A stretch of 39,778 bases of DNA from Chloroflexota bacterium (GCA_003142755.1 PLNK01000089.1:242-40019); one strand, 5' to 3'; positions 1 through 39,778 are shown, numbered from the stretch's first letter. Program-made: numbers and translations. Notes: generated from the letters alone by a model not told the origin.

Positions 1-176
1 TGGTCGCCGTGCGTCGTGGTCGCGGTCGTCCCAGCTGGCGTCGGTGACGACTGGGCAACCGACTCAACCCAGCCCAAGCCGCTCCCCGACCTGGCCCCAC
101 CTGGCCCATCCGGGCTTTGTGTTGGCTCCTGGCAACGGAATCGGTGTTTTCCCTGTCAGGGATAGCCCCTAAACGG
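1..176. other. Window edge, no gene recognised
   Basis: I see no convincing coding frame, RNA gene or repeat here. The stretch precedes the promoter of the FlaG-like gene. It could hold the distal end or flank of a gene lying outside the window. Confidence 0.4.
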
Positions 177-203
177 TCAAGTCGCGGCGCTGGCGCCCGA
201 TGT
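177..203 (+). promoter_or_regulatory. Candidate sigma-28 promoter of the FlaG-like gene
   Basis: TCAA at 177-180 is followed after exactly 15 bases by CCCGATGT at 196-203. This matches the TCAA-N15/16-nCCGA motif that recurs before flagellar genes in this window. The -10 element ends only 13 bases before the ATG at 217, so the leader would be very short. Confidence 0.6.
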
Positions 204-216
204 ATCAACTACTCAG

Positions 217-519
217 ATGGCAACCAACGACCTGCTCCCAACGGCACTCGTCGCAACCGGAACAGCTCCGGCGGCGATCCCCCAGCTGGCGCCCACCCCG
301 GTGGCCCCCCAGAAGGATCGCTTCGCCAAGCAGGCCGGTCCCGACGTTTCTTTCAAAGGGCCGGACGGGATAACCGAGGCGTACGCCGTCTTCCAGATCG
401 ATCCTGAAAGCAAGCAGCTTCAGGTGATGGTCGTAGACGCTGAAGGTCGGGTCCTTCGTGCGATCCCGCCGCGCTCGGTCTCCCAGATGATGGAGTCGAT
501 GGGCCGCTATCGGCTATAG
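217..519 (+). CDS. FlaG-like flagellar protein
   Basis: A 100-residue protein with a low-complexity Ala/Pro-rich N-terminus (about residues 1-45). The C-terminal half resembles the FlaG family: a strand ending FQIDPESKQLQVMVVD, then a turn, then VLRAIPPRSVSQMM, equivalent to the family's conserved hydrophobic strands and I-P-P/E motif. FlaG proteins affect filament length or cap function, often beside fliD; this copy instead sits upstream of the chemotaxis operon. There is no clear Shine-Dalgarno before the ATG, and the candidate sigma-28 promoter would leave a leader of only a few bases. The family call rests on the C-terminal 55 residues; the role is inferred. Confidence 0.65.
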   Translation: MATNDLLPTALVATGTAPAAIPQLAPTPVAPQKDRFAKQAGPDVSFKGPDGITEAYAVFQIDPESKQLQVMVVDAEGRVLRAIPPRSVSQMMESMGRYRL

Positions 520-685
520 GCCTTAGCGACGCGTCGCTCCGGATTCCGACCCCGCTCGTTCCGCCTGCCCGGCGGAGACCCCGGTATCCAGCCAACGGTC
601 GAGCGCGGTCGCCGAGCGCGAGCCGACGCACCTTCCAGGCCATGGGACAGCCCGCCGATTGGCTACGGAATCGGGCCCCAGAGGT

Positions 686-713
686 TCAAGTCCGAGCCCG
701 TCGCGACCGATGC
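686..713 (+). promoter_or_regulatory. Candidate sigma-28 promoter of the cheC operon
   Basis: TCAAG at 686-690 and ACCGATGC at 706-713, spacer 16. It lies in the 288-bp gap between the FlaG-like gene and cheC and would give a leader of about 90 bases. The TCAAG form also appears before flagellin, fliD, fliS and flgM. Confidence 0.55.
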
Positions 714-807
714 CCCGGCAGGATCGCCGTGGTCGTGCCGACCGCGGCAAGCGGCGTCGGGACGCCAGTCGCGACCTCCGGCACGACACTCCAAGGAATC
801 GTCCGCC

Positions 808-1452
808 ATGACGCTCACTCTCTCCGAAGCAGGTCAGAACGTCGTCGCAGGGACTTTCGGACAGGCCATGAAGCGCGCCGGCGAAGCCCTCGGCTCAATG
901 AGCGGCCAGGTCATCGAAGTCCAGGCTCCCATGCTGCGCCGCTGCACAGCGGCCGAAGTCCTGGCCATGGCTGGCGGACCCGAGTCGGTCGTACTTGCCG
1001 TCTATGTCGGCATCTTCGGCGCTCTTGAGGGCCACGCCCTGTTGCTGTTCCCGCCGGCGGATGCCCACCGCCTCGCTCAGATCTTGCTGACAGGCCTCCT
1101 GGGCCCCGGCGAACTGCCGATAGAGGCTACGAACGATGCCCTCGTCTACGACGAGCTCGAACTCTCGGCCCTCCAGGAATCCGGCAACGTCACGATCTCC
1201 GCATTCCTAAATGAGCTCGCGATGCATCTCCACGAACCCATTCAGCCAACGCCACCGCAGGTCGTCGTCGAGATGGCCGGCGCCGTTCTCGACGCTGTGC
1301 TGCTGGACCTCGTGAGCGACGCCGACCAGGTGCTGGCCGCCAAGACCACATTCAGCGAAGGCGGCCGAGCCATCGACGGGACTCTCTTCGTCTTGCCGCG
1401 CGCCGATAGCCTCCGGGCCCTCCTGGACGCTCTCGGAGCGATCGGAATATGA
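808..1452 (+). CDS. cheC: CheC-type CheY-P phosphatase
   Basis: A 214-residue CheC/CheX/FliY-family protein. Such proteins dephosphorylate CheY-P, and CheC also binds CheD. The active-site signature S-x3-E-x2-N is clear at S120, E124 and N127, with the expected proline 23 residues later (P150). The first half contains the pseudo-symmetric repeat (SEAGQN near residue 11), but the Glu is misplaced, so only the C-terminal site looks intact; in classical CheC both halves carry a site. The stop overlaps the cheD start by ATGA, so the two are translationally coupled, fitting a CheC-CheD complex. First gene of cheC-cheD-cheY-cheB. Confidence 0.85.
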   Translation: MTLTLSEAGQNVVAGTFGQAMKRAGEALGSMSGQVIEVQAPMLRRCTAAEVLAMAGGPESVVLAVYVGIFGALEGHALLLFPPADAHRLAQILLTGLLGPGELPIEATNDALVYDELELSALQESGNVTISAFLNELAMHLHEPIQPTPPQVVVEMAGAVLDAVLLDLVSDADQVLAAKTTFSEGGRAIDGTLFVLPRADSLRALLDALGAIGI

Positions 1453-1934
1453 CGCTTACCCAGAGCCCCAGCCTACTGGTGGCCAGCATCGGCGAGATGG
1501 TCCTGAGCTCCAGCTCCGACGCCCATCTCGTGGCATACGGCCTGGGTTCCTGCATCGCTCTGGCGATCTGGGATCCCCGCGCCAGGGTGGGCGGGCTGGC
1601 CCACTTCATGTTGCCCAACGGGCCCGCCAACGGCAGCAGCCCGGTCAAGTTCATCGACACGGGCATCGACAACTTTCTGAAGGCCATGGAGGCCAGGGGC
1701 GCCCTCCTGAACCGATGCCTCATCAAGGCGGCAGGTGCCGCCGCGATGCTGACGGTTGGCAATGGCCTGGCCATCGGAAAGCGCAACGCAGAAACGATGC
1801 AAGCGGCCCTCACCGAGAGAGGGCTCTCACTCACGGCTGCCTCGCTGGGAGGAAACTCCGGCCGAACTGTTCAACTCGAAGTGGCCGACGGCCGATTTCT
1901 CATCAAGAGCCTGTCCTCTGTGACAGAGTTGTAG
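1449..1934 (+). CDS. cheD: CheD chemoreceptor glutamine deamidase
   Basis: A 161-residue protein of normal CheD length. It converts specific glutamines of chemoreceptors to glutamate and is usually regulated by binding CheC. The catalytic Cys is in GLGSC (C35) and the His in GLAHFMLP (H52); the following G/A-rich stretch with IGKRN and the C-terminal GRTVQLEV strand match the family fold. The ATG overlaps the cheC stop by four bases. No receptor (MCP) gene lies in this window, so its substrates are encoded elsewhere. Confidence 0.93.
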   Translation: MTLTQSPSLLVASIGEMVLSSSSDAHLVAYGLGSCIALAIWDPRARVGGLAHFMLPNGPANGSSPVKFIDTGIDNFLKAMEARGALLNRCLIKAAGAAAMLTVGNGLAIGKRNAETMQAALTERGLSLTAASLGGNSGRTVQLEVADGRFLIKSLSSVTEL

Positions 1935-1957
1935 TTCGAGTAGTAGGAGCACCGACG

Positions 1958-2317
1958 ATGGCCAAGATCCTCGTCGTGGACGACGCGGCCTTCATGCGAC
2001 TGCGGGCGGCGAAGTTGCTCGTCGAGGCCGGCCATCAGGTCATCGAGGCCGAGAACGGGCGCATCGCCGTTGAGGTGTACCTCCGCGAGCGGCCCGATTG
2101 CGTCCTCATGGACATCACGATGCCCGAGATGGACGGCCTGGAGGCGCTCGCCGAGATCCGCTCCAAGGACCCTCATGCCCGCATCGCGATGCTGACCGCC
2201 ATGGGCCAGCAGGCGATCGTCATGGATGCGATCAAACGTGGCGCCCGCGACTTCGTCGTAAAGCCGTTTGCGCCCGACCGAGTTCTGGCGGCCGTCAACA
2301 AGCTCCTGGCGGCCTGA
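1958..2317 (+). CDS. cheY: CheY chemotaxis response regulator
   Basis: A 119-residue single receiver domain. Conserved residues are in place: acidic pair D8-D9, phospho-acceptor D52 in LMDITMP, T80 and K102 in VKPF. The frame is open further upstream, but I chose ATG 1958 because it has AGGAG at 1945-1949 and gives the standard N-terminus MAKILVVDDA. It sits 23 bp after cheD and before cheB. CheY-P would bind the FliM/FliY switch encoded at 33-35 kb, with CheC and CheX as candidate phosphatases. Confidence 0.93.
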   Translation: MAKILVVDDAAFMRLRAAKLLVEAGHQVIEAENGRIAVEVYLRERPDCVLMDITMPEMDGLEALAEIRSKDPHARIAMLTAMGQQAIVMDAIKRGARDFVVKPFAPDRVLAAVNKLLAA

Positions 2318-2407
2318 CCCCACCCGGCCGTTCAGAGCGATGCGGGAGCCTCTAGCCACCGCCCCAGCGACCCAGCGACCCCGGCGGCCCAACGAGAATC
2401 GTATCTC

Positions 2408-3664
2408 ATGATGGCTCCGATCCGAGTTCTAGTCGTCGACGACTCGGCGTTCATGCGCCACGCCATGGGCCGCTTCCTGAGCGAGATGCCCGGCTTGGAG
2501 GTCGTGGGCGCCGCCGCCAACGGCGAGGAAGGGCTGACGCGGACCCGGGAGTTGCGGCCCGATGTCATCACCCTCGACGTCGAGATGCCCGTTCTCGACG
2601 GCCTTGGCATGCTCAAACGCCTGATGCTCGAGACGCCGACCCGCGTCGTGATGCTGTCGAGCCGGACCACCCAGAACGCTCAGGTGACCCTCGACGCCCT
2701 CGAGTTCGGCGCGATCGACTTCGTGCCCAAGCCTTCCGGTTCGCTGTCGATCGACATCGATCGCGTGAGAGACGAGCTCGCCGGCAAGATCGAGGCCGCA
2801 GCCGGCATGTCCGAAGCCGCCTTCTTGCGCCACTGCCAGGTCGCGGCCATGAACCTGACCCTGGCCAACAACGCTGCAGCCAGGGCGGCTGGAGCGCCCG
2901 CCTCCGGGGTCCCCGCTACCGCTACGGCCGCGGCCGTAGCGACGGACGCGTCGCCTTGCCTCCGAGTCCTGCCCGGCCCCCCGCCCTCCCAGCGGCCGCC
3001 CCGGTCGAGCGTTCGCATAGCCGCAGGCAAGCTCGTCGTCGTGGCTTCGTCCACGGGCGGCCCCAGCGCCCTCCGCACCTTCGTGAAGGGATTGCCCCCC
3101 CGGCTCGGCGCGGCCGTCGCGATCGTCCAGCACATGCCCCCGGGGTTCACGGCGTCGCTGGCCGCGCGCCTCAATGCCGCGGGCGAGTTGCGTTGCTTCG
3201 AAGCCACCTCCGAGGACATCCTCGTCGAGGACGAGATCCTCGTGGCCCCGGGCGATCGCCATCTGATCTGCTCGGCTAGCGGTCACATCCAACTCGTCCA
3301 CCTGCCGCCAGTCAACGGCGTGCGGCCGGCCGCAGACGTCACGCTTGAGGCCGTCGCCCCTATCTGGCGGGAGCGCCTGCTGTGCGTCGTCCTGACGGGC
3401 ATGGGCGTGGACGCGCGCGAGGGTGCCCGGGCCGTGAAGCAGCATGGCGGCACCGTCATCTCGCAGGATGCCGCAACGGCGACGATCTACGGCATGCCCG
3501 CCGCCGTCGCCGAAGCGGGCCTCTCCGACCAGATCCTGCCCCTGGACCAGATCGCCAAGGCCGTGGCCGGATGGTGCCGCGCGGACGAGCTGGACGGCTG
3601 TGAACCGGCTGTCCCCACCGAGGAATCCGCGCCACCGGCCGATCGATCGGACATCGCATCCTGA
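2408..3664 (+). CDS. cheB: CheB receptor methylesterase
   Basis: A 418-residue protein with two domains: a receiver (about 5-125; D11-D12, phospho-acceptor D57, KP near 108-109) and a C-terminal methylesterase (about 208-395). The catalytic triad reads as S215 in ASSTGG, H242 in QHMPPGFT and D335 in GMGVDAREG. An Ala/Pro-rich linker (about 155-205) is longer than usual. CheB removes methyl groups from receptors when phosphorylated by CheA, opposing CheR (9924-10763). Two adjacent ATGs (2408, 2411) could serve as the start, and neither has a strong ribosome site. Confidence 0.95.
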   Translation: MMAPIRVLVVDDSAFMRHAMGRFLSEMPGLEVVGAAANGEEGLTRTRELRPDVITLDVEMPVLDGLGMLKRLMLETPTRVVMLSSRTTQNAQVTLDALEFGAIDFVPKPSGSLSIDIDRVRDELAGKIEAAAGMSEAAFLRHCQVAAMNLTLANNAAARAAGAPASGVPATATAAAVATDASPCLRVLPGPPPSQRPPRSSVRIAAGKLVVVASSTGGPSALRTFVKGLPPRLGAAVAIVQHMPPGFTASLAARLNAAGELRCFEATSEDILVEDEILVAPGDRHLICSASGHIQLVHLPPVNGVRPAADVTLEAVAPIWRERLLCVVLTGMGVDAREGARAVKQHGGTVISQDAATATIYGMPAAVAEAGLSDQILPLDQIAKAVAGWCRADELDGCEPAVPTEESAPPADRSDIAS

Positions 3665-3691
3665 GGCCTTCGGGTCAGGAAACGCTCTTAC

Positions 3692-3718
3692 TCACCTAGT
3701 GCTTCAGAGCACCGATAC
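3692..3718 (+). promoter_or_regulatory. Candidate sigma-28 promoter of cheW-cheX-cheA
   Basis: TCAC at 3692-3695 and ACCGATAC at 3711-3718, spacer 15. It lies in the 113-bp gap after cheB. The -35 deviates by one base from the TCAA seen elsewhere, while the -10 is a full match to the local consensus. Confidence 0.5.
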
Positions 3719-3777
3719 CTAAGACAAGAGCCCGCAGCCGGACCGCGTCCGGTCCGCAATGCAAGGAGAGACGTACC

Positions 3778-4266
3778 GTGGCCGATAAGCCAATGTCCAG
3801 CGGTAACGGTCGGTCCGGAGAGCTGCAGATCGTCGTCTGTGAGCTTGCGGACGAGCACTATGGCCTGGACATCGCCAAGGTCTTCGAGATCATCCGCCAT
3901 CAACCGATCACGCCCGTGCCGCGCGCACCCGCCTTCGTAAAGGGCGTGATCAACCTGCGCGGCCGAATCATCCCGGTCGTCGACCTGCGCGATCGCTTCG
4001 GCATGATCGATGTCGAGCCAACGAAGGAGACGCGCATCGTCGTCGCCGAAAGCTCGTCCACCCGTGTCGGGCTCATCGTCGACAGCGTGTCGGAAGTCCT
4101 GCTCCTGCCCATCGATGCGGTGGAAACGACACCAGGGGTCGCCGCCGGGGCCGATGCCGAGTACTTGAGGGGCATCGCGAAGCTTGGCAACCGGCTCGTC
4201 CTCCTCCTCGAGCTGGACGGCCTGTTCGCTCCTGCGGACCAGACCGCTCTTGCCGGAGCCGCATAA
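3778..4266 (+). CDS. cheW: CheW chemotaxis coupling protein
   Basis: A 162-residue CheW-domain protein that links receptors to CheA. Visible signatures are ELADEHYGLDIAKVFEI, the APAFVKGVINLRGRIIPVVDL strand-turn region, and VDSVSEVLLLP near residue 105. The start is GTG 3778, supported by AAGGAG at 3763-3768. It is followed three bases later by cheX and then cheA, so the set is probably one transcript from its own candidate sigma-28 promoter. Confidence 0.93.
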   Translation: MADKPMSSGNGRSGELQIVVCELADEHYGLDIAKVFEIIRHQPITPVPRAPAFVKGVINLRGRIIPVVDLRDRFGMIDVEPTKETRIVVAESSSTRVGLIVDSVSEVLLLPIDAVETTPGVAAGADAEYLRGIAKLGNRLVLLLELDGLFAPADQTALAGAA

Positions 4267-4269
4267 GTC

Positions 4270-4734
4270 ATGAGAGTCCAGATCGTCAACCGCTACGTCC
4301 AGTCGGCCCTGAACGTGATCGCCAAGGAAACCGGCCTTCCGGTCCAGCGCGGCGGTCTCCTCCTCGAGGGCAACCCCTACATCACCGAGGACATCACCGC
4401 CGTAATCGGCGTGAGCGGGCAGCTGAGCGGCTCCCTGTACCTGTCGATGTCCAACCAGGTCGCCCTCAAGATCATCAGCACGATCCTCGGCCAGGAGACG
4501 AAGGAGCTCGACGAGCTCGGCCAGAGCGGCGTCGCCGAGATGGCGAACGTCATCGCCGGGACCGCCGGCATCGTCCTCGCCGAGGAGGGCATCGCGACCG
4601 TTATCAGCCCGCCGCTCGTCCTGGTGGGCCCAGGTGCCCACCTCTTCACGGTGGAGATACAGCGTCTCGTCGTGCCACTGACCACGGCCCACGGCGAGGT
4701 CAGGCTGCACGTCGCCGTCCGAGAGGCGGTCTGA
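4270..4734 (+). CDS. cheX: CheX-type CheY-P phosphatase
   Basis: A 154-residue protein of CheX length. The single S-x3-E-x2-N active-site signature is at S86, E90 and N93, with the ISPP segment about 20 residues later. The N-terminus (VNRYVQSALNVI) matches the family's first helix. CheX dephosphorylates CheY-P, usually as a dimer. Its presence between cheW and cheA, together with CheC, gives this organism two candidate phosphatases. The stop lies one base before the cheA ATG. Confidence 0.85.
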   Translation: MRVQIVNRYVQSALNVIAKETGLPVQRGGLLLEGNPYITEDITAVIGVSGQLSGSLYLSMSNQVALKIISTILGQETKELDELGQSGVAEMANVIAGTAGIVLAEEGIATVISPPLVLVGPGAHLFTVEIQRLVVPLTTAHGEVRLHVAVREAV

Positions 4735-4735
4735 C

Positions 4736-7039
4736 ATGCGTTTGACCTTCGACCTGCAGCCGGGAGACGACCGTCTGTTCACGGACGAGTCCCTGGAGCA
4801 GATCGAACGGATCGAGCAAGGTCTGCTCGAGCTCGAGCAGACCTTCGATGCCGGCGTGGTCAACGAAGTCTTCCGAGCAGCTCACACGCTCAAAGGGTCG
4901 GCTGCCACGATCGGCCACCGCCGCATGGCAGAGTTGACCCACGCCATGGAGGACCTCTTCGGCGCGTTCCGAAGCGGAACCCTGTACGAGGTCAAGCCAT
5001 TTGCCGACGTCCTGCTGGGTACGATCGACGTGCTCCGCGCGCTGGTCGCCGAGGTCCAGGAAGGCGAGGCCCTGACGGACGCTCCGGAGAGGCTGACCAA
5101 GCAGCTCCGCGAGCTCCTCACCACGGCCACCGCTGCGGCCGCGGCGCGGCCTTCCGCTCCCAGGCCGACCGCCAGACCCACCGCATCCGGTTCCCCTCCG
5201 GCGGCTCCCACCTCCGTCCAGCCTCCGCTGGCCGATCCCAACCTTGCCGAGCCCGCCGAATCGACGACTGAGGAGTTGGCCGGAGAGGCCGACGCGGTCG
5301 AGCAGGGAGTCAGCAACATCGCAGTGGCCCCGCTCATTCAACGCCTTCTGGGGGAGGCTCCGGGCGGATGCGAGCCGCGATCCGTCTTCGTCTGCCGCAT
5401 CGACCCAATGAGCGAGTGGCAATCGGTCCGCCTGCTCCAGCTGGTCATCGAGGCCGAGGAGACCGGCGACTTGGTTGCATCGGCGCCATGCCGCGAGGAG
5501 ATCGAATCCGGGCTCGGGACGACGCTCCTGGTGATGCTCGTCCGCGGTCGACCGGTGGAGCTGCTCGACCTCCGCAAGCACCTGGCCGCAATCGACGATG
5601 TCGTCGGGGTGGAAGCCGTAGCAGCGCCTCTGGCCTCGGGCACCAGCGAAGTCGCTCCCGCGGCGCGCAGCATCGACGTCTACGGTCCCGATGACGCCGT
5701 GCCCGCACTCGGTGCCGCTCGCATAGACGACGAGAACACCGCCGGACCTCCGGGCGCGGCCGAGCGCCGCCAGGCCGACCTGGGAGCGGAAGCTCGAGGT
5801 CTGCCACAGGGCGACAGGATGATCGTCGCGGGCGATCGTCTCAAGGCCGCCCAACAGACCATCCGCATCGACGTCACCCGCCTCGACGAGCTGATGAACC
5901 TCGTAGGCGAGCTGGTCGTCCACAAGACCCGCCTGCAGCAGAGCGCCCAGCTCCTGGCCGCGCAGCTCGGCGACCACCCATTGGCGCGACAGGCCGACGA
6001 AGACTCGCAGCAGTTCGCCCGCATTGCCGGCCAGCTCCAGGACCAGGTTACCGGCTTGCGGATGTTGCCCATCGAGACCGTCTTCAACCGCTTCCCGCGG
6101 GTGGTGCGCGACATCGCCATGCGCCTCAACAAAGAGGTCCAGCTGGTCATCGAAGGCAAGGAGACCGAACTCGACCGGTCCGTACTCGAAGAGGTCGGCG
6201 ACCCGTTGGGCCACCTCGTCCGCAACGCGATGGACCACGGCATCGAGCCGCCCGAGGAGCGGCGCGCGCTCGGCAAGTCACTGCCGGCGACCGTGCGTCT
6301 GACGGCTCGGCACGCAGACGGCCGCATTCTGATCACCGTGGAGGACAACGGCCGCGGTATGGATCCGGTCGCCATGCGACGGGCAGTCATCGAGAAGGGC
6401 CTGATGACCCGCGAGGCGGCCAACGCCACCACCGACGACGAGATGCTGCGAGTCATCTTCACACCGGGCTTCTCCACGGCCAAGGTCGTGACGGAAATCT
6501 CCGGCCGTGGCGTCGGCATGGACGTCGTCCGCAACAACATCGAACGTCTGGGTGGCTGGGTCGACGTAAGCAGCATGCCGGGTCAGGGCACGCGCGTCTC
6601 GCTGTCGCTGCCGCTGACGCTCGCCATCATTGGCGCCCTCCTGGTGAAGTCCGGGGCGCGGGTCTGCGCGCTGCCGTTGACGGGCGTCGTCGAGACTCTG
6701 CGGGTCGAGCCGAAGTCGTTCGGCCGAGTCCGCGGTCACAACGTCCTGACTCTGCGGGATCGGGTCATCCCGGTAGAGCAGCTGGATAGCGTCCTGGGCG
6801 ACCCGCCGCGGCCCATTCAGTCCAACGACCGTGGCTTCATCAACCTGGTCGTGGTGCGATCGCGCGGCACAGAGATGGCCCTGGCCGTGGACGCCTTCGT
6901 CGGCCAGCACGAGATCGTGCTCAAGTCGCTCAGCGAGGTCACCGGCGAGCGGGCCGGCCTGGCCGGTGCGACAGTCATGGCCGACGGAACCGTGGGCCTG
7001 GTCGTGGACATCGCGGCCCTGCTCGAGCGCTCGGCTTGA
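4736..7039 (+). CDS. cheA: CheA chemotaxis histidine kinase
   Basis: A 767-residue kinase. In order: P1/HPt domain with phosphorylated H50 in RAAHTLKGSA; a Pro/Ala-rich linker (about 130-185); a P2-like region (about 215-295) for CheY/CheB docking; P3 dimerisation helices starting RLDELMNLVGELVVHK (about 380); ATPase domain with N-box LVRNAMDHGIEP and later GRGMD and GRGVGMDVV boxes; and a C-terminal CheW-like P5 domain (from about 625). All catalytic elements are intact. It phosphorylates CheY and CheB. Last gene of the cheW-cheX-cheA unit. Confidence 0.97.
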   Translation: MRLTFDLQPGDDRLFTDESLEQIERIEQGLLELEQTFDAGVVNEVFRAAHTLKGSAATIGHRRMAELTHAMEDLFGAFRSGTLYEVKPFADVLLGTIDVLRALVAEVQEGEALTDAPERLTKQLRELLTTATAAAAARPSAPRPTARPTASGSPPAAPTSVQPPLADPNLAEPAESTTEELAGEADAVEQGVSNIAVAPLIQRLLGEAPGGCEPRSVFVCRIDPMSEWQSVRLLQLVIEAEETGDLVASAPCREEIESGLGTTLLVMLVRGRPVELLDLRKHLAAIDDVVGVEAVAAPLASGTSEVAPAARSIDVYGPDDAVPALGAARIDDENTAGPPGAAERRQADLGAEARGLPQGDRMIVAGDRLKAAQQTIRIDVTRLDELMNLVGELVVHKTRLQQSAQLLAAQLGDHPLARQADEDSQQFARIAGQLQDQVTGLRMLPIETVFNRFPRVVRDIAMRLNKEVQLVIEGKETELDRSVLEEVGDPLGHLVRNAMDHGIEPPEERRALGKSLPATVRLTARHADGRILITVEDNGRGMDPVAMRRAVIEKGLMTREAANATTDDEMLRVIFTPGFSTAKVVTEISGRGVGMDVVRNNIERLGGWVDVSSMPGQGTRVSLSLPLTLAIIGALLVKSGARVCALPLTGVVETLRVEPKSFGRVRGHNVLTLRDRVIPVEQLDSVLGDPPRPIQSNDRGFINLVVVRSRGTEMALAVDAFVGQHEIVLKSLSEVTGERAGLAGATVMADGTVGLVVDIAALLERSA

Positions 7040-7098
7040 CACGCAGCTGCAGCGTTCGCCGCGGAAGCCGCCCCGGCCAAGCCCGGGCGCAAGGTCGC

Positions 7099-7680
7099 CT
7101 AGCTCCTCTGGTCCGGGTGGGTCCGGTCATCGCTGCCCACCGCCGGCGCCACCACATGGGGGCGGACGAGGCTTGCGATCGCCAGGGCGGCGGAGGTCGC
7201 CGTTGTCCGCTCCGTGTCGATCACGACATCTGTCGCCGGGACAGTCGCGAGCGCCTGCCCGACGGCGGCGTAGTACCGACCCAGAAAGCCGGGATCGCGC
7301 GATGAGCCCCGGGTTGGGTCGCTCTGCGCCCGACGTAGCGCCTCCTCGAAAGAGACCCGCAGCGATACATAGAGTGGGCCGACGCTCGTGTGCAGATGTT
7401 GAGCGAAGACAGCTCGGTCGCTGGGAGTGTTGAACGAACCCTCGGCGATGACGACGGTAACGCCCTCCTCCAAGAAGATGTTGGCCAGCGTCGCTGCTGC
7501 ATGCCGCGCAAGCGTCCAGTTCGCAACATCGGACTTCGGTCCGTCCGGGGTGAGCATTTCGTAGAGAAGGTCCAGGTCAATGACGGCCACACGCTCGGGA
7601 ATCCGCTCCAACTCGCGAGCAAGCTCTCGCGCGATGGTGCTCTTGCCGCTCGCGATGGGGCCGGTTATCACGATGACCAT
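7099..7680 (-). CDS. P-loop kinase-like ATPase, function unknown
   Basis: A 193-residue protein beginning with a textbook first strand and Walker A, GPIASGKST (residues 7-15), followed by helix ARELARELERI and a second strand VAVIDLD. This is the layout of small nucleoside, gluconate or adenylylsulfate kinase-like P-loop proteins; the substrate cannot be told. I chose ATG 7680 because the fold starts immediately there. The frame stays open to a GTG at 7743, which would add 21 residues. It is convergent with cheA and divergent from the ArsR-acetyltransferase fusion, with no evident link to motility. Confidence 0.7.
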   Translation of the reverse strand: MVIVITGPIASGKSTIARELARELERIPERVAVIDLDLLYEMLTPDGPKSDVANWTLARHAAATLANIFLEEGVTVVIAEGSFNTPSDRAVFAQHLHTSVGPLYVSLRVSFEEALRRAQSDPTRGSSRDPGFLGRYYAAVGQALATVPATDVVIDTERTTATSAALAIASLVRPHVVAPAVGSDDRTHPDQRS

Positions 7681-7750
7681 GCCCCCAAGTCTGACGACAG
7701 GGGACGGCCCGCGCACGATCCGAGGGTCGGCTACCGAGCTCACGGGCTAC

Positions 7751-7779
7751 TTGACATCGTCCTCGTCAATCCGGATAAT
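7751..7779 (+). promoter_or_regulatory. Near-consensus sigma-70 promoter
   Basis: TTGACA at 7751-7756, 17-base spacer, GATAAT at 7774-7779: six of six and five of six matches to the housekeeping consensus. It fits the ArsR-acetyltransferase gene starting at 7833. As the protein has an ArsR-type repressor domain, an operator probably overlaps this site, but I do not see an obvious inverted repeat. Confidence 0.65.
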
Positions 7780-7832
7780 CGGGAAAAGCCGAAGGTGCAA
7801 ACGACGACCGAGGCCGCAGAGGAGGAGCCAGC

Positions 7833-8672
7833 TTGAAGCGACTCGAGAGCGCTCAGACGCCGGCGGAGGCCCGGGCCCTTCGGCTGCTTCGGGCTCTCGG
7901 CTCGCCGGTGCGCCTGCGGATCGTCGAGATCGTCGCCGTGCGCAAGGACTGCACGGGGCCGCAGCTCGCCGAGGAGCTCGGGCTTGCCCAATCAAGCCTG
8001 TTCGAGCACCTCACGGCGCTGCGGGAAGCGGGTCTGATCGAGGTCAGCGGTGAGGGGCCGAACCGCTATTACGGGCTCGATCCGTCGGTGCTCGACTCGC
8101 TGGCTGCGTATCTCGGCGGGGTCGGCGGCCGAACGCGCACCTGGGTCCTGCCGGCCGGCACGTCACCGGGCGACGGGGGAATCGAAATCAGAGACGCCCG
8201 CCTCGATGACGCCCCGGCCATAGCGCGCATCTACAACCAGGGCATCGAGGATCGCACCGCAACCCTCGAAACGGAACTACGCTCGCCAGAGGAGCGAGCG
8301 GAGTGGCTGGCCGCGCACGACGGGCGCCATCCGGTGCTCATGGCCGTGGACTCAGCTGGAGTCGCAGTAGGCTGGGCCTCGCTCAACCGCTTCAATGCGC
8401 GCGCCGCCTACGACCATGTGACCGACATGTCGGTCTTCGTGGCCCGCGAGTCACGCGGGCGCGGCGTGGGCGATGCGCTGCTGACCGCCCTCGAGGCTCG
8501 CGCCCGAGCCAACGGCTACCACAAGATGGTTCTGGCGGCCTTTCCGACGAACGCACCGGGGATTCGCCTGTACCAGCGCCACGGCTTGCTCGTAGTCGGG
8601 ACCTACCACGAGCAGGGGCTGCTGGACGGCCGCTGGGTGGACGTGGTGGTCATGGAGAAGATCCTGCGGTAG
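7833..8672 (+). CDS. ArsR-type HTH fused to GNAT acetyltransferase
   Basis: A 279-residue fusion. Residues about 12-95 form an ArsR-type winged helix (LLRALGSPVRLRIVEI, then QLAEELGLAQSSLFEHLTAL and wing residues near RYYGLD). Residues about 117-277 form a GNAT domain of the phosphinothricin acetyltransferase type (IRDARLDDAPAIARIYN; acetyl-CoA loop ESRGRGVGDALL; C-terminal YQRHGL). The ArsR part has one Cys (C40) and no CxC pair, so a classical arsenite site is not visible. Related acetyltransferases (Pat, ArsN1) detoxify phosphinothricin or arsinothricin; whether this one does is inference. The start is TTG 7833, preceded by a GAGGAG ribosome site. Confidence 0.8.
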   Translation: MKRLESAQTPAEARALRLLRALGSPVRLRIVEIVAVRKDCTGPQLAEELGLAQSSLFEHLTALREAGLIEVSGEGPNRYYGLDPSVLDSLAAYLGGVGGRTRTWVLPAGTSPGDGGIEIRDARLDDAPAIARIYNQGIEDRTATLETELRSPEERAEWLAAHDGRHPVLMAVDSAGVAVGWASLNRFNARAAYDHVTDMSVFVARESRGRGVGDALLTALEARARANGYHKMVLAAFPTNAPGIRLYQRHGLLVVGTYHEQGLLDGRWVDVVVMEKILR

Positions 8673-8709
8673 TCCCCCACCCCACCGCCCATACCAGGCC
8701 CGGACCGGA

Positions 8710-9738
8710 TCAGCCGGCCACCCTCATGACGCCAGCCTGGTCGCCGTCGTCGAGGCCATCGGCGAGGGCGTTGAAGCCGCCGAGCAGCCTGATGAACTCC
8801 TTCAGCAGCTCGTCGCTGAACTGGCCGCGCATGGTAACCCGCATGACATGGAGCGCCTCGAAGGCGCTTAGGGCCGTCCGATACGAACGTCGCGACGTCA
8901 GCGCGTCGAAAGCGTCGACGATGCCGACGAGCTGCGAATCGAGAGCTATCCCCGAGCCGGCCCGACCGGCCGGATAGCCGGATCCGTCGCACCGTTCGTG
9001 GTGCTCGGCAATGATATGAGCGTACGAGGGTCGATAGCCGAGGGCCCGGACGATCATGTCGTGGCCGGACTTGACATGGCCCCGCATGACCTGCCACTCA
9101 CTCGAGTCCAGGGCCGAGGGCTTGTCCAGCACCACACGCGGAACGCGATTCTTGCCGATGTCGTGGAGCAGACCGCCCCGGGCCACATCGAGGATTGCCT
9201 CCGGTGGCCCCAACTGCATGAATCGGGCCAGGACGATGCCGTATACGGCCGTGTTGATGGCATGGGTGTGAGTAGCCAGGTGCTTCTGCATCGTGGCCAC
9301 CATGGCCCACACCAACTCATCGTCCTCGACGAGGTGGAGGGTGATGGCGTCGATTGCCTGATGAGTCAGGAGCAGGCCATCGTGATCGAGCGGGTTCTCA
9401 CGCGTGAAGATTGGCGTAAGAACCTTGGCCGCGATCGAGTAGGCGGTCTTGCTGCGCTCGATGGGGGTCATGTGCTGGTTGGCCAGAACCCTGGGCAGGG
9501 ACGCCGCCAGGGCGCCTCGCAGCAGATCGGAATCGATCTCGCGGACCAAAAACGACATGCCGCGCTGGGCCCGAGCGATTACCTTGCGCAGTTCGCCGCC
9601 CTTCATCGCATACAGGACCGGCCGGGGACCTCGCCAGATGTACAGGTCGCACGGCAGAGTCGAGATTTCGGTCAGTACCCGAGCCGGTACTGGCTCATAT
9701 CCCGGAGGGGCCGGAGTGATGAACGGCTGGGCCAACAT
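8710..9738 (-). CDS. HD-GYP domain protein, probable c-di-GMP phosphodiesterase
   Basis: A 342-residue protein. The N-terminal ~145 residues are an uncharacterised regulatory region; the C-terminal HD-GYP domain has HD at H192-D193 (GGLLHDIGK) and HHERCDGSGYP at 246-256, all metal-binding and signature residues intact. It should hydrolyse cyclic di-GMP, which normally favours motility. I chose ATG 9738; the frame is open to 9873, but that part would overlap the divergent cheR promoter. A candidate sigma-28 promoter (9776-9802) puts it with the late flagellar genes, a sensible coupling of low c-di-GMP to swimming. Confidence 0.88.
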   Translation of the reverse strand: MLAQPFITPAPPGYEPVPARVLTEISTLPCDLYIWRGPRPVLYAMKGGELRKVIARAQRGMSFLVREIDSDLLRGALAASLPRVLANQHMTPIERSKTAYSIAAKVLTPIFTRENPLDHDGLLLTHQAIDAITLHLVEDDELVWAMVATMQKHLATHTHAINTAVYGIVLARFMQLGPPEAILDVARGGLLHDIGKNRVPRVVLDKPSALDSSEWQVMRGHVKSGHDMIVRALGYRPSYAHIIAEHHERCDGSGYPAGRAGSGIALDSQLVGIVDAFDALTSRRSYRTALSAFEALHVMRVTMRGQFSDELLKEFIRLLGGFNALADGLDDGDQAGVMRVAG

Positions 9739-9775
9739 AGACGCTCTCAAGCCACAAGCTATGAAGTCGCTTGAG

Positions 9776-9802
9776 GTGTCGGTCCGCGGGAAGGCCCCTT
9801 GA
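9776..9802 (-). promoter_or_regulatory. Candidate sigma-28 promoter of the HD-GYP gene
   Basis: Read on the minus strand: TCAA (9802-9799), 15 bases, ACCGACAC (9783-9776). The -10 is the CCGAC variant also seen before flagellin. It would give a leader of about 30 bases to ATG 9738. Confidence 0.55.
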
Positions 9803-9888
9803 GCGTATGGAAACCAACGAGGGATCCGCCGGAGGCGGGCGAGGCGCCAGACGGACGCAGGGATGGGCGGCAAGCCGGCGCCAGTCGG

Positions 9889-9915
9889 TCAATTCCAGCT
9901 GGCGCCCTCCGATAC
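9889..9915 (+). promoter_or_regulatory. Candidate sigma-28 promoter of cheR
   Basis: TCAA at 9889-9892, 15 bases, TCCGATAC at 9908-9915. The ATG at 9924 begins nine bases after the -10, where transcription itself would be expected to start, so the cheR message may be leaderless. Confidence 0.6.
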
Positions 9916-9923
9916 CTACCTCG

Positions 9924-10763
9924 ATGGAGACGCCACCTCGACCCGAGCAGCCTGTGACTCTGCCCACGTTCGCTCCTGTGCTGGAGCTCGACCCCGTCGC
10001 TTACGACCGCATGGCGAGCGACGTGCGCAGCCTGCTCGGCATCGACCTGGCCCAGTACAAGCCGGCCCAGGTCTGGCGCCGGGTAAACGGTTTTGCCACC
10101 GCCAGGGGCCTGCCCAACGCCGACGCGCTGGTGGCGAGAGCCCGCCAGGATCCCAGCCTGCGTCAGGCGTTCGTGGACATGCTGACCATCAACGTGAGCG
10201 AGTTCTTCCGCAATCCGGAGGCCTGGGACGTCCTCGTGGCGCAGTACCTCAAGCTGATGCTGCTCGGCCAGCTGTCCGTCCGAATTTGGAGCGCCGGCTG
10301 CTCCCTCGGCTTCGAGCCGTTCACGATCGCCATGCTCTCCCGGGAGATCGCGCCGCACACCCCGGTCTACATCCTGGCCACCGACCTCGACGAAACGGTC
10401 CTGGCCCGAGCTCGAAAGGGCGTCTACGCCGAAGCGCAGATGGCCGGCGTCTCGCCCGCCCGTCGAGCCCGCTTCTTCCGCAGGGTCGACAACTCCTGGG
10501 AGGCCAAGCCTGAGCTTCAGGCCTTGATCACCTGGCGACGCCACGACCTGCTCCGGGACCCGTACGAGAAGCCCTTCGACATCATCTGCTGCCGCAACGT
10601 GGTCATCTACTTCACGGAGCCGGCCAAGGTGGAGCTTTACAACCGATTTCGCGAATCCCTCCGGCCCGGCGGGGTGCTCTTCCTGGGCGCAACCGAGTCG
10701 ATCCCGAACGTCCGAGCGGTCGGCCTGGTACCTTCTGGCCTGACCTTCTACAACCGCCCCTGA
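9924..10763 (+). CDS. cheR: CheR chemoreceptor methyltransferase
   Basis: A 279-residue protein that methylates receptor glutamates using S-adenosylmethionine, opposing CheB. N-terminal helical domain (about 27-90), then the SAM-binding domain with IWSAGCSLGFEPFTIAML; the usual GEEP is GFEP here. Further signatures are ILATDLDETVLARARKGVY and CRNVVIYF. The frame is open back to 9771, but ATG 9924 is preferred because a sigma-28-like promoter ends just upstream and residues before it look random. There is no Shine-Dalgarno at this ATG, consistent with a leaderless mRNA. Separated from the other che genes by unrelated genes. Confidence 0.93.
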   Translation: METPPRPEQPVTLPTFAPVLELDPVAYDRMASDVRSLLGIDLAQYKPAQVWRRVNGFATARGLPNADALVARARQDPSLRQAFVDMLTINVSEFFRNPEAWDVLVAQYLKLMLLGQLSVRIWSAGCSLGFEPFTIAMLSREIAPHTPVYILATDLDETVLARARKGVYAEAQMAGVSPARRARFFRRVDNSWEAKPELQALITWRRHDLLRDPYEKPFDIICCRNVVIYFTEPAKVELYNRFRESLRPGGVLFLGATESIPNVRAVGLVPSGLTFYNRP

Positions 10764-10963
10764 GAGCCCAGGAAGGGACCGAAGTCGACCACCCGCCGGG
10801 GGTCCCGCCGCTCATGGGCGACCGGCGCCCCTGGCTAAGGGCAGCGACCATGTGGGTGGCCGGAGCGGTCCGTGGACAACTCGTCCCGAGCTGTGGGGTC
10901 CTGCTTAAGACCATGCAAACGCCGCATGCCAGGGTACCCGTCCGTGGGCTACCCTCCGCTCGC

Positions 10964-11410
10964 ATGAGTAGCCCAACTCCCCTCCACTCCGTCACGAGTA
11001 GGTCACCTGGTGTACTCATCGTCGATGACGATGAGTACGTGCACGGTGCCCTCGAGGCGGCACTGCGAGGCCTGCGGGTCCATCTCCTGACGGCGCACAC
11101 GGCCGCAGAGGGCGAGACCCTGGCCCTCCAGTACCACCCCCTGCTCGCGATCGTCGACGTCGGCCTGCCGGACCGGGACGGCTACCAGCTGACCGCTGAC
11201 CTGCGGAAAGCATCGTCGCTGGCGAGCATGAGGATCCTGATCCTGACCGGGCAGTCGCCCGACGCGGCCGCAGCCAAACATGCCGGCGCCAACGGCCTGA
11301 TCCAGAAGCCGTTCCGGCTGCATCACTTCCTCGACCTGGTCCGCGAACAGCTCGGCAACCGCGACCACGACGAGGCCCGGCTGCCGGCCGCCCTCGCTCG
11401 CGGCGCGTAG
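10964..11410 (+). CDS. Single-domain response regulator
   Basis: A 148-residue protein with one receiver domain: acidic residues D21-D23, phospho-acceptor D65 in IVDVGLPDRDG, T95 and K115 in IQKPF. There is no output domain, only a basic/Ala-rich tail after about residue 130. It follows cheR and may be a second CheY-like protein or a phosphate sink, but the partner kinase is not identifiable here. I chose ATG 10964; the frame is open to 10814, where residues do not resemble any domain. The 200 bp between cheR and this gene hold no promoter I can recognise. Confidence 0.8.
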   Translation: MSSPTPLHSVTSRSPGVLIVDDDEYVHGALEAALRGLRVHLLTAHTAAEGETLALQYHPLLAIVDVGLPDRDGYQLTADLRKASSLASMRILILTGQSPDAAAAKHAGANGLIQKPFRLHHFLDLVREQLGNRDHDEARLPAALARGA

Positions 11411-11422
11411 CTCCCTACCCGG

Positions 11423-11445
11423 GCTCTCGTGGCACGTCCGAGAGC
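11423..11445. terminator. Candidate hairpin terminator between convergent genes
   Basis: GCTCTCG (11423-11429) pairs with CGAGAGC (11439-11445) around a nine-base loop. It lies between the response regulator (plus) and the gene downstream of fliS (minus), where a bidirectional terminator is expected. There is no T-run on either side. Confidence 0.35.
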
Positions 11446-11513
11446 AAAGCTCATCGTCTGCGGATAAGGGCACCGTCTCGTGGACGAATCGGCGGCGCGC
11501 CCGGGACCCGCGG

Positions 11514-11759
11514 TCAATGGCGGATCGGGTGGTCCTGGCTGTCGAGAACGCGAACGATTCGCTCGTCGTTGAGCAGGCGCAGCTCGCGCCGAATCTGCTC
11601 GAGCTGGCACTGCAGCGAGATGAGCAGCTCGCGGTCGTCGATGAGGATGCGCTCCAGGCGCTGCTGGATGGCCCGCACGGACAGCGGGCTCAGGGCAGCG
11701 GCCAGAGTCTCGGCCGCGACCTCGCGCTCGATGGTGCTTCCCCGCGAACCCGGCATCAT
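11514..11759 (-). CDS. Small helical protein coupled to fliS
   Basis: An 81-residue protein. The two in-frame ATGs at 11759 and 11756 sit on the fliS stop; the first overlaps it as ATGA, which decides the start. The sequence is almost wholly helical and charged, with a predicted coiled coil from about residue 25 to 75 rich in Leu, Gln, Arg and Glu (QQRLERIL, QLEQIRREL). In other bacteria the gene after fliS is often a small export chaperone such as FliT; size, position and helical character fit that, but I see no diagnostic FliT residue. Treat the chaperone role as inference. Confidence 0.6.
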   Translation of the reverse strand: MMPGSRGSTIEREVAAETLAAALSPLSVRAIQQRLERILIDDRELLISLQCQLEQIRRELRLLNDERIVRVLDSQDHPIRH

Positions 11760-12229
11760 CGCCGTGCGCCTCCTACGGCGTACACGCCGGTCTGGACGAA
11801 AACGGGCGCCGCCACGCGTGTGGGGCCGGGGGATTGCGCGGCCGGGGCATCGACGAGATCCGATGCCGGCCGTGCCGACAGCTCCCGCCACGCTTCGAGG
11901 AGGCCACGCAAGACCTGGAGCGCTTCCTCGGTTGGGTGCGGCTCCTTAGACATGTTGCCGCTGACCAGGCGTCGGAGCACGAAGTCGTACAGCTGGTCCA
12001 GCTGGACGGCGATCGGACCGGCGGAGAGGTCGAGCGAGCTGCGCAGGGCGGTCACGACCTCCTGGCAGCGGATGGACGCGCGGTGGGCCTGCTCGATGTC
12101 GTGGCGCTCCAGGAAGGCCATATGCTGAGTTCCGAAGCGAATCGCGCCCTGGTACAAGAGGACGATCTGGCCGGCACGACTGGCGCTGACCACCTGGGCG
12201 GTTCGATAGGCAGAAGTCGGATCGAGCAT
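11756..12229 (-). CDS. fliS: FliS flagellin export chaperone
   Basis: A 157-residue protein; the first ~125 residues match FliS: N-terminal YRTAQVVSASRAGQIVLLYQGAIRF, followed by four helices ending near LEAWREL. FliS binds the C-terminus of flagellin in the cytoplasm and keeps it unfolded for export. The last ~35 residues (PAAQSPGPTRV and after) are a Pro/Ala-rich tail beyond the usual length. A candidate sigma-28 promoter lies upstream at 12290-12317. It overlaps the next small gene by ATGA. Confidence 0.9.
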   Translation of the reverse strand: MLDPTSAYRTAQVVSASRAGQIVLLYQGAIRFGTQHMAFLERHDIEQAHRASIRCQEVVTALRSSLDLSAGPIAVQLDQLYDFVLRRLVSGNMSKEPHPTEEALQVLRGLLEAWRELSARPASDLVDAPAAQSPGPTRVAAPVFVQTGVYAVGGARR

Positions 12230-12289
12230 GGAGCGGGAGCCTCGTGACTTCGCTGATGGGAGGCGGGCCGTGTGGCCGTTCCGCTCTAG

Positions 12290-12317
12290 GTATCGGCTTT
12301 GGAGGGGGTGGTCTTGA
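12290..12317 (-). promoter_or_regulatory. Candidate sigma-28 promoter of fliS
   Basis: Minus strand: TCAAG beginning at 12317, spacer 16 after TCAA, then GCCGATAC (12297-12290). It sits in the 237-bp gap between fliD and fliS and predicts a leader of about 55 bases. Confidence 0.6.
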
Positions 12318-12349
12318 CCGAACGTGGCCCGCAGGCACCACCTGGAGGA

Positions 12350-12366
12350 CCGCCCTCCGAGGGCGG
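12350..12366 (-). terminator. Possible hairpin terminator after fliD
   Basis: A 7-bp GC-rich stem (12350-12356 with 12360-12366) and a three-base loop, about 100 bp past the fliD stop and just upstream of the fliS promoter. No T-run follows. Confidence 0.3.
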
Positions 12367-12466
12367 GCGTAGCCTCGATGACCGCACAGCAGTGCTCACG
12401 AGGGTGCGGACAACGAACCAGGCGCCGGCCAGCGACACAGGGCCGACGCGCGCCGGAACCAGCCGA

Positions 12467-14689
12467 TCAGCTGCTGCTCGTGGTCCCCGAGGACGAGCTG
12501 CTGAGGCCGCTCCCGGAAGAGGTGGTCGTGTAGCCAAGCTGGGCTGCAATCTGGGATGACTGCGACTGCAGGGTCGCCAGGGTCGTCTCCATGGCCGTGA
12601 ACTGAGCTTCGATCATCGTCGTGTAGTTGTCGATCATCTCCTGCCGGTCAGCTTCGCGGCTCGTGATGTCGGAGATCTCGGACGTCAGCCCGGTGGTGCT
12701 CGACTGGATGTAAGCGTGGGCGTTCGACGGATCCTCGTAGCCCTGGAGCTGGGCCAACAGCGTGGCCAGGGGGCCAGTGGCGCCGTCGAGCAGATTCGTC
12801 ACTGCCGTTGGGTCGCTGGTCAACGCCGAGGCAAGTCCCGTCGTGTCGAGCTGCAGCCGGCTTGTCGTGCCGACCGCTGCGCCGACCGCGCCCGAGTTGA
12901 CACCAAGCGCGCCCAGGGAGTTGACGGTGCCGCTACCGACCGCCTGCATGACCGTGTCGCGGAGGTCCAGGAACATCGTCAGCATCGTGGAATCGCCCGC
13001 GAGAGGACTCGCGGTCCCCGCCTTGCCTCCGCTCGTACCCGGCGTGCTCGAGGTCACGGAATCGAGCATGTCGCCCAGGCTGTTGAAGCTCGAGATGAAG
13101 TTGTTCAGGGCCGTCTGAATGGTCGTCTGATCGACGCCAACGCTAAGGGTCTCCGTCTGGTCGATTGGGCTCTGCGCGACCAGGTTGAGTGCAACCCCAT
13201 CTATGGCGGTGGTTACGGTGTTGCTCGAACTCGTGATTGAACGGCCGTCGACGGTGACCCGTGAGGTCAATCCGATCGTCTGGGCGTTGGTGGTTCCGGG
13301 TGCCATCTTCAGGGCGGCGCCCAGCGTGCCACTTGTGTCGGCAATGTCGATGGCGACAGCTCCAGTGTCCTTCTTGGCGATCAGGAGCTGGTCGTTGGTG
13401 CGGTCGATCGACGCGACGACGCCGGCCGTGGAGTTGTTAATCCGGGTGATGATAGTCGTCAGGGAATCGGTCGTGGTGTTGTAGTTGATGGCGGCGCCGT
13501 TGATCGTCAGCACGCCAGTCGTAGTCGAGGTCAGGCCCGTCAGGCCCGCGTTGTCCAGCGGGCCCGATAGCCGCGTCACACCCAGGTTCGTGGACCCGGT
13601 CAGCGTTGGATTAGTGGCGTTCGTAGCCGTCGCATTGGCGATGCCCAGCATGCCCAGGGCGTTGCTCGCGTCGCTCGCCGCTCCAAACGACAAGGAATGC
13701 TGGTGGGCGGCGCCGGACACAACCAGCTGCAGCCGGTTAGCCACGACGGAAACGTTCACGGCGGCCGTGGGGTCGGCTCCGCCGGCCACTAGCTGGCCCT
13801 GGATCGCCTGGCCAAACCCGGCCATGAACTGGTCGAGGGTCGTGGTCGAGGGATCGCCTACCGTGTAATGGACGATCTTGCCGTCGACGATGGCGCTGAT
13901 CTGGCCCGCCGTCACGTTGCCCGGCAGGTTCAATGACGCGATCGTTGGATCAAGATAGGCAGTTCCGTTGACCGTGGCGTTCTGGACGTTCGTGACGCCT
14001 TGCGAGCCCAGACCCAGCGCGGTCGCCAGGTTGCTGGTGTCGCCGCTATCACCGAAGGAGATGGTGTGCGCCGCGGTGTCTCCGCTGATGCTCAGCTGGA
14101 GCCGGCCGTTCACGATGGAGGCGCTTACGGTGCTCGAGGGGTCAGTCGCCTGGAGCTGCGACTGGAGCGCGTTTGTGAGGCTGTCGAGAACGTTTTGGAC
14201 GGTCGTGGTGCTCGGAACACCCACCGCCACTTGCACCGTAGTCCCATCGACCGTCAGATCCATGTTGCCCGCCGTGATGGGCGTGGCCAGGTTCGCATTG
14301 TTCAGCGTCAGGGCGGTGTTCACCGAGCCGGTCACGGCGGCGCCGATGGCGGCGGTCGAGGTCGCCTTCGTGGCTGTCGCCAGACGATCGACGGAGATCT
14401 GGTACGAGCCGACGGCGGCGCCGGTACTGGCAGTCGCGGTCAGTTTCGTGGTGTCAGACGAGGCGGCGGTGCGGCTTGCACCCGCGTTCGTGACGGTGAA
14501 GTTCTTGATAGCCAAGACGACGGCATCGATGGCTGTTCCCACCTGACCGTAGGCAGTCTTCTGGTCGGTGAGGTCCGTCGCCTGGTTTTGCAGGTCGGTC
14601 AGGGGCTGCTTCTCGGCTGCCACGAGGGCATCGATGATGCTCTGCGTGTTGAGGCCCGAGATTACGCCGCCGAATTGGATCGATGACAT
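12467..14689 (-). CDS. fliD: FliD filament cap protein (hook-associated protein 2)
   Basis: A 740-residue FliD. The N-terminus (SSIQFGGVISGLNTQSII) and the C-terminal helices after about 645 are the D0/D1 parts typical of the family. It caps the growing filament and promotes flagellin polymerisation. It is longer than most FliD proteins: the middle contains a duplicated domain (about 138-228 and 259-349; both have a VDG strand, a VGxPSTTT turn and a later RLQL strand), followed by a third, flagellin-IN-like unit near 390-470. ATG 14689 is chosen over the upstream open frame because GGGAG precedes it and the conserved N-terminus starts there. A candidate sigma-28 promoter lies upstream. Confidence 0.92.
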   Translation of the reverse strand: MSSIQFGGVISGLNTQSIIDALVAAEKQPLTDLQNQATDLTDQKTAYGQVGTAIDAVVLAIKNFTVTNAGASRTAASSDTTKLTATASTGAAVGSYQISVDRLATATKATSTAAIGAAVTGSVNTALTLNNANLATPITAGNMDLTVDGTTVQVAVGVPSTTTVQNVLDSLTNALQSQLQATDPSSTVSASIVNGRLQLSISGDTAAHTISFGDSGDTSNLATALGLGSQGVTNVQNATVNGTAYLDPTIASLNLPGNVTAGQISAIVDGKIVHYTVGDPSTTTLDQFMAGFGQAIQGQLVAGGADPTAAVNVSVVANRLQLVVSGAAHQHSLSFGAASDASNALGMLGIANATATNATNPTLTGSTNLGVTRLSGPLDNAGLTGLTSTTTGVLTINGAAINYNTTTDSLTTIITRINNSTAGVVASIDRTNDQLLIAKKDTGAVAIDIADTSGTLGAALKMAPGTTNAQTIGLTSRVTVDGRSITSSSNTVTTAIDGVALNLVAQSPIDQTETLSVGVDQTTIQTALNNFISSFNSLGDMLDSVTSSTPGTSGGKAGTASPLAGDSTMLTMFLDLRDTVMQAVGSGTVNSLGALGVNSGAVGAAVGTTSRLQLDTTGLASALTSDPTAVTNLLDGATGPLATLLAQLQGYEDPSNAHAYIQSSTTGLTSEISDITSREADRQEMIDNYTTMIEAQFTAMETTLATLQSQSSQIAAQLGYTTTSSGSGLSSSSSGTTSSS

Positions 14690-14746
14690 CCTGATCTCCC
14701 GGGAACGACTGTCGACCCACCCCCCGCGCAGGAGTGGCCAATCGGG

Positions 14747-14774
14747 GTATCGGCCTCGAGTGGCAGAAGCTTGA
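14747..14774 (-). promoter_or_regulatory. Candidate sigma-28 promoter of fliD
   Basis: Minus strand: TCAAG beginning at 14774, spacer 16 after TCAA, GCCGATAC at 14754-14747. This -10 is identical to that of fliS. Predicted leader about 50 bases. Confidence 0.62.
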
Positions 14775-14867
14775 GCCGCAGCACGACGGTTTGCCACACG
14801 GGTTTTCCCCGAACTTTCGCGGACGGGACAGCGCGTCCCGGGCGGCGATGGCGGCGGTCCAGGCGCA

Positions 14868-15203
14868 TCATCGGACCTTCTCCGGGGCGCGGCGCGAGTT
14901 CCGATAGCTGTTCATCATCCGGCGGGTGCTGGCCAGTCTTTCACGGAGCGAGTCCATCTCGGCCCGGAGCTGGTCTGCGGCTTCCCGATCGCAGTCGAGG
15001 ATCCGGCGAAGGCTGGCGTTCATGTCCGGCGGACGCGTCTTGGGGTCCGAGCCGACAAGGAAGCAAATAGCGGCCTCGCGTGCCTTCAGGGCAACGGCCG
15101 CGGCCTCCAGATCCGGATCTGGACGCCGGCGCATTGCGATCATCAGGGCATCTGTTGCAGCTTCCAGGGCGATGATCGTAGCGGCCTGGTGCGAGGCGTC
15201 CAT
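14868..15203 (-). CDS. Small helical protein between flagellin and fliD
   Basis: A 111-residue, probably all-helical protein with long amphipathic stretches (ALEAATDALMIAMRR; ADQLRAEMDSLRERL) and a basic C-terminus. The length, coiled-coil character and place between flagellin and fliD suggest a type III export chaperone of the FliT/FlgN kind, but there is no decisive motif. I prefer ATG 15203 with AGGTG just upstream; a GTG at 15209 would add two residues. It lies just beyond the flagellin terminator, and I see no promoter of its own, so it may depend on readthrough. Confidence 0.6.
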   Translation of the reverse strand: MDASHQAATIIALEAATDALMIAMRRRPDPDLEAAAVALKAREAAICFLVGSDPKTRPPDMNASLRRILDCDREAADQLRAEMDSLRERLASTRRMMNSYRNSRRAPEKVR

Positions 15204-15230
15204 TATCACCTGGAAGGTTTGGGCGGAACA

Positions 15231-15262
15231 GAAGGGGCCGGCGGAAACCCGCCGACCCCTTC
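15231..15262 (-). terminator. Strong hairpin terminator after flagellin
   Basis: A 14-position stem with one mismatch: 15231-15244 pairs with 15249-15262 around the loop AAAC. It lies 47 bp past the flagellin stop. On the minus strand it is followed by a short T-rich CTGTT. The position suits abundant flagellin mRNA that must be kept separate from the downstream gene. Confidence 0.75.
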
Positions 15263-15308
15263 GTTACTCTCAGTCGGTGGCTCAACCGAGGTCGAGCCGG
15301 GGACCGAA

Positions 15309-16475
15309 CTAGCGGAGCAGGGTGAGGACGTTCTGCGGAGCAGAGTTGGCCTGGGCGAGGATCGCCGTGCCGGCCTGCTGCAGGATCTGGTCCTTGGTGA
15401 AGTTGACCATCTCCGACGCGACATCGAGGTCCTTGATGCGGGACTCCGACGCGTTCAGGTTCTCCGACGCCACGCTGACGCTGGCGACGGTGTGCTGGAG
15501 GCGGTTCTCGACCGCGCCGAGGTTGCCGCGGACTGTGCTGACGTAGCCGATGCCGGTGTCAGCCGAGGTGATCAGCGCCTGAGCCGCGGCGACGATACCG
15601 GTGCCATTGGCTGTGGCTGTAGCGAACGCCCCGATGTCTGCCGCCAGGGTGCCGTAGCCCGCTGTCGTGCTGGTGTTGCTTGTGCGGGCATCGGCGAAGC
15701 CGACCAGCAAAGAGTCGACGGCATTTGCGCCGATCTGGAAGTTGGCCTGCGTGGTCGCGGTCGTGTTGATCTGCTTCGTGGTCAGGCCGGCGGCGATGTT
15801 CGCCGCGGTATCGGTGCCGGAGAGGGAGATCGTGACGCCCATTGTGTCGAAGTTGAGCGTTTGGGCGTTCGCGCCCACGGCCAGCTGCTGCATGTGGCCG
15901 CTGGTGTCGGCCAGCGTGACAACGGGACCGGCACCGCTGGTCAGGGTATACGTGGTGCCGCCCTTGGCCCCGGAGACGTCGATCTTGCTGACGACATCGG
16001 CGCCCACGTTGGCGCCAACCTGAAGACCGCCGGCCGCCTGGCCGACCGAGAGCGCGCCGGTCAGGAGGAACTGGCCGTTGAACGTTGTCGCGCCGGCGAT
16101 CCGGTTGATCTCATCCTTGAGGGCCGAGATCTCGGTGGTGACCGATGCAGCGTCGGACGAACTTACGGTGCTGTTGGCCGCTTCCACTGCCAGCTCGCGA
16201 ATGCGCTGGAGCATGGCGTGGACTTCGGTCAGGGCGCCTTCAGCCGTCTGGACCATCGAAATGCCGTCCTGGGCGTTTCGCTGGGCCTGGTTGAGACCAG
16301 TGACCTGCGCCTGCAGCTTCTGGCTGATGGCGAGGCCGGCCGCGTCGTCGGCGGCACGGTTGATGCGGAGACCGCTCGACAGCTTCTCGACGCTACTGGC
16401 GAACGCATTCGCAGTGACGTTGAGGTTGCGCTGTGCGTTCAGGGCATTGATGTTGGTGTTGATTACCATACCCAT
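15309..16475 (-). CDS. fliC: Flagellin (filament protein)
   Basis: A 388-residue flagellin. The N-terminal D0/D1 (MGMVINTNINALNAQRNL; KLSSGLRINRAADDAAGLAI) and C-terminal D1/D0 (VENRLQHTVASVSVASENL; ending NVLTLLR) are fully conserved. The variable middle (about 150-300) is rich in Thr, Ser, Ala and Gly and gives many possible O-glycosylation sites, notable since three glycosyltransferases lie directly upstream. The start has a perfect AGGAGG (16485-16490 on the plus strand reads CCTCCT). Control looks layered: a sigma-28-like promoter, and a leader hairpin that fits CsrA binding. It is the only flagellin in the window. Confidence 0.97.
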   Translation of the reverse strand: MGMVINTNINALNAQRNLNVTANAFASSVEKLSSGLRINRAADDAAGLAISQKLQAQVTGLNQAQRNAQDGISMVQTAEGALTEVHAMLQRIRELAVEAANSTVSSSDAASVTTEISALKDEINRIAGATTFNGQFLLTGALSVGQAAGGLQVGANVGADVVSKIDVSGAKGGTTYTLTSGAGPVVTLADTSGHMQQLAVGANAQTLNFDTMGVTISLSGTDTAANIAAGLTTKQINTTATTQANFQIGANAVDSLLVGFADARTSNTSTTAGYGTLAADIGAFATATANGTGIVAAAQALITSADTGIGYVSTVRGNLGAVENRLQHTVASVSVASENLNASESRIKDLDVASEMVNFTKDQILQQAGTAILAQANSAPQNVLTLLR

Positions 16476-16484
16476 GGAATTAGG

Positions 16485-16520
16485 CCTCCTAGCCTGGGAT
16501 CAGTGCGGCATCCATGCCGC
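16485..16520 (-). promoter_or_regulatory. Candidate CsrA-binding leader of flagellin mRNA
   Basis: In the mRNA sense, 16520-16505 forms a 6-bp hairpin (GCGGCA/TGCCGC) with loop TGGA, presenting A-T-G-G-A around the loop. About 15 bases downstream of the hairpin is the AGGAGG ribosome site, itself containing GGA. One GGA in a hairpin loop plus one in the Shine-Dalgarno is the arrangement of CsrA sites in the Bacillus subtilis hag leader. csrA and fliW are encoded at 20740-21425. Confidence 0.55.
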
Positions 16521-16546
16521 CGGAAGGCGTTTGCCCGCCGTGGGAG

Positions 16547-16573
16547 AAGTCGGTTCGAGGGGGCGCCACTTGA
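16547..16573 (-). promoter_or_regulatory. Candidate sigma-28 promoter of flagellin
   Basis: Minus strand: TCAAG from 16573, spacer 15 after TCAA, ACCGACTT at 16554-16547. Predicted leader about 65 bases, which contains the whole hairpin and the ribosome site. Confidence 0.58.
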
Positions 16574-16595
16574 GGCGGAGAGAAGCTTCTCGGAT

Positions 16596-17798
16596 CTACC
16601 TCGCGCTCGCGGCGGTGCGCGCCCGCCCCACTCCGGCATGCTCCGATGCCCATCGATAGGCATCGGCCCACTCGAAAGCCCGGGCCGCTACCGTGTATTC
16701 GGTCAGGACTCGTTCACGGGCCCGAGCGGTTATCTGCGACCGAAGGTCCCGCGACGTGGCAAATGAGCGCAGGTGACGCTCCCAGTCGGCCCGAGAACGC
16801 GCCACAAGGCCGTCCACCCCATCGCGAACGACGTCGTAGGGACCCGGCCCGTCCAGACCGGAGACGATCGTCGGCGCCCCTGCCAGCGCGTACTCGAGCC
16901 AGTGAAGCTCGCTGCGAGCGCGGTTGTATGGCGTGTCCCGGAGCGGCGCCAGGCCGATGTCGGGCCGGGCGGCGACAAGAGCGGCTGCGAACGCCGGCAG
17001 GCCGCTAACCCAGGGTCGGACTTCATCGACAGCGCCCGCCAGCTGCAACGCGTCGCCGCCCAGCCAGACCCGCCGCAGGGTTGTGATCTCTCGAGCTACG
17101 GCATCTACGGCGGGGCGGGCAACGTCGTAGTCGCGCGACCGGACCGGTACGCCGTGATAGACGACGCGCGGATTGCCGGGCGCGTCGGCCGGGCCGTCGG
17201 GCCGGCCGGCCTCGTACCAGCCCGGATCCAGGGCGTTGCGTATGACCCTGACCGGAGCGCGGGTGTGAGGAGCCAGGCGTTCGGCCAGCACCGGCGTTGT
17301 GGTCGTCACGAGATCCGCCAGACCGAGGATCCGCTCGATCAAATCACGTTCGAGCACGTCTTCGGCCCCGGCTGGCAGGTCGGCGGAGAAGAAGTCGTCG
17401 TCCGTGTCGTAGACGATGGCACGCGTGCCCAGGATGCTCGGCTCCGCTTCGAGCAGCCCGACAAGCGGCCGGATGCCGAAGTAAGGCGCCAGCACGATCG
17501 GGTGTCCCGCGCCGCTGCCATGCGATTTGGCCTCGGCCGTGTCCGGTGTTCGGAACCGGCAGCCCAGGCAGGCGTGCCAGGTCCGATAGTGCCGTCGCAG
17601 GACCACCGCGTCGGACCAGCCGACGACGGCCTCCAGAGCCTCGAAGGGGCTCTCTTCGGTGGCGGGGTCGCCCGGAGTCCAGCTCACCAGCTCGACTGCA
17701 TGTCTGGCCAGCTCGGGAACGAGGGCTTCGAACCGGAGGGCGTCGGATGCGCCGGCGGCGCCCGGACCGATGACCAGGACGCGCAGCGGGTCGGTCAC
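16596..17798 (-). CDS. Glycosyltransferase 3, flagellin-linked, with zinc-finger-like insert
   Basis: A 400-residue GT-B-type glycosyltransferase, related to the two genes upstream. The first Rossmann-like domain starts VTDPLRVLVIGPGAAG; a C-x2-C-x12-H-x5-H cluster sits at C77, C80, H93 and H99; YDTDDD at 130-135; the C-terminal domain has the ELHWLEYALAGAPTI segment, where family enzymes bind the sugar nucleotide, then GPGPYDVVRDGVDGL. The start is GTG 17798, overlapping the previous stop by four bases. Upstream frame extension to 17990 only reads the other gene's antiphase. Beside flagellin, so flagellin glycosylation is the likely role; donor sugar unknown. Confidence 0.75.
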   Translation of the reverse strand: MTDPLRVLVIGPGAAGASDALRFEALVPELARHAVELVSWTPGDPATEESPFEALEAVVGWSDAVVLRRHYRTWHACLGCRFRTPDTAEAKSHGSGAGHPIVLAPYFGIRPLVGLLEAEPSILGTRAIVYDTDDDFFSADLPAGAEDVLERDLIERILGLADLVTTTTPVLAERLAPHTRAPVRVIRNALDPGWYEAGRPDGPADAPGNPRVVYHGVPVRSRDYDVARPAVDAVAREITTLRRVWLGGDALQLAGAVDEVRPWVSGLPAFAAALVAARPDIGLAPLRDTPYNRARSELHWLEYALAGAPTIVSGLDGPGPYDVVRDGVDGLVARSRADWERHLRSFATSRDLRSQITARARERVLTEYTVAARAFEWADAYRWASEHAGVGRARTAASAR

Positions 17799-18055
17799 AG
17801 CGGGACCGTCGCTCTGCTTGCAGGAAGCGCGCCCCGGCCTCCGTGCTCGGCGGCCCAGTGGTATGCGTCGGCCCACTCCTCGGCCCGTTTGTCGGCCTGG
17901 TATTCGGCCAGGACGCGCTCGCGGGCTCTTCCGGCCAGCTCGTGACGCAGGGTCTGCGAGCCCGCCAGCCGGCGGAGCCCGTCGCGCCACTCAGCCTTGT
18001 TGCGGGCCAGGAGCCCGTCCACGCCATCGCGGATGACGTCGTAAGGACCGGGCCC
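17731..18055. repeat. 325-bp direct repeat, copy A
   Basis: By eye this is identical to 19165-19489, offset 1434 bp. It covers the last 261 bp of glycosyltransferase 2 and the first 68 bp of glycosyltransferase 3. The identity stops sharply at both ends (bases 17730 and 18056 differ from their counterparts). Confidence 0.9.
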
Positions 18056-19045
18056 GCTGAAAGCGGTGGCGATGGTTGGGGCGCCGGCCATGGCGTACTC
18101 GAGCCAGTGCAGCTCGCTCTTGGCCCGGTTGAACGGCTCGTCGAGCAGCGGCGCCAGACCGATGTCCGGCCGGACCGACACGAGCGCCCGGGCAAAAGCG
18201 GCCAGCCCGTCGACCCATGGCCGGACCTCGTCCATGCAGCCGACGACCCGAGACTCGTGAGCGGCACCGAGCCAGACGCGCCACAGCCCAGCAACGGCCG
18301 AGGCCACTGCCTCCACCGCCGGCCGAGCCACTTCGTAATCGCGCAGCCGGACCGGCACGCCGTGATAGACGACCCGCGGGTCACCTGGGAGATCGGGCTC
18401 CGGCCCTCCGGCATACCAGGCCGGATCCACGGCATTGCGGACGACGCGGACCTGGCCGCGGGTGTGGGGCCGGAGCCGCTCGGCGAGGACGGCAGTCGCG
18501 GCGGTCACCAAATCGGCGATGGCGAGGATGCTCAGGATCAGGTCGCGTTCCCGCCTTGCGGCAAGACCGAGGCCCGTCCAGTCCGGGTAGTCGAGGATGT
18601 CGTCGTCGGCGTCGTAGACGACCGCCCGTTCCCCCAGCAACTCCGGGTGAGATGCCAGCAGGTCCACGATAGGTCGCAGAAGCATGTCCGGCACGATCGT
18701 ACGGTGGCCGGCCGATCGAACGTGGGCCGCCAGCTCGGGCTCCCGGTCGAAGACCGACTCGCATTCGGTGCAGACCAGGTGCGTGGAGCGCCAGCGGCGG
18801 AAGGTGACGACATCGGCCCAGGCCAGGGCCGTCAGGCCGGAGTCGCGCAGGAAGTCGCCGCTCGGCGGTGCCGTGGTGGCCCCCGTCCGGACCCCGCCGC
18901 CCAGGAGGTCATCCGCGAACGACTGCCACGACCGGACCTCGACGCCCAGCCGGGCCAGCGGCTCGACGAAGCACCCGACGCGCAGGCTGTCGGTGACCCC
19001 GGAATCGAGAGAGCCGTAGACGAGGACGTGCACCGTATCGGTCAT
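17795..19045 (-). CDS. Glycosyltransferase 2, flagellin-linked, with canonical C2H2 finger
   Basis: A 416-residue GT-B-type glycosyltransferase. It starts MTDTVHVLVYGS like glycosyltransferase 1, then diverges. An insert matches the full C2H2 zinc-finger consensus: C92, C95, F99, L105, H108, H114 (C-x2-C-x3-F-x5-L-x2-H-x5-H). Further on: YDADDD, RVVRNAVDPAWY, RPDIGLAPL, ELHWLEYAMAGAPTI. The last 86 residues are identical to those of glycosyltransferase 1. ATG 19045 is chosen because the equivalent start is conserved in the duplicate; the open frame upstream has no such support. Overlaps glycosyltransferase 3 by four bases. Likely transfers a sugar to flagellin or to a growing flagellin glycan. 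Confidence 0.75.
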   Translation of the reverse strand: MTDTVHVLVYGSLDSGVTDSLRVGCFVEPLARLGVEVRSWQSFADDLLGGGVRTGATTAPPSGDFLRDSGLTALAWADVVTFRRWRSTHLVCTECESVFDREPELAAHVRSAGHRTIVPDMLLRPIVDLLASHPELLGERAVVYDADDDILDYPDWTGLGLAARRERDLILSILAIADLVTAATAVLAERLRPHTRGQVRVVRNAVDPAWYAGGPEPDLPGDPRVVYHGVPVRLRDYEVARPAVEAVASAVAGLWRVWLGAAHESRVVGCMDEVRPWVDGLAAFARALVSVRPDIGLAPLLDEPFNRAKSELHWLEYAMAGAPTIATAFSGPGPYDVIRDGVDGLLARNKAEWRDGLRRLAGSQTLRHELAGRARERVLAEYQADKRAEEWADAYHWAAEHGGRGALPASRATVPL

Positions 19046-19164
19046 GACGCACCATGCGACGGACGCGCGGATAGTCGCGTCCTGACGATGGCGATGGTCC
19101 GACACCGAGATGGGCGCGGGAAGTCGCTTTTAGTGGAGTCCGCCCGGGGAGGTGCGATGGTACC
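19021..19164. repeat. Diverged 5' flank repeat, copy A
   Basis: This 144-bp stretch, the glycosyltransferase 2 start and its upstream flank, aligns without gaps to 20458-20601 with 20 mismatches by my count (about 86% identity). It is the other end of the 1.43-kb duplicated unit. Most differences fall in the promoter-like part. Confidence 0.8.
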
Positions 19165-19232
19165 AACCGGAGGGCGTCGGATGCGCCGGCGGCGCCCGGA
19201 CCGATGACCAGGACGCGCAGCGGGTCGGTCAC
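19165..19232 (-). pseudogene. Truncated start of glycosyltransferase 3
   Basis: These 68 bp repeat the GTG start and first 22 codons of glycosyltransferase 3 (VTDPLRVLVIGPG and on to DALR), still overlapping the glycosyltransferase 1 stop by four bases. After that the reading continues into unrelated sequence and has no domain. It is a scar of the tandem duplication, not a working gene, although its GTG could still be translated into a short nonsense peptide. Confidence 0.8.
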
Positions 19233-19489
19233 AGCGGGACCGTCGCTCTGCTTGCAGGAAGCGCGCCCCGGCCTCCGTGCTCGGCGGCCCAGTGGTATGC
19301 GTCGGCCCACTCCTCGGCCCGTTTGTCGGCCTGGTATTCGGCCAGGACGCGCTCGCGGGCTCTTCCGGCCAGCTCGTGACGCAGGGTCTGCGAGCCCGCC
19401 AGCCGGCGGAGCCCGTCGCGCCACTCAGCCTTGTTGCGGGCCAGGAGCCCGTCCACGCCATCGCGGATGACGTCGTAAGGACCGGGCCC
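19165..19489. repeat. 325-bp direct repeat, copy B
   Basis: Second copy of 17731-18055. It contains the 3' end of glycosyltransferase 1 and the truncated start of glycosyltransferase 3. The junction between the two units is at 19164/19165. Confidence 0.9.
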
Positions 19490-20482
19490 CATCGTTCGCG
19501 ACGCGATCGTAGCCGCCCCGGCGAGGGAGTACTCGAGCCAGTGCAGTTCGGAGCGGGCCCGTCCGTAGTCATCGCCGACAACGGGCGCCAAGCCGATGTC
19601 CGGCTTGATGCCGACCAGCGCCCGGGCGAAGGCGGGCACGCCCTCGATATAGGGATGGGCTTCGTCCACGGCGGCCCGGACGTTCGGGTCGTCGGCCGCA
19701 CCCAGCCACACCCGCCGAGCGCCGGGGGTCTTGACGACGACACCGTCGACGGCATCGCGGCAAACACCGTAGTCTCGCAGCCGGGCCGCGGATCCGTAGT
19801 AGACGATGCGGGGCCCGGCGGACGGGCCCGGCGCCACTGCCGGCGCCGCTTCGCCGTACCACGCCGGGTCGACGGCATTGCGCACTACCCGAACCGCGCC
19901 ATTGAATCGACCGGCCATCTTCGCCAGAACCGGCGTCGTGACGGTGACCAGGTCGGCCCGCCGCAGGAGAGCCTCTATGACCGGACGATCGGGCACGAGA
20001 CGGCGGTAGAACGGTAGCCATGGCGCGCCGGACAGCAGGTCGTCGTCCGTCTCGTACATGATCGCCCGGCCGCGCAGGCTCTCCGGATGGTGTTCGAACG
20101 TCGAGATCAGCAGCGGCAGGAGCCGGTCCGGAGTGTTCGGCCTGTGGCCCGTCGTCCGGCCGTGGTTGGCCACGAACTCGGCTGAACCGGTCGTGTCGCA
20201 GTCCTCGCAGCACGGAGCAACTGAGTACCAGCGCCGGAAGAGGATCACGTCCGCCCAGTCGATCGGAGCCCGGTTGATCTGCGCAACGCCGACCCGAATC
20301 GCGTCCTCCAGACGGTCGGCGTACTCGGCGGGAACGTTGATCGTGTAGTCGTTGAACTCCGACCAGGCCTTCATCTCGACGCCGAGACGGGCGAGACGCT
20401 CGGTGTACATGCCAAGCCGATAGAAGTCGCAGACGCCGGCCGAGCTCGAGCCGTAGACGAGAACGTGCACCGTATCGGTCAT
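19229..20482 (-). CDS. Glycosyltransferase 1, flagellin-linked, with zinc-finger-like insert
   Basis: A 417-residue GT-B-type glycosyltransferase, first of three in line toward flagellin. The N-terminal MTDTVHVLVYGSSSAG strand-loop is typical of the first Rossmann domain. The metal-site-like cluster is C92, C95, H107, H113 (C-x2-C-x11-H-x5-H; one residue shorter than its neighbours, with an extra C91). YETDDD follows, then RVVRNAVDPAWY, KPDIGLAPV, ELHWLEYSLAGAATI. The final 86 residues match glycosyltransferase 2 exactly. Probably modifies flagellin; the acceptor and donor are unproven. A weak sigma-28-like site lies about 60 bp upstream. Confidence 0.75.
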   Translation of the reverse strand: MTDTVHVLVYGSSSAGVCDFYRLGMYTERLARLGVEMKAWSEFNDYTINVPAEYADRLEDAIRVGVAQINRAPIDWADVILFRRWYSVAPCCEDCDTTGSAEFVANHGRTTGHRPNTPDRLLPLLISTFEHHPESLRGRAIMYETDDDLLSGAPWLPFYRRLVPDRPVIEALLRRADLVTVTTPVLAKMAGRFNGAVRVVRNAVDPAWYGEAAPAVAPGPSAGPRIVYYGSAARLRDYGVCRDAVDGVVVKTPGARRVWLGAADDPNVRAAVDEAHPYIEGVPAFARALVGIKPDIGLAPVVGDDYGRARSELHWLEYSLAGAATIASRTMGPGPYDVIRDGVDGLLARNKAEWRDGLRRLAGSQTLRHELAGRARERVLAEYQADKRAEEWADAYHWAAEHGGRGALPASRATVPL

Positions 20483-20601
20483 GACGCACCAGGCGACGGA
20501 CGCGCGGATAGCCGAATCCTCACGATGGCGATGGTCCGGCGCGTGGATCGGCGCGGGTAGTCGGCATTGGGGGAGCCCGCCCGGGGAGGTGCGATCGTAC
20601 C
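20458..20601. repeat. Diverged 5' flank repeat, copy B
   Basis: Counterpart of 19021-19164 (about 86% identical by eye, no gaps). It contains the glycosyltransferase 1 start and upstream flank, with a better sigma-28-like -10 (GCCGATCC) than copy A, where the matching bases read GCCCATCT. Confidence 0.8.
20545..20570 (-). promoter_or_regulatory. Weak candidate sigma-28 promoter of glycosyltransferase 1
   Basis: Minus strand: CCAA (20570-20567), 14-base spacer, GCCGATCC (20552-20545). One -35 mismatch and a short spacer, so it is weaker than the other sites. The remaining gap from here to csrA (to 20739) shows no further recognisable feature. Confidence 0.3.
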
Positions 20602-20739
20602 GTCCCCACGTCGGAGGGGATCGCCGGGTTGCCCGATCGAGCGTATCCCGGCTCCAGCGGCAGGCCGGGCGTGAGCCGAACGCGTTCTACGCCGACCCTG
20701 GCCTTTTCCGCGAAATCGTGGCGGCCGACGACCAGGCCC

Positions 20740-21045
20740 TCAGGCGATGCCGGGGTCGTCGTCCTCCGGACCGATGTCGGTGGGTTCGGTGGCGGACCCT
20801 TCGGCCGAGTTGGCCACCGGACGCAGTGCGTGGGGCAGGAGCATGACTCGCAGCTTGGCTCTGGCGTCCGAGGCGTCGCGAAGCTCGCCGGAGACCTGCT
20901 CGACCAGCTCCGAGCGGACCACGGCTACGTGGCTCGGAGCCACGATGCCCAGGACGACGCGGTCGCGCTCGATCCTGACAACGCGCACCTCTACGTTGGG
21001 CCCGATCCGGATCGACTGGCCCGAGCGGCGCGTCAGGACGAGCAT
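20740..21045 (-). CDS. csrA: CsrA translational regulator, long form
   Basis: A 101-residue protein. Residues 1-60 are a standard CsrA (MLVLTRRSGQSIRIG; VVLGIVAP; V-x-R-x-E), an RNA-binding dimer that blocks ribosome sites containing GGA. The tail after about residue 62 (RVMLLPHAL, then an acidic end) exceeds the usual 60-75 residues. Start ATG 21045 overlaps the fliW stop (TGATG) and has GGAGG upstream. In FliW/CsrA systems CsrA represses flagellin translation until FliW, released by flagellin export, captures it. The flagellin leader here has a fitting target. Confidence 0.93.
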   Translation of the reverse strand: MLVLTRRSGQSIRIGPNVEVRVVRIERDRVVLGIVAPSHVAVVRSELVEQVSGELRDASDARAKLRVMLLPHALRPVANSAEGSATEPTDIGPEDDDPGIA

Positions 21046-21425
21046 CAGCCCGCCTCCGAAACCGGAGCCTGGAGCGGAAACTCGGGATCCTCGATAACGA
21101 GCTGCCGAGCGGTCGCCTTCTGCGTGTCGACCACCAGCGGCCCGGCCAGGTTGGCGGTGATCGCCGGCGGCTCGCCGTGGACGGCCAGGATGGCGAGCAC
21201 CCACTCCCCTTCGGCGATCAGACCTCGCTCGCGCAGGCGATCCGTGGTCCCGGGCTTGACGTTGTCGGCCGAGGCGGCGATGAAGCCGATCGTCGGATCG
21301 TCTTCTGAAACCATCTCGTAGAGCGCGGTCTCGGGCACGGCGTTGAGGCGATGGTGGACGAGGGAAGGCAATCCGACGAGACCGTCCGAGAAGACGATCT
21401 TCGCTGCGACATGCTCATGACCCAC
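21045..21425 (-). CDS. fliW: FliW flagellar assembly factor, CsrA antagonist
   Basis: A 126-residue protein of normal FliW length: KIVFSDGLVGLPSL at the N-terminus, EGEWVLAILAVHG in the middle and ITANLAGPLVVDTQKATARQLV near the C-terminus, all typical. FliW binds either flagellin or CsrA and so ties flagellin synthesis to secretion. The start is GTG 21425, preceded by AAGAGGT. It lies between flgL and csrA, with a one-base overlap to csrA. The 63 bp before it hold no promoter I can see; transcription probably comes from flgM or the long operon. Confidence 0.93.
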   Translation of the reverse strand: MGHEHVAAKIVFSDGLVGLPSLVHHRLNAVPETALYEMVSEDDPTIGFIAASADNVKPGTTDRLRERGLIAEGEWVLAILAVHGEPPAITANLAGPLVVDTQKATARQLVIEDPEFPLQAPVSEAG

Positions 21426-21488
21426 GGGCTGGACCTCTTTGTGGACTGGAGGTGAAGGTGGCCTGGTTGCGCCGGCTCCCGGAACGCT

Positions 21489-22367
21489 TCACCGCAGATA
21501 GTCGAGGAGACTCGTTTGCATCACCTTCGCCGTTACGGCCAGTGACGCCTGGTAGGTGGTCTGGCTCTGCGTGAACTCCGTGATGGCCGAGGGCATGTCG
21601 GTGTCCTCGAGCTGGCTCAAGAGAGCCTGGTTGGTGGTGACGAGGTTCTGCTGCGACGTCTTCGCGTCGTCGAGGCGATTGGTTCGGGCGCCCACCGTCG
21701 CCCGGGCCTGCAGCAGAGTCTGAAGGCCGGTCGCGATCTGGGTGATGGTCGTTTGCTGGACCGGCCCGCCGCCGTTGAGATCGGTCTGGAGCTGCGTCAA
21801 AGCGTCGATCGCCGGTTGGAAGACGGCGTCGCCGGTCAGGTTGACCTGCATGGTGCTGCCGGTTCCGATGCGCGCAGTGATGACACCCTGATCGCCCTGG
21901 TAGGCGCCGATCTGGCCCGGCCCGGTGACCTGGAACGGTGCGCGGTCGACGCGAAAGCCGCTGAAGATGTACTCGTCGCCGACCTTGGCACCCGCATCCT
22001 GAGCCAGAGCTTCTGTCAGCTGGGAGACTTCCGCCGCGATCATCTGGCGCTGGCCGGCGTCGAGCGTCCCGTTGCCGCCCTCGATCGCAAGCTCGTTGGC
22101 ACGCTGCAGCAGATCTCCGGCGCTCGCCAGGGCGCCATCCATGGCCGAGACCGTGCTGGATGCGTTGTCGATGTTGCGACCGAACTGGTCCAGCTGAGCC
22201 AGAGTATCGCGCAGCCCGAGCGCGGACCTGACGTCGCCTGGGTTGTCGGAAGGCCGATTCAGCTGCTTGGACGAGCTGACCTTCTCCGTAATCGATTGGA
22301 GAGCGGCCAGATCGTTCGACAGGCTGCTGTTTGCGGTGTTGTAGATCATCGACTCGGTCACGCGCAT
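21489..22367 (-). CDS. flgL: FlgL hook-filament junction protein (HAP3)
   Basis: A 292-residue flagellin-like protein. The N-terminus (MRVTESMIYNTANSSL; KQLNRPSDNPGD) and the C-terminus (TTYQASLAVTAKVMQTSLLDYLR) are classical FlgL. It connects the hook-associated FlgK to the filament. GGAGGG precedes the ATG. It follows flgK by 15 bp in the flgM-flgN-flgK-flgL-fliW-csrA run. Confidence 0.94.
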   Translation of the reverse strand: MRVTESMIYNTANSSLSNDLAALQSITEKVSSSKQLNRPSDNPGDVRSALGLRDTLAQLDQFGRNIDNASSTVSAMDGALASAGDLLQRANELAIEGGNGTLDAGQRQMIAAEVSQLTEALAQDAGAKVGDEYIFSGFRVDRAPFQVTGPGQIGAYQGDQGVITARIGTGSTMQVNLTGDAVFQPAIDALTQLQTDLNGGGPVQQTTITQIATGLQTLLQARATVGARTNRLDDAKTSQQNLVTTNQALLSQLEDTDMPSAITEFTQSQTTYQASLAVTAKVMQTSLLDYLR

Positions 22368-22382
22368 CGGTCAGCCCTCCGC

Positions 22383-24122
22383 TCAGCGGCCTACGAGGCC
22401 GGTATTGTTGATGAGCGTGTTCAGCATCTCGTCCATGGTCGTGATGACCCGGGCGGCGGCCTGATACGCGTGCTGGAAGCGGATCATGTCCGTCGCCTCC
22501 TCATCGAGTGAGACGCCGCTGGCCTGCTGGACTTGATTGGTCAGCTGGTCGACGACGAGCTGCTGGTTCTGGGCCATCTCCTGGGCCTGGCTCGACGCCG
22601 TCCCGACCTTGCCGACGAGCGCGCCGTAGAAGTCGGTGGTCGTTTGCGGCGGCGCGTACAGGGACGCGGCCACTATCGTGTTGTGGCCGGGCGCGGTGAA
22701 GTCCGTCACCATGTCGGCGCCGGCTTTGGCGGCAGCGCCCGTGCTCACGGTCAGCTTGATGCCAAGCTCGTCGAAGTTCAGGACCTGGGTGCCGCCTGCG
22801 GCCATGTCGGCCACGGTGATCGTCTGGTGGCTGCCGTCCGCGCCGGTAAGGGTCAGGCTGTTGCCCGAGCCGCTGAAGCTGTAGGTCTGAGCCACGGCAG
22901 TGTCGGCCGCGATCGTCATCAACCGCGCCGTCGTGTTCGTGGTCAGGTCCATCCCACCTACCAGATCCGTACCGGCGACTCCGGCCGAATAGCTCCGGGC
23001 GTTGCCCAGATCGGCTATGAGACCAGCCACCGAGTTGTCGCCGGGAGCGTTCGGCGAAGCCGAGGCGGCCACCAACCGAGGGTCTGCCGCCACGGCCTGA
23101 TTGACCGCCAACGTTCCGGCCACGTTGCCTGGGTCGTAGGTGAAGAACGCCTGGCCGGCATTCCCGCTGGCATCGACGCCACGCTCGTGGAGCGCGTTGG
23201 TTGAGTCGGCGATGCCTTGCGCCAGCGAATCGAGCTGCGATCGATAGTTCGCCAGGTCGACGTCTCGAACGGCCAATAGCGATTTCATCTGACCGGACGG
23301 CATGGCCACGGCGCTGCCGTCAGCCCAGGTCGGCGTGACGTGGCCGGACGCGTCCGTATGGGCGACGAGCTGGCGGGCGGTTATGTTGGAGACCAGATCG
23401 GTGCCCCCGACGAGGACTTGAATCGTTCCATCCGGCTGGGTCTGTACGGTGGCCGGGACGATGGCGTTCAACTGCTCGAGCAGCTGTTCGCGCTGATCCA
23501 ACAGGTCGTTTGGGTGGTCGCCGGTAACCGAGACACCCTGGATCTGCCCGTTGAGATCGGCGATCTGCTTGGCCAGGCTGTTGATCGTGGTGATCTGCTG
23601 GCCAACCTGGCTGTCGATGCCGGTGGCGACCATGTCGAGCTGAGTGGAGTCGCCGTTCAACTGCATGGCCAGAGACGAAGCCTGCGCGGTCAGCGCGGTC
23701 CGGGCGGCCATCGAGGTTGGGTCGGAGGCGACATCCTGCCACGCGCTCCAGTACTTGCTGATGGTGTTGCCCAGGCCAGAGTCGGACGGCTCCGGGAAGA
23801 TGGCCTCGACCTTGGCCAGCTCCTGCTGGCGGGTGTCCCACTCGCCTTTGAGCGAGCCCTGGGCCTGGACCTGCAGGTCGAGGAAGCTGTCCCGGACGCG
23901 GGTGATCGAAGCGACCGTTACGCCGGTGCCGATCTGCCCCACCAGGCCCGTGCGGGTGAACGACGGATACGTGTACGGCGCCGATTCCACCAGATTCACG
24001 CTCTGGCGGGAATAGCCTGGGGTGCTGGCGTTGGCGACGTTATGGGCCGCCGTATCGAGCTGCTGCTGGGCGGCGCGCAGAGCCGAGACTCCAATGTCGA
24101 GCCCGAAGAAGGGGGAGCCCAT
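22383..24122 (-). CDS. flgK: FlgK hook-filament junction protein (HAP1)
   Basis: A 579-residue FlgK of normal length. It opens with GLDIGVSALRAAQQQLDTAA, then HNVANASTPGYSRQSV, the rod-hook family motif, and ends with the helix around FQHAYQAAARVITTMDEML that is shared with FlgE and other axial proteins. It forms the first junction zone above the hook. Its ATG lies one base from the stop of the FlgN-like gene, its likely export chaperone. Confidence 0.95.
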   Translation of the reverse strand: MGSPFFGLDIGVSALRAAQQQLDTAAHNVANASTPGYSRQSVNLVESAPYTYPSFTRTGLVGQIGTGVTVASITRVRDSFLDLQVQAQGSLKGEWDTRQQELAKVEAIFPEPSDSGLGNTISKYWSAWQDVASDPTSMAARTALTAQASSLAMQLNGDSTQLDMVATGIDSQVGQQITTINSLAKQIADLNGQIQGVSVTGDHPNDLLDQREQLLEQLNAIVPATVQTQPDGTIQVLVGGTDLVSNITARQLVAHTDASGHVTPTWADGSAVAMPSGQMKSLLAVRDVDLANYRSQLDSLAQGIADSTNALHERGVDASGNAGQAFFTYDPGNVAGTLAVNQAVAADPRLVAASASPNAPGDNSVAGLIADLGNARSYSAGVAGTDLVGGMDLTTNTTARLMTIAADTAVAQTYSFSGSGNSLTLTGADGSHQTITVADMAAGGTQVLNFDELGIKLTVSTGAAAKAGADMVTDFTAPGHNTIVAASLYAPPQTTTDFYGALVGKVGTASSQAQEMAQNQQLVVDQLTNQVQQASGVSLDEEATDMIRFQHAYQAAARVITTMDEMLNTLINNTGLVGR

Positions 24123-24123
24123 C

Positions 24124-24570
24124 CTAGGCTTCCCGATCCACGTAGGTTGGACCCGGGTTGGCCGAGTAGCCGCCGACGGTGCCGTCGGCGCCCACCTTGC
24201 CCAGGCCCAGCAGCAAGCGCATCAGGGCCGCATCCACGGCCCAGGCCTGCTCGATCAGGTATGCGTTCCGCCGCGCGCCCGCGGCAAGACGCTCGCACAG
24301 GTCCGTGACGCCGACCCTGCCGAGCATCGCCCGATCCTCCTCCGTAAGGGCGGCAGCGAGGCGGCCCACTTCGTCGACCAGGCTCTCGGCCTGCTCGTTG
24401 CAGTGGGTGAGAGCGATGCGGTCGTGGCGTGTGACGGCCTCGGCAACTCCGTCCGAGGCGGCGACAAGTCGGCCGAGGGCAGTCGTCAGTGTTGACAGCT
24501 CGGGCGAGCCGAAGCTGGCGCGGTAGCTGGCCGCGTGGCCGGCGAACTCACGATCGCCCGGCGCAAACAT
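24124..24570 (-). CDS. flgN: FlgN-type export chaperone
   Basis: A 148-residue protein that appears largely helical. Its place directly before flgK and after flgM, its size, and the long amphipathic helices (residues about 25-110; LVDEVGRLAAAL; ARRNAYLIEQAW) match FlgN, the chaperone of FlgK and FlgL. The ...RNAYLIEQA... segment is the best family-like part. The ATG follows the flgM stop directly. Confidence rests about equally on context and on sequence. Confidence 0.8.
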   Translation of the reverse strand: MFAPGDREFAGHAASYRASFGSPELSTLTTALGRLVAASDGVAEAVTRHDRIALTHCNEQAESLVDEVGRLAAALTEEDRAMLGRVGVTDLCERLAAGARRNAYLIEQAWAVDAALMRLLLGLGKVGADGTVGGYSANPGPTYVDREA

Positions 24571-24876
24571 CTACGCCGTGGTGTCGAGGATCCCCCGGGC
24601 AACGACCTCGGCCTTCACCGAGTAGGTGCCCTGAGCGATCCGCTGCTTGGCGTCGTTCACCTTGTCGGCCCGAACGTCGGGAGCGGCATTGGCGGCTTCG
24701 AGGGCCTGATGCATCTCCCGGCTCCGCGGCGATAGCTCGACGCGGGCGGCCGGCTGGCTGACGGCGCGGTCATTCTGTGGTCGTTGAGCTTCCGCTCGGG
24801 CGGGCGCCGGCGTTGCCGGAGCTGTGGGACGGAGGTTTGGCGACGAGTTTACGGACCGCGGGTCTTCGATCTTCAT
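24571..24876 (-). CDS. flgM: FlgM anti-sigma-28 factor
   Basis: A 101-residue protein. The N-terminal half is Pro/Ala-rich and probably disordered, as in known FlgM; the C-terminal sigma-binding part VRADKVNDAKQRIAQGTYSVKAEVVARGIL is classical. It holds FliA inactive until the hook is finished and FlgM is exported. Its ATG overlaps the stop of the 78-residue gene (ATGA). A sigma-28-like promoter about 30 bp upstream suggests feedback by FliA on its own inhibitor, as in enteric bacteria. Confidence 0.92.
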   Translation of the reverse strand: MKIEDPRSVNSSPNLRPTAPATPAPARAEAQRPQNDRAVSQPAARVELSPRSREMHQALEAANAAPDVRADKVNDAKQRIAQGTYSVKAEVVARGILDTTA

Positions 24877-25109
24877 TGCTTTCCTCTTGAGGGCGTCACC
24901 CTAGAGATCGGCCGGTACCCTGGAGACTTGACTCGCGGGAGGGGTAGATCGTCATCGATTCGACGTATCCGTTGCGCGGGGTCCACGGTTTCGACGGTCG
25001 CCGGTCGGCGCACCACCCCGCGGCGCGCCAGCTCGACCAGCATCGCACCTCCGCCCGGTACCCGGAAGGGGGCCGTTCGGGGCCCTCCGGATGACGCAGA
25101 CTCGCTCAT
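24873..25109 (-). CDS. Small protein of unknown function between flgF/G and flgM
   Basis: A 78-residue protein that I do not recognise. It is bounded on both sides by four-base ATGA overlaps: its ATG sits on the flgF/G stop, its stop on the flgM ATG, which strongly favours real translation. It is basic, with many Arg and Pro residues, a central VELARRGVVRRPATVETVDP and PLPRVKSPGYRPISRV near the end. No signal peptide, membrane segment or cysteine is seen. The flgM promoter lies inside it. A role in rod or hook assembly or in regulation would be guesswork. Confidence 0.6.
   Translation of the reverse strand: MSESASSGGPRTAPFRVPGGGAMLVELARRGVVRRPATVETVDPAQRIRRIDDDLPLPRVKSPGYRPISRVTPSRGKQ
24905..24931 (-). 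promoter_or_regulatory. Candidate sigma-28 promoter of flgM-flgN-flgK-flgL-fliW-csrA
   Basis: Minus strand: TCAAG from 24931, spacer 15 after TCAA, GCCGATCT at 24912-24905. It lies within the 78-residue gene and predicts a leader of about 22 bases to the flgM ATG. An internal late promoter at flgM is well known from other bacteria. Confidence 0.62.
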
Positions 25110-25816
25110 CGCAGCCGTCCCAGCTGGACAGCGTCGCCGATGCTTCCGTCCTGTAGCGATAGAGCCCGAGAGCTCATTTGGAAGTTGCGCTCGAGCGAGA
25201 TCAGGTCCGTCATGGCCAGGGCCATATCGGTGTTGCTGCCTTCGAGCATGCGCTGACGGATGGAGCCCGTCGCGGGGGTGAGCGCGCCACCGGCCGAATA
25301 GAGGTTCTGGCCCAGGCGAGTCACACCGCCGGGAGGCCAGGCCACTAGGGCGATGCGCTGCCCGGTCTCGACGATGGTTCCATCCGACCCCACGGTGAAG
25401 GTCTGGCCGGGCTGGATGGTGTGGCCGGCCGTATCGAGAACCTGGTAGCCCTGCTCGGTCACGAGCGTGCCTGTCGCGTCCACCTGGAAGTCGCCCGCCC
25501 GGGTGTAGGCGACGCCACCACCCGTCCTGACGACGAAGAGGCCGTCGCCCTCGACCGCCATGTCCGTCTGGTTGTTCGTTTCCTGAAGCGGGCCCTGGCT
25601 GGTGTCGAGCGTGAGGCCCGTCGGGATGGCGCCCGTTCCGAGCTCTCCCAACTCGGGCCCCTGCGAGTTCATGATCTGGAGCTCGAAGTCGTCCTGCGAG
25701 GTCCGAGACTGCTTGAAGCCAACGGTGCTGGTGTTGGCGATATTGTCGGCCACGACGGCCTGGCGGGTCATCGACGACACGATCCCAGACAGCGCCGTGT
25801 AGAAGCCGCGGATCAT
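25106..25816 (-). CDS. Flagellar basal-body rod protein, FlgF/FlgG family
   Basis: A 236-residue axial protein. The N-terminal MIRGFYTALSGIVSSMTRQ, the motif NIANTSTVGFKQ, the mid-protein GDGLFVV and the C-terminal EGSNTDMALAMTDLISLERNFQM are characteristic of the FlgF/FlgG/FlgE family. Length and motifs fit a rod protein (FlhO/FlhP-like in Gram-positive terms). FlgF and FlgG cannot be told apart from this alone. It overlaps both fliA and the 78-residue gene by ATGA. The proximal rod genes flgB and flgC are not in this window. Confidence 0.88.
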   Translation of the reverse strand: MIRGFYTALSGIVSSMTRQAVVADNIANTSTVGFKQSRTSQDDFELQIMNSQGPELGELGTGAIPTGLTLDTSQGPLQETNNQTDMAVEGDGLFVVRTGGGVAYTRAGDFQVDATGTLVTEQGYQVLDTAGHTIQPGQTFTVGSDGTIVETGQRIALVAWPPGGVTRLGQNLYSAGGALTPATGSIRQRMLEGSNTDMALAMTDLISLERNFQMSSRALSLQDGSIGDAVQLGRLR

Positions 25817-27009
25817 GATCGGGCCCTCCGCCGCCGTAGTCGGGCGGCCACGTCCGAGTCCACCAGCCGGCCGCGAAGGACCAGGATGGCCTCGGTGTGG
25901 ATCTGGCAGACCCTCGACTCGGTCACGCCAAGAACCTGGCCGATCTCCTTGAAGGTCATCTCGTCCTGGTAGTACAGGGCCAGGACCATGCGAGAGCGTT
26001 CGCCAAGGCGGCCGATTTCCTGAACAAGTCCGGCAATTGCGTCGCGACGGGCGGCTTCCTCGGCCGGGTCCACGGCGTTTGGATCCGGGGCGTTGTCGGC
26101 CAGCATCATGGAGTCGTCGTCGTTGTCGCGGGCGTCGTGCTCGTCGAGAGAAATCGTCACAACCGACGCCGCCTGGAGGCGCTCGCGGTAGCGAGCCACG
26201 GGCATGTTGAGCCGGGCGGCGATCTCCGATTCCGTCGGCGAGCGGCCCAGCTCGTGCTGGAGGTCGCGGATGGCACCCTGGATCGCGCGGGCGGCTTCGC
26301 GGCCGGCCCGACCGACCGTGTCGAGCGAACGAACCGCATCGAGGATTGCGCCACGGATCCGGAGGATGGCGTATGACTCGAATGAGGCTGCGGCCTCGGG
26401 CTTGTAGGCGTCAATGGCTCGTAGCAAGCCGAGCACGCCGGCCTGCATTGCGTCCTCATGGTCGAAGAGTCCCGGGACCGAGACCCCGAGCCGGCCGACC
26501 ACGTACTTGACCAGGTGGGCATAGCGCGCGACCAGCTCGTCGCGACTCATGCCCAGACCGGCGGCCTGCGTCTTGCCGTAAGCGCCATAGCCGGTCAGGT
26601 CGACGGCTTCCTCGCCTTCGACCGCGACCGCAACCGCGGCGGGAGTCTCCGCGCCCAGTTCGGCTGCCGCCGGCTGCGGAGCCGCCGCCGGCTGCGGAGC
26701 CGCCGCCGCATCGGCCGCCTGGATCAACCTGGTTGCCTCGGCCTCGAGCAATGCAGCCTCCGCTGCCTCTTCACGGGCACGACGTTCCGCGTCGCGCTGG
26801 CCGCCCGAGCGGTCGGGCGGTCCATCGCCGGATCCCGGTCCGGCCGCAGCCGCGTGCTCCAGACCGAGGTCCACGGCCGACTTCACCAGGGGCTCCACGA
26901 TCTGAGCCGTGCCCGTTTCGGCGAATATGCGGGCCGCCGGTCGCGCCGCCACAGACCCGCCGACCACGGCGGTGGCGTGGAGCGGGGGAAGGAACTGTCG
27001 ATCGAACAT
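25813..27009 (-). CDS. fliA: FliA sigma-28 factor with long N-terminal extension
   Basis: A 398-residue sigma factor. Residues about 155-390 are a complete FliA/WhiG-type sigma: VKYVVGRLG and EDAMQAGVLGLLRAIDAY (region 2), ASFESYAILRIRGAILDAVRSLD, region 3 with ELGRSPTESEIA, region 4 ending with the helix-turn-helix MTFKEIGQVLGVTESRVCQIH. The first ~153 residues are unusual: low complexity, Ala/Pro-rich, with QPAAAPQPAAA. ATG 27009 has GAGGAGA upstream, whereas the alternative ATG 26550 lacks a ribosome site, so the extension seems to be made. It should direct the late promoters listed here and be held by FlgM. Confidence 0.92.
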   Translation of the reverse strand: MFDRQFLPPLHATAVVGGSVAARPAARIFAETGTAQIVEPLVKSAVDLGLEHAAAAGPGSGDGPPDRSGGQRDAERRAREEAAEAALLEAEATRLIQAADAAAAPQPAAAPQPAAAELGAETPAAVAVAVEGEEAVDLTGYGAYGKTQAAGLGMSRDELVARYAHLVKYVVGRLGVSVPGLFDHEDAMQAGVLGLLRAIDAYKPEAAASFESYAILRIRGAILDAVRSLDTVGRAGREAARAIQGAIRDLQHELGRSPTESEIAARLNMPVARYRERLQAASVVTISLDEHDARDNDDDSMMLADNAPDPNAVDPAEEAARRDAIAGLVQEIGRLGERSRMVLALYYQDEMTFKEIGQVLGVTESRVCQIHTEAILVLRGRLVDSDVAARLRRRRARS

Positions 27010-27027
27010 GGCGCAGTCTCCTCAGCC

Positions 27028-27336
27028 TCACGCGTTCCTGGATATGGTGGATGCGGACCGTCGCGCCCGGGCGGCAGCGACCGAGTCGCTCGTTCCCGTC
27101 TTCATCGCTCCGGCCCGTTTTGCTTCGCGACGTCTTCGCATCTTCAACATGCGCACCTCGGGCGGTTCGAGCCAGCCGAGCAGCCAGCGTCCGCCGAGGG
27201 TGAACGCGACTGCCACTGCCAGCGCCCGATCGACGCAATCAATCACCGGTGCCCCGGCCTGATACGACACCAGGCCGACCGCCCCGGCGGCCACGATGGC
27301 AAGCCTCAGCGTCCAAGTGCTAACGAGCAGTTGCAT
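27028..27336 (-). CDS. Small membrane protein between flhA and fliA
   Basis: A 102-residue protein that I cannot assign. It has two probable membrane helices (about 6-28 and 38-57) followed by a strongly basic cytoplasmic tail (RMLKMRRRREAKRAG and beyond). The ATG has GGAGGT eight bases upstream, overlapping the end of flhA, which supports real expression. Its position in an uninterrupted flagellar operon suggests a link to the export gate or the membrane, but nothing in the sequence proves it. Confidence 0.6.
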   Translation of the reverse strand: MQLLVSTWTLRLAIVAAGAVGLVSYQAGAPVIDCVDRALAVAVAFTLGGRWLLGWLEPPEVRMLKMRRRREAKRAGAMKTGTSDSVAAARARRSASTISRNA

Positions 27337-27340
27337 CTAT

Positions 27341-29419
27341 TCAAACCTCCACTTGGGCGTGCACTTGCACGGAGACGCTCGGCAGGATTTCTTCGTAGGA
27401 AAGGACGGTGAGCTGCGGCATGTGCCGCTCGGTCAGGTTCCGGAGGGCCAGCCTGATGCGAGTCGTGCACAGCAGGATCGGCTGGTAGCGCTGCAAGGCC
27501 AGACTGCGGAGAGCGCGATCGATCGACTCGACGAGCATCCGGCTATCGGAGCCGGACAGCTCCAGGCCTACGTAGCCGGGTTGGACCATGACCGATGCGC
27601 CCAGTCGCGTGTCGAGCTCGGGGGCGAGAGCCACGGCGTGGATGGCCCCGTCGGGGGCTCGGTAGCGCATCGAGATCGCTCGCGCCAGCGCGTGCCGGAC
27701 CGCCTCAGTCAGGAACAGCGGTTCCTTGGTGCTGCGCGCGCCGTCGGCGATCGCTTCGAGAATCGTCGACAGGTCGCGGATCGGGACCCGTTCGTGCAGG
27801 AGCCCCTGCAGGACCTTCTCGACGTCGCCGAGGTTGACCAGGTTCGGGACGAGCTCCTCGACCAGGCCCGGCTGATCGCGCTTGAGGCCCTCGAGCAGCT
27901 GGTTCGTCTCCGGCCGTCCGAGGATCTCGTGGGCGTGGCGGCGGATCGTCTCGGCCAGGTGCGTGGCCAGGACCGAGGCCGCGTCGACGACCGTGTAGCC
28001 GAGGCTCTCGGCGCGCTCCCGGTCGGCGATGCTGATCCAGGACGCCGGCAGGCCGAAGACCGGTTCCGTCGTCGGGATCCCGCTCACGGCGATCTCGCCG
28101 CCGTTGGGGTCCATGCACAGCATCTTCGTCGGATCGACGGTGCCGCGCGATATCTCCGATCCGCGCAGCTTGATGACATAGGCGTTCTGATCCAGAACCA
28201 GGTCGTCGCGGATGCGAACAGTGGGCACGATCAGACCCAGCTCGCTCGCGATCTGGCGCCGGATCAGACCGATCCGCTCGACCAGGCCACCGGCGGCCCC
28301 GCCTTCGACGAGACCCACCAGACCGTAGCCAACCTCGAGCTCCATCGTCTCGACCTTGAGGGCGTCGAGCGGACTGTCCATGCCACTGCCGAGAGCCGGC
28401 AGGGCCGGGGCCATGAGTGACGGCCCGGCCGTGGCGACCGCCAGAGCCGCGGCGGTCTGCGATTGCGAGAGGAAGTAGCCGCCACCTGCGACCAGCACGC
28501 CTGCCGTGGCGAAGATCATCATCGGGAAGCCGGGCACGACGCCGATGACGATCAGGGCGCCGCCGACGACTATGAACAGCTTCGGCCGGCTGAGCAGCTG
28601 CGTTCCCAGGTCGCTGCCGAGGCCGGCCTCCGAGCCGCTCCTGGTGACCAGCACGCCCGTGGCGATGGAGATGAGCAGGGCGCTGATCTCGTTCACGAGG
28701 CCGTCACCGACGGTCAGGACCGTATATGTAGTGAGGGCGGTACCGACGGCAAAGCCCTTCTGCAGCACGCCGACCGTCAGGCCGCCGACGATGTTCACGA
28801 CGATGATCACGAGCGCCGCCACCGCGTCGCCCTTGACGAACTTGGAGGCACCGTCCATCGCGCCGTAGAAGTCGGATTCGTGTTCGATGGCCCGGCGCTT
28901 GGCCCGCGCCTCATCAGGCGTGATCAGGCCGGCGTTGAGGTCCGCATCGATGCTCATCTGCTTGCCAGGCATGGCGTCGAGGGTGAAGCGGGCCGCAACC
29001 TCACTGACTCGACCGGCGCCGTTGGTGATGACGACGTACTGGATGACGACCAGGATCAGGAACACGACGATGCCGACGACGGTGTTGCCTCCGACGACGA
29101 CCTTGCCGAAGGCGTTGATGACCTCGCCGGCGTGGGCGTTAAGCAAGACCAGGCGCGCGGCCGAGACGTTCAGACCCAGGCGGAAGAGGGTCGCGATGAG
29201 GAGCAGCGGCGGGAAGGAACTGAACTCGAGGGGTTCGCGGATGTTGAGCGAAACCAGAAGGATCGTCAGCGAGAAGGTCAGGTTGAGGACGATCAGGATG
29301 TCCAGCAGCGTCGCCGGCAGCGGGATGATCATCATCGCCACGATGCCGACTACGGCGGAAGCGAGGATGGCATCGCTTCGATGGAGGACGCTGGGCGCCG
29401 GGGCAGCCTGACTCGTCAT
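27341..29419 (-). CDS. flhA: FlhA export gate protein
   Basis: A 692-residue FlhA of normal length. The N-terminal half has about eight membrane helices (from SAVVGIVAMMIIPLP) and the conserved cytoplasmic loop RFTLDAMPGKQMSIDADLNAG, involved in proton use. The C-terminal half is the soluble FlhA-C domain that forms a ring and binds chaperone-substrate complexes (IRRQIASELGLIVPTVRIRD; VVDAASVLATHLAETIR). Its ATG overlaps the flhB stop (ATGA). With FlhB and FliPQR it forms the export gate. Confidence 0.97.
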   Translation of the reverse strand: MTSQAAPAPSVLHRSDAILASAVVGIVAMMIIPLPATLLDILIVLNLTFSLTILLVSLNIREPLEFSSFPPLLLIATLFRLGLNVSAARLVLLNAHAGEVINAFGKVVVGGNTVVGIVVFLILVVIQYVVITNGAGRVSEVAARFTLDAMPGKQMSIDADLNAGLITPDEARAKRRAIEHESDFYGAMDGASKFVKGDAVAALVIIVVNIVGGLTVGVLQKGFAVGTALTTYTVLTVGDGLVNEISALLISIATGVLVTRSGSEAGLGSDLGTQLLSRPKLFIVVGGALIVIGVVPGFPMMIFATAGVLVAGGGYFLSQSQTAAALAVATAGPSLMAPALPALGSGMDSPLDALKVETMELEVGYGLVGLVEGGAAGGLVERIGLIRRQIASELGLIVPTVRIRDDLVLDQNAYVIKLRGSEISRGTVDPTKMLCMDPNGGEIAVSGIPTTEPVFGLPASWISIADRERAESLGYTVVDAASVLATHLAETIRRHAHEILGRPETNQLLEGLKRDQPGLVEELVPNLVNLGDVEKVLQGLLHERVPIRDLSTILEAIADGARSTKEPLFLTEAVRHALARAISMRYRAPDGAIHAVALAPELDTRLGASVMVQPGYVGLELSGSDSRMLVESIDRALRSLALQRYQPILLCTTRIRLALRNLTERHMPQLTVLSYEEILPSVSVQVHAQVEV

Positions 29420-30900
29420 CGCTCTTGCTCCTCGCCGTCAGCGTCAGTGTTGTCGTCCCCGAGAACGTCAGCGACGGCCCTCCCGGGCAGTCGCTCGAGG
29501 CCGGCCTCGAGCTCGGCCAGCTCTTCAGGAGTGACGTCGCTCAGATCGTCTTCCGCCAGCGCGGCGGCGAGCGCGACTTCGTCCACGTCGCCGGGCCCGA
29601 GCGCGGCCGCTTCGAGCCACGCGTCGTCCTCGACGTCGGCGACGACGTCGGCGGCCTGCGTGTCACCGCCATATAGCCGGGCGGCCGCGGCCGAGTCGAC
29701 CGTACCCGGCCGGCTCTCGCCCTCGGGGCCGAACACGCCGTCACCGGCGGAGCGGGTGGTTGCGTTCCACCAGGTCTGAGCCGCAAGGCCGCCAGGTGCC
29801 CCGGGCCCCTGCGGCCACCAGCTCCTCGTGCCCCGACGCCCGGCGGCGGATCGGCCGGCCCCAAAGCGGGCCTGATGAACGAGAACCAGCAGTCGAGCCA
29901 CGGCCCGATACAGATGGGCCGGCACTTCGGAGCCGATGGGACGGGAGAAGAGCGCGCGGGCGAGCGGCTTGTCCTCGACGATCGGGACGTTGTGCTCGCG
30001 CGCGACCATCTTGATTCGATCGGCCATCAGGCGCTGACCCTTGGCCACGATCCTCGGCGCCCGCATGGTCAGCGAGTCGTACTTGAGAGCCACGGCCAGC
30101 GTCGTGGGGTTGGTGACGATGACGTCGGATGTCGGGACGGCATCCATCATTCGGGCGAACGCCATCTGGCGGGCCCGGCGGCGACGAGCGCCGCGCATCT
30201 GCGGGTTGCCCTCGGACTCCTTGAACTCCTGCTTGACCTCCTCCTTGCTCATCCGAATCGATTCCGCCGCCCGCCGGCGCTGAACGACGAAGTCGACCAG
30301 GGCGACGACCGCGAGCAGGGTCGTGAGCGTGAGACCAAGCTGGAAGATCGCGGCCAGGCAGGTGCCGGTGATTGCCGCAACGCTCGAACCCTGCGAGTTC
30401 ACGATCACCGGGATGCGGCTGCCGACCACCTGATACGACATGAACGCGAGGATCGAGAGCTTGGCCGAAGCCAGCCCAAGCCTGACAAGGGCCTGCTTGT
30501 CGGCCATCCGCTTGATGCCCTTGATCGGGTTGATCCGGCTGAGGTCGAGGCGAATGGTCTTGTACGAGAAGATGAAACCGCCGGAAACGATGTTCCCGGC
30601 AACGGCCGCCACCATGACCAGGCAGGCCAGCGGCAGGACCAGGATGAGCGTCGCCAGAATGGCATCGCCGGTCTCCCCGACCAGTTGCGCGTTGCTGGCT
30701 CGAGGATTGAGATTGATGATTGCGGACTGGGTTCGCGTCACCAGGTTGGCGGCGACGCCCGGCAGCAGGCTGGCGAGGGCCAGCGTTCCAACGCCAAGCG
30801 TCAGGCCCATGGAGAACTCCCAGGACCGGCCGACGCCCTGGCCTTTGGCGCGCGCTTCTTCGCGATGTCGTGGAGTGGGAGCTTCGGTCTTCTCTGCCAT
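29416..30900 (-). CDS. flhB: FlhB export switch protein with NPTT site and long acidic tail
   Basis: A 494-residue FlhB. The start MAEKTEAPTPRHREEARAKG and four membrane helices (within about 30-210) are standard, as is the cytoplasmic KEEVKQEFKESEGNPQ. The self-cleavage motif, normally N-P-T-H, reads NPTT at 264-267; the codons are clear. The Asn-Pro pair is kept. Normal FlhB ends near residue 360; here about 130 residues follow, Gly/Ala-rich then strongly acidic (EDDLSDVTPEELAELEAGLE). FlhB cleavage switches the export apparatus from hook to filament substrates. The tail could be a fused or frameshift-acquired segment. Confidence 0.92.
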   Translation of the reverse strand: MAEKTEAPTPRHREEARAKGQGVGRSWEFSMGLTLGVGTLALASLLPGVAANLVTRTQSAIINLNPRASNAQLVGETGDAILATLILVLPLACLVMVAAVAGNIVSGGFIFSYKTIRLDLSRINPIKGIKRMADKQALVRLGLASAKLSILAFMSYQVVGSRIPVIVNSQGSSVAAITGTCLAAIFQLGLTLTTLLAVVALVDFVVQRRRAAESIRMSKEEVKQEFKESEGNPQMRGARRRRARQMAFARMMDAVPTSDVIVTNPTTLAVALKYDSLTMRAPRIVAKGQRLMADRIKMVAREHNVPIVEDKPLARALFSRPIGSEVPAHLYRAVARLLVLVHQARFGAGRSAAGRRGTRSWWPQGPGAPGGLAAQTWWNATTRSAGDGVFGPEGESRPGTVDSAAAARLYGGDTQAADVVADVEDDAWLEAAALGPGDVDEVALAAALAEDDLSDVTPEELAELEAGLERLPGRAVADVLGDDNTDADGEEQER

Positions 30901-30909
30901 CGCCCGCGC

Positions 30910-31665
30910 CTACGTCGACACAGCGCCGCCGGTGGCGGCCTGGAAGACAAACCTGAATATGGAAGCCCCGCCGGCAACCAAGCTCGGCATGGCCATCGCC
31001 AGCACCGCAATGCCGACGAGCATCTTGAGGGGCAGACCCAGGATGAAGACGTTGATCTGCGGAATGGCGCGAGCCAGGAGGGCCACCGACAGCTCGACCA
31101 GCAACAGCACGAGTGCGATGGGCAGGGCCACCCGGACCCCAAGCTCGATCGACAGGGCGACGGTCTGGGCGCCCGTCATGGCCAGGTCCGCCGGCCATCC
31201 GCCACCAACCGGGTAGACGGCGAACGAGTGCGCCAGGGCCTGGATCACGGCCAGATGGAGACTCATGGCCAGGAACAGCAGGCCGGCCAAAACAGAGAAG
31301 AAGGGGTCGATCGCCGTGGAGGCTTCCTCCTCGGTCGGGCTGAAGACCGCGGCCAGCGACAAACCCAGTTGGATCGAGATGACGCGCCCGGACAGCTCCA
31401 CCGCCTGGAAGCCCAGCGAGAGGATGTATCCGAGAGATACGCCGATGACCAGCTCGATTGGCGCCGCGAGGACGAGCGGCATCGATCCGGCCGTGGCTCC
31501 GGCCGTCTTGGCCAGGGCCACCGTCAACGCCGCCGCCAGGCCGAACTTGACCAGCGTCGGAATGGAGTGGTGCCCGTAGATCGGAGCTGTGAACACCAGG
31601 CCCGTACAGCGGAGCATCACCAGGAAGAGCATGGTGGCCTGGCCACCGGCGATCGTGACGTTCAT
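30910..31665 (-). CDS. fliR: FliR export gate protein
   Basis: A 251-residue integral membrane protein with several hydrophobic helices. FliR features are the TAPIYGHHSIPTLVKFGLA segment near the N-terminus and the PQINVFILGLPLKMLVG segment near residue 205. It is part of the FliPQR channel at the base of the flagellum. The ATG overlaps the fliQ stop (ATGA); flhB starts nine bases after its stop. Confidence 0.95.
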   Translation of the reverse strand: MNVTIAGGQATMLFLVMLRCTGLVFTAPIYGHHSIPTLVKFGLAAALTVALAKTAGATAGSMPLVLAAPIELVIGVSLGYILSLGFQAVELSGRVISIQLGLSLAAVFSPTEEEASTAIDPFFSVLAGLLFLAMSLHLAVIQALAHSFAVYPVGGGWPADLAMTGAQTVALSIELGVRVALPIALVLLLVELSVALLARAIPQINVFILGLPLKMLVGIAVLAMAMPSLVAGGASIFRFVFQAATGGAVST

Positions 31666-31931
31666 TGGCCGGCCTGCGATGCCGCCTGGAAGACGTACCG
31701 AGTGAAGTCGGTCAGCTGGCCGACCATAGCCGGCCCGAGCAGCATCAGGACCAGGGCCACCACGACTAGCTTCGGGACGAAGGTCAGAGTGGCTTCGTTG
31801 ATCTGAGTAGCGGCCTGAAAGATCGAGATCACAAGCCCCACCGCCATAGACACGAGCACTATCGGGCCTCCGACCAACAGGGCCGTATAGAGAGCCCGCT
31901 GCATGACGGCACCAACGTCAGATCCGCTCAT
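31662..31931 (-). CDS. fliQ: FliQ export gate protein
   Basis: An 89-residue protein with two membrane helices and the FliQ pattern VGLVISIFQAATQINEATLTFVPK. The frame is open far upstream, but the family length and ATG 31931, two bases after the fliP stop, fix the start. FliQ surrounds FliP and FliR in the export channel. Confidence 0.95.
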   Translation of the reverse strand: MSGSDVGAVMQRALYTALLVGGPIVLVSMAVGLVISIFQAATQINEATLTFVPKLVVVALVLMLLGPAMVGQLTDFTRYVFQAASQAGQ

Positions 31932-31933
31932 CG

Positions 31934-32695
31934 CTAGCCGAAGCTCCTGACCAGCGACTGGACGATCAGCACCCAGCCATCGACCATGACGAAGAGGAGC
32001 AGCTTGAAGGGCAGCGCGATCTGCGTGGGCGAAACCATGACCATGCCCATCGACATCAGCGCCGACGCGACCACGAGGTCGATGATCAGGAAGGGGATGT
32101 AGAGCAGGAAGCCCATCGTGAAGGCGGTCTTGAGCTCGCTCGTCACGAACGCGGGCAGCAGGACCTCGAGCGTGACGTCGTTGGCCGTGGCCGGCCGGGG
32201 CTCCTTCGACAGGTCGATGAAGACCTGCAGGTCCTCCGCCCGCGTCTCCTTGAGCATGAAGGCGCGGAACGGATCGATGCCTCGCGCGATGGCCGTGTTC
32301 TGATCGATCGTGCCGTTCATGTACGGCTGCAGGGCGTCGTTGTTGGCCTTGTTGAAGATCGGCGACATCACGAAGAACGTCAGGAACATCGACAGGCCCA
32401 GGATCACCTGGTTGGGCGGCAAGTTCGGGATGCCGATGGCGCTGCGCAGCAGCGAGAGGACCACCACGATTCGAGTGAAGCTCGTCGCCAGCATCAGGAT
32501 GGCCGGCACCAGCGAGAGGACCGTGATCGCGACCAGCAACTCGAGCGAGAGCGCCATCTGGCCGTTCCCGCTGGAGGCCTGTCCGTCGCCGACCTGAACC
32601 GTGATGTCCGACTTGCCGGTCGTCGATGAGCAGCCGGCAACGACCAGCGCCACGAACGCGATGAGCAGCAGCAGTCCGAGGCGGCGTCGGTTCAT
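31934..32695 (-). CDS. fliP: FliP export gate protein with lipobox-like signal
   Basis: A 253-residue FliP. Core features: LVPAILMLATSFTRIVVVLSLLR, the loop with MSPIFNKANNDALQPY, GIDPFRAFMLKET, and the last helices around MGMVMVSPTQIALPFKLLLFVMVDGW. FliP proteins are often made with a cleavable signal peptide. Here the first 22 residues (MNRRRLGLLLLIAF to VVAGC) also form a lipobox, V19-A20-G21-C22, followed by a Ser/Thr/Gly stretch, as in a lipoprotein. If processed, FliP would carry a lipid anchor at C22. The ATG overlaps the fliO stop. Confidence 0.95.
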   Translation of the reverse strand: MNRRRLGLLLLIAFVALVVAGCSSTTGKSDITVQVGDGQASSGNGQMALSLELLVAITVLSLVPAILMLATSFTRIVVVLSLLRSAIGIPNLPPNQVILGLSMFLTFFVMSPIFNKANNDALQPYMNGTIDQNTAIARGIDPFRAFMLKETRAEDLQVFIDLSKEPRPATANDVTLEVLLPAFVTSELKTAFTMGFLLYIPFLIIDLVVASALMSMGMVMVSPTQIALPFKLLLFVMVDGWVLIVQSLVRSFG

Positions 32696-33378
32696 CGGAC
32701 TCGACCTCCACTCAGGAGCGACGCCAGGCGGCCCGTCACGGCATCAAGGGGCCCGAGCGCCCAGTTCAGGGCGGAGCCGAGAGTCGGCTGCGGCAAGCCA
32801 CCTGCGACCCGAGCGCCCGCGGCCGGTGCGGTGGCGGAGTCTTCGGCGAGCGCTGCCGCTTCGGAGTCGGCTTCGAGCTCGGTAGCGTCGAGCTCGGCCA
32901 GCGAGACCATGCCGCTGGGCGTGAGCCCGATGACCAGCCGGCGCTCGCCGATTGCCACGAGGTGGAGCGAAGCCTTCGGTGCCAGCGGGCGCGACTCGAG
33001 AACCTCGAGCCGGTGGCCAGGCTTGGGCGAGCCGGCCTGCAGCCGGCTCAGAACGCGCAACGTCACGAACAACAGGGCCAGCACGATCGTGCCCTTGGTG
33101 ATCAGGTCGATCCAGTTCAGGCCGCCCGTGGCATTGCCGCCGTCCCAGACGCTGGCCACGGTCGAGGAGGCGGCCGAGAGCGCGCCGGCCGTCGCGGCGG
33201 GCTGTCCGACGCCGGCGACGGGGAGCGGGTGGAGCGTGCCGACAAGGGCCACGCCGGCCAGTCCGGCCAGGCAGACAAGGGTCGCAACACGCCGGCCCGA
33301 GGTCGCAGGGCGCACGTCTAACCGCCGCGCCATGGGATGGTTCGAGGCGGCCGAGCGGCCCAAGCCTGGCATGGTCAT
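32692..33378 (-). CDS. fliO: FliO-like export gate assembly protein
   Basis: A 228-residue protein in the fliO position between fliY and fliP. An N-terminal hydrophobic segment (about 31-50), a periplasmic-type spacer, a second membrane helix near 92-110 (TKGTIVLALLFVTLRVL), then a cytoplasmic domain with HRLEVLESRPLAPKASLHLVAIGERRLVIGLT, the pattern of FliO. The last ~70 residues are an Ala-rich tail. FliO helps FliP assemble and is poorly conserved. ATG 33378 overlaps the fliY stop; an internal ATG at 33333 is possible. Confidence 0.82.
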   Translation of the reverse strand: MTMPGLGRSAASNHPMARRLDVRPATSGRRVATLVCLAGLAGVALVGTLHPLPVAGVGQPAATAGALSAASSTVASVWDGGNATGGLNWIDLITKGTIVLALLFVTLRVLSRLQAGSPKPGHRLEVLESRPLAPKASLHLVAIGERRLVIGLTPSGMVSLAELDATELEADSEAAALAEDSATAPAAGARVAGGLPQPTLGSALNWALGPLDAVTGRLASLLSGGRVR

Positions 33379-34370
33379 CGGCCAGACGGCGTCAGTCGCT
33401 GGGTGCGAGCCACGACGTCGGTGATGCGGACGCCGAAGTTCTCGTCGACCACCACGACCTCACCCTGGGCAATGGGTCGGCCGTTGATGAGGATGTCTAC
33501 CTTCTCGCCGGCGAGCTTGTCCAGCTCGATGATCGAGCCCGGCGTCAGCGCCAGCACATCGCGGATGGGCAGCGTGGTCCGACCGATCTCCACGGCGACC
33601 TGGAGGGTCACGCCCAGGAGCAGGTCGATGTTGTAGCCGGGCCCGCCCGTGGGAGCGCCGGTGAGCTCCGGCATCTGGGCCGCTCGGACATTGGCCGGCA
33701 GCGCGGCCGGGGCACCGTTGCCGCTCTGGCCCGCGGGCGCCGCCGGTGCGGCGGGCCGAGCCGCCGTCCCCTGCGTCTTAAACTCCTGGGCCCGCTGTGA
33801 GACCGGCGTCGGAGCGGGAGCCGGCGTGGACGCCTCAGAAGCAAGCGCCTGGAGAGCGACGACGTGCGCGGAGAGCTCCTCGGCCACGGCCTCGTCATAG
33901 GCCGAGATAAGGATGAGCTCCTCGTTGTCGACCGAGGTGATCGGCAGTCGCAGGAGCAGCATCGGTGCGTCTGGCGACGAGATCTCGACCGCCGCTCCAA
34001 GCCCCAGCCCCTCGCCGAGGATCGACTCGAATGCCCCGTCCATGCTCTCGAGGACGAGCTCCTGCAGGCGCTCGGCGGCGTAGACGTTGCCGCCGATCTT
34101 GTCGCCCTTGGCCGGGTCGAGAGCGCCCCAGGCGCCGCGTCGGTCGGTTCCCAGCAACTCGAACGAACGCGCAGCCACGAGCGGCGTAGGCGCCTCCGAG
34201 AACTTGATGTGGCCGACTGTCAGTTCGCCGATCGTGACCGGGCAGAGCGCGTCGGCGGAGATCCCTTCGGCAATGGCGGAGCGGAGCATCGGCCAGAGCG
34301 GCAGGATCGATGCGCCCGCACCGAGCGGGGCGCCGTCCGCTGGCTTCCAATCGAATGATTCCCAGCTCAT
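33375..34370 (-). CDS. fliY: FliN/FliY motor switch protein
   Basis: A 331-residue protein. The C-terminal SpoA domain (about 245-325) is classical FliN: VTLQVAVEIGRTTLPIRDVLALTPGSIIELDKLAGEKVDILINGRPIA, with VVDENFGVRITDV. The long N-terminal part (1-180) is connected by a Pro/Ala linker, the layout of FliY, whose N-terminus is CheC-like and may remove phosphate from CheY-P. I do not see a clear E-x2-N site in it, so phosphatase activity is doubtful. With FliM it forms the C-ring. Follows fliM by one base. Confidence 0.88.
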   Translation of the reverse strand: MSWESFDWKPADGAPLGAGASILPLWPMLRSAIAEGISADALCPVTIGELTVGHIKFSEAPTPLVAARSFELLGTDRRGAWGALDPAKGDKIGGNVYAAERLQELVLESMDGAFESILGEGLGLGAAVEISSPDAPMLLLRLPITSVDNEELILISAYDEAVAEELSAHVVALQALASEASTPAPAPTPVSQRAQEFKTQGTAARPAAPAAPAGQSGNGAPAALPANVRAAQMPELTGAPTGGPGYNIDLLLGVTLQVAVEIGRTTLPIRDVLALTPGSIIELDKLAGEKVDILINGRPIAQGEVVVVDENFGVRITDVVARTQRLTPSGR

Positions 34371-34371
34371 G

Positions 34372-35358
34372 TCAGGCCTCCATGGGCTGAAGCGGGCTCA
34401 CCAGACGAAGCGCCATGCGATCACCGACTCGACCGGGGATCGCCCACGCCTGGGCCTGGTCGGAAACCGCAATCAGGACAGGCTCGTCGAAGTGCTCGTC
34501 GAACCTGATGACGTCGCCGGGCCGGAGCTCGGTAAGGGCTTCGACCGGGATATCGACCGCCCTGAAGGAGGCGGTGACGGGGATCTCCACGGCTCGAACC
34601 TCGTTCTCCAGGATGTCGCGGATGCTTGAGTCGCCGGAGGCGGCACGCCGCTGCGAGTACCACATGGTCGCGGCGAGTCGGGGCAGAAGAGGCTCGAGAG
34701 ACGAGTACGGGTAGCAGATCGTCATCGGCGCCGTCTGGCCGCCGAACCGAACCTCGTACGTCATCACGGCAACGACGTCCGCCGGCGCCGCGATGCGTAG
34801 CAGGATGGGCGTGAGAGCCGACTCGGTTACCGACACGTCCAGGGTCTGCAGGTGCGACCAGCCCTCGTTGAGGGCGTGCGGCAGGTGGGCGACGATCCGG
34901 CCGATGAGGTCCGCCTCGATCGGAGTCGGCTCGCTCCGCTCGCTTCGCATCCGTCCCGGCCCGCCGAGAAGGCGATCGACCGCGGCCAGGGCGAAGCCCA
35001 TGTCAAGGTCGATCATGAAGGGGCCTGCCAGGCCGGTGCTGGCCATTACGACCAGTTCGGTGGGCAGGCTGAGTTGAGTCACGTAGTCGTCGAAGATGAG
35101 CTGGTCGGTGCCGGCGAGTTGAATGACGATCGAGCCCCGCAGGAACGAGGAGAGGCGAGCCGCGGCAATTCGGCCGACGGTTTCATGGATCGCCTGGAGC
35201 GTCCGCAGCTGCTCGTTGTTGAACTTGGCCGGGCGCCGGAAGTCGTAGGTCTTGACGATACGGCCGTCCGCGCTGATAGACGGCGGCTGGTCCTCGGTCG
35301 GCAGCGTGCCATCGGCTACTGCTCCAAGGAGGGCATCGATCTCGGCCTGCGAAAGCAT
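34372..35358 (-). CDS. fliM: FliM motor switch protein
   Basis: A 328-residue FliM. The N-terminal MLSQAEIDALLGAV is the CheY-P-binding peptide; then VKTYDFRRPAKFNNEQLRTL, the middle domain with GLAGPFMIDLDMGFALAAVDRLLGG, and a C-terminal SpoA domain (EIPVTASFRAVDIPVEALTELRPGDVIRFD). Binding of CheY-P changes rotation. Lies between fliL and fliY. Confidence 0.97.
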   Translation of the reverse strand: MLSQAEIDALLGAVADGTLPTEDQPPSISADGRIVKTYDFRRPAKFNNEQLRTLQAIHETVGRIAAARLSSFLRGSIVIQLAGTDQLIFDDYVTQLSLPTELVVMASTGLAGPFMIDLDMGFALAAVDRLLGGPGRMRSERSEPTPIEADLIGRIVAHLPHALNEGWSHLQTLDVSVTESALTPILLRIAAPADVVAVMTYEVRFGGQTAPMTICYPYSSLEPLLPRLAATMWYSQRRAASGDSSIRDILENEVRAVEIPVTASFRAVDIPVEALTELRPGDVIRFDEHFDEPVLIAVSDQAQAWAIPGRVGDRMALRLVSPLQPMEA

Positions 35359-35370
35359 GTGACTGCTCGC

Positions 35371-35877
35371 CTACTGCATTACGAAGTTGGTGAAGAAGAC
35401 GGCGACCGCGACGTCGTCGCCGAGGACCTTCTTGGCGGCCGCCAGCAGCTCGTCCTTGAGCTTGGCCCGCCCATCGATCGTCGTGAGAGTCGCCGAGTCG
35501 TGCGAGGAGACCGTCATTCCCACCGCGTCGATGAGAAGCGGGATCTGGTCGTTGTACTTGGCGAGCTCGGTTGTCTCTTGCTTGGTGCGGTCGGCGCCGT
35601 GGAGGTCGTAGAAGCTGGCCGCGCTCGGCCGCAGCTCGATCGTCACTCCGATCTTGGCGTACTTGTAGCCACCCGGGACCAACGTCGACAGGTTGATGAC
35701 CTTGTCGTCGAGCACGAGCATCGGGCCGAGTTGACCCGGGCTGGGGTCCGGAATGGCGGCCGGCGCCTTTGGGGCGGCCGACACGGTGGTGAAGACGAAG
35801 GCACCGGCGGCGGCCAGGCCCAGCGGCACTCCGAGGGCGAGGATTGCGCGGCGGCCCCGCGGAATTGGGAGTCTCAC
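35371..35877 (-). CDS. fliL: FliL stator-associated protein
   Basis: A 168-residue protein: short basic N-terminus, one membrane helix (about 10-30), a Pro-rich linker, then the FliL domain (LDDKVINLSTLVPGGYKYAKIGVTIEL; a C-terminal VAVAVFFTNFVMQ). It supports the stator under load. I chose GTG 35877, with GGAG upstream; longer reading to 35976 overlaps motB and starts with unrelated Arg-rich sequence. It lies 31 bp after motB. Confidence 0.88.
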   Translation of the reverse strand: MRLPIPRGRRAILALGVPLGLAAAGAFVFTTVSAAPKAPAAIPDPSPGQLGPMLVLDDKVINLSTLVPGGYKYAKIGVTIELRPSAASFYDLHGADRTKQETTELAKYNDQIPLLIDAVGMTVSSHDSATLTTIDGRAKLKDELLAAAKKVLGDDVAVAVFFTNFVMQ

Positions 35878-35908
35878 GGGCGGTACTCCAGGGTGGTCAT
35901 GTGCTTCA

Positions 35909-36682
35909 TCAGAAGGACGGCATCGCGAGCGGCGCCGTCGTTGGGGTGCTGCTGTCGCCCGGGTACGTGATGACAACGTCCACGCGACGGTTCTTGGCGC
36001 GCGACGCGTCGTCCGTGTTGGGCTGGATCGGGTTGTACTGGGCGTTGCCCTGAGCCGAGAGACGGCTCGGGTCCATCCCCAGATCGATCATTGCTTTCAG
36101 GACGGCCAGGGCGCGGGCCGTCGAGAGGTCCCAGTTGCTCGTGTACAGGATGCCGTCGGGGGCCTGGTCGTCGGTGTTGCCCTCGATCCGAATCGCGTTC
36201 GGGAGAGGCTTGATGATGTTCACGACCTGGCTGACCAGCTTCAGGGCGTGGTCGTCGAGATGGGCGCGACCCGAGGAGAACAGGAGCGCATCGTTGAGCC
36301 GGATGACGATCCCCTGCGGCGCCATGCCGACTTCGACCTCGCCGCCGAGCCCCTGGCCGATGGCGTAGTCCTCGAGCGCAGCCTTGATGGCCTGCAGGTC
36401 GGACTGCACGGGGCTCGTGCCGGATGAGCTCGTGTCCTGCTGGATCGTGGTGTCCTGGCCGTTGTCGATGCTGATGGCCTGCTGGCCCTGCAGCACGTCG
36501 GCGTTGAACGCGGCCGACACGGACTGGGCCAGGGCCACGAACTTGCGTACGTCCGTGGTGCTGATCGCGTACATCACGACGAAGAGCACGAACAGCAGGG
36601 TGATCAGATCCGAGTAGGTCAGCAGCCAGCGCTCTTCGTTGTCGTGCGGGCCCTCGGCATGGGATCGCTTGCGCTTGGGCAT
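35909..36682 (-). CDS. motB: MotB stator protein
   Basis: A 257-residue MotB. Single N-terminal membrane helix with the proton-carrying Asp D25 in LLTYSDLITLLFVLFVVMYA, then a plug/linker region and a C-terminal OmpA-like peptidoglycan-binding domain (IRIEGNTDDQAP; NWDLSTARALAVLKAMID; SRAKNRRVDVVI). D25 suggests a proton motor, though sodium use is not excluded. Its ATG overlaps the motA stop (TGATG). Confidence 0.96.
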   Translation of the reverse strand: MPKRKRSHAEGPHDNEERWLLTYSDLITLLFVLFVVMYAISTTDVRKFVALAQSVSAAFNADVLQGQQAISIDNGQDTTIQQDTSSSGTSPVQSDLQAIKAALEDYAIGQGLGGEVEVGMAPQGIVIRLNDALLFSSGRAHLDDHALKLVSQVVNIIKPLPNAIRIEGNTDDQAPDGILYTSNWDLSTARALAVLKAMIDLGMDPSRLSAQGNAQYNPIQPNTDDASRAKNRRVDVVITYPGDSSTPTTAPLAMPSF

Positions 36683-37482
36683 CAGGCCGCCTCCGCCATG
36701 GTCGTTCCGGTCGGGGCCTTGTCGGGCTCCGCGGCCGGCTCGGACTCGGGACCGGCGTGGGCGGCAAGCTTCTGGGCCACGATGCGCGGGTTGTCACCGG
36801 CCTGGATGGCCAGCACCGCCGCCAGCACCAGCCGCCGCTCCTGCGCCTCGGCCTGATCCTTGCCCTTGAGATTGGCGGAGATCGGGAGCCACAGGATGTT
36901 GGCGGCGCCGACCCCGAAGAGGGTGGCGATGAAGGCGGTCGCGATCGATTCGCCCAGTCCCGACGGATCGGCAAGGTTGGAGAGCACGCTGACGAGGCCC
37001 ATGACGGTACCGAGGACGCCGAAGGTCGGGGAATAGCCGCCCATCTTGGCGAACATGTCGATGCCCTTGGCGTGTCGGGCCTGCATCGACTCGATCTCGA
37101 TCTCGAGGATCTCTTCGACCGTGTCGGGCTCGAGACCGTCGATGACCATCTGCAGGCCGTGGCGGATGAAGGGATCCTCGACCGCCTCGACGTCACCCTC
37201 GAGTGCCAGCAGACCCTCGCGGCGGGCCCGCTCGGCGAACTTGACGAGCATCTCGCGGACCGAAGCGACGTTGGTGACCCGCGGCTTCATGCTCAGCCCG
37301 AGCATCTTGGGGAAGGTCATGAACTGCTTCACGGAGGTCGAGGCAATCGTGGCCCCGAACGTGGCTCCGAAGATGAGCAGGATCGCGGACGGGTTGATGA
37401 AGGCGGCGGGCGAGCCGCCGTCGAGGACATCGGCCACCATCATGGCGACAACGCAAAGAATGATGCCGATGCCTGCGTCCAT
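36682..37482 (-). CDS. motA: MotA stator protein
   Basis: A 266-residue MotA with four membrane helices: IGIILCVVAMMVADV, AILLIFGATFGATIAST, and the pair around GGYSPTFGVLGTVMGLVSVL and ATAFIATLFGVGAANILWLP. The charged cytoplasmic loop (about 60-150) contacts FliG. Pro residues in the third and fourth helices are kept. The last ~30 residues are an acidic tail. It starts two bases after flbD. Confidence 0.96.
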   Translation of the reverse strand: MDAGIGIILCVVAMMVADVLDGGSPAAFINPSAILLIFGATFGATIASTSVKQFMTFPKMLGLSMKPRVTNVASVREMLVKFAERARREGLLALEGDVEAVEDPFIRHGLQMVIDGLEPDTVEEILEIEIESMQARHAKGIDMFAKMGGYSPTFGVLGTVMGLVSVLSNLADPSGLGESIATAFIATLFGVGAANILWLPISANLKGKDQAEAQERRLVLAAVLAIQAGDNPRIVAQKLAAHAGPESEPAAEPDKAPTGTTMAEAA

Positions 37483-37484
37483 CG

Positions 37485-37787
37485 TTAGCGCACGATCTCA
37501 GGGGCGTCGCCGTAAGAGCGAAGGCGGGCCCGGTTGGGATGCTCGTACTGCGCCGGGTCGTGCTCGGGCGGCGGATCGTAGGCACGCCGACCGCCGAAGC
37601 GCGCATCCACGTGAAGCGAGCGCTGGTAATAGTGGAAGCGGGTCGCCACTTCGGCGGCGGTCTCACGGACGAGCATCTTCTTGCCGTCGGCAAGTGTGAT
37701 GACGGTGTCCGGTGTCTCCTCGACCAGCTCGATGCGGTCGGGATTAATCAGGACAGCCGTTCCGTCGGGACGCGTCAGCGGGATCAT
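37485..37787 (-). CDS. flbD: FlbD/SwrD-family flagellar protein
   Basis: A 100-residue protein; the first ~60 residues match the short FlbD (SwrD) family: MIPLTRPDGTAVLINPDRIELVEETPDTVITLADGKKMLVRET. The extra 40 residues are hydrophilic (GGRRAYDPPPEHDPAQYEH). In Bacillus subtilis SwrD raises motor torque; the gene is commonly next to motA and fliL, as here. Starts four bases after the LuxR-type regulator. Confidence 0.88.
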   Translation of the reverse strand: MIPLTRPDGTAVLINPDRIELVEETPDTVITLADGKKMLVRETAAEVATRFHYYQRSLHVDARFGGRRAYDPPPEHDPAQYEHPNRARLRSYGDAPEIVR

Positions 37788-37791
37788 TGGG

Positions 37792-38496
37792 CTACGCCAG
37801 GCTGCCGGTGAGGGCGAGCCGCATCAGCCCCGCCCGGGATCGGACGTTGAGCTTGCGGCTGAGGTTGGCGCGGTGGGCCTCGACCGTCTTGACGGAGAGG
37901 ACCAGCGACTCGGCAATCTCGCGGTTCGAGAGTCCCTGGCCGATGAGGTAGAGCATCTCGCGCTCGCGCGGTGTAAGCAGCGAAACGGGGCCCTGATCCA
38001 CGAGGGAAGCTTCGAGGCGCTCGTTGACGGTCGGGAAGCCGGCCACGATCGGGCCCATCCCATCCATCACGCGGCGGACCACGAGAAGGAAGGTGTCTCG
38101 GTTGACGTTGTCCATGAGCATCGCCGCATCGGCGCCGACGGCCAGGACGTCGTTCGGGGCGACTTCACGGCCGCGCGCCACCAATGCGATGAGTCGGGGG
38201 CGCGGCCAGAGCGCTGCCAGCAGCCGGCAGACCTCGGGCCCTTCGGCGGGTGCGAAATCGAACAGGACGAGCTGGGGATGCACGTCCGATGCGAGGCGGA
38301 AGGCCTCGTATACGGAGGCGGCGCTCGCCACTTCGCAGGCGGACCCACTGCTCAGGATCGTCGAGACCCCGAGGCGGACGATCTCGGCCTGGTGAATGAT
38401 CAGGGCATGGGTGATAGCGCGTGCCGGCCTCGGTGGCGCCGCAGCCGAGCGACCCACCCCCCGACGGTCCTGCACGGGATAGCTGGCGATCGACAT
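37792..38496 (-). CDS. LuxR/NarL-type regulator with degenerate receiver
   Basis: A 234-residue protein. Residues about 29-150 have the fold pattern of a receiver, and D80 matches the phosphate-accepting position, but the acidic pair is H35-Q36 and the conserved Lys is M128. It therefore probably does not take phosphate in the normal way. Residues 171-234 form an intact LuxR helix-turn-helix (LLTPREREML; SNREIAESLVLSVKTVEAHRANL). As first gene of the long minus-strand operon it is a candidate master regulator of early flagellar genes. AAGGA precedes ATG 38496. Confidence 0.82.
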   Translation of the reverse strand: MSIASYPVQDRRGVGRSAAAPPRPARAITHALIIHQAEIVRLGVSTILSSGSACEVASAASVYEAFRLASDVHPQLVLFDFAPAEGPEVCRLLAALWPRPRLIALVARGREVAPNDVLAVGADAAMLMDNVNRDTFLLVVRRVMDGMGPIVAGFPTVNERLEASLVDQGPVSLLTPREREMLYLIGQGLSNREIAESLVLSVKTVEAHRANLSRKLNVRSRAGLMRLALTGSLA

Positions 38497-38763
38497 GTGG
38501 CCAATCCTTGATTGCCTGACTGGTTGGCGGACGGTCCACCGGCAGGAGCGGCGTTGGACTCGTCGTGTTCACGGGCTCTGACCCAGCAGGTCAGGCCGGA
38601 AGCATTCGGCAGGGAAGGTGCGTAGGTGTATTCCCGGCTTGAGCCAATCGTTCGGGGTGGGACGCTGGTCCAGGGTTAGCGGCCGGAGGTACTGGCACGC
38701 TCGGGGGGTCTCACTGGCCCGGTCGGGCCCATCACGCCCCGTCAGTAGTTCACGTTGGACCAG
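38497..38763. other. Divergent intergenic region upstream of the flagellar operon
   Basis: No gene is seen in the 363 bp between the LuxR-type regulator and the GbsR/MarR-type gene. The promoter of the flagellar operon must lie here, but I cannot point to a convincing -35/-10 pair, a sigma-28 motif or a sigma-54 motif for the minus strand. The plus-strand promoter and an inverted repeat at its right side are listed separately. Confidence 0.5.
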
Positions 38764-38787
38764 GGAGTTCAGTATTGACCGAACTCC
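38764..38787. promoter_or_regulatory. Inverted repeat, probable operator
   Basis: GGAGTTC (38764-38770) and GAACTCC (38781-38787) form a perfect 7-bp inverted repeat with a 10-bp gap, which spans the -35 element of the next promoter. The half-site centres are 17 bp apart, somewhat more than one and a half helical turns. The adjacent GbsR/MarR-type protein is the natural candidate to bind it. Confidence 0.5.
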
Positions 38788-38803
38788 GCGAACAGACTAG
38801 CGT
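38775..38803 (+). promoter_or_regulatory. Candidate sigma-70 promoter of the GbsR/MarR-ABC operon
   Basis: TTGACC (38775-38780), 17-base spacer, TAGCGT (38798-38803). The -35 matches five of six; the -10 keeps the TA and final T. Start of transcription would be near 38810, about 50 bases before the gene. Confidence 0.5.
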
Positions 38804-38859
38804 CCACTGATCCAGCGGCCCGATGGCGCCCTGGCGGTGGAAACCCGGAGGCGATCGTC

Positions 38860-39408
38860 GTGGACGACCCGTTGGAGCGAGCCCGCGAACCTCGCAGCTC
38901 TCGCATCTCGGCAGAACGATTCGTCGAGGAGATCGGCCTGGTCTTCGACTCGATGCATCTGCCGCGGATGGCCGGTCGGGTACTCGGTGCGATCCTCCTG
39001 GGGCCGGCCGATGGCCCGACCGCCGCCGATCTGGCCGAGACGCTACAAGCGAGCAAGGGCTCGATCAGCAATATGACCCAGCTGCTGATCCACTACCGCT
39101 TCGTCGAGCGCACGGTCCGGACGGGCGATCGCCGCGACAGGTTCGTGATCAAGTCCGGAGCCTGGGCTCGGATGATGCTGTGGCGCATCGAGCTGCTGCA
39201 ACGGCTGCAGGAACTCGCCGGCGACGGCCTCGACTTGCTCGGCCCGGAAGGCAACCCTCAACCGCTGCAGGAGGTTCGCGATATGTACGCGTTCCTGGAA
39301 CGTGAACTGCCCAAGCTCTTCGATCGATGGGAAGTCGAACGCCCGACGGGAAACCCGAGCGCCAGAACGGAGGCTTCCCAGCCGACCGCTTCAGAGGTCG
39401 CCCGATGA
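38860..39408 (+). CDS. GbsR/MarR-type transcriptional regulator
   Basis: A 182-residue protein with the winged-helix pattern of the GbsR branch of MarR: RMAGRVLGAILLG, then DLAETLQASKGSISNMTQLLIHYRFVERTVRTGDRRDRFVI, followed by long dimerisation helices and a poorly conserved hydrophilic end. The start is GTG 38860 with GGAGG eight bases upstream. Its stop overlaps the ATG of an ABC ATPase (ATGA), so it most likely regulates that transporter, possibly an exporter. The promoter contains a fitting inverted repeat. No link to motility is evident. Confidence 0.85.
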   Translation: MDDPLERAREPRSSRISAERFVEEIGLVFDSMHLPRMAGRVLGAILLGPADGPTAADLAETLQASKGSISNMTQLLIHYRFVERTVRTGDRRDRFVIKSGAWARMMLWRIELLQRLQELAGDGLDLLGPEGNPQPLQEVRDMYAFLERELPKLFDRWEVERPTGNPSARTEASQPTASEVAR

Positions 39409-39778
39409 CGGCCGCAATCGAGACTCACAAGCTGACCAAGTGGTACGGCCATCACTCTCGTGGAATCCTGGACGTGGATCTGGTCGTTGAGGCGGGCCAG
39501 ATCTTCGGGTTCCTGGGGCCGAACGGCGCGGGCAAGTCGACGACGATCCGCTTGCTGTTCGATCTCATTCGGCCGACGAGCGGCACGGCTCAGGTGCTCG
39601 GGCTCGACGTGCACAAGGACCGCCTGGCAATCGACCGGCGAGTCAGCTACGTCCCCGGCGAGCTGTCGCTCTACAGCGAGCTGACGGGCCAGCAGCTGCT
39701 GACCTACCTGGGCAATCTCCAGGGCAGCGTCGACACCGCATATCGCGACAAGCTCATCGAGCGGCTCGAGCTCGACCC
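39405..39778 (+). CDS. ABC transporter ATP-binding protein, cut by window end
   Basis: The first 124 residues of an ABC ATPase; the rest lies outside the window. Walker A is GPNGAGKST, with a typical start (IETHKLTKWYG) and a Q-loop-region segment VSYVPGELSLYSELTG; glutamate takes the usual Gln place there (PGELSLY), as in some drug-export-type ATPases. The signature and Walker B are beyond the edge. Coupled to the GbsR/MarR-type gene by ATGA. Probably an exporter subunit; the substrate is unknown. Confidence 0.9.
   Translation, partial: MTAAIETHKLTKWYGHHSRGILDVDLVVEAGQIFGFLGPNGAGKSTTIRLLFDLIRPTSGTAQVLGLDVHKDRLAIDRRVSYVPGELSLYSELTGQQLLTYLGNLQGSVDTAYRDKLIERLELD

Follow-up and report, generated by a model that had tools for sequence, protein, structure and literature searches.

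Three glycosyltransferase genes located next to the flagellin gene of a Chloroflexota genome encode, according to profile matches and structure models, members of a previously unnamed GT-B (GT4-like) family with a single beta-beta-alpha C2H2 finger inserted in the N-terminal lobe. Relatives were found both in bacterial flagellar loci and beside the major capsid protein gene of uncultured phages, and all four putative metal ligands are kept by every finger-bearing relative, down to ~35% identity, in these two genomic settings. The reading we prefer, with a probability of about 0.6, is that the family glycosylates an adjacent self-assembling protein, and that the finger binds one zinc and contacts the acceptor or a partner, rather than nucleic acid.

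The flagellar locus and its three glycosyltransferases

The window analysed here is a stretch of 39,778 nucleotides from a Chloroflexota MAG (G000) that is 83% complete and that is closest, among named genomes, to 'Chloroflexi bacterium' fen MAGs. Its minus strand carries, in this order, flgK, flgL, fliW, csrA, GT3, GT2, GT1, fliC, a 113-aa ORF, fliD and fliS; the flagellar gene names, with the exception of fliC, were assigned from sequence inspection. No copies of the family other than GT3, GT2 and GT1 occur in this genome (Table 1). The GT1 gene has a GTG start, overlaps the stop of GT2 and lies directly upstream of fliC.

Table 1. Features of the glycosyltransferase region, with positions counted from the first letter of the window
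Feature	Position	Strand	Description	Basis
fliC	15309..16475	-	Flagellin, presumed acceptor	Flagellin_N match in the genus search; adjacency kept in sister genomes
GT1	16596..17798	-	GT-B (GT4-like) glycosyltransferase, 400 aa	ORF and translation; Pfam Glyco_trans_1_2, E=9.4e-11
GT1 finger	17502..17570	-	CLGCRFRTPDTAEAKSHGSGAGH; C77/C80/H93/H99 (GTG numbering)	Sequence; ligand conservation
Repeat, first copy	17731..18055	-	325 nt, identical to 19165-19489; 3' ends of GT2/GT3 and 5' start of GT1	Perfect direct repeat
GT2	17795..19045	-	GT-B glycosyltransferase, 416 aa; chimeric C-terminus in common with GT3	ORF; AF2 pLDDT 92; PDB fold match to GT-B enzymes
GT2 finger	18704..18772	-	CTECESVFDREPELAAHVRSAGH; C92/C95/H108/H114	AF2, Foldseek, profile against PDB
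Repeat, second copy	19165..19489	-	325 nt; leaves a GT1 5' stub between GT3 and GT2	
GT3	19229..20482	-	GT-B glycosyltransferase, 417 aa	ORF; tree grouping
GT3 finger	20144..20209	-	CEDCDTTGSAEFVANHGRTTGH; C92/C95/H107/H113, shorter by one residue	Sequence; alignment

The three proteins scored 42.3, 35.4 and 30.2 bits with PF13524 (Glyco_trans_1_2), above the cut-off of 25, and GT2 also matched phrog_7162 (E=6e-23). Searches of the PDB and of Pfam/NCBIfam with each protein returned mainly glycosyltransferase matches to the catalytic part, together with one sub-threshold zf-C2H2 match, and none of the three matched Maf or another flagellin-glycosyltransferase family in Pfam and NCBIfam. Flagellin O-glycosyltransferases (Maf enzymes; Fgi-1 of Aeromonas) are encoded in flagellar gene clusters and resemble the family in having the gene beside flagellin, the presumed acceptor.

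The C-terminal 86 residues of GT2 and GT3 are identical, a shared part that does not include the finger. The GT2 C-terminus is nearer to the GT3 clade (0.74 identity, versus 0.66 to its own clade), while the N-terminal part is nearer to its own (0.71, versus 0.39 to the GT3 clade), suggesting from the sequences that GT2 was converted by GT3; an assembly artefact may also account for the repeat. Since recombination made these C-termini identical, the three paralogues alone constitute weaker evidence for selection. GT3 groups with a FliD-linked clade of bifunctional glycosyltransferases from sister species, whose second domain is absent from GT3.

A conserved C2H2 insert in a GT-B fold

The pattern C-x2-C-x11/12-H-x5-H is found in all three proteins, and the GT2 finger is an exact fit to C-x2-C-x3-F-x5-L-x2-H-x5-H, including F99 and L105. 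In the GT2 model the cluster comes after strand 79-83 and before the strand with the Y-x-x-D-D-D motif. The ligand residues (Table 1), their place before that motif and the full classical consensus in GT2 had all been proposed in an initial sequence-only reading of the locus, and were confirmed.

That reading had also claimed, from the three proteins, that selection acts on the four ligands, which was borne out by an alignment of 92 sequences gathered from the genus, GTDB contigs and IMG/VR, most of them MAGs or metagenomic viral contigs. Residues C92, C95, H108 and H114 are retained in 92/92, 92/92, 91/92 and 92/92 sequences, respectively, and the four lowest-entropy columns among the 30 of the segment (89-118) are exactly the four ligands, an outcome with a chance of 1/C(30,4) = 3.6e-5, before allowing for relatedness. 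The ligand columns have a mean entropy of 0.02 bits and the other 26 a mean of 2.57 bits; as the protein-wide mean is 1.46, the segment evolves quickly around four fixed positions, and the alignment supports selection on the four ligand residues. The sole exception in the H108 column (L041 5572-6759) was rejected as a loss, because its loop is lengthened (x17) and its His displaced by one column, so that the C2H2 set is retained.

The spacing between the ligands differs between the two branches. Among bacterial members, 28 of 30 have C-x2-C-x12-H-x5-H, within the general C2H2 pattern C-x2-4-C-x12-H-x3-5-H, and the remaining two have x11 (GT3) and x17. Viral members have C-x2/x4/x5-C-x12-H-x1-H with all four ligands retained; H-x1-H, present in 62/62, lies outside the H-x3-5-H range and is unusual for C2H2 fingers. 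In both branches, indels fall between the ligands and never remove them. The core F and L are relaxed in most members, and GT2 scored 12.0 bits with PF00096, below the Pfam cut-off of 25.2; several other C2H2 Pfam families gave sub-threshold matches across the family. The finger occurs as a single copy with no tandem fingers, and its mean net charge is -1.9 in bacterial and -1.0 in viral members.

The insert, of ~35 residues, directly follows the ADVVxFRRxY strand and is itself followed by the Y-x-(T/L)-D-D-D strand. Two full-length relatives from viral contigs, L376 (3042-4088) and L377 (3957-4967), run from WADVVVFRxWY straight to ARxYDxDDW, and this clean absence indicates that the finger is a discrete insert. 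Homologues that lack the ligands while keeping the rest of the protein had been named beforehand as evidence against the site; L376 and L377 do lack the ligands, but the whole insert is gone there too, and no relative with the loop kept and the ligands lost was found among those collected. The finger is also missing from more distantly related phage enzymes (Zuko, Mimi, KP2025 and LR756511), which have a short loop at this place. From the DDD strand onwards, up to the C-terminus, the phage and bacterial glycosyltransferases of phrog_7162 and PF13524 share the catalytic scaffold of the family, but the phage examples compared, the four just named, are finger-less.

Structure prediction had been suggested as a check, and the AlphaFold2 model of GT2, made without templates from 50 relatives (pLDDT 92, pTM 0.89; finger 94-96), places a C2H2-type finger inside a GT-B enzyme. 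The finger is modelled with strands 90-91 and 98-99 and helix 102-112, in a beta-beta-alpha arrangement whose hairpin carries the two Cys and whose helix contains H108, with H114 just past it. A model of the finger alone (40 residues, 33 sequences) had the same topology, with a pLDDT of 74 over its whole length and of 84-86 in its core, so that the Cys in the hairpin and the His from the helix are found in both models. With the whole GT2 model, which has two Rossmann lobes, Foldseek retrieved from the PDB the GT-B enzymes GlgM, BshA, MshA and PglA, with SdgB and TarM also among the matches listed.

For the finger alone, C2H2 fingers made up nearly all of the best 50 PDB matches listed by Foldseek, with a local rmsd of 0.6-0.7 A over 22-25 residues (1mey, 5t0u, 5kkq). 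Every E-value among these 50 was above 0.1, as expected from a query of only 40 residues, and the weight therefore lies in the uniformity of the matches. A sequence profile of the finger searched against the PDB likewise matched almost only C2H2 fingers (PRDM9, ZNF568, CTCF, OTU1), with E-values that are inflated for multi-finger chains and are ~0.04-0.06 for single fingers in the best chains. From the topology and these superpositions, the four ligands would be close together in space. The model puts the finger in the N-terminal, acceptor-side lobe, apparently following the C-terminal end of one of the strands of that lobe, an end which in GT-B folds faces the cleft. Eukaryotic C2H2 fingers (PF00096 and relatives; CTCF, ZNF, PRDM9, OTU1) have the same ligand pattern and topology and provide the fold and profile matches, whereas the finger described here is single, enzyme-embedded, acidic on average and below the gathering score.

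Flagellar and capsid settings

Sister Chloroflexota genomes have the family genes either flanked by fliW and fliC or placed downstream of fliD. Flagellin and the family were found together in 11 genomes of the genus, flagellin only in two, the family only in one and neither in seven (Fisher p=0.002, uncorrected for MAG incompleteness and shared ancestry); two flagellated genomes thus lack the family. A scan of 400 genomes of the phylum gave, outside the genus, only matches that start at profile position 121 or later, beyond the finger.

Several bacterial members differ in architecture. A finger-bearing GT-B enzyme joined to a second, GT2-type glycosyltransferase domain was observed in L031 (5796-7958), L032 (7452-9656), L035 (2300-4357), L037 (2389-4530), L038 (3839-6064), L039 (3936-6260) and L061 (5348-7564); these genes are mostly downstream of fliD, and a Pfam match for the second domain was seen for L061. 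A further frame of L037 (9648-12206, 853 aa) is a fusion of two enzymes, one resembling GT2 and the other GT1, and both of them have a finger.

Finger-bearing genes of L065 and L067 (both with unrelated neighbours) and the L068 pair had no flagellin or capsid gene in the stretch read. The L068 pair (8004-10426, the same as L041) consists of tandem, divergent finger-bearing glycosyltransferases near a phage-type integrase in a flagellin-free genome, one of them with an enlarged loop in its finger. The L067 copy (2822-4024) is on a Myxococcales-binned contig of a fen MAG and is sister to a Chloroflexota copy (L065/L036), the result of either horizontal transfer or misbinning.

The family, first noted beside flagellin, is not specific to that setting: most relatives found are phage proteins encoded beside the major capsid gene. 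They are encoded by 78 IMG/VR contigs and, in 77 of these, the gene directly follows, on the same strand, that of the major capsid protein, at 72-178 nt in 76 contigs and 781 nt in one; the capsid gene was identified by phrog_1357 (E=9.5e-41) and PF25209. The 78 contigs represent one related lineage and are not 78 independent events. Glycosylation of the capsid in these uncultured phages is a direct prediction from this linkage. In the finger-less L376 and L377, the gene is between the portal gene and a protease/major-capsid fusion gene, indicating that the finger is not needed for the capsid linkage. The tree separates the bacterial clade from the viral one; the L041/L068 pair and the finger-less pair are on long branches whose joining is not to be trusted.

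Cultured and deposited phage records had no place covering at least 80% of the query. When the phage capsid protein was used to search for a host, two Chloroflexota genomes had matches, all of them remote. The locus L381 (G007:C130:25242-26150) encodes a remote homologue (30%) of this protein in a Chloroflexota genome of the same genus and is a possible prophage; the matches to family glycosyltransferases in that genome are on other contigs. Upstream of the phage capsid gene there are frames of ~1,060-1,090 aa (L136 116-3316, L187 66-3242 and L141 63-3329), and the one in L136 matched no PHROG or Pfam family.

Proposed role and alternative explanations

In the preferred reading, the proteins are GT-B sugar transferases, as their homology and predicted fold show. 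The linkage in two settings points to the adjacent self-assembling protein as the acceptor: most likely by O-glycosylation, these Chloroflexota would modify their flagellin, and a lineage of uncultured tailed phages its major capsid protein. The insert is predicted to be a zinc finger, in which zinc would fold and hold the insert on the acceptor lobe while its variable exposed surface makes contact with either the acceptor or a partner subunit. The occurrence of the finger in flagellar and capsid-adjacent phage enzymes suggests one family decorating self-assembling surface proteins. The motif and its conservation, the predicted folds of the finger and of the GT-B enzyme, and the linkage to flagellin and capsid genes are what the analysis shows; that zinc occupies the site, which proteins are the acceptors and that the finger has a contact role are our inferences. 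A broader version, held only tentatively, is that of a distinct class shared by flagellar loci and phage head modules, in which the C2H2 finger reads the acceptor, its surface being retuned for each acceptor, and which has been exchanged between phage and host.

The contact role takes its precedents from two groups of enzymes. TibC, of the BAHT group, is a bacterial protein glycosyltransferase with a two-lobed GT-B-like domain and an inserted metal finger, and its substrate is a surface autotransporter (PMC4358343). The TibC finger is of the Cys4 type, binds iron (1Fe-0S) and caps the C-lobe; it contributes to dimerisation and substrate recognition and is needed for dodecamer formation (PMC4358343). 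Both TibC and, by prediction, the family described here have a metal finger inserted in a GT-B-like enzyme, but in the family it is Cys2His2, beta-beta-alpha and in the N-lobe. TibC was absent from the PDB sequence matches and from the 50 fold matches listed for GT2. SdgA/SdgB, GtfA/GtfB and TarM are GT-B enzymes that likewise have an insert in the acceptor-binding domain, and all except TarM are protein glycosyltransferases. Through this DUF1975 insert SdgA/SdgB dimerise and TarM trimerises, and in SdgB it holds the acceptor peptide; it is a ten-stranded beta domain in enzymes of ~490-500 aa, whose description names no metal and has zero mentions of 'zinc' (PMC8561734). The SdgB/GtfA/TarM type is only remotely similar to the family, which has no DUF1975 match and an insert of only ~35 residues.

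In the literature searched, open-access PMC, we found no GT-B family described as having a C2H2 finger embedded in it. The suggestion that no such family had been described stands to that extent, while TibC already provides the example of a bacterial protein glycosyltransferase with a metal finger (PMC4358343). What appears to be new is the C2H2 nature of the finger, the place where it is inserted, and the family's occurrence in flagellar as well as capsid settings.

A serious rival, although we consider it somewhat improbable, is that the finger is a purely structural zinc site that stabilises a loop of the N-lobe, with no recognition role. The ligands alone are conserved and the exposed residues vary freely, as if the identity of the surface were irrelevant, and the enzyme is found in capsid-linked phages both with and without the finger. 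However, a dispensable, self-stabilising insert should often be lost, whereas all finger-bearing relatives keep the four ligands, and the insertion point is on the cleft-facing side of the N-lobe. L376 and L377 are natural controls for the role of the finger.

It is rather doubtful that the finger would instead be an oligomerisation module for homo- or hetero-oligomers of GT1, GT2 and GT3. Besides the precedents of the TibC iron finger (PMC4358343) and the DUF1975 insert (PMC8561734), several paralogues are co-encoded, and one pair is fused in the single frame of L037 noted above. Against this, the phage loci read carry one copy, and a variable surface would suit a co-evolving partner better than a homotypic contact.

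The finger had also been suggested as a docking module for flagellin, FliS or DNA/RNA. Docking specific to flagellin or FliS was rejected as a general role, as most relatives are capsid-linked. C2H2 fingers are textbook eukaryotic DNA-binding modules, and the sequence profile of this finger resembles them. Such binding might serve, for example, regulation or the modification of nucleic acid, and some phage glycosyltransferases modify DNA (PMC12619734). Nevertheless, binding of DNA or RNA is very improbable for a lone finger with a negative mean net charge and no tandem copies, in genes linked to those of structural proteins. A C2H2 finger in the acceptor lobe of a prokaryotic and phage enzyme provides a clean system for testing what a lone finger contributes to a protein glycosyltransferase.

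Finally, coincidence or paralogue recombination, rather than selection, is refuted as the source of the Cys/His cluster: the 325-nt identical segment shows that GT2 and GT3 recombined here, but the finger is outside it, and the ligands are kept, with variants in their spacing, in distant bacterial and viral relatives amid highly variable columns.
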